From assembly GCF_010681825.2 (NCBI RefSeq), contig NZ_CP066776.1, positions 744,001 through 808,000 of the forward strand: a stretch of DNA of 64,000 bases, read 5' to 3'. Both the position numbers and the translations under genes were made by a program. The stretch is from Sulfuriroseicoccus oceanibius. GTDB lineage: Bacteria; Verrucomicrobiota; Verrucomicrobiia; Verrucomicrobiales; SLCJ01. Positions 1 through 64,000 of the stretch are shown one piece after another; position 1 is the stretch's first letter, and the number at the start of each line of letters is the position of its first letter. The notes under the pieces were generated by a model. The model saw nothing but the letters and a program-made list of their open reading frames with translations, was not told the origin of the DNA and ran no database searches.

Positions 1-1
1 A

Positions 2-622
2 CGGGTGAGCTCGGATGTGGATCTGGCGGCAGGTCAGACCGGCGAGGCGATTTGGGCGGCCGCGGATGGCGAAGGCCGCGTCGTGATGGCACCTGTGTTA
101 GTGGATTACCCGCGTGCACAGCGGCGGATAGAAAAGGTTCAGGAGTACCTGCAGCGAGCGACTCCCGAGCGTGCGAGTGAGGAGCTGGAGTTGCATTTTG
201 AGACCGAGGGTGTGGAGTCGCACGCGCAATGCGAGGCGTGGCTCAATGATGCGTTGGGGATGCGGGTGAGCGATGGCGAGCTGTCTGCGGTGGTGGCGGT
301 GACGCGCAATGCGACCGAGGATGTGTTGCGGCGGATGCGGGCGATCGGGCTTGCCGAAGCGGTGCCGGTGATAGGATTTGGGTTGGATGTGGATGTCGCC
401 TCTGCGATGGATGATGGGGAGATCGTGGGGACGTTTGTTTACGATCCGGGGACGCTGGAGGCGTGCCTGCGGGTAGCGCTTGACCATGCGGCCGGAGTGA
501 AGCTTGGCGGGCCAACCAACGCGCTTGAGGACCAATTGGTTCCGCTGCGGTGGCTCGATCACCAGCGGCTTGGAAGTGCGGATGGACGCGCTATTGCCAC
601 GCCCTATCTGGAGGCTCGTTGA
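2..622 (+). CDS. C-terminal part of a type-1 periplasmic-binding-fold protein (partial)
   Basis: The reading frame is open to the left edge, so the N-terminus is missing. A GTG at position 5 could be read as a start, but the preceding codon is also open. The visible ~205 residues fit the second half of a sugar-binding fold: an Asp near the start (SSDVDLAAG), an Arg-containing helix (YPRAQRRIEKVQEYL), a strand-helix unit VVAVTRNATEDVLRRM, then IGFGLDVDVASAMDDGEIVGTFVYDP and a C-terminal helix. This resembles RbsB-like or LacI-like ligand-binding domains. No transporter partner is visible. The fold assignment is inference from pattern; a LacI-family regulator remains possible because the N-terminal DNA-binding part would lie outside the window. 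Confidence 0.5.
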   Translation, partial: RVSSDVDLAAGQTGEAIWAAADGEGRVVMAPVLVDYPRAQRRIEKVQEYLQRATPERASEELELHFETEGVESHAQCEAWLNDALGMRVSDGELSAVVAVTRNATEDVLRRMRAIGLAEAVPVIGFGLDVDVASAMDDGEIVGTFVYDPGTLEACLRVALDHAAGVKLGGPTNALEDQLVPLRWLDHQRLGSADGRAIATPYLEAR

Positions 623-716
623 TCGGCGTAGACCGCTAGTGGCCAATGGGGTGTGACAACATCGGCACCCACGGTTGCGTGCGCTGGGGGCGGGGTGCGT
701 GCTATTCATCGGCCTG

Positions 717-1571
717 ATGAAAAAGACACGTCTCCGGTTCAAGACCGTGATTATTTCGGACGTCCATCTGGGAACGCCCGACTCCAAAGTGCGTCAGGTG
801 ACACGCTTTATCCGCCACATCTCATGTGAGCGATTGATCCTCAATGGCGACATTGTGGATGGTTGGTACCTGCGCCGCCACAGCGGTGGATGGACCGACG
901 AACATACCCGCTTCGTGCGCCATTTGCTCAAGCTGGCTGAGAAGCAGGACACCGAGGTGATCTACCTGCGCGGCAACCATGACGAAGTGATCGAGCCGTT
1001 TTTGCCACTGACCTTTGGGTCGCTCAAGATGCGCTTTGAGTACCGCCACCACACGCCGCAGGGCGACTACTTGGTGGTTCACGGTGACGGCTTCGACCAC
1101 GTGACCACCGGCTACAAGTGGGTGGCCGGTCTGGGTTCGGTGGGCTATGAGGCGTTGCTCAAGTTCAACCGGGGGTATAACCAAGTGCGGTCGTGGTTCG
1201 GCAAGGACTACTATTCGGTGAGCAAAGCGATCAAAGCCCGGGTGAAGAACGCGGTGAGCTTCTTTGGTCGTTATGAAGAACAACTCCAGATGCTGGCGGA
1301 GCGGCGCGGGTGCGTCGGTATCATCTGTGGCCACATCCACACGCCCGAGGACAAGCAGGTGGGCGGCGTGCATTACCTCAACTCGGGGGATTGGGTGGAG
1401 TCGATGACGGCGATTGTTGAGAATGAACCGGGTGAGTTCGAAGTGATCGACTACAAGGAGTTCAACCGCCGACTTGATGACAAAGCGTGGCAGATGGCGC
1501 TGGAGTACGAGCAGGAGAAGTCACACGACGGCCCGGGCCTGCGCGTGGTGGACGAGCGCATGGCGGAGTAG
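717..1571 (+). CDS. LpxH-like metallophosphoesterase (UDP-2,3-diacylglucosamine diphosphatase family)
   Basis: This 284-residue calcineurin-like phosphoesterase carries the full metal-binding motif set: DVHLG (D15, H17), NGDIVD, GNHDE, HGDGFD and GHIH. The family (COG2908) removes UMP from UDP-2,3-diacylglucosamine in lipid A synthesis, or acts on related substrates at the inner membrane. It is longer than E. coli LpxH (about 240 residues), with an insert of basic and aromatic residues (FNRGYNQVRSWFGKDYYS) between the HGD and GHIH motifs that could contact membrane lipid. ATG 717 was chosen because the protein then begins MKKTRLRFKTVIISD, directly before the first motif. It ends convergently with the HAD gene. 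Lipid A function is inference; a paralogue with another phosphodiester substrate is possible. Confidence 0.8.
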   Translation: MKKTRLRFKTVIISDVHLGTPDSKVRQVTRFIRHISCERLILNGDIVDGWYLRRHSGGWTDEHTRFVRHLLKLAEKQDTEVIYLRGNHDEVIEPFLPLTFGSLKMRFEYRHHTPQGDYLVVHGDGFDHVTTGYKWVAGLGSVGYEALLKFNRGYNQVRSWFGKDYYSVSKAIKARVKNAVSFFGRYEEQLQMLAERRGCVGIICGHIHTPEDKQVGGVHYLNSGDWVESMTAIVENEPGEFEVIDYKEFNRRLDDKAWQMALEYEQEKSHDGPGLRVVDERMAE

Positions 1572-1580
1572 ATGGAAAGG

Positions 1581-1612
1581 CGCCCGCATTCAGGGGGATC
1601 TGAACGCGGGCG
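1581..1612. terminator. Bidirectional hairpin between convergent genes
   Basis: CGCCCGC (1581-1587) pairs with GCGGGCG (1606-1612), extended inward by TTCAG/CTGAA across one mismatch. It sits in the 66-bp gap between two converging genes, so it could terminate both. There is no strong T-run on either side. Confidence 0.5.
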
Positions 1613-1637
1613 GAAATGGACGGGCTGTCCGGGGCCG

Positions 1638-2411
1638 TTATTGCACCAGTTCCTCCGGGATGTGGGCGATGCTGTCGACCACGTAATCCGGTGAGTACGC
1701 ATAGTCCGCCAGGTCTTGGCGGGCGGTGCCTCCGGAGAGAACCAGAACGGTTTTGTAGCTGAGCTGCGTGCCGCCGAGGATGTCGGTGGTCATGGTGTCG
1801 CCGACCATTACGGTTTGTTCGCTGGAGAGTCCGAGTTGTTTGCGCGCGGCGCGCATCATCACCGGGCTGGGCTTGCCGACGGAGAACGCCTGCTTGCCGG
1901 TGGCGGCTTCGATCATGGCAACGATAGCGCCACAGCCCGGGCGGATTCCCTCGTCGGTCGGGCACGAGGGATCAAGATTGGTGGCGATGAGCTTGGCTCC
2001 GTTTTGCACCAGCCGGGTGGCTTTCTCGATGGTTTCAAAGTTCATCGTGCGTCCTTCGCCGATGACGACAAAGTCGGGGTCGTCGTCGACCAGGGTGTAG
2101 CCGTTCTTGAACAACGCGGTGGTGAGTCCGCTTTCGCCGATAACGAATGCGGTGCCCTCGGGTTTGCGCTCGGCCAGGTAGCGGGCGGTGGCGATGGCGC
2201 AGGTGAAGACATCGTCGGCCTCGGCGGAGATGCCCATTTGCTCGAGTTTGTGGGCGACGTCGCGGCGTGTGCGTTGGCTGTTATTGGTGAGGAAGAGGAA
2301 GGGGATCTCCTTTTCGCGCAACGTGGCGACGAACTCTTTGGCGCCGGGGATGAGTTCTTTGCCCTTGTAGATGACACCGTCCATGTCGAGGAGGAAGCCG
2401 AATTTGCTCAT
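1638..2411 (-). CDS. HAD-IIA family phosphatase (NagD-like)
   Basis: This 257-residue hydrolase has all four HAD motifs: LLDMDGVIYKG (nucleophile D9, acid D11), the LTNNS motif II, lysine in GKPSP, and MVGDTMTTDI for Mg2+. The long C2-type cap between motifs II and III (SAEADDVFTCAIATARYL onwards) places it in subfamily IIA with NagD, pyridoxal phosphatases and p-nitrophenyl phosphatases. The substrate cannot be read from sequence; sugar phosphates or nucleotides are usual. ATG 2411 starts MSKFGFLLDMDG. The longer frame upstream is Pro/Ser/Thr-rich, not HAD-like, and was rejected. Confidence 0.88.
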   Translation of the reverse strand: MSKFGFLLDMDGVIYKGKELIPGAKEFVATLREKEIPFLFLTNNSQRTRRDVAHKLEQMGISAEADDVFTCAIATARYLAERKPEGTAFVIGESGLTTALFKNGYTLVDDDPDFVVIGEGRTMNFETIEKATRLVQNGAKLIATNLDPSCPTDEGIRPGCGAIVAMIEAATGKQAFSVGKPSPVMMRAARKQLGLSSEQTVMVGDTMTTDILGGTQLSYKTVLVLSGGTARQDLADYAYSPDYVVDSIAHIPEELVQ

Positions 2412-2644
2412 AGTGGTTGGGATATGTGTGTGGGGGGATGATGTGGACGGGGGTTCGCGGCTGGCAAAGCACATGGCGTGCCAGCTGGAGCGGTGGGGCG
2501 GTGGGGCCGTGGGATCGGCTCGCAATGAGGGTACGCGTGGGCGGAGAACTGGACGGCAAGAATTCGAGGGGCTCGTGCGTTCTACGGGCGCTGTGGTGTG
2601 GGCGTGCTTGAGTGTTGGCTTCTTCCGTGGTGTGTTGCTGATAG
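2412..2644. other. Intergenic region between divergent genes
   Basis: About 230 bp separate the divergently transcribed HAD phosphatase and the GH123-like gene, so promoters for both must lie here. I see no clear -35/-10 pair or repeat. Confidence 0.4.
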
Positions 2645-4498
2645 ATGCTTATGAGGATTTTTGGACTTTTGCTCGTGTCGTGGATGATGGTCGCCGGATG
2701 GGCAGTGGCCGCTGGAAGTTTTATCGACCCTACCTTGAGTCTGCGGCCGACGGCACATGAGCGGGTCAACGGATTGGACCAACGGGTGCTGCAGGCCACG
2801 GCGTGGCGAGGCGAGCGGGTCAATGGACAGATCGTGTTGTGGGGCGCGGATGCGGCCGTGCAGGCTCGTGCGGTCGCCAGTGATTTGGAAAGTACGGACG
2901 GGCATCGGATCGGTGCCGGTTTGGTGAGGCTCGATTTTCTCAAGTTCATCGAAATGAACACACGCGATGGTTACGCGGCCGACCCAAGTCATGTCGAGCG
3001 GGTGCCGGACATGCTCAATGGGAGCGGGCCGGTCACTGTTCCCGCCGGGGAACTGCAGCCGCTGTGGGTGGGCGTGGACGTGCCGCGCGATGCGGAACCG
3101 GGGCTCTACCGGGGAAAGGTAGCCGTGCGTTATGGTAGCCAGCGCCACGTTTTCGGACTCGAGATCGAAGTGCTGCCGCTAACGGTGCCGGCGGTCGAGG
3201 ATTGGGCATTCGACGTCGATTACTGGATGCACCCGCAGGCCACGCTGCATTACTACCTCGGCTGCAAGGGACGGGGGCAGGACCCCGCTGGTGATGAGCA
3301 CATGGGATGCTCCGAACTCCTGTGGTCGGACCAGCACTTGGCGTGGTACCGCCCGACGCTCGAGCTGCTGCGCGACGTCGGCGTGAAAACCATCACCGTC
3401 AACCTGGTGAAGGATCCGTGGCGCAGCGCCTACCGCATGCAACGCGAGCAGCAGCAAACCAATTACTCGTACGACGAACTGATCAAGTGGCGCCGCAAGG
3501 CCGATGGCTCGTTCTCGTTCGACTTCCGCCATTTCGAAAAGTACGTCCGCTTTTGCATGGAACTCGGGATCGACCGCGAGATCGAATGCTTCTCGATGCT
3601 CCCTTGGATCCACAGTCAGTTCTCTGCGGTGACTTGTTATGACGAGGCGTCGGGGCAGGAGGTGATCCACTATTTCGAAAGCTGGGAAGAATACGATCAG
3701 GTCTGGACGTCGTTCATGGAGGCCTTTGTGCCGGTGCTGGTGAAGAACGGATGGTTCGACAAAACACGCATCGGTGCCGATGAACGCGGGCTCGGCAACA
3801 TGGGCCATGTCGAGAAGGTGCTGAACAAGTTCAAGCACGAGGGCAAGGCGTTGCGGATCTCAGCTGCGGCAAACAAAACCCATGCATTCGATGACCGGCT
3901 CTACTACATCTCGATGCACGGAGGCATTAGTAAAATCGTCAACGACCAGTGGACCGATGCCCAGTTCGCCGAGTGGGCGCAGCGCCGCCGAGCCAAGGGG
4001 CTGAAGTCCACGTGGTATACTTGCACCGGCACCTATCCGGGGAACTTCGGCAACTCGCGCCCGGCGGAGAGTTTGTTCATCGGCTGGTACAGCGCGAAGA
4101 TTGGCGCAGACGGCTACCTGCGCTGGGCGGTGGACAGTTGGAACGACGAACCAACCGTGACCACCGACCACAAGGTCTTTGAGACCGGCGATACGTTTCA
4201 GATCTACCCTGGGGATCGGGACGCGGCCGTGCCGTTCACGCGTTCCTCGGTGAGGCTGGAGTTGTTCCGTCAGGGCGTGGTGGATTACGAGAAGATGCGC
4301 GTGTTAAAAGAGCAGTTCCCCCAGGCCCGTGAGGCGATTGCCGAGCTGTTGCAAACCATCGAGCGTCCGCAGCGGCCGCCGCAGATCGAGGGCAATTCAT
4401 CGCTGCGGTATGCACCGGAGACCGAGCGCGACTTCTCGGCAATGCTCGTGCGCGCGCGGCTGCGGTTGCTTGAGATTACGCGGGATGTATTGCGTTAG
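2645..4498 (+). CDS. Secreted GH123-like glycoside hydrolase (DUF4091-type)
   Basis: This 617-residue protein starts with a signal peptide (MLMRIFGLLLVSWMMVAGWAVA). Residues ~25-180 form a beta-rich domain (RGERVNGQIVLWG, VPAGELQPLWVGVDVP) typical of the N-terminal part of DUF4091/GH123 proteins. The remainder is a catalytic (beta/alpha)8-type region with DYWMHP, DFRHFEKYVRF and IGADERGLGN. In GH123 beta-N-acetylgalactosaminidases an adjacent Asp-Glu pair gives substrate-assisted catalysis; the adjacent D379-E380 here fits. The C-terminal part (GADGYLRWAVDSW, DAAVPFTRSSVRLELFRQGVVDYE) matches the usual DUF4091 end. Export suggests degradation of aminosugar-containing glycans. The exact substrate is not readable. 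Confidence 0.78.
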   Translation: MLMRIFGLLLVSWMMVAGWAVAAGSFIDPTLSLRPTAHERVNGLDQRVLQATAWRGERVNGQIVLWGADAAVQARAVASDLESTDGHRIGAGLVRLDFLKFIEMNTRDGYAADPSHVERVPDMLNGSGPVTVPAGELQPLWVGVDVPRDAEPGLYRGKVAVRYGSQRHVFGLEIEVLPLTVPAVEDWAFDVDYWMHPQATLHYYLGCKGRGQDPAGDEHMGCSELLWSDQHLAWYRPTLELLRDVGVKTITVNLVKDPWRSAYRMQREQQQTNYSYDELIKWRRKADGSFSFDFRHFEKYVRFCMELGIDREIECFSMLPWIHSQFSAVTCYDEASGQEVIHYFESWEEYDQVWTSFMEAFVPVLVKNGWFDKTRIGADERGLGNMGHVEKVLNKFKHEGKALRISAAANKTHAFDDRLYYISMHGGISKIVNDQWTDAQFAEWAQRRRAKGLKSTWYTCTGTYPGNFGNSRPAESLFIGWYSAKIGADGYLRWAVDSWNDEPTVTTDHKVFETGDTFQIYPGDRDAAVPFTRSSVRLELFRQGVVDYEKMRVLKEQFPQAREAIAELLQTIERPQRPPQIEGNSSLRYAPETERDFSAMLVRARLRLLEITRDVLR

Positions 4499-4617
4499 GG
4501 GCGGTTTGTAACCTTCTCTGCTGGAATGGCTTGCTAGAGAGGGGTGGTTCTGGAATGCTGGGCCGTTGAGATCACAGCCGTTAGGTGGTCTCGTCCAACC
4601 CAAACCTCCGCCAATCC

Positions 4618-5439
4618 ATGAAAGCTACCTTTGCTCTGTCCCTGATCGGGGCAATCGCCGTTGGAGGCGCTTGTGCCGACGCACTGCCGCCTGAAGAAGA
4701 ACCGCCAGCAGCCCCATCACCCGCCAATGCCGCCGCCCAGGCGAACAACCCATTGGCAAACATGAAGGCGCTCAACTTTCAGAACTACTACATCGGCGAG
4801 CTCACCGGTGTGGAGGAGGAGGCCAATCAGTTCTGGGTTCGTTACGCGCAGCCGTTTTCGATCGGGAATACGGACTGGCTGATGCGGGCTTCGCTGCCCG
4901 TCAATACGTTCCCCGACTTCGGCGGCGGGCACACCACGGGGATCGGTGATGCCAGCATCTTTGCCGCCTGGCTGATGGACACCGGCAACCCGGCGATCAG
5001 TTTCGGCGTGGGGCCTCAGTTGACCGCGCCAACCGCATCCGAGGACATTCTGGGAAGCGAGAAGTGGTCGGCGGGATTTGCCAATGTGTTGTTCAATGGA
5101 AGTTCGCCGAAATTCCAATATGGCTATTTGTTAACCTGGCAGCATAGCTTTGCCGGCGACAGCGATCGCGATCACGTGAACCTCGGGGCGTTCCAGCCGT
5201 TTTTGATCTACCAACTTGGCAACGGAGCCTATCTGCGTTCCGCTCCCATCTGGGTCTACGATTTCCAAAACGACGGTTACAGCGTCCCGATGGGGTTGGG
5301 TGTCGGCAAGGTGATGAAAAAGGGCAGCACCGTGTACAACTTCTTCGTCGAGCCCCAGTACTCGTTGTGGGACGATGGTGCGGGCTTCCCGCAGTGGCAG
5401 GTTTTCTTTGGAGTGAACCTGCAGTTCATGGGGGGCTAA
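4618..5439 (+). CDS. Outer-membrane beta-barrel protein, transporter-like
   Basis: This 273-residue protein has a signal peptide ([20 protein letters not shown]) and a short Pro/Ala linker. Alternating amphipathic strands rich in aromatic residues follow ([57 protein letters not shown]), and the end is [10 protein letters not shown], with aromatic Phe near the C-terminus as in outer-membrane barrels. It resembles small barrels sometimes mislabelled 'neuromedin U'. ATG 4618 begins the signal peptide; the upstream 11 codons were excluded. A strong terminator follows, so it is probably monocistronic. Cargo is unknown. Confidence 0.65.
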
Positions 5440-5464
5440 TCACGTGAACCAAGTTGGTGCCATC

Positions 5465-5505
5465 TGTCCGGGAGTCCGCAGCGTAATGACTCCCGGACAT
5501 TTTTG
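5465..5505 (+). terminator. Rho-independent terminator
   Basis: TGTCCGGGAGTC (5465-5476) pairs perfectly with GACTCCCGGACA (5488-5499), followed by a T-run. It lies 25 nt after the beta-barrel gene. Confidence 0.9.
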
Positions 5506-5538
5506 TGTGCTCTGCCAACTTCTCGCCCTCTCATTTTG

Positions 5539-6546
5539 ATGAAGATTTCCACCGTTCTCGCTGCATTTGTCGTCGTTACCCTGTCTTCGCTCTGTAGTCA
5601 GGAAAACCCATTGCCGTCGTGGAATGACGGGCCGAGCAAGGCCGCGCTGGTGGCATTTGTCGAGAAGGTCACAACTCCTAACACGGAAACTTTTGTCCAG
5701 CCTGCGGATCGGATTGCTGTGTTTGACAACGATGGCACGCTTTGGGCGGAGAACCCGTTGCCGTTCCAGTTGATCTTCGCCATCGAGGAGATCCAACGAC
5801 TGGCGCCAGAGAACCCCGAGTGGAAAGACAACGCCACCATTCAGGCTGTGTTGGACGGTGAGGTGGCGTCGCTGAAAGCCGGCGGAATGAAGGCACTCAA
5901 CGAAGTGCTCGCGGTTTCGCACGCCGGGCTCACTCCGGAGGAGTTCGCCAAGCGGGTGGCGGATTGGATGACCACCGCCAAGCACCCGCGTTTTGAGCGT
6001 CCGTATAACGAATGCGTCTACCTGCCGATGCTCGAGGTGCTCGACTACCTCCGCAACCACGACTTCAAAGTGTATATCGTATCGGGCGGCGGGGCCGACT
6101 TTATGCGTGTGTTTGCCGAGCAAGTATATGGTATTCCGCCACAACAGGTGATCGGATCTTATGGCAATGCCGAATACCAATTGATCGACGACCAACCCGT
6201 GATGATCAAAACGCCAGGTGTCGCCTTTGTCGATGACAAGGAAGGCAAGCCGGTGGCCATCCATCGGTTCATCGGCAAGCGGCCGATTGCCTGTTTTGGT
6301 AACTCCGACGGCGATAAGGCGATGCTCGAATGGACGACCATCGGCCGCACTCCCAGCTTTGGCATGATCATCCACCATACCGACGCCGAGCGCGAATACG
6401 CTTACGACAAGGCACCGAAGAGTTCGGGTAAATTGATTAAAGCCCTGGAAGACGCCGCCAAACGCAACTGGACCGTGGTCGATATGAAAACCGATTGGGC
6501 CACCGTTTTTCCGAAACCAGGTGAGAAGTGCGAATGTGAGGAGTGA
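5539..6546 (+). CDS. Exported HAD-superfamily phosphatase
   Basis: The 335-residue protein starts with a signal peptide (MKISTVLAAFVVVTLSSLCSQ). HAD motif I is AVFDNDGTLWAE, motif II is VYIVSGGGADF, and the C-terminal Mg2+ motif is ACFGNSDGDKAML, i.e. a phosphoserine-phosphatase-like core with a cap of about 120 residues between motifs I and II. Export suggests a periplasmic acid phosphatase role. The C-terminus carries a Cys pair in GEKCECEE. ATG 5539 gives the signal peptide. The substrate is unknown. Confidence 0.78.
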   Translation: MKISTVLAAFVVVTLSSLCSQENPLPSWNDGPSKAALVAFVEKVTTPNTETFVQPADRIAVFDNDGTLWAENPLPFQLIFAIEEIQRLAPENPEWKDNATIQAVLDGEVASLKAGGMKALNEVLAVSHAGLTPEEFAKRVADWMTTAKHPRFERPYNECVYLPMLEVLDYLRNHDFKVYIVSGGGADFMRVFAEQVYGIPPQQVIGSYGNAEYQLIDDQPVMIKTPGVAFVDDKEGKPVAIHRFIGKRPIACFGNSDGDKAMLEWTTIGRTPSFGMIIHHTDAEREYAYDKAPKSSGKLIKALEDAAKRNWTVVDMKTDWATVFPKPGEKCECEE

Positions 6547-6828
6547 CGACCGCTCCGCGCCACAGATGGGCGCAGATGGTCACAGATAGGTAGATGGCAG
6601 GCTGGTGGAGAGTCTCTGTTTCTCGTGATGGAGTGGCGGTGTACTCACCGTCGAGTGAAGCGTGGGGACTACGGGCCGTTGGGTTCTAGACAGGATCCAC
6701 CTGATGGATGTGATTTGGATCTGCCGTGAGCTAGGCCGGTCCGGTTGAACGAAGATACATCTCCGGGGAATGCACGCGCAGCGTTGGAGGGACGGCGTTC
6801 CTGCCGTCGGTGTGATGGTGACGTTTGA
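6547..6828. other. Repeat-rich intergenic region
   Basis: About 280 bp with dispersed phrases found elsewhere in the window, including a 'cacagatgggcgcagatgg' phrase at 6560 and a stem-loop reading gacggc-gttcct-gccgtc near 6792. I see no credible gene. Confidence 0.5.
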
Positions 6829-7091
6829 GGGCGCGGTCGATTTGTTCAAGATGCGCCCTCTCCAATAGAAAGAATCTGCGAAATCGGCGTCATCTGCGGA
6901 TTCTTAAAACCGATCAAGGGTGATGTGGTTGGAACCACAGAGGGCGCGAAGGACACGGAGGCTTTGAGAGTTGGCACCTTTGGGGCTTTGGGTGCTTTGC
7001 GTGAGGTAAACGGGTTTTATGATGGAGGGGGCTGCGTGAGTTTTGGGAAGAGTGGTCGCTACGCTCCGTTCGGCTAGTAGCCGGGTGAAAT
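6829..7091 (+). repeat. Left copy of ~270-bp direct repeat flanking an AT-rich gene
   Basis: Near-identical to 8547-8832 in the same orientation (for example both contain CGAAATCGGCGTCATCTGCG and TTTGGGAAGAGTGGTCGCT). The right copy carries an extra ~25 bp. Together they bracket the AT-rich orphan gene at 7362. Confidence 0.9.
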
Positions 7092-7138
7092 GGTTTGCCG
7101 ATGCGCTGTCGGGTGTGCAGAGTGTCGAGGATGGTTAG
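7085..7138 (+). repeat. 54-nt cassette-leader element, copy A
   Basis: Shared with 49411-49465 and 50171-50224: a core GTGAAATGG(A/T)TTGCCGATG, then GTGCAGAGTGTC, ending at GGATGGTTAG, where similarity stops. Each copy lies upstream of an AT-rich exported orphan gene. Here the gene starts 223 nt further on. Confidence 0.8.
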
Positions 7139-7361
7139 GGGGGGTAAGCGTGGTCCTATTTTGTGACGAGCAAAGAGCTATGTCGTGGGGAGGAATCCGG
7201 AGGCAGTCTTTGCTTGATCTGGTGGCGCAAACATAAACATGATGAGCTCAGCTGGCTGCATGGAGAACATCAAGGATGTTGGCTAAATCGACATCTGGAG
7301 ATGTTGAGGTTGAAATGATGAGTCTGGGCTGGGTCAATGAAACTAAAATGAAAAAAGTGTA

Positions 7362-8327
7362 ATGAATGTAAATGTAATCAAGATAAGCAGGAGTGTTGTC
7401 TTCTTGGTTCTGCTTTTTATTGGTGGTTGGTGTTTTCTCATGAGGGTCTGTGGTGCCGAGTATGGTAGTGAGTTTACAATGAAAATTCAGGTTGTGGATG
7501 ATGCCGGGAAGCCTGTTCAAAACGCAAGTGTGAGGACAGGGCTGAAGGATGAGGGCACTGGAAGGATGAAGCGTAAGTGGACGGATGCAGAGGGCGTAGC
7601 TTTGGTTGCCTTTAGAAGAGTAGATAGTGCCAAGACCAATGCTTACAAGGAGGGGTATTACTCTAGTGGAGTGACTTTTATTCCTTGGCTTTCTCCTGAC
7701 TTTGATCCTTCGGAGCCTTTGGTTGTTAAGATTAAGAGAAAGAAAAATCCGATAGCGATGTATGCAAAAAACATGAGCTTTGGAGTAACTCCGGGTATCA
7801 AAATTCCTGGTGGTGTTGGTGAGAAGATAGGATTTGATTTGCAAGTTGGGGACTGGGTGAAGCCTTACGGTGAAGGCGTTATCAGCGATTTTATCTTCGA
7901 AAAAGAAGGGGGTTTTCGTGAGGTTTTGGGGAATGACTTTAGCCAAAAAATCACAATAACCTTCAGTAATGAAAAAGACGGGCTGATTCCGTTTGAAGGT
8001 CCTCTGCCCATTCACGAGGCACCGAAACTCCGCTCGGATTATGAAGCTCCTGAGGAGGGCTATTTGTCAAAATGGGTGCAGACTACCTCAAGAAAGTCTG
8101 GAGAGGGCTTCAAGACGACCAGAAAGCATGAGCGCAATTTCTACTTCCGGGTGCGGACAAAGGTGGATGAAAGGGGAGGTTTTGTTAGTGCTAGTTATGG
8201 CAAAATTTACGGAGATTTCATGAGCTTTGTCTACTACCTCAACCCGACACCTAACGACCGTAATATTGAGTTTGATCCTAACGAAAACCTCTTCAGGATC
8301 ACGGGGAACGATGTCACTCTCCCTTGA
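7362..8327 (+). CDS. AT-rich orphan exported protein with an N-terminal Ig-like/carboxypeptidase-regulatory-like domain
   Basis: The 321-residue product begins with a hydrophobic signal segment (VVFLVLLFIGGWCFLMRVCGA). Residues ~40-110 look like a beta-sandwich of the carboxypeptidase-regulatory or Big type (KIQVVDDAGKPVQNASVRTG, then YKEGYYSSG). The rest is Lys- and Glu-rich with no family I recognise. The coding sequence is clearly AT-richer than neighbouring genes and uses codons such as AAA, GAT and TTT freely, which suggests acquisition. It lies between two direct repeats and downstream of the 54-nt element also found before two other orphan genes. Function unknown. Confidence 0.7.
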   Translation: MNVNVIKISRSVVFLVLLFIGGWCFLMRVCGAEYGSEFTMKIQVVDDAGKPVQNASVRTGLKDEGTGRMKRKWTDAEGVALVAFRRVDSAKTNAYKEGYYSSGVTFIPWLSPDFDPSEPLVVKIKRKKNPIAMYAKNMSFGVTPGIKIPGGVGEKIGFDLQVGDWVKPYGEGVISDFIFEKEGGFREVLGNDFSQKITITFSNEKDGLIPFEGPLPIHEAPKLRSDYEAPEEGYLSKWVQTTSRKSGEGFKTTRKHERNFYFRVRTKVDERGGFVSASYGKIYGDFMSFVYYLNPTPNDRNIEFDPNENLFRITGNDVTLP

Positions 8328-8546
8328 AAAAAGCATCCCTGTGAATCATCACTCTTTTCACCGCGGAGCAACTGTCGCGAGTAAAACCGAGAAAGGCATT
8401 TTGTGGGATTCTATGAGCGGTTGTCGGATTTGCGGTGGGTGATGGTGTCGTTTGGGGCGGTGAACGTTCGAGGGGGATCGGGTTAGAGCCACAGACGTCA
8501 CGAAGGACACGAAGGTTTTGAGACTTGGAGTCGTTTGGGGCTTTGG
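8328..8546. other. Intergenic region after the orphan gene
   Basis: About 220 bp containing fragments of dispersed repeats (a 'cacgaaggacacgaagg' phrase at 8494). There is no convincing ORF or terminator. Confidence 0.4.
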
Positions 8547-8832
8547 GGGGGCGCGGACGATTTGAATCAAGATGCTCTATTTCCAACACCAACAATCTGC
8601 GAAATCGGCGTCATCTGCGGATTCTTAAAATCGATCGAGGGTGATGTGGTTGGAACCACGGAGGGAGCGAAGGACACGGATGCTTTGAGAGTTGGCACCT
8701 TTGGGGCTTTGGGTGCTTTGCGTGGGGTAAACGGGTTTTAGGTTGTTATTTGGTTAGGTTTTATGATGGAGGGGGCTGCGTGAGTTTTGGGAAGAGTGGT
8801 CGCTGCGCTCCGTTCGACTAGTGGCCGGGTGA
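8547..8832 (+). repeat. Right copy of ~270-bp direct repeat
   Basis: Partner of 6829-7091 with only scattered substitutions and one ~25-bp insertion near 8742-8766. Copy 1 continues into the 54-nt element, whereas this copy ends in a CCGGGTGAAATCCGGCGG phrase seen at other intergenic sites. Confidence 0.9.
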
Positions 8833-8911
8833 AATCCGGCGGTCCGTGGGGGCGCTGTGTTTCGTTGGGGGGGCTTTGCGTGAGTATTGTCCTCACGGGG
8901 CGGGGCACAAA

Positions 8912-8949
8912 AAAACGCCGCAGCGGGGAGGTCCCTGCTGCGGCGTTTT
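8912..8949 (-). terminator. Terminator of lysS
   Basis: AAAACGCCGCAG (8912-8923) pairs with CTGCGGCGTTTT (8938-8949). On the minus strand the stem is followed by a T-run, 23 nt after the lysS stop. Confidence 0.93.
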
Positions 8950-8972
8950 GTTTCTAGATTCTTGTCTCTCCG

Positions 8973-10469
8973 TTAGTCCTTGCGCTTGAGCTGAGGGAAG
9001 AGAACGACGTCGCGGATGGTTGGCGCGCCGAGGAGCATCATGATGAGGCGGTCGATGCCGATACCGATGCCGCCTGCAGGTGGCATGCCGTGTTCCAAGG
9101 TTTCGATGAAGTCGTAGTCGACTTTTTGTTCTTCTTCGCCACCGGCTTGGTGTTCGAGGCGTTCGCGCTGGACGTCTGGGTCATTGAGCTCCGAGTAGCC
9201 CGGCGAGATTTCCTGGCCGTTGATGATGAGTTCGTAGACTTCCACGGTCTTGCCGCCCGGGGTGACTTTCGCCAATGGAATGAGCTCGCTGGCCACGCGG
9301 GTGACGAAGCATGGGTTGAAGGTGTGTTCTTCAACGAGCTTTTCGAACACCTGCTGGGTGACCTCGTAGTCTTCCATGGCAGGGGAGATCTCGACGTTGA
9401 GTTCGTTCTCGCACTTGGCGCGGCGCTCTTCCGGGGTGAGGTCGAACCAGTCATCGCCAGCTACGCCTTTGATGAGGGTGTGGTATTCCTCGCGCTTCCA
9501 TGGGCGGGTGAGGTCGATTGTGCGGATGACTTCGCCTTCCTCGTTCTTGTGTTCGATCTGCAAGGTACCGCAGAACTTCATTGCCAGGTGGCAGACGAGC
9601 TCTTCGACCATGTTGGCCATTTGTTCGAAGTCGCCGAAGGCCTGATAGGCTTCGAGCATGGTGAACTCAGGGTTGTGACGACGGCTGATGCCTTCGTTAC
9701 GGAAGTTGCGGTTGAGTTCGAAAACCTTGGTGAAGCCACCGACGAGCAGGCGCTTGAGGTAGAGCTCGGGGGCGATGCGCATGGTCAATGGCATGCCGAG
9801 CGCGTTGTGGTAGGTCTCGAATGGACGGGCGGCGGCACCGCCGGCGACGTCCTGGAGCATTGGGGTCTCGACTTCGAGGTAGTCGCGCTCGTGGAGGAAG
9901 CTGCGGATTTCCGCGAGCATCTTCGAGCGCATGACGAAGAGATCAGCGCTTTCCTGGTTGCCCATCAGGTCGAGGTGACGCTTGCGGTACTTGAGCTCGC
10001 GGTCGGAGACGCCGTGCCATTTGTCTGGCATCGGGCGCAGCGCCTTGCTGAGGAATGTGAGTGACGTGACTTTGACGGTTGGCTCGCCTTTGCCGGTGGT
10101 GAAGGTTTCGCCTTCGATGCCGACCCAGTCGCCGCGGTCGACTTGTTTCCAGACGTTCCAATCCTGTTCGCTGAGGCCCTTTTTGTTGAGGTAGCCCTGG
10201 ATGCGGCCTTCGACGTCGCCGACGACGAAGAAGACGGATTTACCCATGTCGCGCACGGTGTAGACACGGCCTGCGAGCTTGACCTGTTTCTCGTCGGAGA
10301 AGTCGGCTTTCAGCTTGGCGGCTGTGGTGGTGGTTTCGAACTTCGCGCCATATGGGTCGACGCCGAGTTCGCGCAGTTTGGCCAATTTATCGCGACGGAT
10401 GGCGATCAGATCGGCTTCGGTGGACTGCGGGGTGGAGTTGTCGGCTGGTGATTGAGTCGATTCGCTCAT
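8973..10469 (-). CDS. lysS: Lysyl-tRNA synthetase, class II
   Basis: The 498-residue enzyme charges tRNA-Lys with lysine in the cytoplasm. It has the N-terminal OB-fold anticodon-binding domain (residues ~60-175, KLAGRVYTVRDMGKSVFFVVGD) and the class II catalytic core: motif 1 helix (MRSKMLAEIRSFLHERDYLEVETPML), motif 2 (FRNEGISRRHNPEFTMLE), and motif 3 (GIGIGIDRLIMML) near the C-terminus. Length is typical. The first ~20 residues are a Ser/Gln/Thr-rich tail. It is monocistronic, with its own terminator and ~375 bp of repeat-rich sequence upstream. Confidence 0.97.
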   Translation of the reverse strand: MSESTQSPADNSTPQSTEADLIAIRRDKLAKLRELGVDPYGAKFETTTTAAKLKADFSDEKQVKLAGRVYTVRDMGKSVFFVVGDVEGRIQGYLNKKGLSEQDWNVWKQVDRGDWVGIEGETFTTGKGEPTVKVTSLTFLSKALRPMPDKWHGVSDRELKYRKRHLDLMGNQESADLFVMRSKMLAEIRSFLHERDYLEVETPMLQDVAGGAAARPFETYHNALGMPLTMRIAPELYLKRLLVGGFTKVFELNRNFRNEGISRRHNPEFTMLEAYQAFGDFEQMANMVEELVCHLAMKFCGTLQIEHKNEEGEVIRTIDLTRPWKREEYHTLIKGVAGDDWFDLTPEERRAKCENELNVEISPAMEDYEVTQQVFEKLVEEHTFNPCFVTRVASELIPLAKVTPGGKTVEVYELIINGQEISPGYSELNDPDVQRERLEHQAGGEEEQKVDYDFIETLEHGMPPAGGIGIGIDRLIMMLLGAPTIRDVVLFPQLKRKD

Positions 10470-10846
10470 GGGACGGTCAATCTAAGAGCGATCCGACAAG
10501 TTGAAAGTGGATTTTTTGGGCTGGCTTGGAGCGCAGGAATGGAGGGGGTGGGGGCGGGAACCGCAGAGCTTTTGGTAGAGGATTTACATGATGGTTATGA
10601 TTTTCAGGGGCAGTGCGGCTGCGCCGGATCGGGAGGTTTGCCAAACTGGAGCTCGGCGCTTCAGTGGGGGCGCACGATAGTGGAAATGGTCGCTACTCTC
10701 CGTTGGCTACGCTTCCAGCGTAGTCCCGCGACTGCGGGATGGCCGGGTGCAATCCGGCGGTCCGGGTGGGCGCAGCGCTTGGTCGGGGAGTCCTATGTGT
10801 CTTCGCGTCTCTGCGCTCCGGGGGATGGAGGGCCGGGGAGACCGCG
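10470..10846. other. Repeat-rich intergenic region upstream of lysS
   Basis: Contains dispersed phrases such as GGTCGCTACTCTCCG and GGGTGCAATCCGGCGGTCC (near 10745), related to the ends of the 6829/8547 repeats. No gene is seen. The lysS promoter must lie in its first part. Confidence 0.5.
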
Positions 10847-12088
10847 CTATTGGCGGGCGACGGACTGCACCGCATCGCGGTACTCGGCGTAGGTGCCGGC
10901 GGCGAGGTGGGTGTAGAGGGACTCGAGCTGGGTGCGCTGGGCCTCGGGGGAGAACATGGTCTCGATGGTGTGGCGGGCAGCGGTGGCCATGGTGGCGCGC
11001 AGCTGCGGGGATTGGGCGAGGTCGATGGCGCGGGCTGCGAGGGATTGGGCGTCGCGTTCATCGACGAGGACGCCGTTGTGGCCATCGGTTACGGCTTCGG
11101 GGATGCCACCGTGGCGGGTGGCGAGGACGGGGGCGCCGCTGGCCATGGCTTCGAGCATGCTGTTGGGGACGCCTTCCTGGTTGCCGTCGCGGCCGGTTTG
11201 GCTTGGGTGGGCGAAGAAGTGGGCTTGCTGCAGCTGGTGGAGGAATTGCTTTTCCGAGAGGAACCCGAGCCATTCGATGGAGTCGGCGATGCCGAGGTCG
11301 GTGGCGAGTTTGTCGAGTTCGTCCTTCATCGGGCCGTCGCCGGCGATCCGCAGTTTCGCATTGGGGAACTGACGGTGGAACTCGGCGAAGGCGGTGAGAG
11401 TGGTTGGCAGGCCTTTTTTCTCGATGAGTCGGCAGGCCTGGAGCCAGATGAAGGCGTTGTTTGTCGGTTCTTCGCGCGGGGTGAACGCAAATTGCTCGAG
11501 CGGAATGGCAGTGCGTGAGAGTTGGACCTTTTCTGCCGGGCAGCCGAGGGCGATTAATTCGTCGACCAGCGACTGTGAGCGGGCGAGGATTGCGGTGGCC
11601 TTTTCAAAGACGCGCTCCATGGCTTGGCGCCACGCCTTTTTCTCCATGCCGACTCCGGCATCGGCGCCGTGGAACGAGACAACCACCGGCCACGGAGAGG
11701 CTTCGATCAGCGGCAGCAGGTGCATGGCCATGTGGCCGAAGTAGATGTGCACGACCTGGGCGTCGTGGGTTTGGATGGCGTAGAGGAATCTGCGCAGTTC
11801 GTCGCGGCTGAGTTGCCACGGGATGTCGCGCAATTGTTTGCACCAGAGCCTGCGGAAGAAGCGCAGTGGGTATTTTGGTAGTACGGTGACCCAGCGCTTG
11901 TGCAGGTGGAAGGTTTCCGGGTTCTCCCATTTGTGGGTGATGACATGCGGGCGCCAGGTTTCGAGGCCGGTGATCTGGCGGTAGATGTGGCGCATCTCCG
12001 GTTTGCAGAACGTGTGGACGTAACTTGCCACGACCGGTTGTGGGCGGTCGGGCTGGGCTGCGGGTGATGGAGATGGATCAGCAGGCAT
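10847..12088 (-). CDS. Glycosyltransferase family 4 (colanic-acid-type)
   Basis: The 413-residue protein is a GT-B fold glycosyltransferase. The N-terminal domain begins QPVVASYVHTFCKPEMRHIYRQI; the nucleotide-sugar domain has a hydrophobic strand FIWLQACRLIEKKGLPTTLTAF, RIAGDGPMKDEL, and the GT4 E-x7-E signature in GVPNSMLEAMASGAPVLATRHGGIPEAV. It probably adds a sugar to a lipid-linked or surface polysaccharide. ATG 12088 gives a Pro-rich N-terminal tail. No other polysaccharide genes adjoin it, so donor and acceptor are unknown. Confidence 0.88.
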   Translation of the reverse strand: MPADPSPSPAAQPDRPQPVVASYVHTFCKPEMRHIYRQITGLETWRPHVITHKWENPETFHLHKRWVTVLPKYPLRFFRRLWCKQLRDIPWQLSRDELRRFLYAIQTHDAQVVHIYFGHMAMHLLPLIEASPWPVVVSFHGADAGVGMEKKAWRQAMERVFEKATAILARSQSLVDELIALGCPAEKVQLSRTAIPLEQFAFTPREEPTNNAFIWLQACRLIEKKGLPTTLTAFAEFHRQFPNAKLRIAGDGPMKDELDKLATDLGIADSIEWLGFLSEKQFLHQLQQAHFFAHPSQTGRDGNQEGVPNSMLEAMASGAPVLATRHGGIPEAVTDGHNGVLVDERDAQSLAARAIDLAQSPQLRATMATAARHTIETMFSPEAQRTQLESLYTHLAAGTYAEYRDAVQSVARQ

Positions 12089-12965
12089 GCGTTGGGATGG
12101 GTTATATGATGCCGCTTCAGCGCCGCGAGGCAAGAGACATCGGCCGCGGATGTGGTGATGGGAGGTAAACCGCACCTTCGGCGCGAGGGGACGTGTTGGG
12201 TGGGGATCCCGCGGTTGAAACCGCGGGCTATGCGGTAAGCAATCGCTTCGCGATGTGTGGGGCGCAGGCTCGGTCGGTGATGGGGGGAGGGATGAAGTGA
12301 TGTTCGCTTCGCTCATTGGGTTTCCAGATGACGGCAGGAATGCCGTCCCACCAGCGCTGCGCGTGCCCGAGCGAGGATCGACCGGATGACGGAGTTTCTC
12401 GTGCTACGGCAGGAGTGCCGTAGGTCCATCGGGGAAGGGTGGGGCGTTGTGACTGGGTGCGGTAGGCGGAAGTGAAATCCCGTTGGGATCTTTGGGGGGC
12501 TTCGCGTGAGGCCATGATTATGCGGGACCACGAAGTGCGCGAAGTTCACGAAGAAGAGCGGGACGGGTTCACGGGCTCGACGGCAGGAATGCCGTCCCAC
12601 GTGCGCTGCGCGTGCCTAGTCGGTGAGTCTTTATCTTTATCCAAATCCTTATCGGGCCGACAGGGGGCGATTTAGGATTGGTCATTGGCGGAACGGATGA
12701 CGGAGTTTCTCGTGCTACGGCAGGAGTGCCGTAGGTCCATCGGGGAAGGGGGGCGGTGTGACTGGGTGCGGTAGGCGGACAAGAAATCCCGTTGGGATCT
12801 TTGGGGGCTTTGCGTGAGGCCATGACTATGTGGGATCGCGAAGTGCGCGAGGTTTACGAAGAGGATTGTCACGCCGTTTCTCCAGCACTGCGCGGGCGTG
12901 ATTGGCGGGGATGTTTTGCAACGGGCGGATTGACAGATCGCAGCGTTTTAGATCAGCGTTCGGTT
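12089..12965. other. Repeat-rich intergenic region with duplicated stem-loops
   Basis: Holds two near-identical ~90-bp segments (12384-12470 and 12695-12778) containing CTACGGC-AGGAGT-GCCGTAG hairpins followed by GTCCATCGGGG, and two GACGGC-AGGAAT-GCCGTC hairpins (near 12331 and 12579). The phrase GATTTCCCGTTGGGATCTTTG recurs in altered form. Short ORFs across it are translations of these repeats. Confidence 0.7.
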
Positions 12966-14024
12966 ATGAAAAATGTTCTGATTTGTTTGGCTGCTGCTGG
13001 GCTGGTGACCGTGGATGTAGGCTCAGCCCGGACGTTCACGGATAATCAGAACCGAAAGATCGATGCGGAGATTGTTCGTGTGGATGGGGCGGCGGTGGTT
13101 TTTGACCACAAAGGGCGGGAGGTAAAGTTCCCGATCGCGAAGCTCTCCGAGGTGGATCAGGAGTATGTCCAATACTGGGTGGAGACTCATCAGGACGGGC
13201 AGGGAGGTGTGGTTGAAAGCGACGCTGGAAAGAGTGGCGGCATCGGGGCGTCTGCGGGTGGGTTGACGCTTTGTGGCAAGGTGTTGAAGGCGAATGGCTC
13301 GGTGCAGACGGTGACTGCGCCGTTGGATGAGAAGACGCTGAAGGAGTTTTCCCGCTCCAAGACCAAGCCGACTGAGCTCAAGATCTCGATTGCTCTGCCT
13401 AAGGGGTTTGACCCGACCAAGCCGCAGCGCGTGATGTGGGTGAGTGCCCCGATTAACAACGAAAACGAGCGCAAGAAGGGGAATGCCGGCGCGATGTGGG
13501 CATTTGCCGGGCCGGGAACCGCGGAGGGCTGGGTGGTCGTGGCGGCGGATACGGATATGGGCAATCCCCGGGTGGAGGATAACGAGCGCTCCAAAGGAAC
13601 GGATCTCGCGGTGCACACGGCGGCGGTGGAGGCTCTGACCGAGGCGTGGCCGCAGTTCAAGACGTGGCAGTTCGCGTGTTGTGGCGGGTCCGGTGGAGGG
13701 AAGGCATCGTTCTACCGCGTGGGGGATCTGTTGGTGAATGATTTGAACGTGACCGGGATGTTTTTGGCGGGGTGCAATCAGGACTGTACCGCCGATGCGC
13801 GTGCTGAGACTCGGTTCAAGAAGTCGGGGCTGCGCAAGATCAAAGTGTGGATCAGCAATGGCCGCAGTGACACGATTTCAAATGTGGGGCACGCGGAGTC
13901 GGTGGCGGCCAGCATGAAAGGGAACCGCTACGGTGAGATCCGGCTAGAGCTCTTTGATGGCGGGCACGTCATCAAGAAAGAAGAGTTCGTGAAGGCGCTG
14001 CAGTGGTTTGTAGAGGAGGCGTGA
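12966..14024 (+). CDS. Exported protein: SHD1-like domain plus alpha/beta-hydrolase-like domain
   Basis: The 352-residue product has a signal peptide (MKNVLICLAAAGLVTVDVGSA). An SHD1-like domain at ~22-75 follows (RTFTDNQNRKIDAEIVRVDG, then FPIAKLSEVDQEYVQYW), a module common in exported proteins of this phylum. After a Gly/Ser linker, residues ~95-350 look like an alpha/beta hydrolase: PQRVMWVSAPINNEN, GWVVVAADTDMG, a nucleophile-elbow-like CCGGSGGGKAS, and a terminal FDGGHVI where catalytic His would lie. Whether the Ser of GGSGGG is the nucleophile is inference. Substrate unknown. It converges with ilvY. Confidence 0.65.
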   Translation: MKNVLICLAAAGLVTVDVGSARTFTDNQNRKIDAEIVRVDGAAVVFDHKGREVKFPIAKLSEVDQEYVQYWVETHQDGQGGVVESDAGKSGGIGASAGGLTLCGKVLKANGSVQTVTAPLDEKTLKEFSRSKTKPTELKISIALPKGFDPTKPQRVMWVSAPINNENERKKGNAGAMWAFAGPGTAEGWVVVAADTDMGNPRVEDNERSKGTDLAVHTAAVEALTEAWPQFKTWQFACCGGSGGGKASFYRVGDLLVNDLNVTGMFLAGCNQDCTADARAETRFKKSGLRKIKVWISNGRSDTISNVGHAESVAASMKGNRYGEIRLELFDGGHVIKKEEFVKALQWFVEEA

Positions 14025-14045
14025 CCCGTGGCCGTGAGTGATGGC

Positions 14046-14921
14046 TCAGCGTTGGGCCAGCTCCCACAGGGCGGCGATGCCCGGACGTCGCAGGTTGTTG
14101 CGGGTGGTGCAGAGGCCGACGACGTAGGGGGCGAGCTTGGGGGCGTTTTCGATGCGTTGGAGGTCGTCGCGGAATGGGCTGCGTTCGAGCACGAGTTCGG
14201 GGACGATGCCGATGCCGCAGCCGAGGCGGACCATGGCGAGAATGCCTTCATTGCCCGAGACTTCGGTGGTCGGGTTCGGCCGGTTGTTGGGACGTTTGCG
14301 TAGCCATTGGTCGATGCGGCGGCGGGAGAGTCCGCTGCGTGGCAGCACGAGGGGTGCGCGGTTGAGATCGAACTGGTCGTCGCCAGAGGTGGGGATGTGA
14401 CCGTGGTTTTTCGGGGCGACAAAGATGAGTCCGGTTTCCGCCAGCGGGAGGAACTCAAGACTGGCGTGACGGCGGTCCGGCAGGGCGGCTACGGCTACGT
14501 CGATCTCTCCGGAGAGGACTTGTTGCACGGCTTCCTCCGCCGAGCCTGTGCGCAGCTCCAAATTCACTTCCGGATAGGCATTGCGGTAGGATTCGAGGAG
14601 TTCGGGCAAGAGGCTGTAAACGGCGGTGACCGAGGCGTAGATCGAGACCAGACCGCCGACGCTGCCGTCGTCTTTGAGTTCGGCGCAGAAGGTTTCCCAA
14701 TCGCGGACCGCAGCGCTGGCGTAGTTACGGAACTTCTCACCGGCTGCGGTGAGGGTGACGGTTCGGTTGTTGCGCAGGAAGAGCGGCTCGCCGACGGTGT
14801 CTTCGAGGCGTTGGATGCTGCGGGTCAGCGCGGACGGGCTGAGGTTGCATGCCTGGCTTGCGCGACCGAAGTGGAGAGTCTCTGCCAGGGTCAGGAAGTT
14901 CTTGAGTTCGTGGACGTTCAC
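14046..14921 (-). CDS. ilvY: LysR-family activator IlvY
   Basis: The 291-residue LysR regulator has an N-terminal HTH ([20 protein letters not shown], then [20 protein letters not shown]) and the IlvY-like stretch [18 protein letters not shown]. The effector domain starts near residue 90. It is divergent from ilvC, the arrangement in gammaproteobacteria where IlvY senses acetohydroxy acids and activates ilvC. The GTG at 14921 aligns with the family start. The in-frame ATGs at 14951 and 14960 are less likely because they lie inside the palindromic operator candidate. Confidence 0.9.
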
Positions 14922-14945
14922 TGCGGTAGGCAGGCTAGCTCTGTG

Positions 14946-14960
14946 TTGCATAAAATGCAA
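14946..14960. promoter_or_regulatory. Candidate IlvY operator
   Basis: TTGCATAAAATGCAA is a perfect 6-bp inverted repeat with a 3-bp spacer and contains a LysR-type T-N11-A. It is in the ilvY-ilvC divergent region, 24 bp from the ilvY GTG start and about 90 bp upstream of ilvC. Binding by IlvY is inference. Confidence 0.65.
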
Positions 14961-15050
14961 CGCTGTGTGTTGGATAAGTCAATTTACGCAATGATTAGAG
15001 TAGGCTTTCATGGTCGCGTTTCTCGAAACACATTTTTACCCAGTTTGATT

Positions 15051-16520
15051 ATGAGCGAAAACTACTTCAACACCTTGCCACTGCGCCGTCAGTTGGCCGA
15101 GTTGGGAACCTGCCGGTTCATGGACGAGTCCGAGTTTGCCAACGGCATCGAAGCCGCCAAGGGCAAGAAGATCGTGATCGTGGGCTGCGGTGCCCAAGGC
15201 CTGCACCAGGGTCTCAACATGCGCGACAGTGGTTTGGACGTTTCCTACACCCTGCGTGCGGCAGCGATTGAAGAGAAGCGCGAGTCGTACCTCAACGCGA
15301 CCGAGAACGGTTTCGCCGTGGGTACCTACGAAGAGATGCTCCCGACTGCGGACATCGTGATGAACCTGACTCCGGACAAGCAGCATACCGCTGTGGTTGA
15401 GGCTGTGGTGCCATTGATGAAGGAAGGTGCAGTGTTCAGCTACGCACACGGCTTCAATATCGTGGAAGAAGGCATGGAGATCCGCAAGGACATCACCGTG
15501 ATCATGGTGGCACCTAAGTCGCCTGGTTCGGAAGTGCGCGAAGAATACAAGCGTGGCTTCGGTGTGCCGACCTTGATTGCCTGCCACGGTGAGAACGACC
15601 CACAGGGCAACGGTCTTGAGATCGCCAAGGCGCTTTGCGTGGCCCAGGGTGGTCACCACGCCGGTGTGCTTGAGTCGTCGTTCGTGGCGGAAGTGAAGTC
15701 CGACCTCATGGGTGAGCAGACCATTCTCTGCGGCATGCTCCAGGCTGGATCGCTCCTTTGCTTCGACAAGATGACCGCTCAGGGCATCGACGCAGGATAC
15801 GCAGTGAAGTTGCTCCAGTACGGATGGGAGACCATCACCGAAGCTCTCAAGCAGGGTGGTATCACCAACATGATGGACCGCCTGTCGAACCCAGCGAAGA
15901 TCGAGGCATTCAAGCTTTCCGAGCAGCTCAAAGGCATCATGCGCCCATTGTTCGAGAAGCACATGGACGACATCATCTCCGGTCACTTCTCCAAGACCAT
16001 GATGGAAGACTGGGCCAACGACGATGCCAACCTCCTCGGCTGGCGTGCGGCTACCGGTGAGACCACATTCGAGAAGACCGAAGCTACTGGTGACATCACC
16101 GAGCAGGAGTTCTTCGACAAGGGTATCCTCATGGTCGCCATGGTGCGTGCCGGTGTGGAACTCGCCTTCGAAGCCATGGTGGAAGCCGGCATCGAGCCTG
16201 AGTCCGCTTACTACGAGTCGCTTCACGAGACTCCGCTCATCGCCAACACCATCGCACGTAAGAAGCTTTACGAAATGAACCGCATCATCTCCGACACCGC
16301 GGAGTATGGCTGCTACCTTTTCGCACACGCTGCCGTGCCACTTTTGGAAGACTTCATGAAGACCGTCGACACAGACGTCATCGGCAAGGGCCTCGAGCTC
16401 GCCGACGCATCGGTCGACAACAAGACCCTCGTGGAAGTGAACTGGGCGATCCGCAACCACCCTGTGGAAGAGATCGGCGAGTACCTTCGCGATGCTATGG
16501 GTAACATGAAGTCGCTGTAA
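15051..16520 (+). CDS. ilvC: Ketol-acid reductoisomerase, class II
   Basis: The 489-residue enzyme converts acetolactate or acetohydroxybutyrate to dihydroxy acids with NADPH and Mg2+ in branched-chain amino acid synthesis. Length and duplicated C-terminal knotted domain mark the class II (enterobacterial/plant) type, not the ~330-residue class I. Seen: Rossmann motif [39 protein letters not shown], and metal-site stretch [20 protein letters not shown] 15051 starts [15 protein letters not shown] as in family members. A perfect 14-bp-stem terminator follows. Confidence 0.97.
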
Positions 16521-16577
16521 TCAGGCGGCCATGTTCCATATCGTCCGGCTTCACAGCTGGGCGGAGAACGAATCAAC

Positions 16578-16625
16578 CAACAACGGCTGGGTGGACCTGG
16601 TGTCCTCCCAGCCGTTGTTGCTGTA
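16578..16625 (+). terminator. Terminator of ilvC
   Basis: CAACAACGGCTGGG (16578-16591) pairs perfectly with CCCAGCCGTTGTTG (16607-16620). The following T content is weak, but stem and position are convincing. Confidence 0.82.
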
Positions 16626-16695
16626 AAAAGCGCTGGGTGAATACTCAGCATCTGGGCTTGTCATTGCCAGCTTGGCGATGCATGATCCCGACCAT

Positions 16696-16742
16696 GCGGA
16701 ACGATTGTTCCGCGGCGCGGAATGCCGATTTTGGCATGCCGC
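16696..16742 (+). promoter_or_regulatory. Two adjacent hairpins upstream of the RRM gene
   Basis: GCGGAA-cgattg-TTCCGC (16696-16713) is followed after 3 nt by GCGGAATGCC-gatttt-GGCATGCCGC (16717-16742, one mismatch). They lie 67-113 nt upstream of the RNA-binding-protein start and may form a structured leader or a second terminator for ilvC. Confidence 0.5.
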
Positions 16743-16808
16743 AATCGATTAGGTGGTGCGTTCATTTACTCGATCCGATTTAACAAACGCACACCATACT
16801 GATATCGA

Positions 16809-17207
16809 ATGAACATCTACGTAGGAAACTTGTCTTATGACATGACTGAGCTCGAACTGCGCGAGCTCTTTGAGCAATTTGGCACCGTGAGCCGCGCGAG
16901 CATCATCTCGGACCGCGACACCGGCCGCTCAAAAGGATTTGGCTTTATTGAAATGTCGGAGAAATCCGAAGGCGAGCGCGCCATTGAAGAACTCAACGGC
17001 CAGGAAGTGGTCGGCCGTAAACTCAACGTCAACGAGGCGCGTCCTCGTGAGCCGCGCAGCGGTGGCGGTGGATACGGTGGCGGCGGCGGAGATCGCCGTG
17101 GCGGTGGTGGCGGCTACGGCGGCGAGCGTCGTGGTGGCGGTGGCGGTTACGGCGGAGATCGCCGTGGCGGCGGCGGTGGCGGCGGCAATCGCCGTGACAA
17201 CTGGTAA
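16809..17207 (+). CDS. Glycine-rich RRM RNA-binding protein
   Basis: The 132-residue protein is a single RRM (residues 1-80) with RNP2 IYVGNL and RNP1 KGFGFIEM. A Gly/Arg/Tyr tail of repeated GGGGYGG(D/E)RRG units follows, ending RRDNW. Such proteins in cyanobacteria and other bacteria bind U-rich or structured RNA and are often cold-induced. The RGG-like tail is imperfectly repetitive at DNA level and could vary by slippage. It has its own terminator and a structured upstream region. Confidence 0.92.
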
Positions 17208-17236
17208 GCCATACCCAGCTCCCTGAAAATTATTTC

Positions 17237-17286
17237 ATCCCGTCATCACCCAGGCTTCGGCCCACGGTGGTGGCGGGATTTTTTTA
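17237..17286 (+). terminator. Terminator of the RRM gene
   Basis: ATCCCGTCATCACC (17237-17250) pairs with GGTGGTGGCGGGAT (two G-U pairs), followed by a run of seven T. Confidence 0.85.
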
Positions 17287-17290
17287 TCTT

Positions 17291-17322
17291 AGTTTGCTAG
17301 TGTTCAGTTCGCAGTTTTGAGA
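17291..17322 (+). repeat. AGTTTGCTAG short dispersed repeat, copy 1
   Basis: AGTTTGCTAGTGTTCAGTTC and a trailing GCAGTTTTGAG. Related copies lie at 22011, 23723, 32299 and 32958, all at gene edges. Confidence 0.65.
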
Positions 17323-17448
17323 TTTCGTGGCTTGGGCGCGATGTAGGACGGGCGACGCGAAGCGCGGGAGGGGCGACATTCCTGTCGTCTGAGCGATGTA
17401 GGTAGTGAAGTAAGGAGCGACGCGTGTTTGTTTGCGCTTTATCCCGAT

Positions 17449-18510
17449 CCAAATCATTATCGGACTGACTGCGGAGCGATTGAGGATAAATGGGAGCTGA
17501 GCTGATGACGGAGTCTCACGTCCTACGGCAGGAGTGCCGTAGCTCCAGCGGGGAATGGTGAGTGTGCGGGTTGCGATGGAGCGACCACACTCTTGTGGTC
17601 GGGGGGAGTTAGCGATGTGAGTTTGGGCGCCCTTTGGGCTCTTCGGGGCTTTGCGTGAGATCCCTGGCGGGAGATGGCGTCGCGCGACTGTCGGCAGGAA
17701 TGCCGACCCACCAGCGTTGCGCATCCGTGATGACGGTGTCTTTATCCTTCTCCAATCCAAATCATTATCGGACTGACTGCGGAGCGATTGAGGATAAATG
17801 GGAGCTGAGCTGATGACGGAGTCTCACGTCCTACGGCAGGAGTGCCGTAGCTCCAGCGGGGAATGGTGAGTGTGCGGGTTGCGATGGAGCGACCACACTC
17901 TTGTGGTCGGGGGGAGTTAGCGATGTGAGTTTGGGCGCCCTTTGGGCTCTTCGGGGCTTTGCGTGAGATCCCTGGCGGGAGATGGCGTCGCGCGACTGTC
18001 GGCAGGAATGCCGACCCACCAGCGTTGCGCATCCGTGATGACGGTGTCTTTATCCTTCTCCAATCCAAATCATTATCGGACTGACTGCGGAGCGATTAAG
18101 GACAAATGGGAGCTGAGCTGATGACGGAGTCTCAGGTTCTACGGCAGGAGTGCCGTAGCTCCAGCGGGGAATGGTGGGCGTGCGGGTTGCGATGGAGCGA
18201 CCACACTCTTGTGGTCGGGGGGAGTTAGCGATGTGAGTTTGGGCGCCCTTTGGGCTCTTCTGGGCTTTGCGTTAGATCTCTGTCGGGAGATGGCGTCGCG
18301 CGACTGTCGGCAGGAATGCCGACCCACCCGCGCTGCGCATCCGTGATGACGGTGTCTTTATCCTTCTCCTATCCAAATCATTATCGGACTGACTGCGGAG
18401 CGATTGAGGATAAATGGGAGCTGAGCTGATGACGGAGTCTCACGTCCTACGGCAGGAGTGCCGTAGCTCCAGCGGGGAATGGTGAGTGTGCGGGTTGCGA
18501 TGGAGCGATC
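17449..18510 (+). repeat. 308-bp tandem repeat, ~3.4 copies
   Basis: The phrase CCAAATCATTATCGGACTGA starts at 17449, 17757, 18065 and 18373, an exact 308-bp period. The first three units are complete, the fourth stops near 18510. Units 1 and 2 are practically identical; unit 3 has several substitutions. Each unit holds two stem-loops (CTACGGC-AGGAGT-GCCGTAG and GTCGGC-AGGAAT-GCCGAC) and a third, ACCACA-ctct-TGTGGT. The minus-strand ORFs in the units are not credible genes. Confidence 0.95.
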
Positions 18511-18555
18511 GGATGAATGGGACGGGCCTTGATTCTCGGGAGCGATCCGCGCAGG

Positions 18556-19317
18556 ATGAGTCTTCTGATGATTTGTCTCCGTCCTCTCTATGTGCTGTGC
18601 GTCCTGATGGGGGCGCTCCCTTGTGGCATTGCCGGTGAGATCAAAGTTGCGGTGGCGAGCAACTTTGCGCCGACGCTGCGTGTGTTGGCGGATGGGTTTG
18701 AGAAGGAATCCGGGCACGAGGTGATTGTGGTCACGGGATCTACCGGGAAGCTCTATGCGCAGATTGTGAGGGGTGCACCCTACGATGTGTTTTTAGCGGC
18801 AGATGCAAAGCGGCCGGAGTTGCTGGAGAAGCAGGGCGCTGCGGTGATGGGAAGCCGGGTGACGTATGCGGTCGGGCGGTTGGTGCTGTGGAGCCGGGAC
18901 GAGGATGTGGTGGATGAAGGAGGCAAGGTGTTGATGGGCGATCCGGTGGGGCGGTTGGCAATTGCGAATCCACGGATTGCTCCGTATGGGCAGGCTGCGC
19001 TGGAAACGCTTGAGAAGTTAGGCCGTTGGGGCGCGTGGCAGGCCTCGCTGGTGCGCGGTGAGAATGCGGCCCAGACTTGGCAGTTTGTGGAATCCGGAGC
19101 GGCGAGATTAGGAATGGTGGCGCGGTCCCATTGGGTGACGAATGGAAAACGCGGGGCGGTTTGGTTAGTGCCGGCGGAGTTGCATCAGCCGCTCGTCCAG
19201 CAGGCGGTGCGGATGAACGATCGACCGGAGGCGGTGGCGTGGATGCGCTATTTGCAGAGTGATCGAGCGTTGCAGGTGATCCGCGATCATGGCTACGATA
19301 AACCTGATGCTGAATGA
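18556..19317 (+). CDS. modA: Molybdate ABC transporter substrate-binding protein
   Basis: The 253-residue periplasmic protein binds molybdate or tungstate for the ModBC importer. It has a signal peptide (MSLLMICLRPLYVLCVLMGALPCGIAG), the opening strand EIKVAVASNFAPTLRVLADGFEKESG with the oxyanion-binding Ser, GSTGKLYAQIVRGAPYDVFLAAD, and ANPRIAPYGQAALETLEKLG. ATG 18556 gives the signal peptide. It starts 45 bp after the 308-bp tandem repeat. modB overlaps its end, so modABC is one operon. Confidence 0.95.
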   Translation: MSLLMICLRPLYVLCVLMGALPCGIAGEIKVAVASNFAPTLRVLADGFEKESGHEVIVVTGSTGKLYAQIVRGAPYDVFLAADAKRPELLEKQGAAVMGSRVTYAVGRLVLWSRDEDVVDEGGKVLMGDPVGRLAIANPRIAPYGQAALETLEKLGRWGAWQASLVRGENAAQTWQFVESGAARLGMVARSHWVTNGKRGAVWLVPAELHQPLVQQAVRMNDRPEAVAWMRYLQSDRALQVIRDHGYDKPDAE

Positions 19318-19981
19318 CCTCGACCTCAATGCCTTGTGGCTTACCTTCCGGTTGGCGGCGGTGACGACCATGGTGTTGTTGCTGATTGGCGCGCCGCTGG
19401 CGTGGTGGTTGGCGAGGACGCGTTGGCGTTGGCGGTTCTTGGTCGAGGCCTTGGTGGCGTTGCCGCTTGTTCTGCCGCCGACGGTGTTGGGTTTTTACCT
19501 GTTGGTGGCGATGGCACCAGACGGGCCGGTGGGTAATGTGGTTGCCTTGCTGGGTGGGCCGGCGTTGGTATTTTCGTTCAGTGGGTTGGTTGTAGGCTCG
19601 GTGGTGTATTCGTTACCGTTTGTGGTGCAGCCGTTGCGCAATGCGTTTGTCGCGGTGGGTGATCGGCCGTTGGAGGTTGCGGCGGCGTTAGGTGCGTCGC
19701 CAATGGACCGGTTTTTCACGGTCGGGGTGCCGCAGGCCAGGGCTGGGTTCCTGTCGGCGACGGTGCTTGGGTTTGCTCACACGGTAGGCGAGTTCGGGGT
19801 GGTGCTAATGATAGGTGGCAACATCCCGGGTGAGACGAGGGTTGCGTCGATCGCGATTTACGACCACGTCGAGTCGTTGGAGTACGGTAACGCGCATGGA
19901 CTGTCGTTGGTCTTGATCGTGCTTTCGTTAGTGATGTTGTCGGTGGTCTTTGCGGTGAACAAACGGGGAGGTGTGGCGTGA
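19289..19981 (+). CDS. modB: Molybdate ABC transporter permease
   Basis: The 230-residue inner-membrane permease has about five membrane segments and the EAA-type cytoplasmic loop (EVAAALGASPMDRFFTVGVPQARAG) that contacts the ATPase. It starts within the 3' end of modA (29-bp overlap; ATG 19307 is an alternative with an 11-bp overlap) and shares GTGA with modC, which indicates translational coupling. Confidence 0.95.
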   Translation: MATINLMLNDLDLNALWLTFRLAAVTTMVLLLIGAPLAWWLARTRWRWRFLVEALVALPLVLPPTVLGFYLLVAMAPDGPVGNVVALLGGPALVFSFSGLVVGSVVYSLPFVVQPLRNAFVAVGDRPLEVAAALGASPMDRFFTVGVPQARAGFLSATVLGFAHTVGEFGVVLMIGGNIPGETRVASIAIYDHVESLEYGNAHGLSLVLIVLSLVMLSVVFAVNKRGGVA

Positions 19982-21051
19982 GTATTGAGCTAAAGTTGGA
20001 GTTGGAAAGGGGGGCGTTTTCATTGGATGTGGAGTTGCAAATTCCACAACGTGGGGTGACGGGGCTGATTGGTCCATCGGGATCCGGCAAGACGACGATT
20101 CTACGTGCGTTGGCCGGGCTGGATCGACATCGCGGAGCGGTGGTGAGGATTGGGAATGAGGTCTGGCAACAGGGACGTGGTTTTGTTCAGACACACCGAC
20201 GTCGACTTGGTTATGTGTTTCAGGAGCCTGGTTTGTTCTCCCATTTGTCCGTGCGGGGGAATGTGGAATACGGTGCCAAGAGGGTGGCTGAAGGGGAACG
20301 TAAATTGGCGTTCGACGAGGCGGTGGCGATGCTTGGCGTTGAGCCGTTGTTGGAAAGGAACGTGGGTGAGCTGTCGGGAGGTGAGCGGCAGAGGGTGGCG
20401 GTGGCCCGGGCGCTTGCGTCGTCGCCTCGGTTACTGTTGCTGGACGAGCCGTTGTCGGCGCTGGATGACGATGCCAAGCGCGGGATTCTGCCGTGGCTGC
20501 AGAAGCTGCATCGCGAGTGCGGTGTGCCGATGGTGTATGTGACGCACAGTGTCCCCGAGATAGCGGCAATGGCGGATCATTTGGTGATCCTGGAGAGCGG
20601 TCGGGTGGTCGAATCCGGGGCGGCGTCGGCGTTGCTGGTACGCTCGGATTTAACGCTGGCACACCATGGCGAGGCCGCGGTGGTGATGGAGGCCACGGTG
20701 TCGGCGCACGACGCAGCCTATGGATTGAGTCGGCTAAAGTCTCCGGCGGGTGATGTGACCGTGGTGGGAACCGAGTTGGCGGTCGGACAGCGGGTGCGGG
20801 TTCGGATCGCTGCGCGCGACGTGAGCATTACCCGCGAGCGTCAGGAGGGGACGAGTATCCTCAATCGGTTCGATGCCGTGGTGCGTGAATTAGCGGCCGA
20901 TGGGGATGCTCAGGTGTTGGTTCGTCTCGAAACGGACGGCGGTGCGGCGTTGCTGGCGCGGATAACCAAGTTTTCGGCGGATGCGCTTGGGCTTGCGATT
21001 GGGCAGCGGGTCGTGGCGCAGGCTAAGAGTGTAAGTTTGCTGGTTGGGTAG
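19978..21051 (+). CDS. modC: Molybdate ABC transporter ATPase
   Basis: The 357-residue ATPase has Walker A GPSGSGKTT, Q-loop region FQEPGLFSHL, signature LSGGERQRVA, Walker B LLLLDEPLSAL and H-loop VTHS. Residues ~290-355 form the ModC-type TOBE domain (GTSILNRFDAVVREL) that binds molybdate. It starts at GTG 19978, overlapping the modB stop by 4 nt. It is the last gene of modABC; no modE regulator is visible. Confidence 0.96.
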   Translation: MSIELKLELERGAFSLDVELQIPQRGVTGLIGPSGSGKTTILRALAGLDRHRGAVVRIGNEVWQQGRGFVQTHRRRLGYVFQEPGLFSHLSVRGNVEYGAKRVAEGERKLAFDEAVAMLGVEPLLERNVGELSGGERQRVAVARALASSPRLLLLDEPLSALDDDAKRGILPWLQKLHRECGVPMVYVTHSVPEIAAMADHLVILESGRVVESGAASALLVRSDLTLAHHGEAAVVMEATVSAHDAAYGLSRLKSPAGDVTVVGTELAVGQRVRVRIAARDVSITRERQEGTSILNRFDAVVRELAADGDAQVLVRLETDGGAALLARITKFSADALGLAIGQRVVAQAKSVSLLVG

Positions 21052-21354
21052 GTGGGGTGGTTTTAGGTGGTTAGGTTGTTATGTTTTATGGAGGGTGGGG
21101 CCGCGATGGGTGCGCGGCCTTCGGGCGGCTGCCTGATGACGGCGGGGCCGGGGGATCGGCCGGTTGTTATACCATTTGAACGGTTACCTTGGCGTAACCG
21201 ATGGAAATTGGATCAGTGATCGAGGGGGAGAAGGAAGTGGTCTTGGCGGGATCTTGTTGAGTGATGCTGCGTTGCCCTCAGTTTATGTAGCCTGCTAGCA
21301 TCGCAGCTCGCACCTTGGCTCCCTCGCAAAAGCTCTCCGCGATTCCGACAATTT
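21052..21354. other. Intergenic region with ACCATTTGAACGGT sites
   Basis: Contains TATACCATTTGAACGGTTAC (21170) and no gene. The same phrase returns at 21672 and, altered, at 21854; its inverse ACCGTTCAAATGGT is at 21357. Confidence 0.5.
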
Positions 21355-21641
21355 GACCGTTCAAATGGTATTGGACCGCCCTTGCAGGGCTCGATGTGGG
21401 GGAGGACGTAATCCCATGGCTTCGCCATGGGCTCTGTTGGGGCGCGCCTCCGGCGCTGTGTGGGATCCGAGTACGTGGGCTGTGTGGGATCCAAGGGCGT
21501 AGGACGAGTGTGGATCTGTGGAGTACGGGTAGCTGGACGCGAGATAGCGCCGGAGGTGCGGACTAGCGCAGCCCACGGCAACGCCGTGGGGATTGGCGGG
21601 TTAGACGGTGGAGCCCTGCAGGGGCGGTCCAATTGGTGATT
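21355..21641. repeat. ~285-bp nested inverted-repeat element
   Basis: Arms pair across the element: TTGGACCGCCC (21372) with GGGCGGTCCAA (near 21622); GCAGGGCTC with GAGCCCTGC; GCGCCTCCGGCGCT (21445) with AGCGCCGGAGGTGCG (21548). Each arm also folds alone: CCCATGG-cttcg-CCATGGG on the left and CCCACGG-caacg-CCGTGGG on the right. The structure suggests a non-coding mobile or cruciform element (MITE-like). A half copy is near 50970. Confidence 0.75.
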
Positions 21642-22010
21642 CAAGGGACTGGTGGCGGATCTATCGGGGATTACACCATTTGAACGGTCACCTTGTCGTA
21701 ATCGATGAGGGTTGAGCTCCTTTAAAGGCGACTTTGGGTGCCAGGGGGGATCTTCGAGTAATCGAGGTCGTCGCGGAGCGACAGGTTACCGGTTAGCCGG
21801 AGGTTTCAACTTCCGGATATGAGTGCGCTGATGGGGCGTCCCGTAGGGACGGTTTATACCATTTGATCGTTCAATTGGTATCAGATGATGGGCGCGGCCT
21901 TTTGGCGGTAGCCGGATGAGGGATTGGTCTGCAGTTGGCGGACGCAGTTGTCTGGAGGCTGGGTTAGACGGTAGGCGTGGTGACGCTCGCGTGGCCGCGC
22001 ATCAGGGGCA
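21642..22010. other. Intergenic region, repeats only
   Basis: Contains ACACCATTTGAACGGTCACC (21669) and TATACCATTTGATCGTTCAA (21854), relatives of the 21170 site. No credible ORF. Confidence 0.45.
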
Positions 22011-22036
22011 CTGAAAACTGAACACTGGCAAACTAC
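22011..22036 (-). repeat. AGTTTGCTAG short dispersed repeat, copy 2 (inverted)
   Basis: CTGAAAACTGAACACTGGCA then AACTA, the reverse complement of the element at 23723. The two flank the permease gene as inverted copies. Confidence 0.65.
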
Positions 22037-22042
22037 CACACT

Positions 22043-23707
22043 CTAGTCCCGCAGCGCTTTGGCAGGGTCGAGGCGGGCGACGCTCCAGGCTGGAGGGAGG
22101 GCTGCGAGTGAGCAGAGAAGGAAGGCTCCGAACCCAATGATCGTGAGCGAGACGGGGTCGATCGCGGCGGGGATGCGCTCCAGGCCGTAGACAGCGGCGG
22201 GGAATGGGTCCATGCCGATGAGTCCGAGTGCGGCTTGAACCTGGTCGCGGAAGTAGAGTGTGAGTAGTCCGAGTCCGAGGCCCGAGAGTGAGCCGATGAT
22301 TCCAACGACCACGCCTTGGACGGCGAAGACAGAGACGATCTGGGCGGCGGTGGCACCGAGCGCTTTCATCACGCCGATCTCGCGGCGTTTTTCCACGGTG
22401 ACGGTGATCATGGTGACCATGATGCAGAATGACGCCACGACCATGATGCAGAAGAGCGCGAAGTACATCATGCGGCGCTCATTGGCCAAGGCGAAGAAGA
22501 CGTCTTCGTTCCGGGTAATCCACGAGGAGGCGTAGAAGCCGGGCGGCAGGGATTGCTGCAGTTGTTCGGCGAACTGATCCGCTTGATAAGCGTCTTCGAT
22601 GCGGATGCCGATGGAGTGGACGAGATCGAGTTCGCTGAAGCCGTAAAGTTCCTGCGATAGGAAAAGAGGCATCAGCATGCTCGGTGCGTTGACGTGTGGT
22701 GGCTGCTTGTACCAGCCGGTGACACTGAGTTGTTTTGGAAGCACGAGTTCTTCCAGCTGCGCGAAAGCTTGTTCATCGTCTTCCTCGCTTTGTGCGGGGA
22801 GGTTGGCGATTTCGTGGAGGGGCTGCAGCGCCTGGTTGAGTTGGTTGCGGTCGTAGGTCAGCGCGTTGTCTTGAGGTGCACCGAGTTGGGTGAGGAAGAA
22901 GTGTGCGTTGCCGACGATCTCGCGTTCGCTGGGCTTGAGCTTCTTTTCGAGCGTTGTGTCGAGGATGGGCTCGAGTGCGGCGATGGCGGATGCCACGGCG
23001 TCGCGGGTGATGACGGTGAGCTCGGGTTCCTGGTCGTCGATGATCGTGCTGTTTTCCTGCAGGCCTTTGATAGCGGTGTTAATCGATTCGCCGAATGTGC
23101 CGCTGAGGCGTGGGTTTTTGGCGTCGTTGATCGCTTCGTAGACTTTGTCGAAGTGCGCCTGGGAGTAGACGTCGACGGTTTGTCCGAGGTTGAGCCCGAG
23201 GCTGAGCATCACGGCATCGGAGACGACGACGGGTTGGACGTCCGGGTTGTCGCTGGCGAGCGAGCCCTCTTCGAGTTTGATTTCCTCCAGCACGTGGGAG
23301 TCGCCTTCTTCCACGCCGCGCATTCTTTGGCCAATGCGCATGCCATTGCCGTCGACGAGGACGATGCCTTCGACAACGGGCGAGGTGGCTTTCACGCCGG
23401 GGGTGGTTTTGATCTGATCGAGCAGCGGGCGCCAGTCGCGCATTGGATAGGCGCTGCTGCGGGGCGATGGCTTTTGTTCTACGAAGACGTGGTATTCGAA
23501 CCCGAGCAGTAGTTCCTTGGTGCGTTTTTCAAACCCAAGCATCACCGACATGACGACGACCAGAATCCAGACTCCAAGGGTCACGCCTGCGACGCAGAGT
23601 AATGTGATGATGGAGACCGATGTGCGCTTCGGCTTGAGGTAGCGGAGGGCGAGGAATCTGGCGAAGTTCTTTTTCAATGCGGAGGGGAGATGGATTGCGG
23701 CCAGCAA
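22043..23707 (-). CDS. LolC/LolE-family lipoprotein-releasing ABC permease
   Basis: The 554-residue inner-membrane protein has an N-terminal helix with the family opening FARFLALRYLKPKRTSVSIIT, a periplasmic domain of ~340 residues, and three C-terminal helices of the FtsX type (MVVASFCIMVTMITVTVEKRREIGVMKALGAT). Family members release lipoproteins from the inner membrane with LolD. No LolD ATPase is adjacent. The periplasmic domain is larger than in E. coli LolC/E (~400-residue proteins), with a Glu/Gln-rich insert (~residues 190-320). There is no ATG at the natural start; TTG 23707 or TTG 23677 are the candidates. Confidence 0.85.
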   Translation of the reverse strand: MLAAIHLPSALKKNFARFLALRYLKPKRTSVSIITLLCVAGVTLGVWILVVVMSVMLGFEKRTKELLLGFEYHVFVEQKPSPRSSAYPMRDWRPLLDQIKTTPGVKATSPVVEGIVLVDGNGMRIGQRMRGVEEGDSHVLEEIKLEEGSLASDNPDVQPVVVSDAVMLSLGLNLGQTVDVYSQAHFDKVYEAINDAKNPRLSGTFGESINTAIKGLQENSTIIDDQEPELTVITRDAVASAIAALEPILDTTLEKKLKPSEREIVGNAHFFLTQLGAPQDNALTYDRNQLNQALQPLHEIANLPAQSEEDDEQAFAQLEELVLPKQLSVTGWYKQPPHVNAPSMLMPLFLSQELYGFSELDLVHSIGIRIEDAYQADQFAEQLQQSLPPGFYASSWITRNEDVFFALANERRMMYFALFCIMVVASFCIMVTMITVTVEKRREIGVMKALGATAAQIVSVFAVQGVVVGIIGSLSGLGLGLLTLYFRDQVQAALGLIGMDPFPAAVYGLERIPAAIDPVSLTIIGFGAFLLCSLAALPPAWSVARLDPAKALRD

Positions 23708-23722
23708 AGCATGCGCAGGGGA

Positions 23723-23755
23723 TGTTTGCTAGTTCGCAGTTGGAAGTGTTCAGTG
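23723..23755 (+). repeat. AGTTTGCTAG short dispersed repeat, copy 3
   Basis: GTTTGCTAGTTCGCAGTTGG followed by AAGTGTTCAGTG. It lies just upstream of the permease start on its template side. Confidence 0.65.
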
Positions 23756-23887
23756 TCCTGATTTTGGCGATAAAAGCGGGGCGAGGAGGTTTTATGGGCA
23801 GTCGATCTCCGAGTTGGCCTCCTGGTCTTCCCGACCTAGGTCTACTTGTCCGTCAACTTTGAGTGCAGCGACACTTACGACTTCCCA

Positions 23888-24901
23888 CTACCTTCCTGTA
23901 ATGGCCTTGCGGTATTTGAAGATGGCGGTGGCGAGTCCCTGGGCGAGTTGTTGTTGGTAGGCGGCGGTGGCGATGCGCTTGCCTTCGGTTTGGTTGCTGA
24001 CGAAGCCGCCTTCGAAAAGGATGCCGGGGCGGGTGAGGCCCGAGAGCACGGTCCAGCGGGCGCGTTTGATCCCGCGGTCCGTGGGTCGGTAGCGGTTGAT
24101 CTGCTTCAGCACTGCGTTTTGAACGGCAGTGGCGAGGGCGATGTTTTCGGCGTCGCGGCGGTTGCCAGTGCGTTTTTTGTGATCGGACGGGCGTTGGGAT
24201 TGGGCGGTGGACGCGGTGCCGGCGGGAGTCAGGGCGAAGGTTTCGATGCCTTGGGCACCGGTTCGTTTGGCGGAGTTGAAGTGGATGCTGATGAAGATGG
24301 AGTTCGGCGTGGAGTTGCCAATCTGGGCGCGCTTTTTGAGTGGAATGAAGCGGTCGTCGCTGCGGGTGTACTTCACTTTGTAGCCATTGCGCTGGAGGAT
24401 GGCGCCGAGTCGTTTGGCGACTGAGAGGGCGAAGTCCTTTTCCTTGCCGTAAGGGCCGATGGCGCCGGGGTCGTGGCCGCCGTGTCCGGCGTCGATGACG
24501 ACGGTGTCGAAGCGCTGGGCCTGGCGGATGAAGTCGGGGCGCAGGACGGGGTCGATGAGTTTGGCCAGGTCGATGCGTGAGACCAGAACGTGGCGGCCTT
24601 TGCGGGTGACGGGGTGGCTGAGGATGAATTTGACGTCGTTGATGATGAGTTCCGGCGATCCGATGGTGGCTTTCATCCACAACTGGCTGCCGCGCCAGAG
24701 GGCGGTGTTGCCGCTGAGTTTGAGTTCGGGGAAGCGGTAGAAGCTCTTGATGTCGGCGGCCGTGACGTGGTCGCGGCCGTTATGGGTGACGATATTCCAG
24801 TCGGCGCGTGCCGTGCCTACCAGAGCGACGAGCAGACATAGGGTCGCCACCGCGCGGAGCAGGTGGGGGACGAATGCTGGAGATGTGCGGGGTTGCGGCA
24901 T
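23888..24901 (-). CDS. N-acetylmuramoyl-L-alanine amidase (AmiC-like)
   Basis: The 337-residue protein has a signal segment (LLRAVATLCLLVALVGTARA), an N-terminal domain of ~100 residues resembling a copper-amine-oxidase-N-like or AMIN-like region (VTAADIKSFYRFPEL), and an Amidase_3 domain at ~135-335: VVIDAGHGGHDPGAIG (zinc His), SIHFNSA (second His) and FEGGFVSN. It cleaves peptide stems from peptidoglycan in the periplasm during cell separation. ATG 24901 is preferred over the longer frame. Confidence 0.9.
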   Translation of the reverse strand: MPQPRTSPAFVPHLLRAVATLCLLVALVGTARADWNIVTHNGRDHVTAADIKSFYRFPELKLSGNTALWRGSQLWMKATIGSPELIINDVKFILSHPVTRKGRHVLVSRIDLAKLIDPVLRPDFIRQAQRFDTVVIDAGHGGHDPGAIGPYGKEKDFALSVAKRLGAILQRNGYKVKYTRSDDRFIPLKKRAQIGNSTPNSIFISIHFNSAKRTGAQGIETFALTPAGTASTAQSQRPSDHKKRTGNRRDAENIALATAVQNAVLKQINRYRPTDRGIKRARWTVLSGLTRPGILFEGGFVSNQTEGKRIATAAYQQQLAQGLATAIFKYRKAITGR

Positions 24902-25192
24902 GAGTGCGGTATGCGGGAGTCCCGGGGGACGGGGCGTTGGCGCGAAAAGCGTCACGGATTACGTGTGTCGCGGAATTAACCACTGATCGGGAGTTCGCAT
25001 CAAGTGCTGAAAAAGAAATCGCGTCGGCTCGGGGGAAGTTGGGCGGAGGTTTTTCGGGTTGGTGCGAAATTTTGTGGATGAAGATGGCAGCGAGGGTGTC
25101 ACATCGAGGCGGATAGGGGCGATTTGCTCTTGCTTGATGGCGAAATCGGCCGAGATAATAGGCTACTCTGCAATTTCCATTCAACGACTGCT
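24902..25192. other. Divergent intergenic region
   Basis: About 290 bp between the amidase and xseB starts, so promoters for both should lie here. There is no repeat of note. Confidence 0.35.
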
Positions 25193-25546
25193 GTGGCTGC
25201 TAAAAAATCACCCTCCAATCCATCCGCTGATGCAGCGGAAACCCGTGCGATGAAGTTTGAGCAAGCGTTTGGTGAGCTTGAGGCGTTGATCGGCCAAATG
25301 GAGAGTGACGAGCTGCCGCTGGATGAGATGGTGCAAGCCTATGAGCGCGGGACGCGCCTGTGGAACCAATGCAAGCTGCGGCTGGATGAAGCGCGCTTGA
25401 AAGTGGAGGCGATCACGAAGGCCTCCGAGGAGGGGGAATTGGAGACCGATGCCTTTGATGCCGCCGCTCCCACCCCGGCCGCAAAGTCGCCCAAGCCGGT
25501 TCAGAAACCGAAGCCATCCGAAGACGACGAGATCAAACTTTTCTAA
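25193..25546 (+). CDS. xseB: Exodeoxyribonuclease VII small subunit
   Basis: The core MKFEQAFGELEALIGQMESDELPLDEMVQAYERGTRLWNQCKLRLDEARLKVE is a clear XseB helical hairpin. XseB binds the XseA large subunit to form the single-strand exonuclease VII. The GTG at 25193 gives 117 residues with a short Lys/Ser N-terminus; ATG 25250 would give 98 residues starting MKFEQAF. The acidic C-terminal tail (SEDDEIKLF) follows an Ala/Pro linker. xseA is not in the window. dxs follows 87 bp downstream, as in many genomes. Confidence 0.93.
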   Translation: MAAKKSPSNPSADAAETRAMKFEQAFGELEALIGQMESDELPLDEMVQAYERGTRLWNQCKLRLDEARLKVEAITKASEEGELETDAFDAAAPTPAAKSPKPVQKPKPSEDDEIKLF

Positions 25547-25633
25547 TCAACCTCCGCGTGCCGCGGAGAATGGGATGCCGGCGGACAGAGGCATCCCTCA
25601 TGATTTAATTACCTACCAGCCCACCAGCAAACC

Positions 25634-27526
25634 GTGACAGACAAGCCAATCCAAGAACCGGTCAGCGAGTACCCATTGCTCGAGAAAATCGAGTCGCCGA
25701 CGGATGTGAAAAAACTTTCCAACGCGCAGTTGGTGGAACTTGCCGCAGAGATCCGTCACAAGTTGGTGCACTCCGTGGCCAAGACCGGCGGCCACATCGG
25801 GCCGAACCTTGGCGTGGTGGAGTTGACCATCGCGTTGCACACGGTTTTCGACACGCCAAAGGACAACTTTGTGTTCGACGTGTCGCACCAGGCCTACGTT
25901 CACAAGATGCTCACTGGTCGTCAGAGTGAGATCCACACGATCCGTCAGTACGAAGGCCTCAATGGCTACATGCTGCGCACCGAGAGCGAGCATGATTGCT
26001 ACGGTGCGGGCCACGCGGGCACCGCGCTTTCGGCGGCACTCGGGATGGCGACCGCTCGCGACCTTGCTGGTACCGACGAAGAAGTGGTCTGCGTGGCGGG
26101 CGACGCGGCTTTCACCTGCGGCCCGACCTTTGAAGCGCTCAACAACATCGCGGAGTCGACCGATAACATGATTGTCGTGCTCAACGACAACGAGTGGTCG
26201 ATCGACAAAAACGTGGGGGCACTGGCCAAGTACTTCAACCGCCTCCAGACCAGCGACGCCTACGAGCACATTCATCGCAAGGCGACTGATCTGATCGAGC
26301 GCGTGGCTGGCAAGGGCGTGCGCAAGTTGGTCAACCGCGTGGAAGAGGGCACCAAGGGACTCTTTGCTCCGAGTGTTTTGTTCGAGGAGTTCGGAATGCG
26401 CTACTACGGTCCGGTGGACGGACATGACGTGGAGGCGCTCATCAGCATTTTCCAACACCTTAAAGGGCGCAAGGAACGCTCGATTCTCCACATTATCACG
26501 GAGAAGGGACGCGGCTGGGAGCCGGCGCTGGCCAACCCTGGCAAGTTCCACGGAACCGGGCCGTACGAGGTCAAGACCGGTGCCACCGCATCCGGGACGC
26601 CTACGGCTTCGGATGTTTTCGCACGTGCCGTAACCGATTTTGCCAAAGAGGACGAAAAGGTCGTGGCGATCACCGCGGCAATGCCTGGCGGAACCAAGCT
26701 GGAGATCCTGAAGAAGGAGCTGCCGAAACAGTATTTCGACGTTGGGATTGCGGAAGAACACGCGGCTCTTTTTGCCTGCGGATTGGCGACCAAAGGGTTC
26801 AAGCCATTCTTGTCGATTTACTCGACCTTCATGCAGCGAGCCTACGACATGATCATTCACGACATGGCGTTGCAAAAGCTGCCGGTGCGTTTGTGCATGG
26901 ACCGCGCTGGTCTTTCGGGAGACGACGGTCCGACCCACCACGGGTTGTTTGACATCGGTTACCTGCGTCACGTGCCGGATCTCGTTTTCATGCAACCGAA
27001 GGACGAACCGGAGTTGCGCGACATGCTGTGGACGATGGCCAACTACGAAGAGCTGCCGAGCGCGATCCGCTATCCGCGTGGTCCGATTGCCGGCGTGCCG
27101 GTGGAAGGCGAGCCAAAGCTGCTTGAGATCGGTAAATCGGAAGTGGTTGAAGACGGCGCGGATGTGGCGTTGTTCGGTCTTGGTACTTTGTTCTCGATGG
27201 CCAAAGAGACACGCGATGCCCTCGAGGCGCAGGGGATTTCCACCGCGCTGGTGAACCCACGCTGGATCAAGCCAATGGACACCACCTGCCTTGAGGAGTT
27301 CGCCCGCAAGGTGAAGGTGATCTGCACCTTTGAAGACCACGTGCTCGCCAATGGTTACGGTGCTGGTGTGATCGAGCACCTGCATGATGCCGGGATCGAT
27401 GTGCCTGTTGTGCGCATCGGCTGGCCGAATGAGTTTATCGACCATGGCAACGTCCCAGCCCTCCGCGCCCAGCACGGCCTCACCGCCGAAGCTGCAGTGG
27501 AGAAAGTGCTTAAGGCTCTGGGGTAG
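25634..27526 (+). CDS. dxs: 1-deoxy-D-xylulose-5-phosphate synthase
   Basis: The 630-residue ThDP enzyme joins pyruvate and glyceraldehyde 3-phosphate, the first step of the MEP isoprenoid pathway. Seen: GGHIGPNLGVVELTIALH, FDVSHQAYVHKMLTGR, the ThDP/Mg2+ motif GDAAFTCGPTFEALNN, and the transketolase-like second half with EEHAALFACGLA and DRAGLSGDDGPTHHGLFD. The ThDP motif reads GDAAFTCG rather than the common GDGALTGG. The start is GTG 25634. ispD, also of the MEP pathway, lies 660 bp downstream. Confidence 0.96.
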   Translation: MTDKPIQEPVSEYPLLEKIESPTDVKKLSNAQLVELAAEIRHKLVHSVAKTGGHIGPNLGVVELTIALHTVFDTPKDNFVFDVSHQAYVHKMLTGRQSEIHTIRQYEGLNGYMLRTESEHDCYGAGHAGTALSAALGMATARDLAGTDEEVVCVAGDAAFTCGPTFEALNNIAESTDNMIVVLNDNEWSIDKNVGALAKYFNRLQTSDAYEHIHRKATDLIERVAGKGVRKLVNRVEEGTKGLFAPSVLFEEFGMRYYGPVDGHDVEALISIFQHLKGRKERSILHIITEKGRGWEPALANPGKFHGTGPYEVKTGATASGTPTASDVFARAVTDFAKEDEKVVAITAAMPGGTKLEILKKELPKQYFDVGIAEEHAALFACGLATKGFKPFLSIYSTFMQRAYDMIIHDMALQKLPVRLCMDRAGLSGDDGPTHHGLFDIGYLRHVPDLVFMQPKDEPELRDMLWTMANYEELPSAIRYPRGPIAGVPVEGEPKLLEIGKSEVVEDGADVALFGLGTLFSMAKETRDALEAQGISTALVNPRWIKPMDTTCLEEFARKVKVICTFEDHVLANGYGAGVIEHLHDAGIDVPVVRIGWPNEFIDHGNVPALRAQHGLTAEAAVEKVLKALG

Positions 27527-27550
27527 CAGAGATAGATAGAGATTTCCGCA

Positions 27551-27589
27551 AAAGGCGCCGCGTGAGTTTTCCACGCGGCGCCTTTTTTT
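27551..27589 (+). terminator. Terminator of dxs
   Basis: GGCGCCGCGTG (27554-27564) pairs with CACGCGGCGCC (27572-27582), followed by seven T. Confidence 0.95.
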
Positions 27590-27683
27590 GATGCTCACGC
27601 CCGCTTCGCTCAAGACCCAAAGATCCCAAAGGTTTTGTTATTTGGGATCGTTGCGTTAAGTGGCGTTTGCGTGCGTTGAGGTG

Positions 27684-28094
27684 ATGACGGAGAATCAGAT
27701 CAGTAAAGAGGTGGTCGATGCCGCGGTTAAAGTGCACACAGAGCTTGGGCCCGGCTTACTTGAATCTGTGTATGAGGTGGTATTGGCGAAAGAGCTTGAA
27801 CTCAGAGGGTTGAAGGTACAGCGCCAAGTCCCCGTGCCTATTATCTACAGAGGGGTAAAACTGGATGAGGCTTTTAGAGCGGATCTTGTGGTTGAGGGTA
27901 AGGTGATTCTTGAACTGAAGTCGGTTGAGGCTCTGAGTAGAGTTCACTACAAGCAGTTGTTTACTTACATGAAGCTAAGGGGAGCTCGCTTGGGGTTGGT
28001 ACTCAATTTTGGCGCCGATCTAATGAAGCAGGGGATCAAGAGAATTGTTAACGGCTTGGACGACGGGCACCCGCGCGTGTTTTTTGGTAAGTGA
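27684..28094 (+). CDS. GxxExxY family protein
   Basis: The 136-residue protein has the family signature GPGLLESVYE (G-x-x-E-x-x-Y) after HTELG, then ADLVVEGKVILELKSVEAL and QLFTYMKLRGARLGLVLNFG. The D-(15-20)-ExK arrangement (FRADLVV, ILELKS) fits the PD-(D/E)XK nuclease fold assigned to this family; biological role is unknown. Base composition is AT-richer than dxs and ispD, which it separates. These genes often sit alone in environmental genomes and look mobile. ATG 27684 is preceded by a plausible GAGGTG ribosome binding site. Confidence 0.88.
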   Translation: MTENQISKEVVDAAVKVHTELGPGLLESVYEVVLAKELELRGLKVQRQVPVPIIYRGVKLDEAFRADLVVEGKVILELKSVEALSRVHYKQLFTYMKLRGARLGLVLNFGADLMKQGIKRIVNGLDDGHPRVFFGK

Positions 28095-28186
28095 CGATAG
28101 TTTCTCTTCTTTGGGTCTTAGGGTCTTTGCGTGAGAACCTTGTGTTTCGTCGTTTGCTTCCCTGTGATCATGCGTAGCTTGTAGCC

Positions 28187-28873
28187 ATGATGAATGAGCG
28201 AGCAGCGGCGGTGATTGTGGCCGGGGGATCCGGGCGGAGGATGGGCTTTGATAAACTGGCGGCCAAGATTGGCGATGTTTCGGTGCTTGAGCGCTCGATT
28301 GCCGCGTTTGAGGCGGCGGAGACGATTGGCCGGATCGTGGTGGTGGTTTCGGCGGCAAATGAAGAGACGGTACAGTCCTGGATCGCGGATGGGCGGTTTT
28401 CCAAACTCGAGCTCGCTGTGCGTGGCGGGGCCGAGCGGTTTGATTCGGTTGGCAATGGGATTGCTGCGCTCGGTGAGGACTTTGCCGGCGTGATTGCCGT
28501 GCACGACGGGGCGCGACCTTTGGTATGTCCGCAGTCGATCGATGAAACGGTCAACGCAGCGGCTACGACGGGCGCAGCGGTGCTTGCCAAGCCGGTGGCG
28601 GACACACTCAAGCGCGTCGACGCGAATGGGTCGGTCGTGGAGTCGGTGCCGCGCGATGGCATGTGGGCAATGGAGACACCTCAGTGTGCGCGCGCCGATT
28701 GGATGCGTCAGGCGGTGGCCGCGGCGCGATCGGCGGATAGTTCAGCGGCGATTACCGATGAAGTGACCGCGCTCCAGCATGCGGGGCGACCGGTGACGGT
28801 TGTGCGTTCTGTGAGCCCGAATTTGAAGATCACCTTCCCCGGCGACATCGAGTTGGCGGAGAGGTTGGTGTGA
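28187..28873 (+). CDS. ispD: 2-C-methyl-D-erythritol 4-phosphate cytidylyltransferase
   Basis: The 228-residue enzyme couples CTP to MEP, third step of the MEP pathway. It has the nucleotidyltransferase loop AAVIVAGGSGRRMGFDKLAAKIGD, VHDGARPLV, KPVADTLKRV, and PQCARADWMRQAV, then TDEVTALQ and KITFPGDIELAERL. Two ATGs lie in tandem (28187, 28190). IspF is not fused or adjacent here. Confidence 0.95.
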   Translation: MMNERAAAVIVAGGSGRRMGFDKLAAKIGDVSVLERSIAAFEAAETIGRIVVVVSAANEETVQSWIADGRFSKLELAVRGGAERFDSVGNGIAALGEDFAGVIAVHDGARPLVCPQSIDETVNAAATTGAAVLAKPVADTLKRVDANGSVVESVPRDGMWAMETPQCARADWMRQAVAAARSADSSAAITDEVTALQHAGRPVTVVRSVSPNLKITFPGDIELAERLV

Positions 28874-28942
28874 TTTCCGCAGTGGGAGGTGGGAGTGTGA
28901 GGTGATCATTGCGAGTGACTTGCCTGCTGCGGGGACTGGTCG

Positions 28943-29419
28943 ATGGTGGCAGCCATGAAGGGAAGAGTGAGCGAGATCCCGCAGGCATTTCGTCCGGCGT
29001 ACGAACGGATGCGCCAACGCGCGCAGCAGATCTGTGGGCGGGTGGTCGAGCTGAATGCGGAGTCGGTGGCATGCGGGATGCGGTCGTTCTTCGACCATTT
29101 GCCGGCGGACTCGGGGACGCTTGGTGAGATCGAGCGGGGGCGTGTGTTCGGGGCGCTGGCGATTGCCTATGCCGACGCATTGGTGGCCGCGTTTGGCTGG
29201 CAGCCGTGCTGGCTTTTGTTGGAGGAAAAGGACTACCGAGAGGAGGACGGTGTGTTTGCCGTGGTGAGCCCGGATCAATCGTACGTCGTGCTGCCGGTGG
29301 CGTTGATTGAGTCGGACTTTGACCACATCAGGGACAATGCGAAGGCTGTGTTCAAGAAGATCCGCGACGGTCATTTGCTCGATGTGCCGGAAGGTGCGCT
29401 GCACGAGCTGCGGGGGTAG
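28943..29419 (+). CDS. Hypothetical protein, 158 residues
   Basis: I do not recognise this family with confidence. It is a soluble protein with no signal peptide: an N-terminal helical part (YERMRQRAQQICGRVVELNAES), a central IAYADALVAAFGWQPCWLLLEEKD, then PDQSYVVLPVALIESDFDHIRDNAKAVFKKI. The 'fgwqpcwl ... ivlPv ... skr' order is reminiscent of small bacterial DUF proteins that are often immunity-like, but this is weak. ATG 28955 is an alternative start. Codon use is normal for the region. Confidence 0.6.
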   Translation: MVAAMKGRVSEIPQAFRPAYERMRQRAQQICGRVVELNAESVACGMRSFFDHLPADSGTLGEIERGRVFGALAIAYADALVAAFGWQPCWLLLEEKDYREEDGVFAVVSPDQSYVVLPVALIESDFDHIRDNAKAVFKKIRDGHLLDVPEGALHELRG

Positions 29420-29979
29420 GGGTGATCTAACGAATAACTGCGGGTGTTGGACGGCCATCGGGCAGGTGCTGCGTTTCTGCGACATCGCACGCTCGGCCGG
29501 TGTGATTTGGGCGCCGTTTTCCCTGGGGGGCGCCTTTTCCCAGGGGGAGGTCGCCGGAGGCTCCCTTCACCCTGGGCTGGTTTGCGCTCCCCTTTCAGGG
29601 GAGGTGTCGCGGTAGGCGTCTTTATCCTTATCTTTATCCAAATTCAGATCGGAGCGCAGCGATTCTGCCTCAAACGGGGGCGTGTATTCTTCATCGCTAT
29701 CGCTATCGCTATCGGGTTCCGGATTCCGGATCGGCGAGAGGGAGAGCGGCCATCTGGCAGACGTTGGGGTTTGGCGCTCCTGAAAGGAGCCGGGAACAAA
29801 GCCCGGGGATTTATCCTCGGGAAAGTGAGGCACCCAGTGTGTGCATCCTGAAGGGATGCTGGAACGAGGTGATCCGGAGGCGGTGAGGCAATTCTCCGGA
29901 TCGGTGGAGAATTGGGCTCTTTTGGGTGGCGTCATTTTCTCGCGCCGTGGGGGCTGATTCGGGGTATGGTGCGCGGACT
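29420..29979. other. Repeat-rich intergenic region
   Basis: Holds the ~150-bp dispersed repeat at 29452 and a run TTTATCCTTATCTTTATCC (near 29622) resembling phrases at 12630 and 17748, then direct ATCGCTATCGCTATCGGG triplet-like repeats (29694-29712). No gene is seen. Confidence 0.5.
29452..29610 (+). repeat. ~150-bp dispersed repeat (CACGCTCGGCCGG family), copy 1
   Basis: Shares CGGCCATCGGG, ATCGCACGCTCGGCCGG and TCGCCGGAGGCT in the same order and spacing with 38160-38310 and 54245-54395. An inverted repeat CCTGGGG...CCCAGG occurs inside. Confidence 0.75.
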
Positions 29980-31266
29980 ATGTTCGACGTGAGTTACCAG
30001 AGCACGACGCTCGCCAATGGGGTGAAAGTGGGCACGGCGTACTTGCCGCAGGCGGTGAGTGCATCGGTGGGGATTTGGTGCAATGCGGGATCGCGCCACG
30101 AGCGGGCGGCGGAGAATGGAGTGGCCCATTTTGTCGAGCACATGGTCTTCAAGGGGACGAAGCGGAGATCGGCGCGTAAGATTTCGATGGAGATCGAAGG
30201 TGTGGGTGGTGAGCTGAATGCGTTCACCTCCGAGGACCATACCTGTTATCACGCGTGGTTGCCGGCGAAGTGGTTCGGCCGTGCACTGCGTGTGCTCTCC
30301 GACATGTATTGCAATGCGGAGCTCAAGCAGCGCGCGTTTGAGAACGAGCGCGAGGTGATCTTTGAGGAGATCGAGATGTACCGCGACAACCCAGGCCAGC
30401 ATGTTGAGGACTTGCTAAGTCATGCGTTGTGGAATGGTCACCAGCTCGCGCGTCCGATTTGTGGCACCGAACAGAGTCTCGAGCGGATTACGCCGGATGT
30501 GCTGCGCCGTTGGATCGAGGAAAAACACGTGGGCCATAACACGGTGGTGGCTGTGGCCGGGCCGGTGCCGCACGATCAAGTCGTGCGCGAGGTCGAGCGT
30601 CAGCTGGGGGGGATGGAGTCCGGGCGGCGTCCGGCGATGCGTGCGGTGAAGTCGCCGCAGCGTCCGTGGTTGTTGGAGGGGGGCTTTGTCGGGGATGAAC
30701 GCGACATCGGCCAGGTGCATTTTGGTTTGGGGTTCCGTGGGCCGAGCCGCAAGGACGACGCTCGGTTTGCTTTCAAGTTGCTCAATGTGATGCTCGGGGA
30801 AACGATGAGCTCACGGTTGTTCCAGGCGCTGCGTGAGCGTCGCGCTGCGTGCTACAGCGTGCAGAGTGGCGTCGAGATGTTTGATGATGTCGGCGTGTTG
30901 GACATCCATGCCGGGCTCGACGGGGACAAAGCGGAGGCTGCGGTGAAGATGCTCGGCTCCGAGTTGCGCAAGTTGCGTACCCAGGCGCCGGGTGTCGGTG
31001 AGCTCAAGGATGCCAAGGAGTTTGTGATCGGCCAGCAGTCGATGTGGTTTGAAGCGGTGGCCAACCAGATGCAGTGGGTGGGCGATGCGTTGTCGACGGT
31101 CGGCCACGTGCCGGGTCCGGAGGAGGCGCTCAAGCACGTGCGCGATGTGACCGCGGATGACGTGCAAAAGATGGCGCAGGAGCTCTTCCAGCCTGACCGC
31201 ATGGGCATGGCGGTTGTCGGGGCGGGAGTGGACGGCGAGAGGCTGGTGCGTGCGCTGGGGCTTTAG
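29980..31266 (+). CDS. M16 family zinc metallopeptidase
   Basis: The 428-residue protein is a processing-peptidase-like M16 enzyme with the inverted zinc motif HFVEH (H50, E53, H54) and a distal Glu within ENEREVIFEEIEMY. The C-terminal half repeats the fold without catalytic residues (QVHFGLGFRGPSRKDD). No signal peptide is visible from ATG 29980, so it is probably cytoplasmic, like PqqL/YmxG-type single-subunit members. Substrate unknown. The preceding frame is read from repeat sequence. Confidence 0.93.
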   Translation: MFDVSYQSTTLANGVKVGTAYLPQAVSASVGIWCNAGSRHERAAENGVAHFVEHMVFKGTKRRSARKISMEIEGVGGELNAFTSEDHTCYHAWLPAKWFGRALRVLSDMYCNAELKQRAFENEREVIFEEIEMYRDNPGQHVEDLLSHALWNGHQLARPICGTEQSLERITPDVLRRWIEEKHVGHNTVVAVAGPVPHDQVVREVERQLGGMESGRRPAMRAVKSPQRPWLLEGGFVGDERDIGQVHFGLGFRGPSRKDDARFAFKLLNVMLGETMSSRLFQALRERRAACYSVQSGVEMFDDVGVLDIHAGLDGDKAEAAVKMLGSELRKLRTQAPGVGELKDAKEFVIGQQSMWFEAVANQMQWVGDALSTVGHVPGPEEALKHVRDVTADDVQKMAQELFQPDRMGMAVVGAGVDGERLVRALGL

Positions 31267-31664
31267 GAGCCACAGATGGACGCAGATGAGCGCAGATGGT
31301 TGGAACCACGAAGTGCGCGAAGGACACGAAGAAGAGTGGGGGTAACGGAGAGCCGGTCTCCAGTCCGGCCGTCCTCTGAACCGGCGCAGCCGCAGATGTT
31401 TGATTGGAGTGTTCGCTGCGCTCGTGAGGTTAGGTGGTCGACGAGGACGTCGACACTCCATGGGTGTGGGATGGAGTGACGGTGTCCTCACCGTCGGCGG
31501 GATCGTGCTCGCTACGCTCGGAGGTATTGGCGGCCGGACTGGAGACCGGCGGTCCGGAGCCAGGCGCTGTATTTAACCGGAAGCTGGCGTCCGGAGCGGG
31601 AAAATACATCTGCGCGAATCTGTGCCCATCTGTGGCACATGAAGCGGATCGCTAGTAGCTTCGC
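31267..31664. other. Repeat-rich intergenic region
   Basis: Contains 'cacagatggacgcagatgag' (31272), 'acgaagtgcgcgaaggacacg' type phrases (31309) and stem-loop GTCGACG-AGGA-CGTCGAC (31437), all dispersed-repeat types. No gene is seen between convergent M16 and coaB genes. Confidence 0.55.
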
Positions 31665-32297
31665 CTAACCCGCAACGGTTGCGATGACTCTGGTGGCGAG
31701 GTCGCGTTTGCTGCCGCTGGCGGACCATTGTGATCCATCCTTGCCGAGTACCGTCACGGCGTTGTCGTTGGAGTCGAAGCCGATGCCGGGTTGGCTGACG
31801 TCGTTGGCGACGATGAAGTCGCAGCGCTTGCGGGTGAGTTTGTCGCTGGCGTAGGTGAGGACGTCGGTGGTTTCGGCGGCGAAGCCGACGAGCGTGCCGT
31901 TGAAGCCGAGCGGGTCGCGCATCGAACCGAGGATGTCTTTGGTCGGGACAAGTTCGATGGTCATTTTGTCCTTGCCGGTCTTTTTGATCTTCTGACCGGC
32001 GGTGGTGGCGGGGGTGAAATCCGCGACGGCCGCGCAAAGGATGGCGCAGCCGATGGGGTGGTCGTTCAGGGTGCGCTCTACGGCGTCGAACATGTCGGCT
32101 GCGGAGGTGACGTCGATGCGGGTGACGCCCTCTGGCGTGGGTAGTTGCACCGGGCCGGCGATCAGCGTGACTTCGTGGCCGGCGGCAATTGCAGCTTCCG
32201 CTAACGCAAACCCCATCTTGCCGGAGGAACGGTTGCTGATGAAGCGCACGGGGTCGATGGCTTCATGGGTAGGTCCGGCGGTGATTAGAAGGTGCAT
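31665..32297 (-). CDS. coaB: Phosphopantothenate-cysteine ligase (CoaB domain, separate protein)
   Basis: The 210-residue protein is a stand-alone Coa[26 protein letters not shown] is the hallmark start, followed by [21 protein letters not shown] and the lysine segment [10 protein letters not shown] that contacts CTP-linked substrate. It condenses phosphopantothenate with cysteine in CoA synthesis. In most bacteria it is fused to CoaC as Dfp; here the two are separate adjacent genes. Confidence 0.93.
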
Positions 32298-32298
32298 T

Positions 32299-32330
32299 AA
32301 GTTTGCTAGTAGTCAGTTTGCAGTTTTCAG
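32299..32330 (+). repeat. AGTTTGCTAG short dispersed repeat, copy 4
   Basis: AGTTTGCTAGTAGTCAGTTT then GCAGTTTTCAG, ending 1 nt from the coaB start codon, so it forms the coaB leader on the minus strand. Confidence 0.7.
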
Positions 32331-32410
32331 TGGGGGAGTGGTGGGGGCGTTGTCGCGCCGGTGAACAAATCAGGTTAATCATGTTCATCCTGTCTGAAAA
32401 CCGACTGGTC

Positions 32411-32950
32411 CTAGGCTTCTCCTAGCATCTGCTGGATTTTGGCGACGATGTCGTCGACTTCCTGGAGGCGGCCGGCGCCTTCGTAGCCGCAGGCGAGGAG
32501 GCCGTCTTCCGGGCCGATGAACTCGGCGCCGCGGGCTTTGAGGGTCTCGGTGTTGGCCTGGGTGGCTGGGTGTTGCCACATTTTGCCATTCATTGCCGGA
32601 GCGATGAGCAGCGGAGCCAGCGTGGCGAGATGGATGGCGGACAATGGGTTGTCAGCGATGCCATTGGCGAACTTGGCGATGATGTTGGCGGTGGCGGGCG
32701 CCACGACCAGCAAATCCGCGTTGTCCGCCAACTGGATGTGCCCAGGGTGCCAGCTCTGTTTTTCGTCGTGGATGCTGGTGGTTACCGGGTTCTTCGACAG
32801 CACCTGCAAGGTGAGCGGTGTGATGAACTCGGTGGCGTCCTTGGTCATCACCACGTGCACGGTGTGGCCGAGTTTGACGAGCTTGCTCGTGAGGTCGGCA
32901 GCTTTGTAGGCCGCGATGGATCCGGTGACGCCGAGGACGATGGTGGACAT
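32411..32950 (-). CDS. coaC: Phosphopantothenoylcysteine decarboxylase (CoaC domain, separate protein)
   Basis: The 179-residue flavoprotein has the FMN-binding start VLGVTGSIAAYKAADLTSKL, a catalytic-His segment SWHPGHIQLADNADLLVVAPATANIIAKFANGIADN, and the substrate clamp PAMNGKMW. It decarboxylates the CoaB product to phosphopantetheine. It lies upstream of coaB with a 113-bp gap carrying a dispersed repeat, and downstream of gmk. Confidence 0.94.
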   Translation of the reverse strand: MSTIVLGVTGSIAAYKAADLTSKLVKLGHTVHVVMTKDATEFITPLTLQVLSKNPVTTSIHDEKQSWHPGHIQLADNADLLVVAPATANIIAKFANGIADNPLSAIHLATLAPLLIAPAMNGKMWQHPATQANTETLKARGAEFIGPEDGLLACGYEGAGRLQEVDDIVAKIQQMLGEA

Positions 32951-32957
32951 GGGGGGG

Positions 32958-32988
32958 AGTTTGCTAGTTGGAAGTGTTCAGTTTTCAG
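32958..32988 (+). repeat. AGTTTGCTAG short dispersed repeat, copy 5
   Basis: AGTTTGCTAGTTGGAAGTGT then TCAGTTTTCAG, between coaC and gmk, 7 nt from the coaC start codon. Confidence 0.7.
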
Positions 32989-33000
32989 GGCATCCCCTCG

Positions 33001-33687
33001 CTATTCAGCGGTGATGAGTTCCTGTGGGAGGTCGGTGGGGATGTTGCCGACGAGGCCGGCCGGGGTGCGCATCCTGCAGGCGCGCATGCGTTCGCCGTTG
33101 AGGATGGTGCGGAAGCGGTCGAAGTCGGCCTCTGGTGTGTCTGAAACGATGGCGTAGCGGTATTCGCGCCAGTGTTTCATTTCGTCCAGCGCGTTGTAAA
33201 GGCGCAGGCGCATTTGGTCGTCGGTTTCGGTGCCGCGGCCGAAGAGGCGGTTTTTGATCTCGTCCATGCTTGGGGGCAGGATGAAGACGTCGACCAGGGC
33301 GTTGCGGATGAACGGATCCTCGGTGGCGCGGATGAGCTGGGCGCCTTGGATGTCGATGTCCATGACGACGTCGCGGCCGGCTTCGAGATGAGCGACGACT
33401 TCGCTTTTCAGCGTGCCGTAGTAGTTGCCGTGAACGGTGGCCCATTCGAGGAAATCACCTTGGGCCGTGCGCTGGATGAAGTCGTCTTTGTCGAGGAAAT
33501 GGTAGTCCACTCCGTCGACTTCGCCCTCGCGTGGGGCGCGGGTGGTGCAGGAGATCGAGTAGACGCAGTCGTCGTGGTCGCGGGCTTTACGGCAGACGGT
33601 GGTTTTGCCGGAGGCGGTGGGGCCGGAGACCATGCAGAGCAGGCCGATACGCTCGGTGCGGGCAATCGTTTTGGCGGATTCGGTCAT
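33001..33687 (-). CDS. gmk: Guanylate kinase
   Basis: The 228-residue kinase phosphorylates GMP with ATP. P-loop GPTASGKTT, GMP-binding SCTTRAPREGEVDGVDYHFL, EWATVHGNYYGT and DIDIQGAQLIR are all present. ATG 33687 was chosen, with MTESAKTIARTERIG before the P-loop. It follows yicC and precedes coaC, the usual yicC-gmk-(rpoZ)-coaBC order, but no rpoZ lies in the 50-bp gap. Confidence 0.96.
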   Translation of the reverse strand: MTESAKTIARTERIGLLCMVSGPTASGKTTVCRKARDHDDCVYSISCTTRAPREGEVDGVDYHFLDKDDFIQRTAQGDFLEWATVHGNYYGTLKSEVVAHLEAGRDVVMDIDIQGAQLIRATEDPFIRNALVDVFILPPSMDEIKNRLFGRGTETDDQMRLRLYNALDEMKHWREYRYAIVSDTPEADFDRFRTILNGERMRACRMRTPAGLVGNIPTDLPQELITAE

Positions 33688-33699
33688 GGAGAGGGAAAG

Positions 33700-33831
33700 T
33701 TGAAATTCGGAAACAGGGAAATCGAAATGGTCGCTTCGCTCCGTGGGAAGTGGTTGTCGACAGGAATGTCGACCCTCCAGCACCCGCATGGGCGAGCGGT
33801 GGAGGAAGGGACGAAACAGAGCGAGGAAGGG
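33700..33831. other. Intergenic with stem-loop
   Basis: Contains GTCGAC-AGGAAT-GTCGAC (33757-33774) followed by CCTCCAGCACC, a member of the AGGA(A/G)T-loop hairpin family, between yicC and gmk. Confidence 0.65.
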
Positions 33832-34728
33832 TCACTCGAGGTTTTGGACTTGTTCGCGGATTTTCTCGAGTTCGGTTTTGCAGGTGACGACGCCCTGGGC
33901 GATCTCGGCGTCGTTGGCTTTGCTGCCGATGGTGTTGCACTCGCGGTGCATTTCCTGGAGTAGGAAGTCGAGTGGGCGGCCGCATGGTTCGTCGGCTTCG
34001 ATGAGCGAGAGGAACTTGGCGAAGTGGCAATCGAGGCGGGTGGTTTCTTCGCTGATGTCCGAGCGGTCGGCAAAGAGCGTGAGCTCGGCGAGCAGGCGGT
34101 CGTCGTCCTGAGGCAGGTCGACGCCGGCTTTCTGCAGGCGCTCGTGGAGTTGTTTGCGCCAGTGGGCGACGACCTCCGGCGAGCGTTCCGCGATGCGGTT
34201 GACGGTGGTGCGGATGATGTCGAGGCGCTGGAGCAGGTCTTTTACCAAGTGATCGCCTTCCGATGCGCGCATGTCGTTCCATTGGGAAATGGCAGCGGCG
34301 GTGGCGGCGGTGAGTGGTTCGGTCAGGTCGGTGGCTTCGACCGAGGCGTCTTCGATGGTGATGACGCCGGGCAAGCGGACGATTTCAGCGTCGCTGAGTT
34401 CGACGTCGCCGACTGGTTTGTCGGTTAGTTCGGCCAGGGCTGAACGGAACTGGGCGAACAACTCAGGGTTGGTGGTGACCACCTGTGACGGGCCGGACTC
34501 GCGCTCGATGATCACTTTAGCGGTGATGCGCCCGCGTGAGGCGCTGGCGGCGAGTTGTTTGCGCACGATGGGCTCCAGGTTCTGGAGGTCGCGCGGTAGG
34601 TTGACGACGATGTCGAGTTGTTTGCGGTTGACCGAGGAAATCTCTACGGTCACGCGGACGGAGGAATGTTCGTCCGAGGAATGCGCGTCTCCGCGCCCGA
34701 ATCCGGTCATGCTCATCGTTGCTGCCAT
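33832..34728 (-). CDS. yicC: YicC family endoribonuclease
   Basis: The 298-residue protein has the conserved start MSMTGFGRGDA, the motif SSVNRKQLDIVVNLPRDL and the C-terminal DFLLQEMHRECNTIGSKAND with catalytic-site residues E, H, E and N. Family members (YicC/YloC) are RNA endonucleases. ATG 34728 is used; ATG 34716 matches the family start more closely. It heads the gmk-coaC-coaB series. Confidence 0.93.
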   Translation of the reverse strand: MAATMSMTGFGRGDAHSSDEHSSVRVTVEISSVNRKQLDIVVNLPRDLQNLEPIVRKQLAASASRGRITAKVIIERESGPSQVVTTNPELFAQFRSALAELTDKPVGDVELSDAEIVRLPGVITIEDASVEATDLTEPLTAATAAAISQWNDMRASEGDHLVKDLLQRLDIIRTTVNRIAERSPEVVAHWRKQLHERLQKAGVDLPQDDDRLLAELTLFADRSDISEETTRLDCHFAKFLSLIEADEPCGRPLDFLLQEMHRECNTIGSKANDAEIAQGVVTCKTELEKIREQVQNLE

Positions 34729-34836
34729 GGTGCCCCCAACATGGAGGCACATTGGCCGGATGACAAGCGGGCGGGTGATGGGAGGTGAAATGCGAAAGGA
34801 ATGAGCGCGCTGCGAGCGGATGGGGAATGTTTTTTG
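34729..34836. other. Upstream region of yicC
   Basis: Short region before the repeats begin; a GGGTGATGGGAGGTGAA phrase similar to one at 12158 is present. I see no clear promoter. Confidence 0.3.
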
Positions 34837-35500
34837 GACAGGATTTACATGATTTACGTGATTTGAATTGGGTGGTCACGCAAAGACCCGAAGACCCAAA
34901 GGGGCGGAGATCGGAAATGGGGGGCTGATTTTTCCTTAAGGAGTAGCAATGGGGAAAAGGGGCATTTGCGGTCTGAGCGGCGCTTTCCAGCACCCATGCA
35001 GGGTGCGGTTTTGGGTGGGGTTGTCATCACAGGGCTGAAGCCCTGTGCTTTGATCCGGCCTCCATTCAGGAGGCTGCGGAGGCTTTTGGACAGGATTTAC
35101 GTGATTGGGATGGGCGGGCGTTGTTTGGTCTGGGTGGTCAAGCAAAGACCCGAAGACCCAAAGAGGCGGAGATCGGAAATGTGGGGCTGATTTTTCCTTA
35201 AGGAGTAGCAATGAGGAAAAGGGGCATTTGCGGTCTGAGCGGCGGTTTCCAGCACCCATGCAGGGTGCGGTTTTGGGGATGGCTGTCATCACAGGGCTGA
35301 AGCCCTGTGCTTTGGTCCGGCCTCCATTCAGGAGGCTGCGGAGGCTTTTGGACAGGATTCACGTGATTGGAATGGGCGGGTGTTGGTTGGTTTGGGTGGT
35401 CACGCAAAGACCCGAAGACGCAAAGCGGCGGAGATCGGAAATGGAGGGCTGATTTTTTCTTAAGGAGTAGCAATGGGGAAAAGGGGCATTTGCGATGTGA
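34837..35500 (+). repeat. ~255-bp imperfect tandem repeat, ~2.6 copies
   Basis: GACAGGATT(T/C)ACGTGATT recurs at 34837, 35089 and 35351; within each unit are AAGACCCGAAGACCCAAAG, GGAGTAGCAATGGGGAAAAG and TCACAGGGCTGAAGCCCTGT (a hairpin). Unit length is 252-262 bp. Small ORFs in it are repeat translations. Confidence 0.9.
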
Positions 35501-35565
35501 TCGGCGTTAGGTGGATGTTCTCATTCCACTATCTGTGTCCATCTGCGCAGATCTGTGGCCGGGGT

Positions 35566-35600
35566 ATCCCGCGCCGCCTGAGGGGCTGGCGGCGCGGGAT
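35566..35600 (-). terminator. Hairpin after dabA
   Basis: ATCCCGCGCCGCC (35566-35578) pairs perfectly with GGCGGCGCGGGAT (35588-35600), 6 nt after the dabA stop. No T-run follows, so factor-independent termination is uncertain. Confidence 0.65.
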
Positions 35601-35606
35601 GGTTGG

Positions 35607-38018
35607 TTACAGTTGGGTCCAGCCGCCTTCGAGATCGGCGGCGTAGAGGCGCAGCCAGTGGTTGTCTACGAGTTCCTTGGCGGTGGGTTGGGAATCCAGT
35701 GCGGCGCGGACTTTGTCGGCCGGGGCATCCACGAAGACTTTGAGTGTTACTGGTTCGTGGACCCAGTTGGTGCCGTCGTGGATGGACTGGAGGGGGAGGC
35801 CGGATTTCAGGTCACCGCCATTGCCGAGCTGTACCCCGTGGGTGCCGTTGACATTGTGCAGGACTTTGTTGCCGCTGCCGAAGACCTGGTGGTTGGCGGT
35901 GGAGGCGTAGTACTGGAGGTTGATCCACGAGCCGACGACCATGGGACCGCCGAGGATGGCCTGGAGGACCGCGCCCTGTGGGTCATTTTCCGACTCGTAG
36001 TGGTGGAGGAACGCGCGGCCGCCGAGGTCGTGGTGTTTGTTGGTATCGCGGTGGGCGATGATGAACGCACCATTGCCGGCGAGTCCCCACTCGGGGCGGA
36101 CCTGCGACCAGTCATCGGTGCGCTCGGCGAGGGCGGCGGCGACTTTGGCTGGATCGGTCTCGGTGATTCCGAGTTGTGGTGCCCGCGCCACTTGGGCGTG
36201 GTTGCAGGCGGTCGCCAGCGATTGCTCGAGCCGGGCGACGTCGTCGCGGTGGCTGGCCGGGATTTGGTCGGGATCAAAGAGCGTGATGGTATCGGTGGTG
36301 GTGTCGTGGCGACCGGCGAGGAAGAGCGTGTCCTCCGGTAGGGCCATGCCATCTGCTGCGAGGGATTCGCGCACCGCGGGGTCGTTCATGATTTGGGCGG
36401 CGAGCTTGGCGTTGAAGTCGCCCGAGTGACCGCCGCAGGCACCGCATTGGAGGCCTGAGTCATAGGGGTTGTTTTTCGTGCTGGCGCCGTGGCCGCAGAG
36501 GACGACGAGGCGGGCGCTGTGGGCGTCGAGGTTGAGTGCGCGCACGAGTCCCTTGGCGAGTTCCGGTTGGTCTGCTTGCGGGATGCCGCAGGATTCGTGC
36601 TGCAGGTCCGTGCGCGGCGCGAGGTCGCTGTGGTGGTTGGGAGCTTTGCGCAGGAAGCCGTCGCGGAGCAGTGGCCAGCTGTAGTTCAAGCCACCGGCTT
36701 CGACGAAGCTGAAGCATGAGACGGCCGAGTCCTTGAAGGATTTGAAGACACCGCCGAGCGAGCGCTTGTTGTGGACCTTTTCCAGTTCGGTTTGCTCGTT
36801 GTCGGCAGGAGCTTCGCAGACTTCGTAGGGAGGTTGGACGATGACCGGGCAGTGGGTGGTGCCGTGTTGGCTACCGAATGCGCGCTTGGCAATTGGCATG
36901 CCGAAGAACCCTGCGTAGCCCATCGTCTCGATGGTCGAGTCGTGCTTTTCGATGGCGCGCCGCATCGGCTCCGAGCGGACGTCGATGCAGAAGACCAACT
37001 GGGCGCTGGCGCGGGTGGTCGGTGCGGCCGGGGTCTCGGTGGTGGACTTCAGTGTGGCGAGCAGAGAGTCCGCGTGGGTGAGTTCGAGAGCTTCCTGCCA
37101 CACAAGGTGGAGGAGCAGGCGCCGGTCGGCCTGGGCGTCGCGGACCAGGACTTGTTTGCGCCAGTAGGCCCGCAGGGTTGGGGTGTCGAACTGTTGGAGC
37201 AAGGCGACGTCGTAGGCGAGGCGGATGGCGAGCAGGGCGATCGCGCCGTCCTGGCTGATGCCTTCGCGTTTCCGGTATTCGAGGCAGGATGCCCAGCCTC
37301 CGACGCTGAGCAGCTCGCGGTGGAACCAATCCTCGGCTCCTTCGACCTTGGTGTCGGCGAGATCGGCGAGCTTTTCAATGGCAGCGAGTGGGTCTTGTGG
37401 CAGCGCTTGGACGAACTTGCGGAAGTGGTGGAGTCCGGCGAGCTCCGCGTTGCGGTCGATCGACGCGGCCTCCAGCCAGGCGCTGAAGAGGCTCTGGCCT
37501 TGCCACGGTTGGGTCCAGATTGCCTGGCCTTCGTCGAGGTAGGCGCCCATCCAGCGTGAGATTTCCTCGGTGATGGTGGCGGCCCAGCGGGACTGGTGGA
37601 TGCGGTCGATGGTGTCGGCGAACGTGCCGATGTGCGGGCTGGTTGGCTCGGCGGAGTAGAGCCAGGCTTCGAGTTCGTGGAGGGTGGGTGCGGTATCTCC
37701 TTCGTCGAGGACGAGCTGGCCGGTGCTCTCAAGGGCGGCAATCGCTTGCTCCAGTGAGGCTTCGGTGATTTGTCCATCGACGTATTTTCCGCGGAAGAAC
37801 GAGCGGTTGATGAGCATTCCGCCGGGTACTGCTTTTGCCATTCTGGCGGCGACCTGGGCGAAGCTTTCGCCGGTCATATTGAGGAATGGGTTCACCGCGA
37901 CGAAGTGCTTCAGCGGCCAGAGGGGCGGGATGCGGTTGGCTGCGGTCTGGGCGGCGGTGATCCACTTCGAGGTGGTGGCTTGTGCCGCGGTTTGTGGTGA
38001 TTTGGTTTGAACGGTCAT
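35607..38018 (-). CDS. dabA: Dissolved inorganic carbon uptake subunit DabA (DUF2309)
   Basis: The 803-residue protein matches DabA: FCIDVRSEPMRR gives C344 and D346, CGHGAST gives H510 and QCGACGG gives C525. The spacing resembles the beta-carbonic-anhydrase-like zinc site of the family. DabA on the inner face of the membrane hydrates CO2 vectorially, driven by ion flow through DabB, so bicarbonate accumulates. Also seen: PPLWPLKHFVAVNPFLNMTG, and WINLQYYASTANHQVFGSGNKVLHNVNG with GVQLGNGGDLKSGLP near the C-terminus. dabB lies upstream, separated by 331 bp holding a dispersed repeat. Confidence 0.95.
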   Translation of the reverse strand: MTVQTKSPQTAAQATTSKWITAAQTAANRIPPLWPLKHFVAVNPFLNMTGESFAQVAARMAKAVPGGMLINRSFFRGKYVDGQITEASLEQAIAALESTGQLVLDEGDTAPTLHELEAWLYSAEPTSPHIGTFADTIDRIHQSRWAATITEEISRWMGAYLDEGQAIWTQPWQGQSLFSAWLEAASIDRNAELAGLHHFRKFVQALPQDPLAAIEKLADLADTKVEGAEDWFHRELLSVGGWASCLEYRKREGISQDGAIALLAIRLAYDVALLQQFDTPTLRAYWRKQVLVRDAQADRRLLLHLVWQEALELTHADSLLATLKSTTETPAAPTTRASAQLVFCIDVRSEPMRRAIEKHDSTIETMGYAGFFGMPIAKRAFGSQHGTTHCPVIVQPPYEVCEAPADNEQTELEKVHNKRSLGGVFKSFKDSAVSCFSFVEAGGLNYSWPLLRDGFLRKAPNHHSDLAPRTDLQHESCGIPQADQPELAKGLVRALNLDAHSARLVVLCGHGASTKNNPYDSGLQCGACGGHSGDFNAKLAAQIMNDPAVRESLAADGMALPEDTLFLAGRHDTTTDTITLFDPDQIPASHRDDVARLEQSLATACNHAQVARAPQLGITETDPAKVAAALAERTDDWSQVRPEWGLAGNGAFIIAHRDTNKHHDLGGRAFLHHYESENDPQGAVLQAILGGPMVVGSWINLQYYASTANHQVFGSGNKVLHNVNGTHGVQLGNGGDLKSGLPLQSIHDGTNWVHEPVTLKVFVDAPADKVRAALDSQPTAKELVDNHWLRLYAADLEGGWTQL

Positions 38019-38349
38019 AGAGAGAATTGGTTTTGGGATGGATAGTGGCTGTGGGTGGTTGGGCGTGATTTCGTGGGGTGGTATGAGATTCGCTTTTAGC
38101 GATGGTTGGGAAGAGTCGGGGGTTAGGTGAATGGCACTATCTTAGGGTGTGTCGTCGTGTCGGGAGCGGCCATCGGGGAGGGTGCTGCGCCTTGGCGGTA
38201 TCGCACGCTCGGCCGGGGATTGGTGGGCCTATTTACCTAGGGTGGCGCTCGCCGGAGGCTCGCTGACGCCAGGCTGTTATGAGACGCGCTTTCAGCGCGG
38301 AATTGACGGCGATGGGGCTCAAGTAAGTGCCATTCGGGGCTGTGGATAT
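38019..38349. other. dabB-dabA spacer
   Basis: 331 bp, unusually long for subunits of one complex; mostly the dispersed repeat at 38150-38310. A weak new promoter for dabA cannot be excluded. Confidence 0.5.
38150..38310 (+). repeat. ~150-bp dispersed repeat (CACGCTCGGCCGG family), copy 2
   Basis: CGGCCATCGGGGAGG, ATCGCACGCTCGGCCGG, GGCGCTCGCCGGAGGCTCGC and GCTGTTATGAGA match copy 3 at 54245-54395 almost throughout, and copy 1 at 29452 more loosely. Confidence 0.85.
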
Positions 38350-39909
38350 TTAGGCGTGGGATTTCGGGTTGCTGATCGGGCGTACGAGGCGGGCGAAGAT
38401 GGTGCCGAGGTAGAAGCCGTTGGAGGCGTGGATGTAGAGGCGCTTGAGCGCTGGTGAGGCGGTGCCCGCTTGCAGTTGCGATTGGATCAGCAGGATTCCG
38501 AAGAGAAGGGATGGGATCAGCAGCAGGAGTGCCCAGTCGAAGATGCCCTGCGGCGCAGGCAGCTGCGGGAAGGTGGTGTCGTAGAGGTGGTGGACGCCTT
38601 GGTGGAGGGTCCAGACCATCGCTGCGACCCCGAGGCTGAGGGCGATGCCGCCGACGCGGGCGAGCCCGGTGAGCGGGGTGGACCAGGCGGTGGTGAGCAG
38701 TTGTGCCAGGCCGAGCCAGAGGATGGAGACGAGGATCCACTCACTGGCATGGAGCGGGGCGGACCCGTGGTTGGCGAGGATCAGCCCGGCGACCACCAGG
38801 GCCGACGAGGTCAGAGCCAGTAGCCAGGTGGCTTTTGCCGGTGTGGCTGGCTTGAGCGTGCGCTTGCCAGCGCGCTGGACGACTCCGCCGGTCGAGAGGA
38901 AGGCGTGTGCTTTGTAGAGCGAGTGGGCGACGAGGTGGAGCAGTGCCAGGCCGAAGGCGCCGAGTCCGCATTGCAGCATCAGGAAGCCCATTTGGGCGAT
39001 GGTCGACCAGGCGAGGGCGCGCTTGATGCTTGGCTGGGTGATCATGACGATCGAGCCGAAGACCGCGGTCAGTCCGCCGACGAGTGCCAGGCTGTTCATG
39101 GCGAACTCCGAGCTGACGACGAGCGGGCTGAAGCGCAGGATCAGGAAGGCTCCGGCGTTGATCACACCGGCGTGCATCAGAGCGGACACCGGAGTGGGGG
39201 CTTCCATGGTTTCAGGGAGCCAGCTGTGGAAGGGGAGCTGGGCGGATTTCATCAAGCCTCCGAGGACCAGCAGGATCGGGGTTGCTGCGTGGACCGGGGT
39301 TTCCGCGTGAAGGGCGATCAGCTGCGGGATTTCCCAGGTGCCATATTGAACCCAAAGGGTGACCAGAGCGGCCACCAGGCAGAGGCCGCCGAGGCGGCTG
39401 ATGAAGAACTTCTTGCGCGCCGCGAGCTGAGCTCCTTCGAGATGTGGGTAGAAGATGAGCAGGCGGTGGAGCGAGAGGCTGGTGGCGGCCCAGGCGGCGG
39501 TGAAGAGCAGCAGGTTGCCCGAGACGCAGAGGAGCTGGACTGCGGCGACGGTTTGCACCAGGTGGCGGACGAAGGTGGCTTGGCGCGGGTCACCAGCGAG
39601 GTGGTTGATGGTGTAGCGGCTGATGATCAGGGCGAGGAAGCTGACCATGGTGAGCAGCGTGACCGAGAGTCGGTCGAGGTAGAGGCTCAGCCCGAGACCG
39701 GAGTGGAGCGAGAGGGCCGCTGGGCCGGTGGCGAAGACCCAGCCAGTCACCGCGGCTGAGAGGAGCGCACCCGTCAGAGCCAGCGATGAGGCCCGGCGGG
39801 CGACGGTCTGGCCTTGGCCGCGGAAGAACGGGGTGAGGCTTGCGATGAGGAAGAGAAGAGCCGGTAGGAGGCCGGCGACAGCTAGGATTTCGGGTGAGGT
39901 CACGTTCAT
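38350..39909 (-). CDS. dabB: Dissolved inorganic carbon uptake subunit DabB (NuoL/MrpA-like)
   Basis: The 519-residue membrane protein is a proton-conducting transporter family member with about 13-14 hydrophobic segments and antiporter-type motifs (LPETMEAPTPVSALMHAGVINAGAFLILR; LAWSTIAQMGFLMLQCGLGAFGLALLHLVAHSLYKAHAFL). Single NuoL-like proteins next to DUF2309 proteins are DabB, which couples cation flow to DabA. It is transcribed away from a LysR gene. The only other Complex-I-like genes in the window are the Mrp subunits, so a NADH dehydrogenase role is unlikely. Confidence 0.93.
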   Translation of the reverse strand: MNVTSPEILAVAGLLPALLFLIASLTPFFRGQGQTVARRASSLALTGALLSAAVTGWVFATGPAALSLHSGLGLSLYLDRLSVTLLTMVSFLALIISRYTINHLAGDPRQATFVRHLVQTVAAVQLLCVSGNLLLFTAAWAATSLSLHRLLIFYPHLEGAQLAARKKFFISRLGGLCLVAALVTLWVQYGTWEIPQLIALHAETPVHAATPILLVLGGLMKSAQLPFHSWLPETMEAPTPVSALMHAGVINAGAFLILRFSPLVVSSEFAMNSLALVGGLTAVFGSIVMITQPSIKRALAWSTIAQMGFLMLQCGLGAFGLALLHLVAHSLYKAHAFLSTGGVVQRAGKRTLKPATPAKATWLLALTSSALVVAGLILANHGSAPLHASEWILVSILWLGLAQLLTTAWSTPLTGLARVGGIALSLGVAAMVWTLHQGVHHLYDTTFPQLPAPQGIFDWALLLLIPSLLFGILLIQSQLQAGTASPALKRLYIHASNGFYLGTIFARLVRPISNPKSHA

Positions 39910-39912
39910 GGG

Positions 39913-39931
39913 TCCTTTTATACGAAAAGGA
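39913..39931 (-). promoter_or_regulatory. Inverted repeat covering the dabB ribosome binding site
   Basis: TCCTTTT (39913-39919) and AAAAGGA (39925-39931) form a perfect 7-bp inverted repeat with a 5-nt loop. On the minus-strand mRNA the AAAAGGA closest to the dabB ATG is its Shine-Dalgarno sequence, so the hairpin could hide it. It may alternatively be an operator for the divergent LysR protein. Confidence 0.55.
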
Positions 39932-39992
39932 ATTCATGTTTTCTAATTGATTGATCTTCACCTTTCGTTCACTTTTTGAGAACGATTTACCT

Positions 39993-40883
39993 ATGGACCA
40001 GCTGAACTATCATCATTTGCGCTACTTCTATGCGATTGCCCGCGAAGGGAACCTGACGCGTGCGGCAGAGAAGTTGCGGGTATCGCAATCGGCGTTGAGT
40101 TCGCAGTTGCGAAAGTTGGAGGAGAGTTTGGGCGAGGCGTTGTTTGAGCGGGAGAACAAGCGGCTGGTGCTGACCGAGGCGGGGAAGATTGCGCTCGATT
40201 ATGCGGAGACGATTTTCAAAGCGGGACGCGAGTTGCAGGCGACGCTTGAGCAAGGGACGCGGCGCAAGCTGCAGGTGCTGCGGATTGGCGCGGTGGCGAC
40301 GTTGTCGCGCAACTTCCAGTTGGCATTTGTCGAGCCGTTGATTGACCAGCCGGGGGTGGAGATTGTGATCCGCTCTGGGACGCTTGGAGAGTTATTGAAG
40401 GGGTTGCAGCACCACACTTTAGACGTGGTTTTGGCCAACCAGGAGGTGCCGCGTGATGCGGAGCACGCGTGGCATTCGCATTTGCTCGACGAGCAGGGGG
40501 TGAGCCTGGTGGCTCGGCCGGATGTGGCGGGGGCGGCGTTTGAGTTCCCGGCTGGGTTGAATGGGGTGCCGGTGGTGTTGCCGACTTTGGAGAGTCAGAT
40601 CCGCCAGAGTTTTGAACTATTGCTGGCGCGGGAAGGGGTGCATCCGCAAGTGGTGGCGGAGGTGGACGATATGGCGATGCTGCGTCTGATGGCGCGGGAA
40701 TCGCGGGCGCATTGTCTGGTGCCGCGGGTGGTGGTGCAGGACGAACTGGAGGCAGGGCTGCTGGTGGAGCGGCACCGTTTTTCCGAAGTGCGCGAAGGGT
40801 TCTACGCGATCACGACCGAGCGCAGGTTCCCCAACGAGTTGGTGCGGATTTTGATCCAGTCGATGCTGGATGAGCGGCGGTGA
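39993..40883 (+). CDS. LysR-family regulator, divergent from dabBA
   Basis: The 296-residue regulator begins MDQLNYHHLRYFYAIAREGN, an NhaR-like HTH opening, with HTH SQSALSSQLRKLEESLG and effector domain LRIGAVATLSRNFQLAFV. It is divergent from dabB with an 83-bp shared region, the usual arrangement for control of an adjacent operon. NhaR responds to Na+; CbbR-type LysR proteins sense carbon metabolites. Which applies here is not readable. ATG 39993 gives the canonical N-terminus. Confidence 0.88.
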   Translation: MDQLNYHHLRYFYAIAREGNLTRAAEKLRVSQSALSSQLRKLEESLGEALFERENKRLVLTEAGKIALDYAETIFKAGRELQATLEQGTRRKLQVLRIGAVATLSRNFQLAFVEPLIDQPGVEIVIRSGTLGELLKGLQHHTLDVVLANQEVPRDAEHAWHSHLLDEQGVSLVARPDVAGAAFEFPAGLNGVPVVLPTLESQIRQSFELLLAREGVHPQVVAEVDDMAMLRLMARESRAHCLVPRVVVQDELEAGLLVERHRFSEVREGFYAITTERRFPNELVRILIQSMLDERR

Positions 40884-40889
40884 AATCCG

Positions 40890-41186
40890 TTAGGCGAGGA
40901 TTTCGAGCAGGGTGCCGATGGTGTGCTTGCTCTCCAGTGGATGGCGCAAGCGGCGTTCGCGGTTAATGGTGTAGCGGTTGCGGCGGCCGTCCTTTTGCAC
41001 GATGAGGACGCCGTCTTCCACCAGTTCTGCGAGGATGCGTTGGACAGCGCGGTAGGTGATCCCAACTTCAGTCGCCATGTCGGAGATCCGCATGTCGGGT
41101 TGGCGAGCCAATACGACCAGAATATGGAAGTGGTTGGTGAGGAATGTCCATTCCTTGGTCGGAGGCTCGTTGATCTTATCTGTCAT
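40890..41186 (-). CDS. Winged-helix transcriptional regulator
   Basis: The 98-residue protein is a single winged [57 protein letters not shown], similar to MarR/ArsR-like or helix-turn-helix type '[11 protein letters not shown]' regulators. There is no visible metal site. It is at the downstream end of the mrp operon on the same strand, convergent with the LysR gene (stop codons 6 nt apart). It could act on mrp or sbt genes. ATG 41186 is preceded by an inverted repeat that may be its operator. Confidence 0.8.
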
Positions 41187-41205
41187 CAGACCGGGAGTAT
41201 GATGC

Positions 41206-41234
41206 AACGCGTAACATGTTTCAAGAGACGCGTT
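41206..41234 (-). promoter_or_regulatory. Candidate operator upstream of the winged-helix gene
   Basis: AACGCGT (41206-41212) and ACGCGTT (41228-41234) are inverted with 15 nt between; inside is the palindrome AACATGTT (41213-41220). It lies 20-48 nt upstream of the ATG, in the 99-bp gap after mrpG. Confidence 0.55.
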
Positions 41235-41285
41235 TATCTGGTCGGATATTCTAGTGACAGAGGAGGAATTGGCAGGTGGAGGCGT

Positions 41286-41567
41286 CTATTGGTCCTTTTT
41301 CAGCAGCTGGGTGCTGATGCAGTGGCAGGCGAGAGGGGCGGTGAGGAAGACGAGCAGCACGGTGAGGATGCTGAGGATGGTGCCTGCCCAATCGCGGAAG
41401 AAGATGGCGGCGGCCGAGGCGAGGAGAATCACGCCGAGGGACGAGGCTTTGGTAGCCGCGTGGATGCGCGAGAAGGCATCGGGCATGCGGTAGAGGCCGA
41501 CCGAGGCGACGAGGAAGAAGAGGCTGCCGATGAGAGCGAAGCAGTGGGCGATCAATTCGAGAGTCAT
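41286..41567 (-). CDS. mrpG: Na+/H+ antiporter subunit MrpG
   Basis: The 93-residue membrane protein has three helices and the PhaG/MnhG pattern: GSLFFLVASVGLYRMPDAFSRIHAATKASSLGVILL. It is part of the MrpA-G complex. It overlaps mrpF by 4 nt (ATGA). Confidence 0.95.
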   Translation of the reverse strand: MTLELIAHCFALIGSLFFLVASVGLYRMPDAFSRIHAATKASSLGVILLASAAAIFFRDWAGTILSILTVLLVFLTAPLACHCISTQLLKKDQ

Positions 41568-41821
41568 GGCTTGGTCGATTGGTGTTTGATCAAACGGGAA
41601 AGGATGACCGTGGAGAGGAAGCCGAGTAGCGCCAGGATGAAGGCGAACTGGAGGTGGACGGAGCTGCGGTCATGGAGCGCGAGCAGGATGGCAAGCCCGA
41701 GCAACTGGAAGCCGGCGATGTCGATAACGATCACCTTGTCTTCTGGTGCGGGCGTGAAGAGCAGCCTCATCAAACTGATGAAGAGCGCCAGGGCGATGAT
41801 GACGGATGCGGTGGCGAGCAT
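41564..41821 (-). CDS. mrpF: Na+/H+ antiporter subunit MrpF
   Basis: The 85-residue protein has three predicted membrane segments, with the MnhF-type stretch VIVIDIAGFQLLGLAILLALHDRSSVHLQFAFILALLGFLSTVILSR. It follows mrpE after a 13-nt gap and overlaps mrpG. Confidence 0.94.
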   Translation of the reverse strand: MLATASVIIALALFISLMRLLFTPAPEDKVIVIDIAGFQLLGLAILLALHDRSSVHLQFAFILALLGFLSTVILSRLIKHQSTKP

Positions 41822-41834
41822 GGTTCTCTGGGCG

Positions 41835-42155
41835 TTAGATTGGCATTTTCTTTACGAACGACTCGTAATGGGTTTTGAGGTGCTCGATGGTCGACTCCGG
41901 GTTGTTGGCGCCATAGAGCGAATGGACGATGAGCGTGCGGCCTTCGTCGCGTTCGTCGATGGAGATGGTACCCGGGGTCATGCTGATGAGGCTGGCGAGA
42001 AGCAGGCGTTGCTTTGGTGTCAGCGGATCAATAGGGACGTGGAGCAGGATCGGGGCGAGTTTTTGGTGCGGGGCGATGACATCCCGCGCGACCATCAGCG
42101 TGCCCACGATGACCTCTTTCAGGTAGAAGAAAGGGAATAGGATGAGTTGTTTCAT
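41835..42155 (-). CDS. mrpE: Na+/H+ antiporter subunit MrpE, short form
   Basis: The 106-residue protein keeps the MnhE core: FFYLKEVIVGTLMVARDVIAP, LLASLISMTPGTISIDE and TLIVHSLYG. At 106 residues it is shorter than the ~160 typical of Bacillus MrpE: the first two membrane helices are missing and the frame starts close to the conserved YLKE region. Its ATG overlaps the mrpD stop (ATGA), so the short start is well supported. Confidence 0.9.
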   Translation of the reverse strand: MKQLILFPFFYLKEVIVGTLMVARDVIAPHQKLAPILLHVPIDPLTPKQRLLLASLISMTPGTISIDERDEGRTLIVHSLYGANNPESTIEHLKTHYESFVKKMPI

Positions 42156-43639
42156 AGTGGGGTGGAGAGGACTGCCTCGAGGTAGGTTTGCGGATCGATG
42201 AGGCCGTTGGCAGCGGTTTGGGCAATTTCGAAGAGCGGACCGGCAGCGAGACCGATGGCGATGGTGGTGAGACCCAGCACGGCGGAGGTCAGGTTGAGCA
42301 GTGGGTGGGGTTTTGCTTCACGTGGTTCGGCATCGCCCCAGAAGATGGCGCGCCAGATTTTGAGCATCGAGAAGACGGTGAGCAGGCCGACCAGGGCGAT
42401 GGCTGCGGCACCGATCCAGTCGCTGAGTTGCAGTGCCGAGTGGAGCAGGCTGAACTTGGCGAAGAATCCGGAGAGAGGTGGGATGCCGGCGAGCGACAGG
42501 GCCGGGATTGCGAAAAGGACGGCGATCACCGGGGAGGTCTTCATCACGCCGGATGTTTTGGAAAGATCCGAGCTGCCGGCGTGCGCCTCGACCAAGCCGG
42601 TGGCGAGGAAGAGGTTGGCTTTCACGATGATGTGGTGGCCGATGTAGAAGATGCCGGCGGCGAGAGCGAGCGGGCTGTAAATTGCCAGCGCGAGCGCCAT
42701 GTAGCCGACCTGGCTGATGATGTGAAACGAGAGGATGCGGCGCATTTCTCCCTGGCCGACCGCGCCGAGCACGCCACCGACCATGGTGACAACGGCGACG
42801 ACGAAGAGCACGTCCTGGTGAGGAAATGCGGTGCCGTCCGAGAAGACCATGCCGAAGACGCGGAAGAAGGCGTAGAGTCCGACCTTGGTGAGCAAGCCGG
42901 CAAAGAGCGCGGACAATGCGGGCGGGAGTTTGGGGTAGGCGGCGGGAAGCCAGAAGGCGAGAGGGATGAGTGCGGACTTGATGCCGAATGCCCCGAAGAG
43001 CAGCGCGGCCGAGCTGTTGATGAGGAACGAGGATTCTGCCTCGGAGAAGCGGACCCGGAGTTCGGCGAAGTTGAGGGTGCCGGTTTTGCCGTAGATGAGG
43101 CCGGCGGCGGCGAGGAAGAGCAACGAGGCGATCAAGTTGATCACGACATAGCGCCAGGCGGCGGCGTGGCCGTCTTCGCCACGGAGCAGAGCCATCAGGG
43201 CGAAGGACGAGAGCAGCAGCACTTCGAACCAAACGTAGAGGTTGAAGAGGTCGCCGGTGAGGAATGCTCCATTGGTGCCGAAGGACAGCGTCATCAGCAA
43301 TGGGTAGAGGAAGCGGCGGTGGTAGCTGGCGTCGAGGGTTTTGGCGCAGAAGATTACCGAAGCCACGATGACCAACTGGCACACGACCAGCATGATGGCG
43401 GCGAAGGTATCGGCTACCAGGGTGATGCCGAATGGCGCCTGCCAATCACCGGCGTGGATGGCGAAAACGTCACCGCTGCGGGTGGCCCACGCCAGCGAGA
43501 TCGATGCGGCGAGTGTGATGGCCGAGGCGGTGACCGCACTGGTCACGGCGAGCTTTGGTCGGGTACGGCTGGCGAGCGCCAGCAACGCCCCGATAAGCGG
43601 CGTGAGAAGAGCGATGAGGATGGAGGTCAGTGGGTTCAT
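42152..43639 (-). CDS. mrpD: Na+/H+ antiporter subunit MrpD
   Basis: The 495-residue protein is a NuoM/N-like subunit with ~14 helices: LFNLYVWFEVLLLSSFALMAL (helix with the key Glu), FGIKSALIPLAFWLPAAYPKLPPALSALFAGLLTKVGLYAFFR (Lys and Pro-kinked helix) and LSFHIISQVGYMALALAIY. It overlaps mrpC and mrpE by ATGA at both ends. Confidence 0.96.
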   Translation of the reverse strand: MNPLTSILIALLTPLIGALLALASRTRPKLAVTSAVTASAITLAASISLAWATRSGDVFAIHAGDWQAPFGITLVADTFAAIMLVVCQLVIVASVIFCAKTLDASYHRRFLYPLLMTLSFGTNGAFLTGDLFNLYVWFEVLLLSSFALMALLRGEDGHAAAWRYVVINLIASLLFLAAAGLIYGKTGTLNFAELRVRFSEAESSFLINSSAALLFGAFGIKSALIPLAFWLPAAYPKLPPALSALFAGLLTKVGLYAFFRVFGMVFSDGTAFPHQDVLFVVAVVTMVGGVLGAVGQGEMRRILSFHIISQVGYMALALAIYSPLALAAGIFYIGHHIIVKANLFLATGLVEAHAGSSDLSKTSGVMKTSPVIAVLFAIPALSLAGIPPLSGFFAKFSLLHSALQLSDWIGAAAIALVGLLTVFSMLKIWRAIFWGDAEPREAKPHPLLNLTSAVLGLTTIAIGLAAGPLFEIAQTAANGLIDPQTYLEAVLSTPL

Positions 43640-43938
43640 GCTTTGGACGAACGGGTAAGAAGCGTGAGCAGGAAGGCGAGGATGCCGAAGCCGATGACGA
43701 TGGCGGTCAGGACGAGGGCTTGAGGTAGTGGGTCGGCCATGGAGGCTGCGTTGGTGGCCTCATCGGTGAGCAGTGCGGGGGCGTTGTGTTTGAGCCCGCC
43801 GGAGGCGAAGATGATGAGGTTGCCGCCTTGGCTGATGAGGATGAGGCCGATTATGATGTCGATTTTGGCACCACCGAGCAGGCGGTAGATGCCCGCTCCG
43901 ATGAGCAATCCGGTGATGAGGGCGATTATGACTTGCAT
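43636..43938 (-). CDS. mrpC: Na+/H+ antiporter subunit MrpC
   Basis: The 100-residue NuoK-like protein has three helices with YRLLGGAKIDIIIGLILISQGGNLIIFASGG and DPLPQALVLTAIVIGFGILAFLLTLL, the MnhC signature. It overlaps mrpA by 13 nt and mrpD by 4 nt. Confidence 0.96.
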   Translation of the reverse strand: MQVIIALITGLLIGAGIYRLLGGAKIDIIIGLILISQGGNLIIFASGGLKHNAPALLTDEATNAASMADPLPQALVLTAIVIGFGILAFLLTLLTRSSKA

Positions 43939-46622
43939 GGTGCGGGTGAGTTGATGTGGAAGTGGCGCAGGTAGCTCAGGGCGAAACCGAGCACGGTGAG
44001 CATGACGCCGAGGTCAAAGAGCAAAGGCGTGCCGAGGTGGAGGTCTCCCCAGTGCAGCCAGAGGCCGGTGAAGAAGGGCTTGCCGACGGTGGTAGGCAGC
44101 AATGCCGAGAGCAGAGCGACGGCGAGTCCGCTGACCAGCAGGCGGAACGAGAGACGGCGCATTTTGTCCGGAGTAAATCCGGGACGCGACACTAGCAGCG
44201 CCAGGCCGATCGAGGCGGCGAGCATCAGAGCGGCGATGAATCCGCCGCCTGGTGCGTTGTGGCCGCGCCAGAAGATCCACAGAGCGGTGGGCACGAGGAT
44301 GGTGATCAGCACAGGGCATGCGGTGGAAGTCCATGGGGAGTCCACGTTGTCCGGCAGCGGGGCGCGGCGGCGCGCTGCACCGAGCGATACGCCGACGCCC
44401 ATCGCGGCGATGGCGAGCACGACGATCTCACCGAGGGTATCGAGCGCACGGAAGTCGACGAGGATGACGTTGACGACGTTGGCGCCGAAGGCATCGGATT
44501 TGCTGTGCTTGAGGTAGTAATCGGAGACGGGATGGTCCCATTCGACCGCCATTGCCTTGAGGATGAGCAATGTGACCAACAGCGTGGCCCCAGCACCTGC
44601 CGCAAAGCGGATGAAGTTCGGCACGCCCTGACGGCGAACCGGTTTGGCTTTCAACAGCACACCGGTGATCAGGAAGATGATCAGCGTTTCCGCCAGCAGC
44701 TGGGTCAGGGCCAGGTCCGGAGCGCTGAGCCACAGGAAGAGGAAGGCGATGAGCAGTCCGACAAAGCCGAGCGACACCAGGATGAGTAGTGGCCGGTCGG
44801 TGTAGGCTGCGATGATGGCGGCTGCTGCGAGTGCCGGAGCCAGGAAGATAAAGAGCACGGTGTGCTCGGTCTGGAAGTTGTCGAAGTCAGGCCAGCTGGC
44901 GACATCGATCGACGCGAGTGAAAGCGCGCCGATGGCGAAGATCATGAGAGCCAGATGGGATGAGAGGGCGCCCTTTTCCAACAACTTGCCGCAGGTTTTG
45001 CCACCGCGGGCGATGGCTTCGACGACGACGTAGTAGAGCGCTTCGATCTGCGAGCCCGGTGCGGTGCCGTTTGGATCGGTTTTGCGTCCCCACAGGAGGG
45101 TGGCGATGGCACCGGTGGCGAGTGCGCCCATGCCGAGCGCGAGGGCAGGGGTCCAGCCGTGCCACAATGAGTAGCCATAGCTGGACTCGCCGCTCAGGGC
45201 CGTGGCGGCCGGGCCGAAGAAGGCGTGGTTGGCCCATCCGTGGAATGCCATCAGGAGCAGCACCCAGACTGCGGGCAGTGCGGTGGCAATGGCCAGCGGT
45301 GCGGGCGCCATCTGGCGGCGGGTGGCAACGTGGTCGCGGGCGAGCAATGGCGCCAGTAGACGCAGGCCGATGAAGATCATGCCGGCGGCGGCAATGGCGG
45401 CGGCGATGGCGACGCCCGGTGAATCACTCCACAGCGCTTTGAGTTGGTATTCTTTGGCGAGGAAGCCAGGCAGTGGCGGGAACCCGATCAGCGACAGCAC
45501 CGAGATCACGATGACGGTGCCGGTGAGTGGGGCTCGGCGTGCGGCGCCGTGGAGTCCGCTCAGCTTGCGGGTGCCGAATTGCTTTTCCAAGTTGCCCGCC
45601 GAGAGGAAGAGCGGGGCTTTGTAAAGTGCGTGGGCGGTGAGGAAGATGACAAAGGCTTTCAGTGCGGCGGGTGTGCCGACGCCTGCCAGGACGGTGAGGA
45701 AGCCGAGTGCTGCCAGTGTGGTCGAGGCGAGGATGCTCTTCATGTCGTCCTCGCGCAGCGCGCGGTAGACGGAGCCGAGAACGGTGGCGAGACCGCAGAA
45801 GATCAGCAGCGGCGACCACCATGAGTGGGCGACAAAGAACGGAGCCAACACCGCCAGCAGGTAGACACCCGCTTTGACCATGGTGGCGGAGTGGAGGAAG
45901 GCGGAGACCGGAGTCGGGCCTGCCATGGCGTTCGGCAACCAGAAGTGGAATGGGAACTGGGCGGACTTGGTGAGCGCTCCCAGTACGACCAGCACGAGCG
46001 CTGCGGTGATTGTCGGCGAGTCGACGAGTGGAAGGTCGACCAACGCGGAGATGGTGGAGGCGCCCGTTTCGATTTGAACGAGAACGAAGCCGGCGAGCAT
46101 GGCGGCACCGCCGAAGAGCGTCACGAGCAATCCCTGGGCGGCCTTCTTGCGGCTGTCTTCTTTTTCATGATGGAAGCCAACGAGCAGGAACGACAACAGC
46201 GAGGTCGCTTCCCAGAACAGGAACAGCAGGTAGAAGTTGTCCGACCAGACCACGCCGACCATCGACGCGGTGAAAAGCAGCAGGCAGATCAGCAGGAACG
46301 GAAGCCGCTCGTGCTTCTTGAAATAGCCCGCGGCATACAGGTGAATGCTGGCACCGAGGGTGAAGATCAAAGCGGCGAACCACGCCGAGAAGCTGGTGAC
46401 ACGCAGCTCGATGTCCATTCCCAATTGCGGCAGCCACGGCAGGCTGAGCGATTGCTCGCCGCTTTGGGAAACGGTGATGAGCAAGGACACGGCAGCTGTG
46501 AGGAAGACAGCGGCAATGCCCCCACCGAACACGAGTGGGGCGCGTTTGACCAGATTGGGAGCGAACCCGATGATCAGAGCGAGGAGGACTGGAGCGGCCA
46601 GCCAGTAGAAGACGTCAATCAT
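43926..46622 (-). CDS. mrpA: Na+/H+ antiporter subunit MrpA fused to MrpB
   Basis: The 898-residue protein has a NuoL-like core (residues ~1-480; LWEATSLLSFLLVGFHHEKEDSRK, LPNAMAGPTPVSAFLHSATMVKAGVYLLAVL, LASTTLAALGFLTVLAGVG), a NuoJ-like DUF4040 region (~600-690; PDLALTQLLAETLIIFLITGVLL), and an MnhB domain (~760-895; LITILVPTALWIFWRGHNAPGGGFIAALMLAASIGLALL). There is no separate mrpB gene in the operon. The Mrp complex exchanges Na+ for H+ and gives Na+ and alkali tolerance. Confidence 0.96.
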   Translation of the reverse strand: MIDVFYWLAAPVLLALIIGFAPNLVKRAPLVFGGGIAAVFLTAAVSLLITVSQSGEQSLSLPWLPQLGMDIELRVTSFSAWFAALIFTLGASIHLYAAGYFKKHERLPFLLICLLLFTASMVGVVWSDNFYLLFLFWEATSLLSFLLVGFHHEKEDSRKKAAQGLLVTLFGGAAMLAGFVLVQIETGASTISALVDLPLVDSPTITAALVLVVLGALTKSAQFPFHFWLPNAMAGPTPVSAFLHSATMVKAGVYLLAVLAPFFVAHSWWSPLLIFCGLATVLGSVYRALREDDMKSILASTTLAALGFLTVLAGVGTPAALKAFVIFLTAHALYKAPLFLSAGNLEKQFGTRKLSGLHGAARRAPLTGTVIVISVLSLIGFPPLPGFLAKEYQLKALWSDSPGVAIAAAIAAAGMIFIGLRLLAPLLARDHVATRRQMAPAPLAIATALPAVWVLLLMAFHGWANHAFFGPAATALSGESSYGYSLWHGWTPALALGMGALATGAIATLLWGRKTDPNGTAPGSQIEALYYVVVEAIARGGKTCGKLLEKGALSSHLALMIFAIGALSLASIDVASWPDFDNFQTEHTVLFIFLAPALAAAAIIAAYTDRPLLILVSLGFVGLLIAFLFLWLSAPDLALTQLLAETLIIFLITGVLLKAKPVRRQGVPNFIRFAAGAGATLLVTLLILKAMAVEWDHPVSDYYLKHSKSDAFGANVVNVILVDFRALDTLGEIVVLAIAAMGVGVSLGAARRRAPLPDNVDSPWTSTACPVLITILVPTALWIFWRGHNAPGGGFIAALMLAASIGLALLVSRPGFTPDKMRRLSFRLLVSGLAVALLSALLPTTVGKPFFTGLWLHWGDLHLGTPLLFDLGVMLTVLGFALSYLRHFHINSPAPCKS

Positions 46623-46639
46623 GGTGAGAGATGGAGGAG

Positions 46640-47536
46640 TCAGTTGGACAGACCTAGAAGTTCACGGAGGAAGGCGAGGGACTTGTTCTTGCGTTTGACC
46701 ACCAGGATGGGGCGGTCGGATGAGCGGATGGCTTCGGTAGCGGCGCCCCCAAGCAAGGCGATGGACAAGGCATTGCGGCCGTAGGCGCCGATGACGATCA
46801 GGTCTGCTTCGAGTTGATCGGCTTCACGCACGATCTCGATACCCGGCAGAGGGTGTTCTTTGACGATGAGGTTCCACGCATCCGGAGTGGTGGCGTTTTC
46901 GTCGATGAATGTTTTGAGGTTGCCGTGAACGGTGTCGTGAATGGTATTGCGCAGGGACTCGACGGGGATGGCACGGGTGGCGCGGGATTCCACCGGTGTG
47001 TGCATCACGTGCAGGGCCTCGAGGATAGGGTCCCGTTTGGCGAGGCTGGCAAAGGCCTGGGTCCACTCCAGAGTGAGTTGGCTCATGTTGGAGAAATCGA
47101 CCGCCATGAGGATGTGTTGGAAATGCGGATCCACTCCGGGTGGGATGAGGAGCACCCCGATCGGGCTCTTGCGGGCGAGGCGCTCGGCGAAGATGCGGCT
47201 TTGGGCGTCTCCGATGGGGAGGACGAGCAGGTCGTAGTCGCCGGACGAGAGTTCGCTCAGCAGGTTTTTGAGCGGGTCGCCCATTAGAATGGAGACTTCT
47301 TTTGGTACGTCGGGAATGGCTCGGTCCGCTTCGGCGGCAAGGTCAGCGCGCTCGGACTCCAGGAATTCGTCCTCGGTGATCTCCGATGGGAACTCCGGCA
47401 GGAACTTCTCCTGGACGCGGACCAACGAGATCAGCTCAGGCTCGGAGCGCCAGGCGATGACATTGCACCAATTGAGGACACGCTCCGTCTGTGATTGATC
47501 GGGGCAATAGGCGAGGATTTTGTGGAAACGTTTCAT
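46640..47536 (-). CDS. Tandem universal stress protein
   Basis: The 298-residue protein has two Usp folds. The first (~1-145) opens MKRFHKILAYCPDQS and is degenerate; the second (~150-290) has VDFSNMSQLTLEWTQAFAS, LIVIGAYGRNALSIALLGGAATEAIRSSDRPILVVKRKN, with the G-x2-G-x9-G(S/T)-like nucleotide-binding order partly kept. It lies 17 nt upstream of mrpA and on the same strand, so is probably cotranscribed. Ligand unknown. ATG 47536 is chosen over an upstream extension. Confidence 0.88.
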   Translation of the reverse strand: MKRFHKILAYCPDQSQTERVLNWCNVIAWRSEPELISLVRVQEKFLPEFPSEITEDEFLESERADLAAEADRAIPDVPKEVSILMGDPLKNLLSELSSGDYDLLVLPIGDAQSRIFAERLARKSPIGVLLIPPGVDPHFQHILMAVDFSNMSQLTLEWTQAFASLAKRDPILEALHVMHTPVESRATRAIPVESLRNTIHDTVHGNLKTFIDENATTPDAWNLIVKEHPLPGIEIVREADQLEADLIVIGAYGRNALSIALLGGAATEAIRSSDRPILVVKRKNKSLAFLRELLGLSN

Positions 47537-47690
47537 TGATGCTGGGGGCGTGTTAATCGGCACGCGCTGTGAAATGCGCGCAATAAAAATCATGAGTTGG
47601 TCGAAATCGTCGATCGGCATCCCGGCGCTGGCGTGCGCTGGATGCGGTCAGATGATTCGGAAGGAGGGCCGGAGAGGTGTCGGATGAGGT

Positions 47691-48020
47691 CTACTTGGTG
47701 TCCTCATCGGGCACCGGAGAGAACTTCTCCCCCCGTAAAACCTCTACGTCGGTAAGCCATGCCACCACGGCGTAATGATCGAAGTATTTCTCTGAAATCA
47801 GGTCCATGACCCTGCGGCCTACGGCGTCGGTGACAATGGTTTCGATCTTCAAGTTAGGTCCTTCCCAGTGGCTGGCGTTGATTCCGCGTGAGCCCTCGCC
47901 ATCGGCGCGGGTGATGGTGAACCCGCGGACTCCCTGTTGTTTGAGCAGCTCGGTGATTTGGTCTTTGAGGAGGCCTTCGGTGACGATGGTCACAAGTTTC
48001 ATGGGGGTGGTCGTTGCCAT
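47691..48020 (-). CDS. sbtB: SbtB-like PII family protein
   Basis: The 109-residue protein has the PII ferredoxin-like fold: MKLVTIVTEGLLKDQITELLKQQGVRGFTITRADGEGSRGINASHWEGPNLKIETIVTDAVGRRVMDLISEKYFDHYAVVAWLTDVEVLRGEKF. Its ATG is 2 nt after the sbtA stop region, so it is the SbtB partner. In cyanobacteria SbtB binds adenyl nucleotides, including cAMP, and controls SbtA. Here the C-terminal CGPEGC redox loop is absent; the tail is SPVPDEDTK. ATG 48002 is an alternative start. Confidence 0.88.
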   Translation of the reverse strand: MATTTPMKLVTIVTEGLLKDQITELLKQQGVRGFTITRADGEGSRGINASHWEGPNLKIETIVTDAVGRRVMDLISEKYFDHYAVVAWLTDVEVLRGEKFSPVPDEDTK

Positions 48021-48022
48021 AA

Positions 48023-48970
48023 TCAGCTGGTCAGTTGAGCGAGTTTGAGGAAGAGAGGGATGCCGATGGCCAGGTTGAACGGGAATGTAACACCCAGCGC
48101 CATCGTGAGGTAAATCCCTGGGCTCGCTTTTGGCAAGGCGATACGGACCGCTGCCGGAGCGGCAATGTACGAGGCACTCGCCACCATGGCACCGAAGACG
48201 GCGGCACTGCCGGTGCTCATGCCGATGTAGGTGGCTGCGGTGGTGGCGATGGTGCCGTGCAGGGTAGGGAGCAAGCATCCGGTGAGGACCAGACGCCAGC
48301 CGGCTTGTGCCAGGTCGCGGAAGCGGCTCGCCGCGACGATTCCCAGCTCGAGCAGGAACAGGAAGAGCACGCCTTTGAAGGGATCGATGAAGAATGGAGC
48401 GATGGTGGAAACCTTCTCCGCACCGCAGACGGTGCCGATGATCAGGCCGCCGAGCATGAGGAAGATGCTCTTACCGGTGAGCACTTCGTGCAGAGCGGAC
48501 TTGATGCCGCCGGACTGGCTTTGGCGAGCCAGCAGCAGACCGACGATGATGCCAGGAACCTCGAGGACGGCGACGAGGGCCGGCAGGTAACCTGCCGCCG
48601 GGATATCGGAGTGTTTTACCGCTTCGATGGCGGCGACGAAGGTGACTGCGGAGACCGATCCGTAGTGTGCCGCGGTGGCTGCGGCGTCGATGCGGCCGAG
48701 TTTGCCCAGTTTGCGCAACAGGATGAAGGCTGAGAAGGGAGTGAGCACGCCAAGCGCCAGTGTCAGCAGCACGGGGCCTACGAGTTCGGCAGGCGGGGTC
48801 TGGGAAAGTGCGACGCCGCCTTTGAGGCCAATGGCGAGCAGGAGGTAGATCGAAAGGCCCTGGTAGATTGCGCTGGGGATCTCCAGGTCACTGCGCACCA
48901 TGCGGGCGATAATGCCTAGGAGGAAGGCCAGCACGACCGGCGAGACGAGGTTTTGAATGAGAAGTTCCAT
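48023..48970 (-). CDS. sbtA: Sodium-dependent bicarbonate transporter SbtA
   Basis: The 315-residue membrane protein has ~10 helices in an inverted repeat: LAFLLGIIARMVRSDLEIPSAIYQGLSIYLLLAIGLKGGVAL, AAHYGSVSAVTFVAA, and the second half FLFLLELGIVAASRFRDL, ATYIGMSTGSAAVFGAMVASASYIAAPAAVRIALP. These are the SbtA (DUF897) hallmarks, with Ser/Gly-rich discontinuous helices for Na+ and bicarbonate. It is followed immediately by the PII partner, then Usp and mrp. ATG 48970 begins MELLIQNLVSPV. Confidence 0.95.
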   Translation of the reverse strand: MELLIQNLVSPVVLAFLLGIIARMVRSDLEIPSAIYQGLSIYLLLAIGLKGGVALSQTPPAELVGPVLLTLALGVLTPFSAFILLRKLGKLGRIDAAATAAHYGSVSAVTFVAAIEAVKHSDIPAAGYLPALVAVLEVPGIIVGLLLARQSQSGGIKSALHEVLTGKSIFLMLGGLIIGTVCGAEKVSTIAPFFIDPFKGVLFLFLLELGIVAASRFRDLAQAGWRLVLTGCLLPTLHGTIATTAATYIGMSTGSAAVFGAMVASASYIAAPAAVRIALPKASPGIYLTMALGVTFPFNLAIGIPLFLKLAQLTS

Positions 48971-49275
48971 GGTGCGATCGTTCGGGTGATTCCCTGGCGG
49001 CGGGATTGTGTGCATTCCTTCGCACGTCTTGGAAGACGTGCAACCGATCGCACGGGAAAATCTGCGCGGATTCTCAGGTGTGGGAGAAGAGGAGTGATGG
49101 GCGGAGCCTCTCGGTCGGGTGAGAGCGGTCGCTGTGCTCAGCTCTTTGGGAGTCGACGGGGACGTCGAACCTCCATGGCGCGGGATCGAGACCTGGTTTT
49201 CCTTAACCGATCAAACCTGGGCCTGGCATTTGGTAGCCGCGAAGGTGAGGCTGCTGGCCAAAGCGGCAGGGCGAG
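48971..49275. other. Region upstream of sbtA
   Basis: Contains CACGTCTTGGAAGACGTG (49024, a perfect hairpin) and GTCGACGGGGACGTCGA (49152), a hairpin-family member, followed by CCTCCATGG. The sbtA promoter should be in its first part. No gene is seen. Confidence 0.5.
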
Positions 49276-49411
49276 TTGGGCCGCAAATGGTTCTGCGGCC
49301 ACTGTCCTGCGGTGTTGATGTACTCCAGCGACGGTTAGAACTCGCTGGGCCGTGAGTGAATCGACGAGCCAGCGTGGTTGCTACAGCCCTGCGGGATTTG
49401 TTATGCCCAGG
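49276..49411 (+). repeat. 136-bp direct repeat R, left of orphan gene B
   Basis: Nearly identical to 49971-50104: TGGTTCTGCGGCCAC, CTGCGGTGTTGATGTACTCC and a hairpin CCAGCGA...GTTAGAAC...TCGCTGG in both. The pair brackets the gene at 49522. Confidence 0.88.
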
Positions 49412-49465
49412 TGAAATGGATTGCCGATGAGCTGGCGGGGGGGGCAGAGTGTCTCGGATGGGTAG
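49411..49465 (+). repeat. 54-nt cassette-leader element, copy B
   Basis: GTGAAATGGATTGCCGATGA then a variant GGCAGAGTGTCTCGGATG, ending GGTAG. It directly follows repeat R, 56 nt before the orphan gene start. Confidence 0.8.
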
Positions 49466-49521
49466 TACCTCCTCTTGCAATGATTGGAGCAAGAAGCCTT
49501 AATTACGAGTTGGATCTTATT

Positions 49522-49953
49522 ATGAAAGCGCATCTCATATTCATATTTTCTTTATTGATGGCTGTTTTTTCTTGCTTGTGTTGTTCGGCTTATGCGGAAG
49601 AACCTAAGGGGGGCGTTGAGGTCTTACGTTCAGAAAACCTAGAAAAGTTGTTGGTCGAAGTCGTGTCTCGAGAAGGGCGTTTAGTAGATATAGAACCTGC
49701 CGAAACGAAACATCTCTGTCGTCCGTTCGCGTTCACTAAAGGCCATTTCCCAGCAGACGTTGTTCGGGATGAAATATCCTATTATCTTACGTTTTTCAGT
49801 GAGGTCGGGCTTACTTCGGTGGATTTGCCTTTACTCGTTCAAAAGCTCAGTCCGCGATTTGAAGCTGGTGTATTGACTGACTCTGAAGCTCTATTGCTAT
49901 TGCGTGTTTGTCGGTTAACGGTAGATGAAGTCTCTAAGCAGTTAGAAGAATGA
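49522..49953 (+). CDS. AT-rich orphan exported protein B
   Basis: The 143-residue product has a signal peptide (MKAHLIFIFSLLMAVFSCLCCSAYA). The mature part (VEVLRSENLEKLLVEVVSREGRLVDIEPAE) has no family I know. The sequence is AT-rich against its surroundings, preceded by repeat R and the 54-nt element and followed 18 nt after the stop by repeat R'. ATG 49522 is the signal-peptide start; the upstream extension reads through the repeat. It may be a mobile cassette gene. Confidence 0.65.
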   Translation: MKAHLIFIFSLLMAVFSCLCCSAYAEEPKGGVEVLRSENLEKLLVEVVSREGRLVDIEPAETKHLCRPFAFTKGHFPADVVRDEISYYLTFFSEVGLTSVDLPLLVQKLSPRFEAGVLTDSEALLLLRVCRLTVDEVSKQLEE

Positions 49954-49970
49954 CGTGGCGGCGGAAGGTA

Positions 49971-50104
49971 TTGGGCGCAGATGGTTCTGCGGCCACCGTC
50001 CTGCGGTGTTGATGTACTCCAGCGACGGTTAGAACTCGCTGTGCCGTGAGTGAAACGACGAGCTCGCGTGGTTGCTGAAGCCGTGCGGGGGGGGCGTGCC
50101 CAGA
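49971..50104 (+). repeat. ~134-bp direct repeat R', right of orphan gene B
   Basis: Second copy of the 49276-49411 repeat, beginning 18 nt after the stop of orphan gene B. It then continues through ~65 bp of unrelated sequence to the next 54-nt element. Confidence 0.88.
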
Positions 50105-50170
50105 AGGTGTGGTGATTCGGGCGAAGCCGCGTGGAATCGGTTTATTTGAGGGAGAATTGGCGGAGGCGGG

Positions 50171-50224
50171 CTGAAATGGATTGCCGATGAGTTGTCGGGT
50201 GTGCAGAGTATCGCGGATGGTTAG
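50171..50224 (+). repeat. 54-nt cassette-leader element, copy C
   Basis: CTGAAATGGATTGCCGATGA then GTCGGGTGTGCAGAGTATCG, ending GGATGGTTAG. Similarity to copy A stops exactly at GTTAG. The orphan lipoprotein gene starts 28 nt later. Confidence 0.82.
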
Positions 50225-50252
50225 AAATGATGCGTGTCCCGGTTCACTACAC

Positions 50253-50603
50253 ATGTTACAAAGAATAGTTGTCTGTGCCGTGGCTTTGTGGCTGGTTTCT
50301 TGCGGCAGTATTACGAGGGACAGGGAGCTCAAGGTCAATGAGCTAGAAGTCAGGGAACTGATAAGTATTGGTGACGATATCTTTGAAGCTAGGAATATTC
50401 TTGAGGAGCATGGGTTTAAGATCAGCTATGGGCCAAAGTTCCCAACGGATAGCAGGTCGTACTATCAAATGATAATCGACTATGGCCTTCACCCAACAGG
50501 TTGGGAAAAAATGAAACTTGCCGCAGGAAGACCAGGTGTGAATAAGCCAATTTGGGGAGAGGTTCGAGCAGATCCTTCTGGGAGAATTACAAGCATTAGG
50601 TAG
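50253..50603 (+). CDS. AT-rich orphan lipoprotein C
   Basis: The 116-residue product starts MLQRIVVCAVALWLVSCGSI; the lipobox LVSC (Cys17) predicts a lipoprotein. The mature part (ELEVRELISIGDDIFEARNILEEHGFKISYGPKF) resembles small 'DIFEARNILEEHGF'-type exported proteins that are common in Verrucomicrobia and Planctomycetes cassettes, but no named family is claimed. AT-rich, and preceded by the 54-nt element as are the genes at 7362 and 49522. Confidence 0.68.
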   Translation: MLQRIVVCAVALWLVSCGSITRDRELKVNELEVRELISIGDDIFEARNILEEHGFKISYGPKFPTDSRSYYQMIIDYGLHPTGWEKMKLAAGRPGVNKPIWGEVRADPSGRITSIR

Positions 50604-50969
50604 CGTGAATGAAATGATCTCCCTGCTCACAGAACTGCGTCAGGCGCGAAACCTCAAATCCCCGGCAAAAACCGCGTCGGGGTCTTCGGACATATAAAAC
50701 CTGGACAGTCATTTTCTGGGATCTGACGAGCGGGGAGGTTGAGGCAGGATGGTGGTGTTGGCGGGGGCTCAGTGGCGGCCTGCGGGCTCGGTTCGACGGT
50801 GTGGCTTGGCCTGCTTAGGATTGGCGGTGTGACATAGGGCTGAAGCCCTGTGCTTTGATCCAGCCTCCCTTCAGGAGTGCATGGGGGGGCGGAAAGAAGA
50901 TCAGGAGGGGCGTTTTCGAGGTTTATCGGGTGGTTGGATCGCCTATTCAGGGCTCGGTGACGGGGGAGG

Positions 50970-51020
50970 TGTCACCCCATGCCGTTGGCATGGGCTGTGT
51001 TGGGACGCACCTCCGGTGCT
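50970..51020 (+). repeat. Half copy of the 21355 inverted-repeat element
   Basis: CCCATGCCGTTGGCATGGG forms a hairpin as at 21414-21432, and is followed by CTGTGTTGGGACGCACCTCC and GGTGCTG, closely like the 21430-21456 sequence. Confidence 0.7.
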
Positions 51021-51176
51021 GGGCGGTGGGCGGCAAATTCTGACGCGTATAAATCCGCTTCGGGCGTGACTGGCGTTTTGAGAAGCTGATGACGATTTCG
51101 GGACGCATGATTTGTGGTCAGGAAGGTCGGAGATCCGGTCGCCATCGAGGTCATTCGCTTTCGGCACACAAAAAAA

Positions 51177-51215
51177 AGCCACCCCGTTGCAGGCGGGTGC
51201 TGCAACGGGGTGGCT
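51177..51215 (-). terminator. Terminator of leuS
   Basis: AGCCACCCCGTTGCAG (51177-51192) pairs perfectly with CTGCAACGGGGTGGCT (51200-51215). On the minus strand the stem is followed by a run of eight T. Confidence 0.95.
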
Positions 51216-51234
51216 GGAATGAGCGGTCTGTGAC

Positions 51235-53799
<2,565 letters not shown>

Positions 53800-53867
53800 G
53801 GTGAAATAGGTAGCGCGAGAAACCCCAAGGGCAAGAACCACCTGCGCATCAGCCGCAGATTGGTTGG

Positions 53868-54238
53868 ATTGGGGGGGGAATATGGGTTTCACGAGGAGGG
53901 AGGGGAGTCCGCAGATGGGGGGGATGAGAGAGGATGGTTTGAATCCGCAGATGATGGGGATGGCGCGGATTTGGGCTCACGCAGAGACGCTAAGACGCAG
54001 AGGTGGAAGGATTTTGGGAGTGCGGTGAGAATCACCGCTTTGGCATTTGGTGGAGGTGGCGGGGTGCGCACTCTGGTTGAATTGGGGGGATATGGGTTTC
54101 ACGCGGAAGGATGGGAGTCCGCAGATGGGTAGGATGAGAGAGGATGGTTTGAGTCCGCAGATGATGGGGATGGCGCGGATTTGGGCTCACGCAGAGACGC
54201 TAAGACGCAGAGGTGGATGGATTTTGGGAGTGCGGTGT
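53868..54238 (+). repeat. ~160-bp direct repeat, two copies 210 bp apart
   Basis: Copies at 53868-54028 and 54078-54238 share ATGATGGGGATGGCGCGGAT, then CACGCAGAGACGCTAAGACG and GATTTTGGGAGTGCGGTG, with few changes. Confidence 0.9.
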
Positions 54239-54244
54239 CCGGTC

Positions 54245-54395
54245 GTTGGGGGAGGGGGCCATCGGGAGGCGTCGTGCGCTTCGGTGGGGCCGCACGCTCG
54301 GCCGAGGGTGGGGTGCGGTTTTCCTGGGGGCGCGCTCGCCGGAGGCTCGCTGACCCCAGGCTGTTATGAGATTCGCCTTCAGCGAGGGATTTGCG
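54245..54395 (+). repeat. ~150-bp dispersed repeat (CACGCTCGGCCGG family), copy 3
   Basis: Matches 38160-38310 in order: CCATCGGGAGG, CGCACGCTCGGCCGA, CGCTCGCCGGAGGCTCGCTG, GGCTGTTATGAGA. Contains the inverted repeat CCTGGGG...CCCCAGG. Confidence 0.85.
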
Positions 54396-54493
54396 GCGCC
54401 GAGGCTTGGCGTTGTAAGCGAAGTCTCTACGGACTGATCAATTAGATCTCGACCGATCGGTTTCAGCCGATAAGCATTGCCGGAGTGAATACA

Positions 54494-54994
54494 ATGTCCG
54501 AATTTTCCAAGCCAAAGCAGATCGTTGGGTTGATCGTGTCGTTCGTCGTTTGTTTCGCGGTTTCGGCGGTGGGGGCTGCGGCGTCGTTTCAGGCGCAGGC
54601 GGTGTATGGGAAGTTCGAGCAACCGGCATGGGCGCCACCGGGGTGGTTGTTTGGTCCGGTATGGACTTTGTTGTTCTCGATGATGGCGGTGGCGGCGTGG
54701 CTGGTCTGGCGGCGCGGCGGGTTCAAAGCCCAGCGGGTGGCGTTGTCGGTTTTTGCGTTCCAGTTGGTGCTCAATGGTCTGTGGAGCTGGCTTTTCTTCG
54801 CTTGGCGTATGGGAGGCTGGGCGTTTGCCGAGATCCTTTTGTTATTCGGCGCGATTGTCTGGACGATCGTGGTCTTCCGGCGGGTCAGCGGTGTCGCTGC
54901 CGGGTTGTTGGTGCCCTATTGGCTGTGGGTGGGTTTTGCGTCGGTGCTCAACTACGTGCTGTGGCAGATGAACCCGGGGCTGCTCGGTGGGTGA
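54494..54994 (+). CDS. tspO: TspO/MBR family tryptophan-rich sensory protein
   Basis: The 166-residue membrane protein has five helices and the family motifs QPAWAPPGWLFGPVWTLLF, FAFQLVLNGLWSWLFFAWRMGGWAFAEI and PYWLWVGFASVLNYVLWQMNP. TspO binds tetrapyrroles and modulates stress or tetrapyrrole responses. GTG 54485 is an alternative start 3 codons earlier. No carotenoid or tetrapyrrole genes adjoin it. Confidence 0.94.
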   Translation: MSEFSKPKQIVGLIVSFVVCFAVSAVGAAASFQAQAVYGKFEQPAWAPPGWLFGPVWTLLFSMMAVAAWLVWRRGGFKAQRVALSVFAFQLVLNGLWSWLFFAWRMGGWAFAEILLLFGAIVWTIVVFRRVSGVAAGLLVPYWLWVGFASVLNYVLWQMNPGLLGG

Positions 54995-55214
54995 GCGGTA
55001 GACTGTTTGGCGCGGTGTTGGCTGGTTTCTGAACTCACAGGTGTTAGCCATGGACAGGAGTGTCCATGCTCCATCGGGTATTCAGCGGAGCGAATGAATG
55101 ATGATTTCTATCGCAGGCTTTGTCGGGATTGGAAGTTGTGTGTTGGCATTTGGCGGCCACGAGAATTGAGGTAGGGGGGCATCCCATTCTCTCTGGCGGG
55201 CGTTGATTTAGGGT

Positions 55215-55709
55215 ATGAGCACGTACCCTAAGACATTTTCGCACATTGGTTTGTCGGTTCCGGACCTGGAGGCGGCGGTGAAGTTCTACGAGGAGGTCAT
55301 GGGGTGGTACACGATCATGCAGCCCAGCGAGGTGGTGGAGGAACAGGAGACGGCGATCGGCAAGATGTGTATCGATGTGTTTGGCGAGGGGTGGGGCAGT
55401 TTCAAAATCGCCCACCTGTCCACCGGCGATAAGATCGGGATCGAGTTGTTCGAGTTCCGTAACAACGAAACGCCCAAGGAATTTGCCTATTGGAAAACGG
55501 GGACCTTTCACTTCTGCGTTCAGGATCCGGATATCGAAGGACTGACGGAGAAAATCGTGGCGGCAGGCGGCAAGCAGCGGATGCCGATCCGTGCGTATTA
55601 CCCGGGTGAGAAGCCGTACAAGATGGTCTATGTCGAGGACCCGTTCGGGATTGTATTCGAGATCTACACGCACAGTTATGAGCTGACCTATTCGGCCGGT
55701 GCGTATTGA
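55215..55709 (+). CDS. VOC (glyoxalase/dioxygenase superfamily) protein
   Basis: The 164-residue protein has two beta-alpha-beta-beta-beta modules: FSHIGLSVPDLEAAVKFYEEVMGW at the N-terminus and FHFCVQDPDIEGLTEKIVAAGGK then VYVEDPFGIVFEIYTHS at the C-terminus. Likely metal ligands are H10, E78 (IGIELFEF), H100 (TGTFHFC) and a C-terminal Glu in FEIYTH. It is related to lactoylglutathione lyases; substrate not readable. ~220 bp of mixed sequence lies upstream; start ATG 55215. Confidence 0.85.
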   Translation: MSTYPKTFSHIGLSVPDLEAAVKFYEEVMGWYTIMQPSEVVEEQETAIGKMCIDVFGEGWGSFKIAHLSTGDKIGIELFEFRNNETPKEFAYWKTGTFHFCVQDPDIEGLTEKIVAAGGKQRMPIRAYYPGEKPYKMVYVEDPFGIVFEIYTHSYELTYSAGAY

Positions 55710-55744
55710 CCCGCACAACGAGCATACAAAATGTAAATTTTTTG

Positions 55745-55770
55745 GTTAACGTTGCGGAAGCGGTGTCCAT
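55745..55770 (+). promoter_or_regulatory. Candidate ECF sigma promoter, upstream of the sigma gene
   Basis: GTTAACG (55745-55751), 12 nt, TGTCCAT (55764-55770), with a T-run just before. It lies 40 nt before the sigma ATG, so would give autoregulation. One of five such sites, all with exactly 12 nt between the blocks. Confidence 0.75.
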
Positions 55771-55809
55771 TGTGACCGAAGCGGCTGGTGTCGCTTGTGC
55801 TTTCGCTCC

Positions 55810-56349
55810 ATGAACGAATCCGAATCCAGTTACGAATTTGTCGGCTTGCTCACCGACCACCAGGACATCTTGCGGATGTTTATTTCGTCGTTGGTGCCTG
55901 GCAGTCCAGACGTGCGGGATCTGGTGCAGGAGGTGAACATCGTGCTTTGGCGCAAGCGCGATGACTTTGAAATGGGAAGCAATTTTGCGGCGTGGGCGTG
56001 CACCGTTGCCCGCAACAAAGTGCGGGACTACCGCAAGAAGAAGGCTCGCTCGGGGTGGTTGGTCTTTTCCGATGAGCTCGCGGAGATGCTCGAACAGGAG
56101 GCGTTGCCCGCTGATCCGCTGGCTGCGGATGCGCGGCGCTCTGCATTGGCCCGCTGTTTGAACAATTTGAAACCCACCGAGCGGGAGATGTTGGAACAGC
56201 GGTATCAGAGCCGGTCTGAGGACATGGACGCGTTCGCTCAGAAGTTGGGGCGTACCCGGGCGTCGCTGCGGGTAACATTGTGTCGATTGCGCGCTGCCTT
56301 GCGGAAGTGTGTTGCATCGCAGTTGATTCGCGAAGGGGGGGGCATCTGA
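55810..56349 (+). CDS. ECF-type RNA polymerase sigma factor
   Basis: The 179-residue protein has sigma region 2 (LVQEVNIVLWRKRDDFEMGSNFAAWACTVARNKVRDYRKKKA) and region 4 (CLNNLKPTEREMLEQRYQS, then AQKLGRTRASLRVTLCRLRAALRKCV), the type seen in Verrucomicrobia and Planctomycetes. The stop overlaps the FecR gene start by 1 nt, so the two are coupled. A candidate autoregulatory promoter is 40 nt upstream. ATG 55810 (MNESESSYEFVG) was chosen. Confidence 0.93.
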   Translation: MNESESSYEFVGLLTDHQDILRMFISSLVPGSPDVRDLVQEVNIVLWRKRDDFEMGSNFAAWACTVARNKVRDYRKKKARSGWLVFSDELAEMLEQEALPADPLAADARRSALARCLNNLKPTEREMLEQRYQSRSEDMDAFAQKLGRTRASLRVTLCRLRAALRKCVASQLIREGGGI

Positions 56350-57968
56350 TGCGCGAGGGAAGGTTTCAGGATTTGTTGTCGCGCTTGGTCGAGCGTGATT
56401 TGGATGCTGATGAGATGGCGGAGTTGGATGCGTGGCTTCGACAGTCTTCGGAGGCACGGCGCGAGTATCTTGAGTACGTGGCGAATGATGTGCTGCTACA
56501 GGCGGAGCTGGCTCCGGTTGCAAGCTCCGGGGGTGACCGTCAGAGGGTGATTTCGATGCGCGATGTGCTGCGGATGCGTCGTGCGCGGGAGGTTAGGATT
56601 GCCGTAGCCGCTGCTGCTGCCGTGTTGTTGGTTTCCGCATTGGTGCTGAGTTTGTTGCGGGTGGATCAGTCGGTGGAATATGCACTGGAGGTGGAATTGG
56701 CTCCCGATAGTAGCTACACCATCGAGCATTTGCAGGACGGCAAATTGGTGGCTGCCTCGGATGCTGCGATGCGTGTGGGATCGCGAATGGTGCTGGAGCA
56801 GGGTGTCGTGCAGTTGGGGTTCGAGTCAGGTGTGACTGCTGTGGTGCAGGCGCCGGCGGAGCTGACGTTGCGGTCGGAGAGTGCACTGGAGCTAACGCGC
56901 GGCAAGGGGTGGTTCCGCGTTGAGGATGGCGCAGAGGGCTTCGAAGTGGTGACTCCTGAGTTCACTGTAAAAGATCTGGGGACGGAGTTCGGGGTGGTGT
57001 CGGTCGATGACGGCGCAGATCAGGTGCATGTATTCGAGGGGATCGTTGAAGTGACTCACGGTGCTGGTGCAGGCTCGGCCGTGGTTCTTAATGGAGGGGC
57101 GGCGCGCGAATTGGTGGACGGTGGTGATTTGCGTGAGGTGGCGCTCGCTCCGCATCAGTTTCTCAAGGAGTTGCCGGAGTATGTGCCCTACGTGCATTGG
57201 GCTTTTGAACCGCGGGACGGTTATGTAGACCTTGTGGCGGGTGGTACGCATCCGCTCGCCGAGGTGATGGAAACCGGCTTTCGAGCGCAGTCTGCTCCGG
57301 CGTCATTTGTCTCGACTCCTGGGGTTTTCGGGCAGGCGTTGCACGATATGGGGCAAGGCGGTTTAATTGGTACCGATTGGCCGGGGATTGGTGGCGATGC
57401 GCCGCGTACGATTGCCTACTGGGTGAAGCTGGAAGAGGGACACCGTTATCTTTATCCCGTGCTGGGATGGGGGGAGCGACGACTCGATCCAACACGCGTG
57501 GACAAAGCCGACGGTCCCGATACCAGTGCGTTTTTCTCGTTTGTGGAATCGCTGGATGCTGATTCGGGCAATACAGTGGCCGGCTTGTCATTTGGGGGCT
57601 ACTGGGTGAAGGGGCGTCGTCACATTGGCGATGGTAAGTGGCACCATGTGGTGCAGGTCTTTTCAGGTAAGTATCTTCCCAATGGTGCGCCGCATGTGGT
57701 GCAATATGTGGATGGTTGGCAGGACCGGACCGATTCCTTCTACCATGAGTACTGGATGGAAAGGGATGCCGAGAGGATCGAGGTGGCGACCGAGGTGAGC
57801 AGTCCTCAGTCGGTGCCGGTCTCAATGGCGAGCTCTTTGTTTTCGGCTGATGGTCCGGGCTCGCTGTCGCCTTTGATGTTGGATGAGGTCTATGTCATCG
57901 AGGGGGCGATCAACTCGTTCCGAGTGCGCCAGTTGATGGAGGAGAACCGAGTGGGCGAAGGGGAGTAA
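56349..57968 (+). CDS. FecR/LamG-domain anti-sigma-type membrane protein
   Basis: The 539-residue protein has a cytoplasmic N-terminus (~1-75; DLDADEMAELDAWLRQSSEARREYLEYVAND), a membrane helix at ~78-98 (VRIAVAAAAAVLLVSALVLSLL), a FecR domain (~150-245; VVTPEFTVKDLGTEFGVVS), and a LamG-like jelly roll (~290-530; APRTIAYWVKLEEGH, WHHVVQVF). FecR-type proteins bind and control the adjacent ECF sigma factor across the inner membrane. The periplasmic LamG may sense a polysaccharide. Coupled to the sigma gene by a 1-nt overlap. Confidence 0.92.
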   Translation: MREGRFQDLLSRLVERDLDADEMAELDAWLRQSSEARREYLEYVANDVLLQAELAPVASSGGDRQRVISMRDVLRMRRAREVRIAVAAAAAVLLVSALVLSLLRVDQSVEYALEVELAPDSSYTIEHLQDGKLVAASDAAMRVGSRMVLEQGVVQLGFESGVTAVVQAPAELTLRSESALELTRGKGWFRVEDGAEGFEVVTPEFTVKDLGTEFGVVSVDDGADQVHVFEGIVEVTHGAGAGSAVVLNGGAARELVDGGDLREVALAPHQFLKELPEYVPYVHWAFEPRDGYVDLVAGGTHPLAEVMETGFRAQSAPASFVSTPGVFGQALHDMGQGGLIGTDWPGIGGDAPRTIAYWVKLEEGHRYLYPVLGWGERRLDPTRVDKADGPDTSAFFSFVESLDADSGNTVAGLSFGGYWVKGRRHIGDGKWHHVVQVFSGKYLPNGAPHVVQYVDGWQDRTDSFYHEYWMERDAERIEVATEVSSPQSVPVSMASSLFSADGPGSLSPLMLDEVYVIEGAINSFRVRQLMEENRVGEGE

Positions 57969-57987
57969 ACGTTGTTTGTGTTTTTTG

Positions 57988-58013
57988 GTTAACGCTCAGT
58001 TGGTTGTGTCCAT
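57988..58013 (+). promoter_or_regulatory. Candidate ECF sigma promoter, before PEP-CTERM gene 1
   Basis: TTTTTTGGTTAACG then 12 nt then TGTCCAT (58007-58013). The start codon of PEP-CTERM protein 1 is 83 nt downstream. Confidence 0.78.
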
Positions 58014-58095
58014 TTGACCTGTATGGCAGCTAATCAGGCTCCGGCCGAGTGTCGGGGGGGCTCACGCCTGCCTACTACCAACAAACACAATCACC

Positions 58096-58869
58096 ATGAT
58101 CAAAATATCTATCACCTCACTGATCGCTGGGGCTGCCATGATTGGCGTAGCCAGCGCGGCGACTTCTTTAACCAATCAGTTGCTGGTCAACTTCGATGGC
58201 TCGTTGGCTGGATCGACCTACACATTGGGTGGCGGGGAAATCGACACTACGGGAACATTTTCGGCCAGTGGCGGCGTGGGAGTCGTTCCAGGTTCGGCAT
58301 TTGTCGCCGGAGGGACTGACGGCTTTACTCTCGATCCCACATCTATCGGGACGCTCACGAGTACCAGCTGGGTTGCTGAGACTGTGGTGAGCTTTAATAC
58401 ATTCGGAGGTGGGCAATTAACGGCTATCAGTGTTCAGGGTGACACCGACTTCCGTATCAATAACAATGGAGGCGAACTGCAAGTGGGGTATTGGGACGGA
58501 GGGACCTACGGGAGCGTGGCAGGCGATCTTCCCGATGTAGGGGTGCCGGTGCATCTCGCGATGGTGTGGGATGCTACAAACTCCAGTCTCACCGGTTATG
58601 TGAACGGAGTGATGCTCGGAACAGTGGATAACAATGACTTTGCTGTGCCGGATTCTTCGTACGTGAGCTACGGTTTCTTCGATCGCTCCGGTTTCGAAGG
58701 GCGCGGAATCGATGCGGAGATGTACGGGGCGGCATTTTCCACCTTCACCGGCACCTTTGATGAAGGAGCTGACTTTCAGTTGAGTCTGGCGACCAACGTG
58801 CCCGAGCCGACCTCGACCACGCTGCTTGGTCTTGGTGGCTTGGCTTTGATTCTGCGACGCCGTCCCTAA
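58096..58869 (+). CDS. PEP-CTERM sorting-domain protein 1 (LamG-like)
   Basis: The 257-residue exported protein has a signal peptide (MIKISITSLIAGAAMIGVASA), a LamG-like region (WVAETVVSFNTFGGGQLTAI, then VHLAMVWDATNSSLTGYVNG) and the C-terminal VPEPTSTTLLGLGGLALILRRRP: PEP motif, hydrophobic helix, Arg cluster. Such tails are cleaved by exosortase and the proteins go to the surface or extracellular matrix. A candidate sigma promoter is 83 nt upstream and a strong terminator follows. Confidence 0.92.
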   Translation: MIKISITSLIAGAAMIGVASAATSLTNQLLVNFDGSLAGSTYTLGGGEIDTTGTFSASGGVGVVPGSAFVAGGTDGFTLDPTSIGTLTSTSWVAETVVSFNTFGGGQLTAISVQGDTDFRINNNGGELQVGYWDGGTYGSVAGDLPDVGVPVHLAMVWDATNSSLTGYVNGVMLGTVDNNDFAVPDSSYVSYGFFDRSGFEGRGIDAEMYGAAFSTFTGTFDEGADFQLSLATNVPEPTSTTLLGLGGLALILRRRP

Positions 58870-58906
58870 CTGATTGCCGGGGGCTGTGCGCAGAGGCTCG
58901 AATGTT

Positions 58907-58952
58907 AGAACATCCACCATCGGCTAGCCGGTGGTGGATGTTCTGTTTTTTG
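58907..58952 (+). terminator. Terminator of PEP-CTERM gene 1
   Basis: AGAACATCCACC (58907-58918) pairs with GGTGGATGTTCT (58933-58944), followed by a T-run. Confidence 0.95.
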
Positions 58953-58964
58953 AGGAAGGATTTT

Positions 58965-58990
58965 GTTAACGCCCGTTTGCGCCTGTCCAT
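58965..58990 (+). promoter_or_regulatory. Candidate ECF sigma promoter, before PEP-CTERM gene 2
   Basis: TTTTGTTAACG, 12 nt, TGTCCAT (58984-58990), 69 nt before the start codon. Confidence 0.78.
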
Positions 58991-59058
58991 TGAGGTGTGT
59001 GACAGGTGGCGAGGCGTAGTGCCGGCCAGAGCTGTCGCATTAACCAATAGATAAAACG

Positions 59059-59703
59059 ATGAAAAAAACGATGATGACAGCGCTGTTTGCCGGCGCTGCA
59101 ATGATGGGGGCTGCTAATGCCGCGGTCTTGATTGGAGATGGAGTGAACAATGGTGGCTTTGTAAGCACCACAACTGGTCGGACGGAGGGCACTGCTCTCA
59201 CGGATTGGACCATCACAGGAGCCAAGGTCTGGCTCAATACGGGTGGATCAACACTCACTACCGCGCCGTTTGGTGCTGATGTTGCAGCGAACTCGCGGTC
59301 GGTTCAGCTTGAGGATGACGGTGGGGTGACCCTTACTTCGGCCGCAGTTGCATTGGTTGCTGGTGAGTCGCTGACATTTGCGATCGACTGGTTGACTGCA
59401 GGTTCGGGAGCTGAGCATACCTTGACTATGGATTTGTGGGATGGAAGCAATAGCATCGCGTTGGGTGTCTTGAGTACGACTGGAGGTCCAACGAGTTACA
59501 CTCAGTTTGATAGCGCAGCTTCGGTGGGAGTGAGTGGCAATTACCAATTGCGTATGACCCTGACTGGTGGAGCAGGTCAAGGCAGGGACATTCATGTGGA
59601 CCGTGTCTATTTGGAGTCCACAGCCCAGGCGGTGCCTGAGCCATCGTCGACCGCATTGCTTGGTCTTGGTGGCCTGGCGCTGATTTTGCGTCGCCGCAAG
59701 TAA
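59059..59703 (+). CDS. PEP-CTERM sorting-domain protein 2 (jelly-roll domain)
   Basis: The 214-residue protein has a signal peptide (MKKTMMTALFAGAAMMGAANA), one beta-sandwich domain (GDGVNNGGFVSTTTGR, APFGADVAANSRSVQL, HTLTMDLWDG, DIHVDRVYLE), and the tail VPEPSSTALLGLGGLALILRRRK. The same sandwich, with the same PFGAD, LTV-LWD and HIDRV motifs, is fused to the fucosidase at 61019, so the two probably bind the same kind of glycan. Confidence 0.92.
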   Translation: MKKTMMTALFAGAAMMGAANAAVLIGDGVNNGGFVSTTTGRTEGTALTDWTITGAKVWLNTGGSTLTTAPFGADVAANSRSVQLEDDGGVTLTSAAVALVAGESLTFAIDWLTAGSGAEHTLTMDLWDGSNSIALGVLSTTGGPTSYTQFDSAASVGVSGNYQLRMTLTGGAGQGRDIHVDRVYLESTAQAVPEPSSTALLGLGGLALILRRRK

Positions 59704-59753
59704 GCGGTTGATGCGGGGCTTTCGTGAAGCCCCCCCGGATTGTGATCCGGGAT

Positions 59754-59798
59754 CCTCCATCGCCCGAAATCGGGAGGGGGGTGGAGGAATGCTTTTTT
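59754..59798 (+). terminator. Terminator of PEP-CTERM gene 2
   Basis: CCTCCA (59754-59759) pairs with TGGAGG (59782-59787), with CCCG-aaat-CGGG inside, then a T-run. Two further hairpins precede it (GGGCTT/AAGCCC at 59716 and CCCGGAT/ATCCGGG at 59734). Confidence 0.85.
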
Positions 59799-59839
59799 GT
59801 GGTGGTTGTGGTGTGGTTAGAAATGCGGGTGAATTTTGT

Positions 59840-59865
59840 GTTAACGCTGACCGGGTGTCGTCCAT
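59840..59865 (+). promoter_or_regulatory. Candidate ECF sigma promoter, before PEP-CTERM gene 3
   Basis: TTTTGTGTTAACG, 12 nt, CGTCCAT (59859-59865), 78 nt before the start codon. Confidence 0.78.
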
Positions 59866-59942
59866 GTACGGGTGTGGCGGGCTGGCTGCGTGCGGTTTGG
59901 TGCCGTTGCGGGCTGCCTGCTAAACAAAAAAACCTAGACATA

Positions 59943-60830
59943 ATGATGAAAAAAACGATGGCAACGCTCCTTGTGGGCGCCGCGATGATCGGGTCCTCCA
60001 GCGCAGCCCTGCATATTCAGGAGTTGTTCGATGGGATGGCAGCTGACACGAATATTGGTGGCCAGGGCGATAGTTCGACTACAGTTGGCCTCACAGGAAC
60101 TTGGGCGGCCACTGGAAGTACCGGGATCAACACCGCAAATAACTTCAACGTCGATGGCGGCACGTTGCCGGGTTTGGCTTCCAATGCCGGAGCTCAGGGT
60201 GGCGTCTGGAATGGAACTGGTAGCTGGGATACCGGCATCTATGCGACTCGCGGCATGACCTCGTCGATCGACTTCAACAGTGACGGGGTGATCTATTTCA
60301 GTGTTCGTTTGCGCAACCACGGGGACACCGCGATGGGGATGGGTTTCGCTTCTGGTGCGGGAGGTTCGTCCGAGTTTGTTGGCGCCGGCTTCAGCTGGAA
60401 TAACTTTACCGGCGGAAGTGGCAACGCCGCATACATTTCCCATGGCACGCTTGATGGAGGTCAGGGTGTCTACGGCCAGCAGGCTGCCGAGGCAGCTGGT
60501 GGCGTTAATGGGTACGGCCTCCTGGTGGGGCGGATTACCCTCAGTTCGACTGGTAACGACTTGATCGATATCATGCGCTATGCGGAGAATGATACGATTG
60601 ACAACAACCTTTCGTCGATCAGTTGGACGGCACAGAGTGCGTTCGACTCGTCGATGAGCGCCAGTCATCTGCTCTTGTGGATGAATGGTAGCGGTGGAGG
60701 TGAGCTTGATGCGATCCGCGTTGGCTCTGATTGGGTCGATGTTACTGGTGTGAATGCGGTTCCTGAGCCGTCGTCGACCGCATTGCTTGGCCTTGGTGGG
60801 CTTGCTTTGATCCTACGTCGCCGCAAGTAA
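59943..60830 (+). CDS. PEP-CTERM sorting-domain protein 3
   Basis: The 295-residue protein has a signal peptide (MMKKTMATLLVGAAMIGSSSA), a Gly/Asn/Ser-rich beta domain (SWDTGIYATRGMTSSIDFNSDG, then IYFSVRLRNHGDTAMGMGF), and the tail VPEPSSTALLGLGGLALILRRRK identical to protein 2. Two ATGs (59943, 59946) open the frame; the frame upstream was rejected. The tail, terminator and next promoter match the block after gene 2, as if copied. Confidence 0.92.
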   Translation: MMKKTMATLLVGAAMIGSSSAALHIQELFDGMAADTNIGGQGDSSTTVGLTGTWAATGSTGINTANNFNVDGGTLPGLASNAGAQGGVWNGTGSWDTGIYATRGMTSSIDFNSDGVIYFSVRLRNHGDTAMGMGFASGAGGSSEFVGAGFSWNNFTGGSGNAAYISHGTLDGGQGVYGQQAAEAAGGVNGYGLLVGRITLSSTGNDLIDIMRYAENDTIDNNLSSISWTAQSAFDSSMSASHLLLWMNGSGGGELDAIRVGSDWVDVTGVNAVPEPSSTALLGLGGLALILRRRK

Positions 60831-60884
60831 GCGGTTGATGCGGGGCTTTCGTGAAATGTCTCTTCTCGGATCAAGATCCGGAAT

Positions 60885-60926
60885 CCTTCATCGCCCGAAA
60901 TCGGGAGGGCGGTGGAGGGTTTTTTT
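60885..60926 (+). terminator. Terminator of PEP-CTERM gene 3
   Basis: CCTTCA (60885-60890) pairs with TGGAGG (60913-60918, one G-U) and CCCG-aaat-CGGG inside. The T-run ends 2 nt before the GTTAACG of the next promoter. Confidence 0.82.
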
Positions 60927-60928
60927 GT

Positions 60929-60954
60929 GTTAACGCTGACCGACCGTCGTCCAT
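60929..60954 (+). promoter_or_regulatory. Candidate ECF sigma promoter, before the fucosidase gene
   Basis: TTTTTTTGTGTTAACG, 12 nt, CGTCCAT (60948-60954), 65 nt before the fucosidase ATG. Near-identical to the site at 59840. Confidence 0.78.
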
Positions 60955-61018
60955 GTACGGGTGTGGTGGGCACCTTAGGTGCAGTTGTTGTGGATGATGT
61001 TTGATTACTAAACAGCGA

Positions 61019-64000
61019 ATGAAAGAATTTGGACGGAAGGCGCTCCTCTATGTTGGAGTCGGTAGCGCATGGGTTTTGGGGCCGGTGGATGCGGCGATCA
61101 TTGATGCCTCGAATGGGAACGGTGGGTTTGTCAGTGAGACATCGTCATTCAATGGTTCGCTGGAGGGATGGACCGCGGAGAGAGGTGTGTGGGTGGATTC
61201 CGGCAACAGTGGATTAAGTACGGATCCTTTTGGTGCTGACAACACCTCCAACTCGCGCTTCGTTCAGATTCATAACAATAGCGGCGAAACTCTGACCTCC
61301 TCCCGCACGTTCACGGTGGCGCAGTCCGATACGATCGAGCTAAGCTTTGACTATAAAACCGGTGGCAGTGGTGATGATACCACACTGACGGTCTCGCTTT
61401 GGGATACCCAGGCGAATACCACCTACGCGACCCTGGGCTCGATCAGCACCAGCTCGTCCCAGGCATCGTTCATCCAGGTGAACTATTCGCTGAGTGCGCC
61501 ATCGGCCAACACCAACCTGCAGTTGCGCTTCAGCTTGAGTGCCGGCGGCAAGGATGTGCATATCGATCGCGTGCACTTGGTGGGTGGTGAGATTACTCCA
61601 CCACCACCACCGGCGGTGATCGACTACGATACGGTGCAGTATCTGGATCCATCGGATAGTGAAGCGGTGCGGATTGAGAAGGCTGCGAAGTTGTTGCCGT
61701 CGCCTCGCCAAGTGGATTGGCAGCGGTTGGAAACGACGTATTTCATCCACTTCGGGCCGAATACCTTCAACGAAGTGGAGTGGGGCGACGGCCGCGAGTC
61801 GGTGGATGATTTCAACCCGACCGCTTACGACGCGTCACAGTGGGTGAATGTGATCAAGAATGCCGGCGGCACCATGTTGATGCTGGTGGTCAAGCACCAC
61901 GAGGGTTTTTGTTTGTTCCCTAGCCGCTACACGGATCACGATTTGGAATCGAGTGCGTGGCAGAGTGGCACGGGCAACGTGGTGCGCGATGTGGCGGATG
62001 CGTGTGCGGCAGCCGGGATCAAGTTCGGGGTGTATCTGTCGCCGGCGGATTTGTATCAAATTGAATCCGCGACCAACTACACAACGGGCTCGGGTTACTA
62101 TGGACATGGTAGCGCCACCCGGTTGTCGACCATTCCGACCAATCCGGCGACCTTTGGCAGCGATCCGACCCAGGGACGGACGCCACCCGCCGGCTTTGAG
62201 TCTTATGAATACCAAGCGGACGACTATAATCGTTACTTCCTCAACCAGCTTTATGAATTGCTGACGGAGTACGGGGATATCGCTGAAGTTTGGTTTGATG
62301 GAGCGACACCAAAGAACGGGCCGCAGCCACAGGCGTATAACCGCCACGATTGGTATGATCTGATTCGCAAACTCCAGCCGGGCGCAAACATTGCGGTGAA
62401 GGGGCCGGATGTGCGGTGGGTTGGTAACGAACATGGTCACTCGCGCGAAACCGAGTGGAGTCCCATTCCGATCCCCCAGCATCCCGATGTTTATACATGG
62501 GGGGATGCCACTGCGACCGACCTGGGGAGCCGTGCTCGGTTAACTGGTGGGAACTACCTGACCTGGTGGCCGGCGGAAGCGGATGTGCCAATTCTCAGTG
62601 GATGGTTCCACACACCAAGCCGCGGTGTGAAGTCGGCGAATACACTGATTGATATCTATTACAAGTCGGTTGGACGGAACTCGAATTTGTTGCTCAACTT
62701 GTCTCCAGACAAGCGCGGCCTGATCCCGGAGAACCAAATCACTCCGCTGATGGAGGCGATGACCATTGTACAACAAACCTTCTCTAATAATCTGGCCTTG
62801 GACGGCACGGTGACGGCGGATTCGGAGTTGGCCGAAAGCCCGGCCAGCCGCATGATTGATGGGGACTTGGATAGTTATTGGGAGTCGGAAGCAGGCAACA
62901 GCACGCCAACCGTGACGCTGACAATGCCTGAGGTGAGAACCTTCGACCGCGTTGTGTTGCAGGAAGCCATCGCCCAGCGGGGGATGCGTGTTGAAACGTT
63001 CGCAATCGATGCGTGGATCAATGGCGCCTGGGTGCAGCAGGCCACGAGTACTTGTGTCGGGCACAAACGGATTTTGCAGATCCCTGAAGTGACCACAGAC
63101 CGGGTACGCATTCGTATTACCCAGTCGCGCACAGAGCCGACTCTGGCGAATGTCGGGTTGTACCAGTCTGCCGAGCTTCTGGATTCACCTCAGATTGCCG
63201 AGCGGGACGCTGCCGGAAGAGTGGTGATCACCGCCGCGGCCGGTGACACGATTCATTACACGATCGACGGGACGACTCCGACCATGGCATCACCGACCTA
63301 CAGCGGTGCGGTGGACTTGCCACTTGGGGGCACGGTGCGGGCCATCGCGGTGAATGGAAACTCGGTGAGCTTCGAAACTATCAAGACTTTCTCGGGCTAT
63401 TCGCCGACAGGATGGACGGTGATTTCGGTTAGTAGTGAGGAGGGGGCTGAGCCTGGAAGTTATGCGATCGATGATGATCCATCGACCAACTGGCACACGG
63501 ATTACGCTGCGGCGGCTGCGCATCCGCACCACCTGACGGTGGACATGGGAAGTGTCCGCTGGATTGGTGGGTTTTCCTACCTTCCTCGGGGTACTGGAGC
63601 CAACGGAATCGCGAAGAACTATGTGTTTGAAGTGAGTACGGACAACTCGGAGTGGACGACGGTGGCTACAGGCGAGTTCTTGAATATCAAAAACAACCCA
63701 GTGCTGCAGCAGGTGCCATTCGATGCGATCGAAGCGCGTTACTTCCGCTTCACCGCGAGCGATGAAGTGAATAATGCCAACTGGACCTCTGCTGCGGAGA
63801 TTAATGTCCTGCCCGGTGGGTTTGATGGGTTCCGTCAGCAGCACGGACTCCAAACATCGGCGCCGACATCTGATTCGGATAACGACGGACAAGACTTGCT
63901 TGCCGAGTACTACTTTGGCAACAGCCCGGTGACGAAGGAGCAGATGCCGGTACCGATTGTGGCGGCTCCCGTTGCAGGCGGTGTGGCATTGGAAGTGGTA
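61019..64000 (+). CDS. Exported multidomain GH29 alpha-L-fucosidase (partial, runs off the window)
   Basis: 994 codons are visible with no stop. After a signal peptide (KALLYVGVGSAWVLGPVDA), residues ~25-190 repeat the jelly roll of PEP-CTERM protein 2 (DPFGADNTSNSRFVQI, KDVHIDRVHLVG). A Pro linker follows, then GH29 (~205-580): YFIHFGPNTFNEVEWGDG, VKHHEGFCLF, and EVWFDGATP, where D427 fits the nucleophile. Then an F5/8-C-like domain (~590-715), a chitobiase-C-like domain (~725-780; HYTIDGTTPTMASPTYSG), a second F5/8-C-like domain (~800-930) and DSDNDGQDLLAEYYFG. It cleaves terminal alpha-L-fucose outside the cell. No PEP-CTERM tail can be seen because the end is missing. Confidence 0.9.
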   Translation, partial: MKEFGRKALLYVGVGSAWVLGPVDAAIIDASNGNGGFVSETSSFNGSLEGWTAERGVWVDSGNSGLSTDPFGADNTSNSRFVQIHNNSGETLTSSRTFTVAQSDTIELSFDYKTGGSGDDTTLTVSLWDTQANTTYATLGSISTSSSQASFIQVNYSLSAPSANTNLQLRFSLSAGGKDVHIDRVHLVGGEITPPPPPAVIDYDTVQYLDPSDSEAVRIEKAAKLLPSPRQVDWQRLETTYFIHFGPNTFNEVEWGDGRESVDDFNPTAYDASQWVNVIKNAGGTMLMLVVKHHEGFCLFPSRYTDHDLESSAWQSGTGNVVRDVADACAAAGIKFGVYLSPADLYQIESATNYTTGSGYYGHGSATRLSTIPTNPATFGSDPTQGRTPPAGFESYEYQADDYNRYFLNQLYELLTEYGDIAEVWFDGATPKNGPQPQAYNRHDWYDLIRKLQPGANIAVKGPDVRWVGNEHGHSRETEWSPIPIPQHPDVYTWGDATATDLGSRARLTGGNYLTWWPAEADVPILSGWFHTPSRGVKSANTLIDIYYKSVGRNSNLLLNLSPDKRGLIPENQITPLMEAMTIVQQTFSNNLALDGTVTADSELAESPASRMIDGDLDSYWESEAGNSTPTVTLTMPEVRTFDRVVLQEAIAQRGMRVETFAIDAWINGAWVQQATSTCVGHKRILQIPEVTTDRVRIRITQSRTEPTLANVGLYQSAELLDSPQIAERDAAGRVVITAAAGDTIHYTIDGTTPTMASPTYSGAVDLPLGGTVRAIAVNGNSVSFETIKTFSGYSPTGWTVISVSSEEGAEPGSYAIDDDPSTNWHTDYAAAAAHPHHLTVDMGSVRWIGGFSYLPRGTGANGIAKNYVFEVSTDNSEWTTVATGEFLNIKNNPVLQQVPFDAIEARYFRFTASDEVNNANWTSAAEINVLPGGFDGFRQQHGLQTSAPTSDSDNDGQDLLAEYYFGNSPVTKEQMPVPIVAAPVAGGVALEVV

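Follow-up and report, generated by a model that had tools for sequence, protein, structure and literature searches.

In a stretch of 64,000 nucleotides (the window; C1:744001-808000 of a one-contig, 3.5-Mb genome), two similar sequences, R and R′, flank a small AT-rich gene. This repeat pair had been described in an earlier note, and we recovered it as a 117-nt alignment with 91% identity (49279-49395 versus 49973-50089; spacing, 694). The hairpin that the note had assigned to each repeat was also present in both; the window holds exactly two copies of its core, CCAGCGACGGTTAGAACTCGCTG, versus an expectation of 0 in 100 shuffles. The note had further placed a single AT-rich, exported-type gene between the repeats. 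An ORF of this kind does lie there, with a signal-peptide-like start, but a second AT-rich ORF, with a lipoprotein-like start, follows R′, so that the locus consists of two units and not of one bracketed gene (Table 1).

A genome search with R returned more copies at 1835 and 2023 kb and partial copies at 355 and 61 kb. The copies at 355 and 1835 kb form the 3′ end of a long ORF, the gene for a 355-aa transposase (P0001) that is present as two intact genomic copies, 96% identical, plus fragments; this level of identity suggests past copying only. R and R′ are worn 3′ (right-hand) remnants of the corresponding single-strand-DNA transposon, here called T1. Each encodes transposase residues 332-355 (49264-49335 and 49958-50029), and homology with the intact element extends beyond the repeats as first delimited, to the limits given in Table 1. 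A second conserved box lies 3′ of R (49412-49465) and within R′ (50172-50244). The hairpin, CCAGCGA...TCGCTGG, comprises the last transposase codons, the stop codon (TAG, 49336-49338 in R), and a few bases beyond. Its folding is unremarkable: as DNA, the two strands of R gave z scores of -1.96 and -1.06 and those of R′ -0.75 and -0.93, little better than shuffled sequences.

Table 1. T1 remnants, ends, and passenger genes at the two window loci (window positions; seven-digit coordinates are genomic)
Feature	Position	Strand	Match or composition
T1 right-end box, 6.8-kb locus	7080..7138	+	88% to 50166-50224
Passenger gene of 6.8-kb locus, 321 aa	7362..8327	+	
T1 left end after the 321-aa passenger	8383..8409	+	89% over 27 bp; 3 mismatches in 25
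T1 remnant 1 (R, extended): transposase 3′ end and part of 3′ tail	49224..49411	+	90.4% to 1835115-1835301 of intact element
T1 right-end box belonging to remnant 1; no terminal inverted repeat left	49411..49465	+	87% to 1835378-1835431; 85% to box at 50172
Passenger gene 1 (143 aa; start resembles a signal peptide; no family)	49522..49953	+	G+C 0.442 in 500 bp after box
T1 remnant 2 (R′): 3′ end of transposase gene, tail, and entire right end including its terminal inverted repeat	49973..50244	+	87.3% to 1835169-1835451
Passenger gene 2 (116 aa; start resembles a lipoprotein; no family)	50253..50603	+	G+C 0.48 in 500 bp after right end
57-bp passenger tail	50607..50663	+	89%, in common with passenger at 1835 kb
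T1 left end closing the array	50696..50725	+	93% to 30-bp left end; 2 mismatches in 25

The intact T1 measures ~1.35 kb (1834103-1835453, from AAAACCGGGACAGGCATTTTCTGGGATCTG to GGATGGTTAGAAATGATGCRTGTCCCGGTTTT), with the transposase gene at 1834161-1835225. Its ends form terminal inverted repeats, AAAACCGGGACAGGCAT and ATGCRTGTCCCGGTTTT, in which 15 of 17 positions are complementary in one full copy and 13 of 17 in the other; the AAAACCGGGACAGGCAT-type 15-mer with at most one mismatch is found at nine places, and miniature forms of ~175 to 275 bp lie at 710, 1367, and 1368 kb. In P0001, we read the motifs ENHFHVV (HUH) and YVDLNP (Y-xxx-NP). The NCBIfam model REP_Tyr_transpos (NF047646) matched the protein with an E value of 9.4e-11 and 41.8 bits, against a model cut-off of 80, and Pfam Y1_Tnp scored 13.3 bits, below its cut-off. 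Single-sequence structure prediction gave no usable model (mean pLDDT, 33.7).

The locus at R and R′ is a decayed tandem array of two units, T1 remnant-gene 1 and T1 remnant-gene 2, followed by a closing T1 left end. No left end follows passenger 1, between R and R′; the next unit comes directly after it. The array is probably dead: neither remnant keeps a transposase or a left end of its own, and the copies should therefore be immobile. R had been called unrelated to the repeat at the 6.8-kb locus, but both loci carry the T1 right-end box and so belong to one family. The repeat pair at 6.8 kb (6846-7091 and 8567-8835) is itself a dispersed intergenic sequence with similar copies in two integron loci, L075 and L076, and its upstream copy changes into the T1 right-end box at GGGTGAAAT.

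We then considered T1 right ends genome-wide. A search with the right-end box gave 18 matches, of which two weak ones (E values of 0.43 and 0.80) were omitted; the remaining 16 correspond to 14 sites at nine loci, two extra tandem right ends at 2023 kb being merged with their neighbor. At all 14 sites, the 500 bp after the right end have a G+C content of 0.434 to 0.516, compared with a window mean of 0.594 (standard deviation, 0.040); among 705 segments from seven other loci of the same genome, only 0.85% have a G+C content of 0.50 or less. Upstream of the right ends, G+C is at least 0.55 in 10 of the 14 cases, and the remaining four stand behind a preceding passenger. Thirteen of the right ends precede an ORF of ≥90 codons on the same strand, the exception being a right end at 2023 kb with an AT-rich stretch that holds no clear ORF. 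T1 right ends are thus systematically joined to AT-rich passenger DNA in this genome, nearly always a same-strand gene, which bears out the proposal of the earlier note that a recurrent process is at work and not a single event. The repeat is dispersed, yet its right ends consistently precede AT-rich DNA, and R as a dispersed repeat without any tie to orphan genes is ruled out on this count. Within the window, 500-bp segments with G+C of 0.50 or less are confined to the two repeat loci and to 27.5 kb. Of the AT-rich islands in the window, this last one (27501-28200) alone lacks a T1 end; a short ORF in it resembles, as judged by eye, GxxExxY proteins.

Many passengers start, by eye, with a signal-peptide or lipoprotein-like stretch. 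Nine passengers matched no family above the Pfam or NCBIfam cut-offs (eight in both sets), and ten gave no PADLOC or PHROGs match at an E value of 0.1. Homology links the 710-kb passenger to the 1365-kb one (34% over 298 aa by tblastn with the 710-kb protein as the query). Eight of the 14 sites have a T1 left end beyond the passenger (355, 710, 751, 794, 1367, 1368, 1369, and 1835 kb), and a weak one is seen at 1365 and 2023 kb. A 21-bp motif was found at 1047, 1048, 1369, and 355 kb and, in a variant form, at 61 kb; the same motif precedes T2, a second Y1 transposase gene (426 aa). Neither T2 nor any other Y1 gene in this genome has such an AT-rich island after it. We also note eight tandem copies of AAAACCGGGACAGAT, the tip of the T1 left end, directly before a right-end box (L042 5481-5598; C1:1368980-1369097). 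A separate dispersed intergenic repeat lies at 38168-38319 and 54257-54406 of the window and has copies right after T1 modules at 1366.8, 1371.3, and 354.1 kb; some copies start with a AAAACCGGGACAGGC-like end, and this repeat is perhaps a third element of T1's kind.

There were also signs of movement. Two copies of a ~1.4-kb block, each beginning precisely with a T1 left end, lie at 1369876 and 1836271. They are 97% identical over the first 114 bp and 95% identical over the last 1.25 kb, with ~80 extra bases between these parts in the 1369-kb copy, and they contain a truncated transposase and two host genes, which by eye we take to be DUF1573-like and rhodanese-like. At 1836 kb, the second gene continues into further coding sequence; in the 1369-kb copy, it is truncated where an end of a third type stands. 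The block has no T1 right end or other canonical second end. This arrangement indicates that host DNA has been copied together with a T1 left end. At each of the nine loci, T1 points along the G-rich strand (the skew is positive from 539 to 2148 kb and negative at the others with a clear skew), the pattern to be anticipated from a single-strand transposase working on one of the two strands at the replication fork, although genes favor that strand too. In G001, a congener, and in G002 and G058, orientation agrees with the local skew in 7 of 10 cases. Direct repeats of host flanking sequence, 35 to 281 bp long, bracket the whole module at three of the nine loci (710, 751, and 1047 kb) versus none of 200 random placements. 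The repeat at 1047 kb is a 149-bp piece that, judged by eye, presumably derives from the 3′ end of rpoC.

Relatives of T1 were sought in other genomes. A DNA search with R detected it in 0 of 56 genomes besides its own, and an exact 31-mer search of genome contigs gave no match. Transposase relatives within the genus, ~50% identical, have GGACACCCAT...ATGGGTGTCC ends at the corresponding places, and those at ~40% identity come mostly from Alteromonadales and neighbors. Relatives in Opitutaceae MAGs (~30% identical) are amplified but have no CGGGACAG-type ends beside the gene. In two Pseudoalteromonas records (L179 near 1690; L181 near 1202 and 3350), a related transposase adjoins sequences that, from their motif, we presume to be attC-like. 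The association of ends with genes is weak in the congener G001: the succession of right end, AT-rich ORF, and left end occurs at one of five full copies (L169; ORF of 102 aa, G+C of 0.43), and the other four right ends are followed by DNA with G+C of 0.478, 0.522, 0.554, and 0.480 and adjoin ordinary or oppositely directed genes. The capture mechanism considered below therefore remains a proposal. A search for an empty site at leuS showed none, the neighborhood being not syntenic in G001, G004, G006, and G009 and the gene itself lying at a contig edge in G002. Among relatives in a plasmid collection, no end-gene-end array was recognized in the nearest five of 14 records.

Our preferred explanation, somewhat probable as a whole (roughly 0.55), starts from what the sequence shows, R and R′ as 3′ remnants of a TIRYT/TIRtron-type T1 within decayed tandem end-gene modules, and has these modules probably arise by read-through capture. 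The transposase would cut at the T1 left end and at times read past the normal right end, carrying a downstream gene along up to another end-like sequence. Units would stack, and most transposase bodies would then be lost, leaving end-gene-end modules. We infer that read-through and stacking built the arrays. In favor of this reading are the transposase fragments at R and R′, the composition and same-strand genes after the right ends, the left ends beyond passengers, the homologous passenger pair, the block begun at a left end, the uniform orientation, and the host-flank repeats. Against it count the ordinary surroundings of most G001 copies, the behavior of T2 and the other Y1 genes, the stretch at 2023 kb without a clear ORF, the failure to find an empty site, and the absence of a T1 right end from the copied block.

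The main rival is passive insertion. AT-rich foreign genes would have come first, and T1, T2, and similar elements would have inserted beside them on a preferred strand and target and decayed, with no gene ever carried. We regard this as possible but on the unlikely side. The elements of the congener do mostly resemble ordinary insertions, the 3′ ends of passengers border on left ends from at least two kinds of element, and the adherence of T1 to the replication strand at every locus could alone align elements with genes. Passive insertion does not, however, fit the asymmetry of composition, with AT-rich DNA consistently downstream of the right ends and G+C of 0.55 or more upstream save where a passenger precedes, and the copy of host genes that starts at a left end shows that flanking DNA can travel. 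That same exact start at a left end is left unexplained by recombination, in which homologous exchange and template switching among dispersed T1 remnants would have shuffled genes and made tandem units, the transposase being idle after the first insertions; nor would recombination account for the invariable position of AT-rich genes beyond the right end. We consider it improbable, even with the direct repeats at three of the nine modules, the tandem 68-bp right ends at 2023 kb, the tandem 15-bp left ends at 1368980, and the many local tandem repeats in the window.

The idea that R might be an attC-type folded site, which the earlier note had raised, was not borne out. The genome does contain two chromosomal integrons, each with an IntI gene that passes the family cut-off, at 2974296 (L076, C1:2972001-2992000) and 2267125 (L075, C1:2252001-2272000). 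L076 contains at least 23 attC-like copies within 15 kb, and the passengers are AT-rich like the cassettes of the integron locus (mean, 0.52), all of which could speak for a cassette system run by the integron integrase with R as its folded site. To this we give almost no credence. A covariance model (R1) built from 15 resident sites, and covering only the attC type of this genome, returned 34 matches, all in L075 and L076, with none across the window, L042-L045, L085, and L086; the hairpin of R, moreover, is the stop region of the transposase gene and folds weakly. On sequence grounds, the attC reading of R was rejected; the attC sites of the integrons are unrelated to it. Some of the integron cassettes share 300-bp stretches that are 97 to 99% identical.

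T1 itself fits a published layout, with one HUH/Y1 transposase gene between terminal inverted repeats. In the published accounts, TIRtrons, or TIRYT, have a RAYT-related HUH/Y1 transposase flanked by inverted repeats with a GGGGWSAS-like motif, with repeat copies elsewhere (PMC3733652; PMC6006769), and HUH and Y-xxx-NP motifs define class 2 Y1 transposases (PMC6006769). T1 has both motifs and is flanked by terminal inverted repeats, not by REPs. Its end motif, CGGGACAG, fits the consensus GGGGWSAS at seven of eight positions, and its transposase, in its length of 355 aa and its long C-terminal tail, recalls subclass 2.3, which has a median length of 325 aa (PMC6006769). Resemblance to RAYT/REPtrons extends to the REP_Tyr_transpos match and the single transposase gene between inverted repeats; that match lies below the model cut-off, however, the T1 ends lack the GTAG/GTGG head and palindrome of REPs, and they number fewer than 20 copies versus hundreds for REPs (PMC2817692). 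Passenger genes at ends and end-gene-end arrays are absent from the accessible parts of the TIRYT accounts (PMC3733652; PMC6006769). A literature search that reached few subscription journals likewise found nothing on passenger genes at TIRYT ends. T1 is an element of a known kind, and its end-gene-end modules look new.

One-ended transposition is a feature of IS91 and ISCR elements. In Helitron read-through capture, as described in one account (PMC4778049), an HUH enzyme copies host DNA beyond one end, much like the block that here starts from the left end. Helitrons (PMC4778049) and IS91/ISCR differ in having two-tyrosine or Rep-type enzymes and larger elements, whereas T1 has a short one-tyrosine transposase and its putative capture is read from sequence. 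The T1 modules also recall integron cassette arrays in their small, unrelated AT-rich genes on one strand with a repeated site between, but here the site is a transposon remnant before the gene and not an attC, and the loci are scattered, far from the IntI genes.

The modules suggest that T1 may carry or capture genes. We rather doubt, but do entertain, the further reading that T1 is a gene-cassette system on a single-strand transposon, in which units of T1 end, gene, and left end are captured, stacked, and kept for their genes. If so, a TIRYT would perform, at dispersed loci, the task that integrons perform at a single site, and T1 would supply the bacterium with AT-rich exported proteins of unknown family. 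The cellular role of TIRYT and RAYT transposases is, according to one survey, still largely unknown (PMC6006769). With T1 ends tied to unclassified AT-rich genes and a host copy started at a left end, this genome provides a concrete case in which gene capture by an HUH transposase with a single tyrosine can be put to the test, and T1 modules may be one way for orphan genes to enter a genome and spread within it.

Rfam yielded only a chance CrcZ match and a match to Acido-Lenti-1 at 50833-50878 of the window, with 32.9 bits under a gathering score of 37; similar copies of the latter stretch lie at 35028-35072 and 35290-35334.

Follow-up and report, generated by a model that had tools for sequence, protein, structure and literature searches.

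The window, meaning the whole 64,000-nt stretch of DNA that was analysed (C1:744001-808000 of the source genome), contains a plus-strand gene cluster headed by an ECF sigma factor of the TIGR02989 family (55810..56349, +), a protein of 179 aa with R154 (SLRVTL) as a recognition-helix residue. This sigma factor matches TIGR02989 (Sig-70_gvs1) over its full length at 147.8 bits (cut-off 124.55), has a full-length sigma70-ECF match and a Pfam Sigma70_r2 match, and gave no score with Pfam region 4; it combines region 2 with a region-4 helix-turn-helix and lacks regions 1 and 3, the composition by which ECF sigma factors are recognized. Overlapping it by one base is the gene of a membrane partner (56349..57968, +), which consists of a short N-terminal part, one hydrophobic segment, a FecR domain (PF04773, 32.1 bits, cut-off 24), and a C-terminal lectin-like region, and which aligns over nearly its full length, at 33% identity, with the partner from another sigma cluster of this genome (L111) that matches a ConA-like lectin family. 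By analogy with FecR systems, we propose that the window partner may serve as an anti-sigma factor and sensor. The partner gene is followed by genes for three exported proteins with PEP-CTERM sorting signals (58096..58869, 59059..59703, and 59943..60830, all +) and for an exported GH29-type alpha-L-fucosidase with F5/8 type C domains (61019..64000, +, running on to window-equivalent 64183), on which no PEP-CTERM tail was found. Downstream of the cluster there is a gene for a HAMP and SpoIIE-type phosphatase protein (L106:11523-13271).

Promoter-like sites in the window and the genome

A preliminary description of this DNA had reported five copies of a bipartite element at an exact 12-nt spacing, 40-83 nt ahead of the start codons of the sigma gene and of the four exported-protein genes. 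The pattern search recovered all five copies of GTTAACG-N12-YGTCCAT at the positions reported, each an exact match on the + strand, and none in 100 dinucleotide shuffles. Site 1 (55745..55770, GTTAACG-N12-TGTCCAT) precedes the sigma gene, as would suit autoregulation, and was found by the pattern search and by the family-wide motif described below; sites 2 (57988..58013), 3 (58965..58990), 4 (59840..59865), and 5 (60929..60954) come from the pattern search. All five are intergenic, with 40, 83, 69, 78, and 65 nt, respectively, between the end of the site and the ATG. The T-run that had been described before every copy stands out at sites 1, 2, and 5, is weaker at sites 3 and 4, and is accounted for by a general A+T-rich stretch preceding the -35 block (60% A+T vs 43% locally over 90 sites).

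Across the whole genome (3,496,488 bases in one contig), exact copies number six, all on the + strand and all in this one cluster, the sixth lying just beyond the window edge (C1:808208-808233, window-equivalent 64208, +); the AAC-bearing block GTTAACG is present in 6/6. The complement strand and a backward control pattern gave no exact copies genome-wide, no copy with one mismatch exists in the whole genome, and with up to three mismatches the whole-genome counts (167/162 vs 182/160 for the backward control) are at background level. The expected genome-wide enrichment before PEP-CTERM genes, of which the genome has about 40, was thus not borne out: the proposal of one regulon is supported within the cluster, and a genome-wide regulon is rejected, as the other PEP-CTERM genes carry no copy of this version. 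Among 386 other genomes, the exact window version occurred in six, with one copy each, so that conservation of this version was not found; three of those six matches, inspected by eye, look like coding sequence.

Sites 4 and 5 both fall within a duplicated block that covers the preceding PEP-CTERM tail, the intergenic region, and the promoter site (first copy 59629..59926, second copy 60756..61014, both +); because of this they count as one event, and the five sites represent fewer than five independent events. Recent gene-cassette duplication alone, with no selection on the sites, could be read from this block as the source of the likeness among all sites, and is as such extremely improbable: sites 1, 2, 3, and 6 have identical blocks amid unrelated spacers and flanks, which largely refutes it, and the motif is found again upstream of sigma genes in numerous other genomes. 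The duplicated unit of PEP-CTERM tail and promoter suggests that cargo genes multiply by recombination in shared parts. Site 6 is followed (64208-64344 in window-equivalent coordinates; L106:11208-11344) by a 31-codon remnant ending VPEPSPAFLLGMGGLPLALFRHG, apparently a decayed PEP-CTERM gene that, judged from its sequence, kept an intact promoter copy. An intrinsic terminator with an 18-pair stem and a T-tract (58906..58945, +) ends 19 nt upstream of site 3, and in view of its strength and placement at least the gene behind site 3 would seem to be transcribed separately.

A bipartite motif upstream of related sigma genes

From 387 Verrucomicrobiales genomes, the genes of sigma factors closely related to that of the window were gathered (n = 146, including the window's own paralogs), and their upstream regions were searched de novo by expectation-maximisation with a model of two blocks and a flexible gap. 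The resulting motif, TGTTAAC[C/G]-N13-CGgCATtT, reached a log-likelihood ratio of 482.7, against 38.7-51.8 on shuffled regions, and random starts converged on it in the first 86 loci. Confident sites (z>0.9) were present in 90/146 of the upstream regions, more than a third being without one. The best conserved -10 core across the family is CAT; in the family register the window element reads GTTAACG-N13-GTCCAT, with its CAT core at the family position, and by this alignment the window motif is to be regarded as a variant of the family motif. The comparison with related sigma genes that had been recommended thus yielded the same bipartite arrangement in the set of 146. Classical ECF promoters have 16-17 nt from AAC to a GTC-like -10; the window spacing is the shorter AAC-N14-GTC, or, counted to the conserved CAT core, AAC-N17-CAT. 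The distance from the end of the -10 block to the sigma start codon had a median of 15 nt over the 146 loci, from which it follows that many such messages should have very short leaders.

In a relative represented by a MAG, whose sigma factor shows 52-55% identity, GTTAACG-N14-GAAATA precedes both the sigma gene and a divergent PEP-CTERM gene. Ten more distant relatives gave a clear site in one only, a relative from another order (L301) in which GCTAACG accompanies R154-V155 as predicted; the distant sigmas with other helices among these ten gave no clear site.

The association with PEP-CTERM genes was examined by using each sigma's own site as a query and another sigma's site as the control. 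Within the loci, close matches to the local sigma's site preceded 15/62 PEP-CTERM genes, against 2.8 for the control, and 16/830 other genes, several of which look exported. Excluding the present genome, the counts were 11/55 PEP-CTERM genes (2.0 expected from another sigma's site) vs 14/790 other genes (Fisher 7e-8). The calling of genes and of PEP-CTERM status in these loci relied on simple tools, a gene caller and a C-terminal pattern, and only a minority of the PEP-CTERM genes near sigma genes have a matching site. A large ORF directly follows the sigma gene in 137/140 testable loci; 31 partners, the window's included, were scanned, with 25 matching FecR and 14 a lectin-like family.

Sigma residue 154 and the -35 base

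In an unguided comparison of protein and promoter columns, the top-ranking of all residue-base pairs was residue 154 with the base after TAAC (corrected MI 0.599 vs SD 0.063), and the second was residue 155 with an inner -35 base; we take both residues to lie in the predicted recognition helix of ECF region 4. The base after TAAC was a purine in 30 and a pyrimidine in 3 of the R154 loci, and 3/54 in the K154 loci. Plain pattern counts, made without the motif model, agree with these motif-based counts: NTAACG accompanied R154 in 34/63 and K154 in 2/68, NTAACC/TAAACC accompanied R154 in 1/63 and K154 in 52/68, and NTAAG accompanied S154 in 11/15. The rule was noticed in 86 loci and then held on 60 fetched afterwards (R 9/1, K 1/24). 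Promoter distance likewise tracks protein distance (Mantel r 0.44, 0/5000 permutations; spacer control 0.15). A tree that leaves out the helix has four switches at residue 154, two of them on a branch with a base switch (p about 0.01); given so few independent events, much of the strong tabulated association reflects shared ancestry. Between sigma region 2 and the variation in the -10 block no clean coupling emerged, and an idea drawn from three sigmas, that N69 vs Y determines GTCCAT or GAAATA, was not borne out in the wider set, where the -10 couplings look phylogenetic. A match search for a solved structure of region 4 gave no useful hit.

These results bear on what reads the sites. Highly conserved blocks at fixed spacing can also be operators, so that a separate DNA-binding regulator might bind them; we consider this very unlikely, as the first block covaries with the recognition helix of the sigma factor, the motif lies close before sigma genes across genomes (by the median distance given above), and the window has no other regulator gene lying between the sigma gene and the cargo genes. 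It is by contrast very probable that the sigma factor from the gene at 55810-56349 recognizes the motif as a promoter; it would drive its own operon and the cargo of the cluster, with the FecR/lectin-like partner as its probable holder. This reading is favoured because three independent lines converge on it, namely the family motif, the coupling of helix and -35 block, and the occurrence elsewhere of the same arrangement of sigma site and PEP-CTERM genes; the preliminary assignment of the two blocks as -35 and -10 elements of the adjoining, autoregulated ECF sigma factor gains support from the same comparisons.

Paralogous clusters and relation to known systems

Eight sigma genes in the genome score above the TIGR02989 cut-off, most of them adjoining PEP-CTERM genes, and four sigma clusters bear differing versions of the motif. 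The L111 cluster has GTTAACG-N13/14-G(A/G)(A/C)AT before its sigma gene, two PEP-CTERM genes, and a metalloprotease gene; the L107 cluster has TGATAACGTTT with GACGT before a sigma gene and a PEP-CTERM gene; and the L109 cluster has TGTAAGR..GAGGCTGTC (also TGTAAGR with GAGGCTGT) before PEP-CTERM genes, its sigma factor being S154, as the residue-base rule predicts. The L109 sigma's own upstream region yielded no confident site, and the L110 and L112 clusters yielded no convincing site in common with the sigma gene. The number of family sigmas, together with a -35 core common to the window and L111 clusters, leaves some room for reading by another sigma factor (a paralog, for instance, or the housekeeping sigma). 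We judge such reading very unlikely, since the exact motif is confined to the cluster of the window sigma, the paralog clusters bear other versions, and sigma-70-like matches are about as frequent in the region as in shuffles, and none falls on a site in the correct orientation.

With the window sigma as the reader, sigma region 4 would bind GTTAACG as the -35 element, R154 going with the G that follows TAAC, and GTCCAT would be the -10 element. The sigma factor would transcribe its own sigma-FecR operon, giving positive feedback, and separate promoter copies would serve the three PEP-CTERM surface proteins, the exported fucosidase, and the decayed sixth gene. We infer that transcription starts from these sites, and that the membrane FecR/lectin-like partner probably keeps the sigma factor inactive and lets it go on an external cue, possibly a glycan. 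For the Verrucomicrobiales at large, we hold it an evenly balanced proposition that genomes carry arrays of paralogous sigma/FecR-lectin/PEP-CTERM cassettes with mutually insulated promoters, each cassette sensing a different surface cue and switching on its own set of exosortase-sorted surface proteins, and with the -35 base determined in large part by residue 154 (R, K, or S).

Autoregulated ECF sigma/anti-sigma systems include E. coli RpoE and B. subtilis SigW. The window system resembles these in its small two-domain sigma factor, the AAC in its -35, its autoregulated promoter, and its membrane partner in the same operon, and site 1 would be expected to work like such an autoregulated ECF promoter; it differs in having TTAACG rather than GGAAC at -35, CAT rather than GTC as the -10 core, and PEP-CTERM surface proteins as cargo. 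With FecI/FecR iron-siderophore signalling it shares an ECF sigma factor followed by a FecR-domain membrane partner, but the partners here often have a lectin-like C-terminal region, the cargo comprises surface proteins and a fucosidase, and the Pfam-scanned proteins of the cluster included no TonB-dependent receptor with a signalling domain; for this last reason the window system does not strictly qualify as a FecI/FecR iron system.

In Proteobacteria, PEP-CTERM genes are under sigma-54/PrsK/PrsR control, with a -24/-12 element upstream of many of them, and further motifs within and outside that phylum were stated as still to be found (PMC1569441). A common upstream element before many PEP-CTERM genes is the point of likeness (PMC1569441), whereas the window element is of ECF type and adjoins its sigma gene; by inspection, its conserved blocks contain no GG-N10-GC of the sigma-54 -24 GG/-12 GC kind. 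By its family match, the window sigma is a member of TIGR02989 Sig-70_gvs1, described as a Rhodopirellula/Verrucomicrobium family. The literature searched yielded no promoter for this family; as it did not include the 2021 ECF reclassification (gkaa1229), an earlier prediction of a similar motif is possible. What appears to be new, as far as sequence comparison goes, is the candidate promoter of the TIGR02989 family, the residue-base rule, and the presence of several differing cassettes in one genome. TIGR02989-type sigmas and PEP-CTERM proteins are numerous in Verrucomicrobiota, but their regulation has hardly been studied. With a predicted promoter and a residue-to-base rule, regulons across the order could be read from sequence, with hints at the cues to which exosortase cargo responds, and the sigma/promoter pairs, several of them naturally distinct, might be used as orthogonal switches.

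Two minor observations concern other parts of the genome. Beside another sigma cluster, a probable exported esterase gene (L108:4855-7076) looks, by eye, to be split by a transposase-like gene. An identical 26-mer, TTTACCGCCTGGAGTGTCTCGTTCAT, occurs at G000:C1 286742, 438196, 477805, 649545, and 884839, which points to a multi-copy element.
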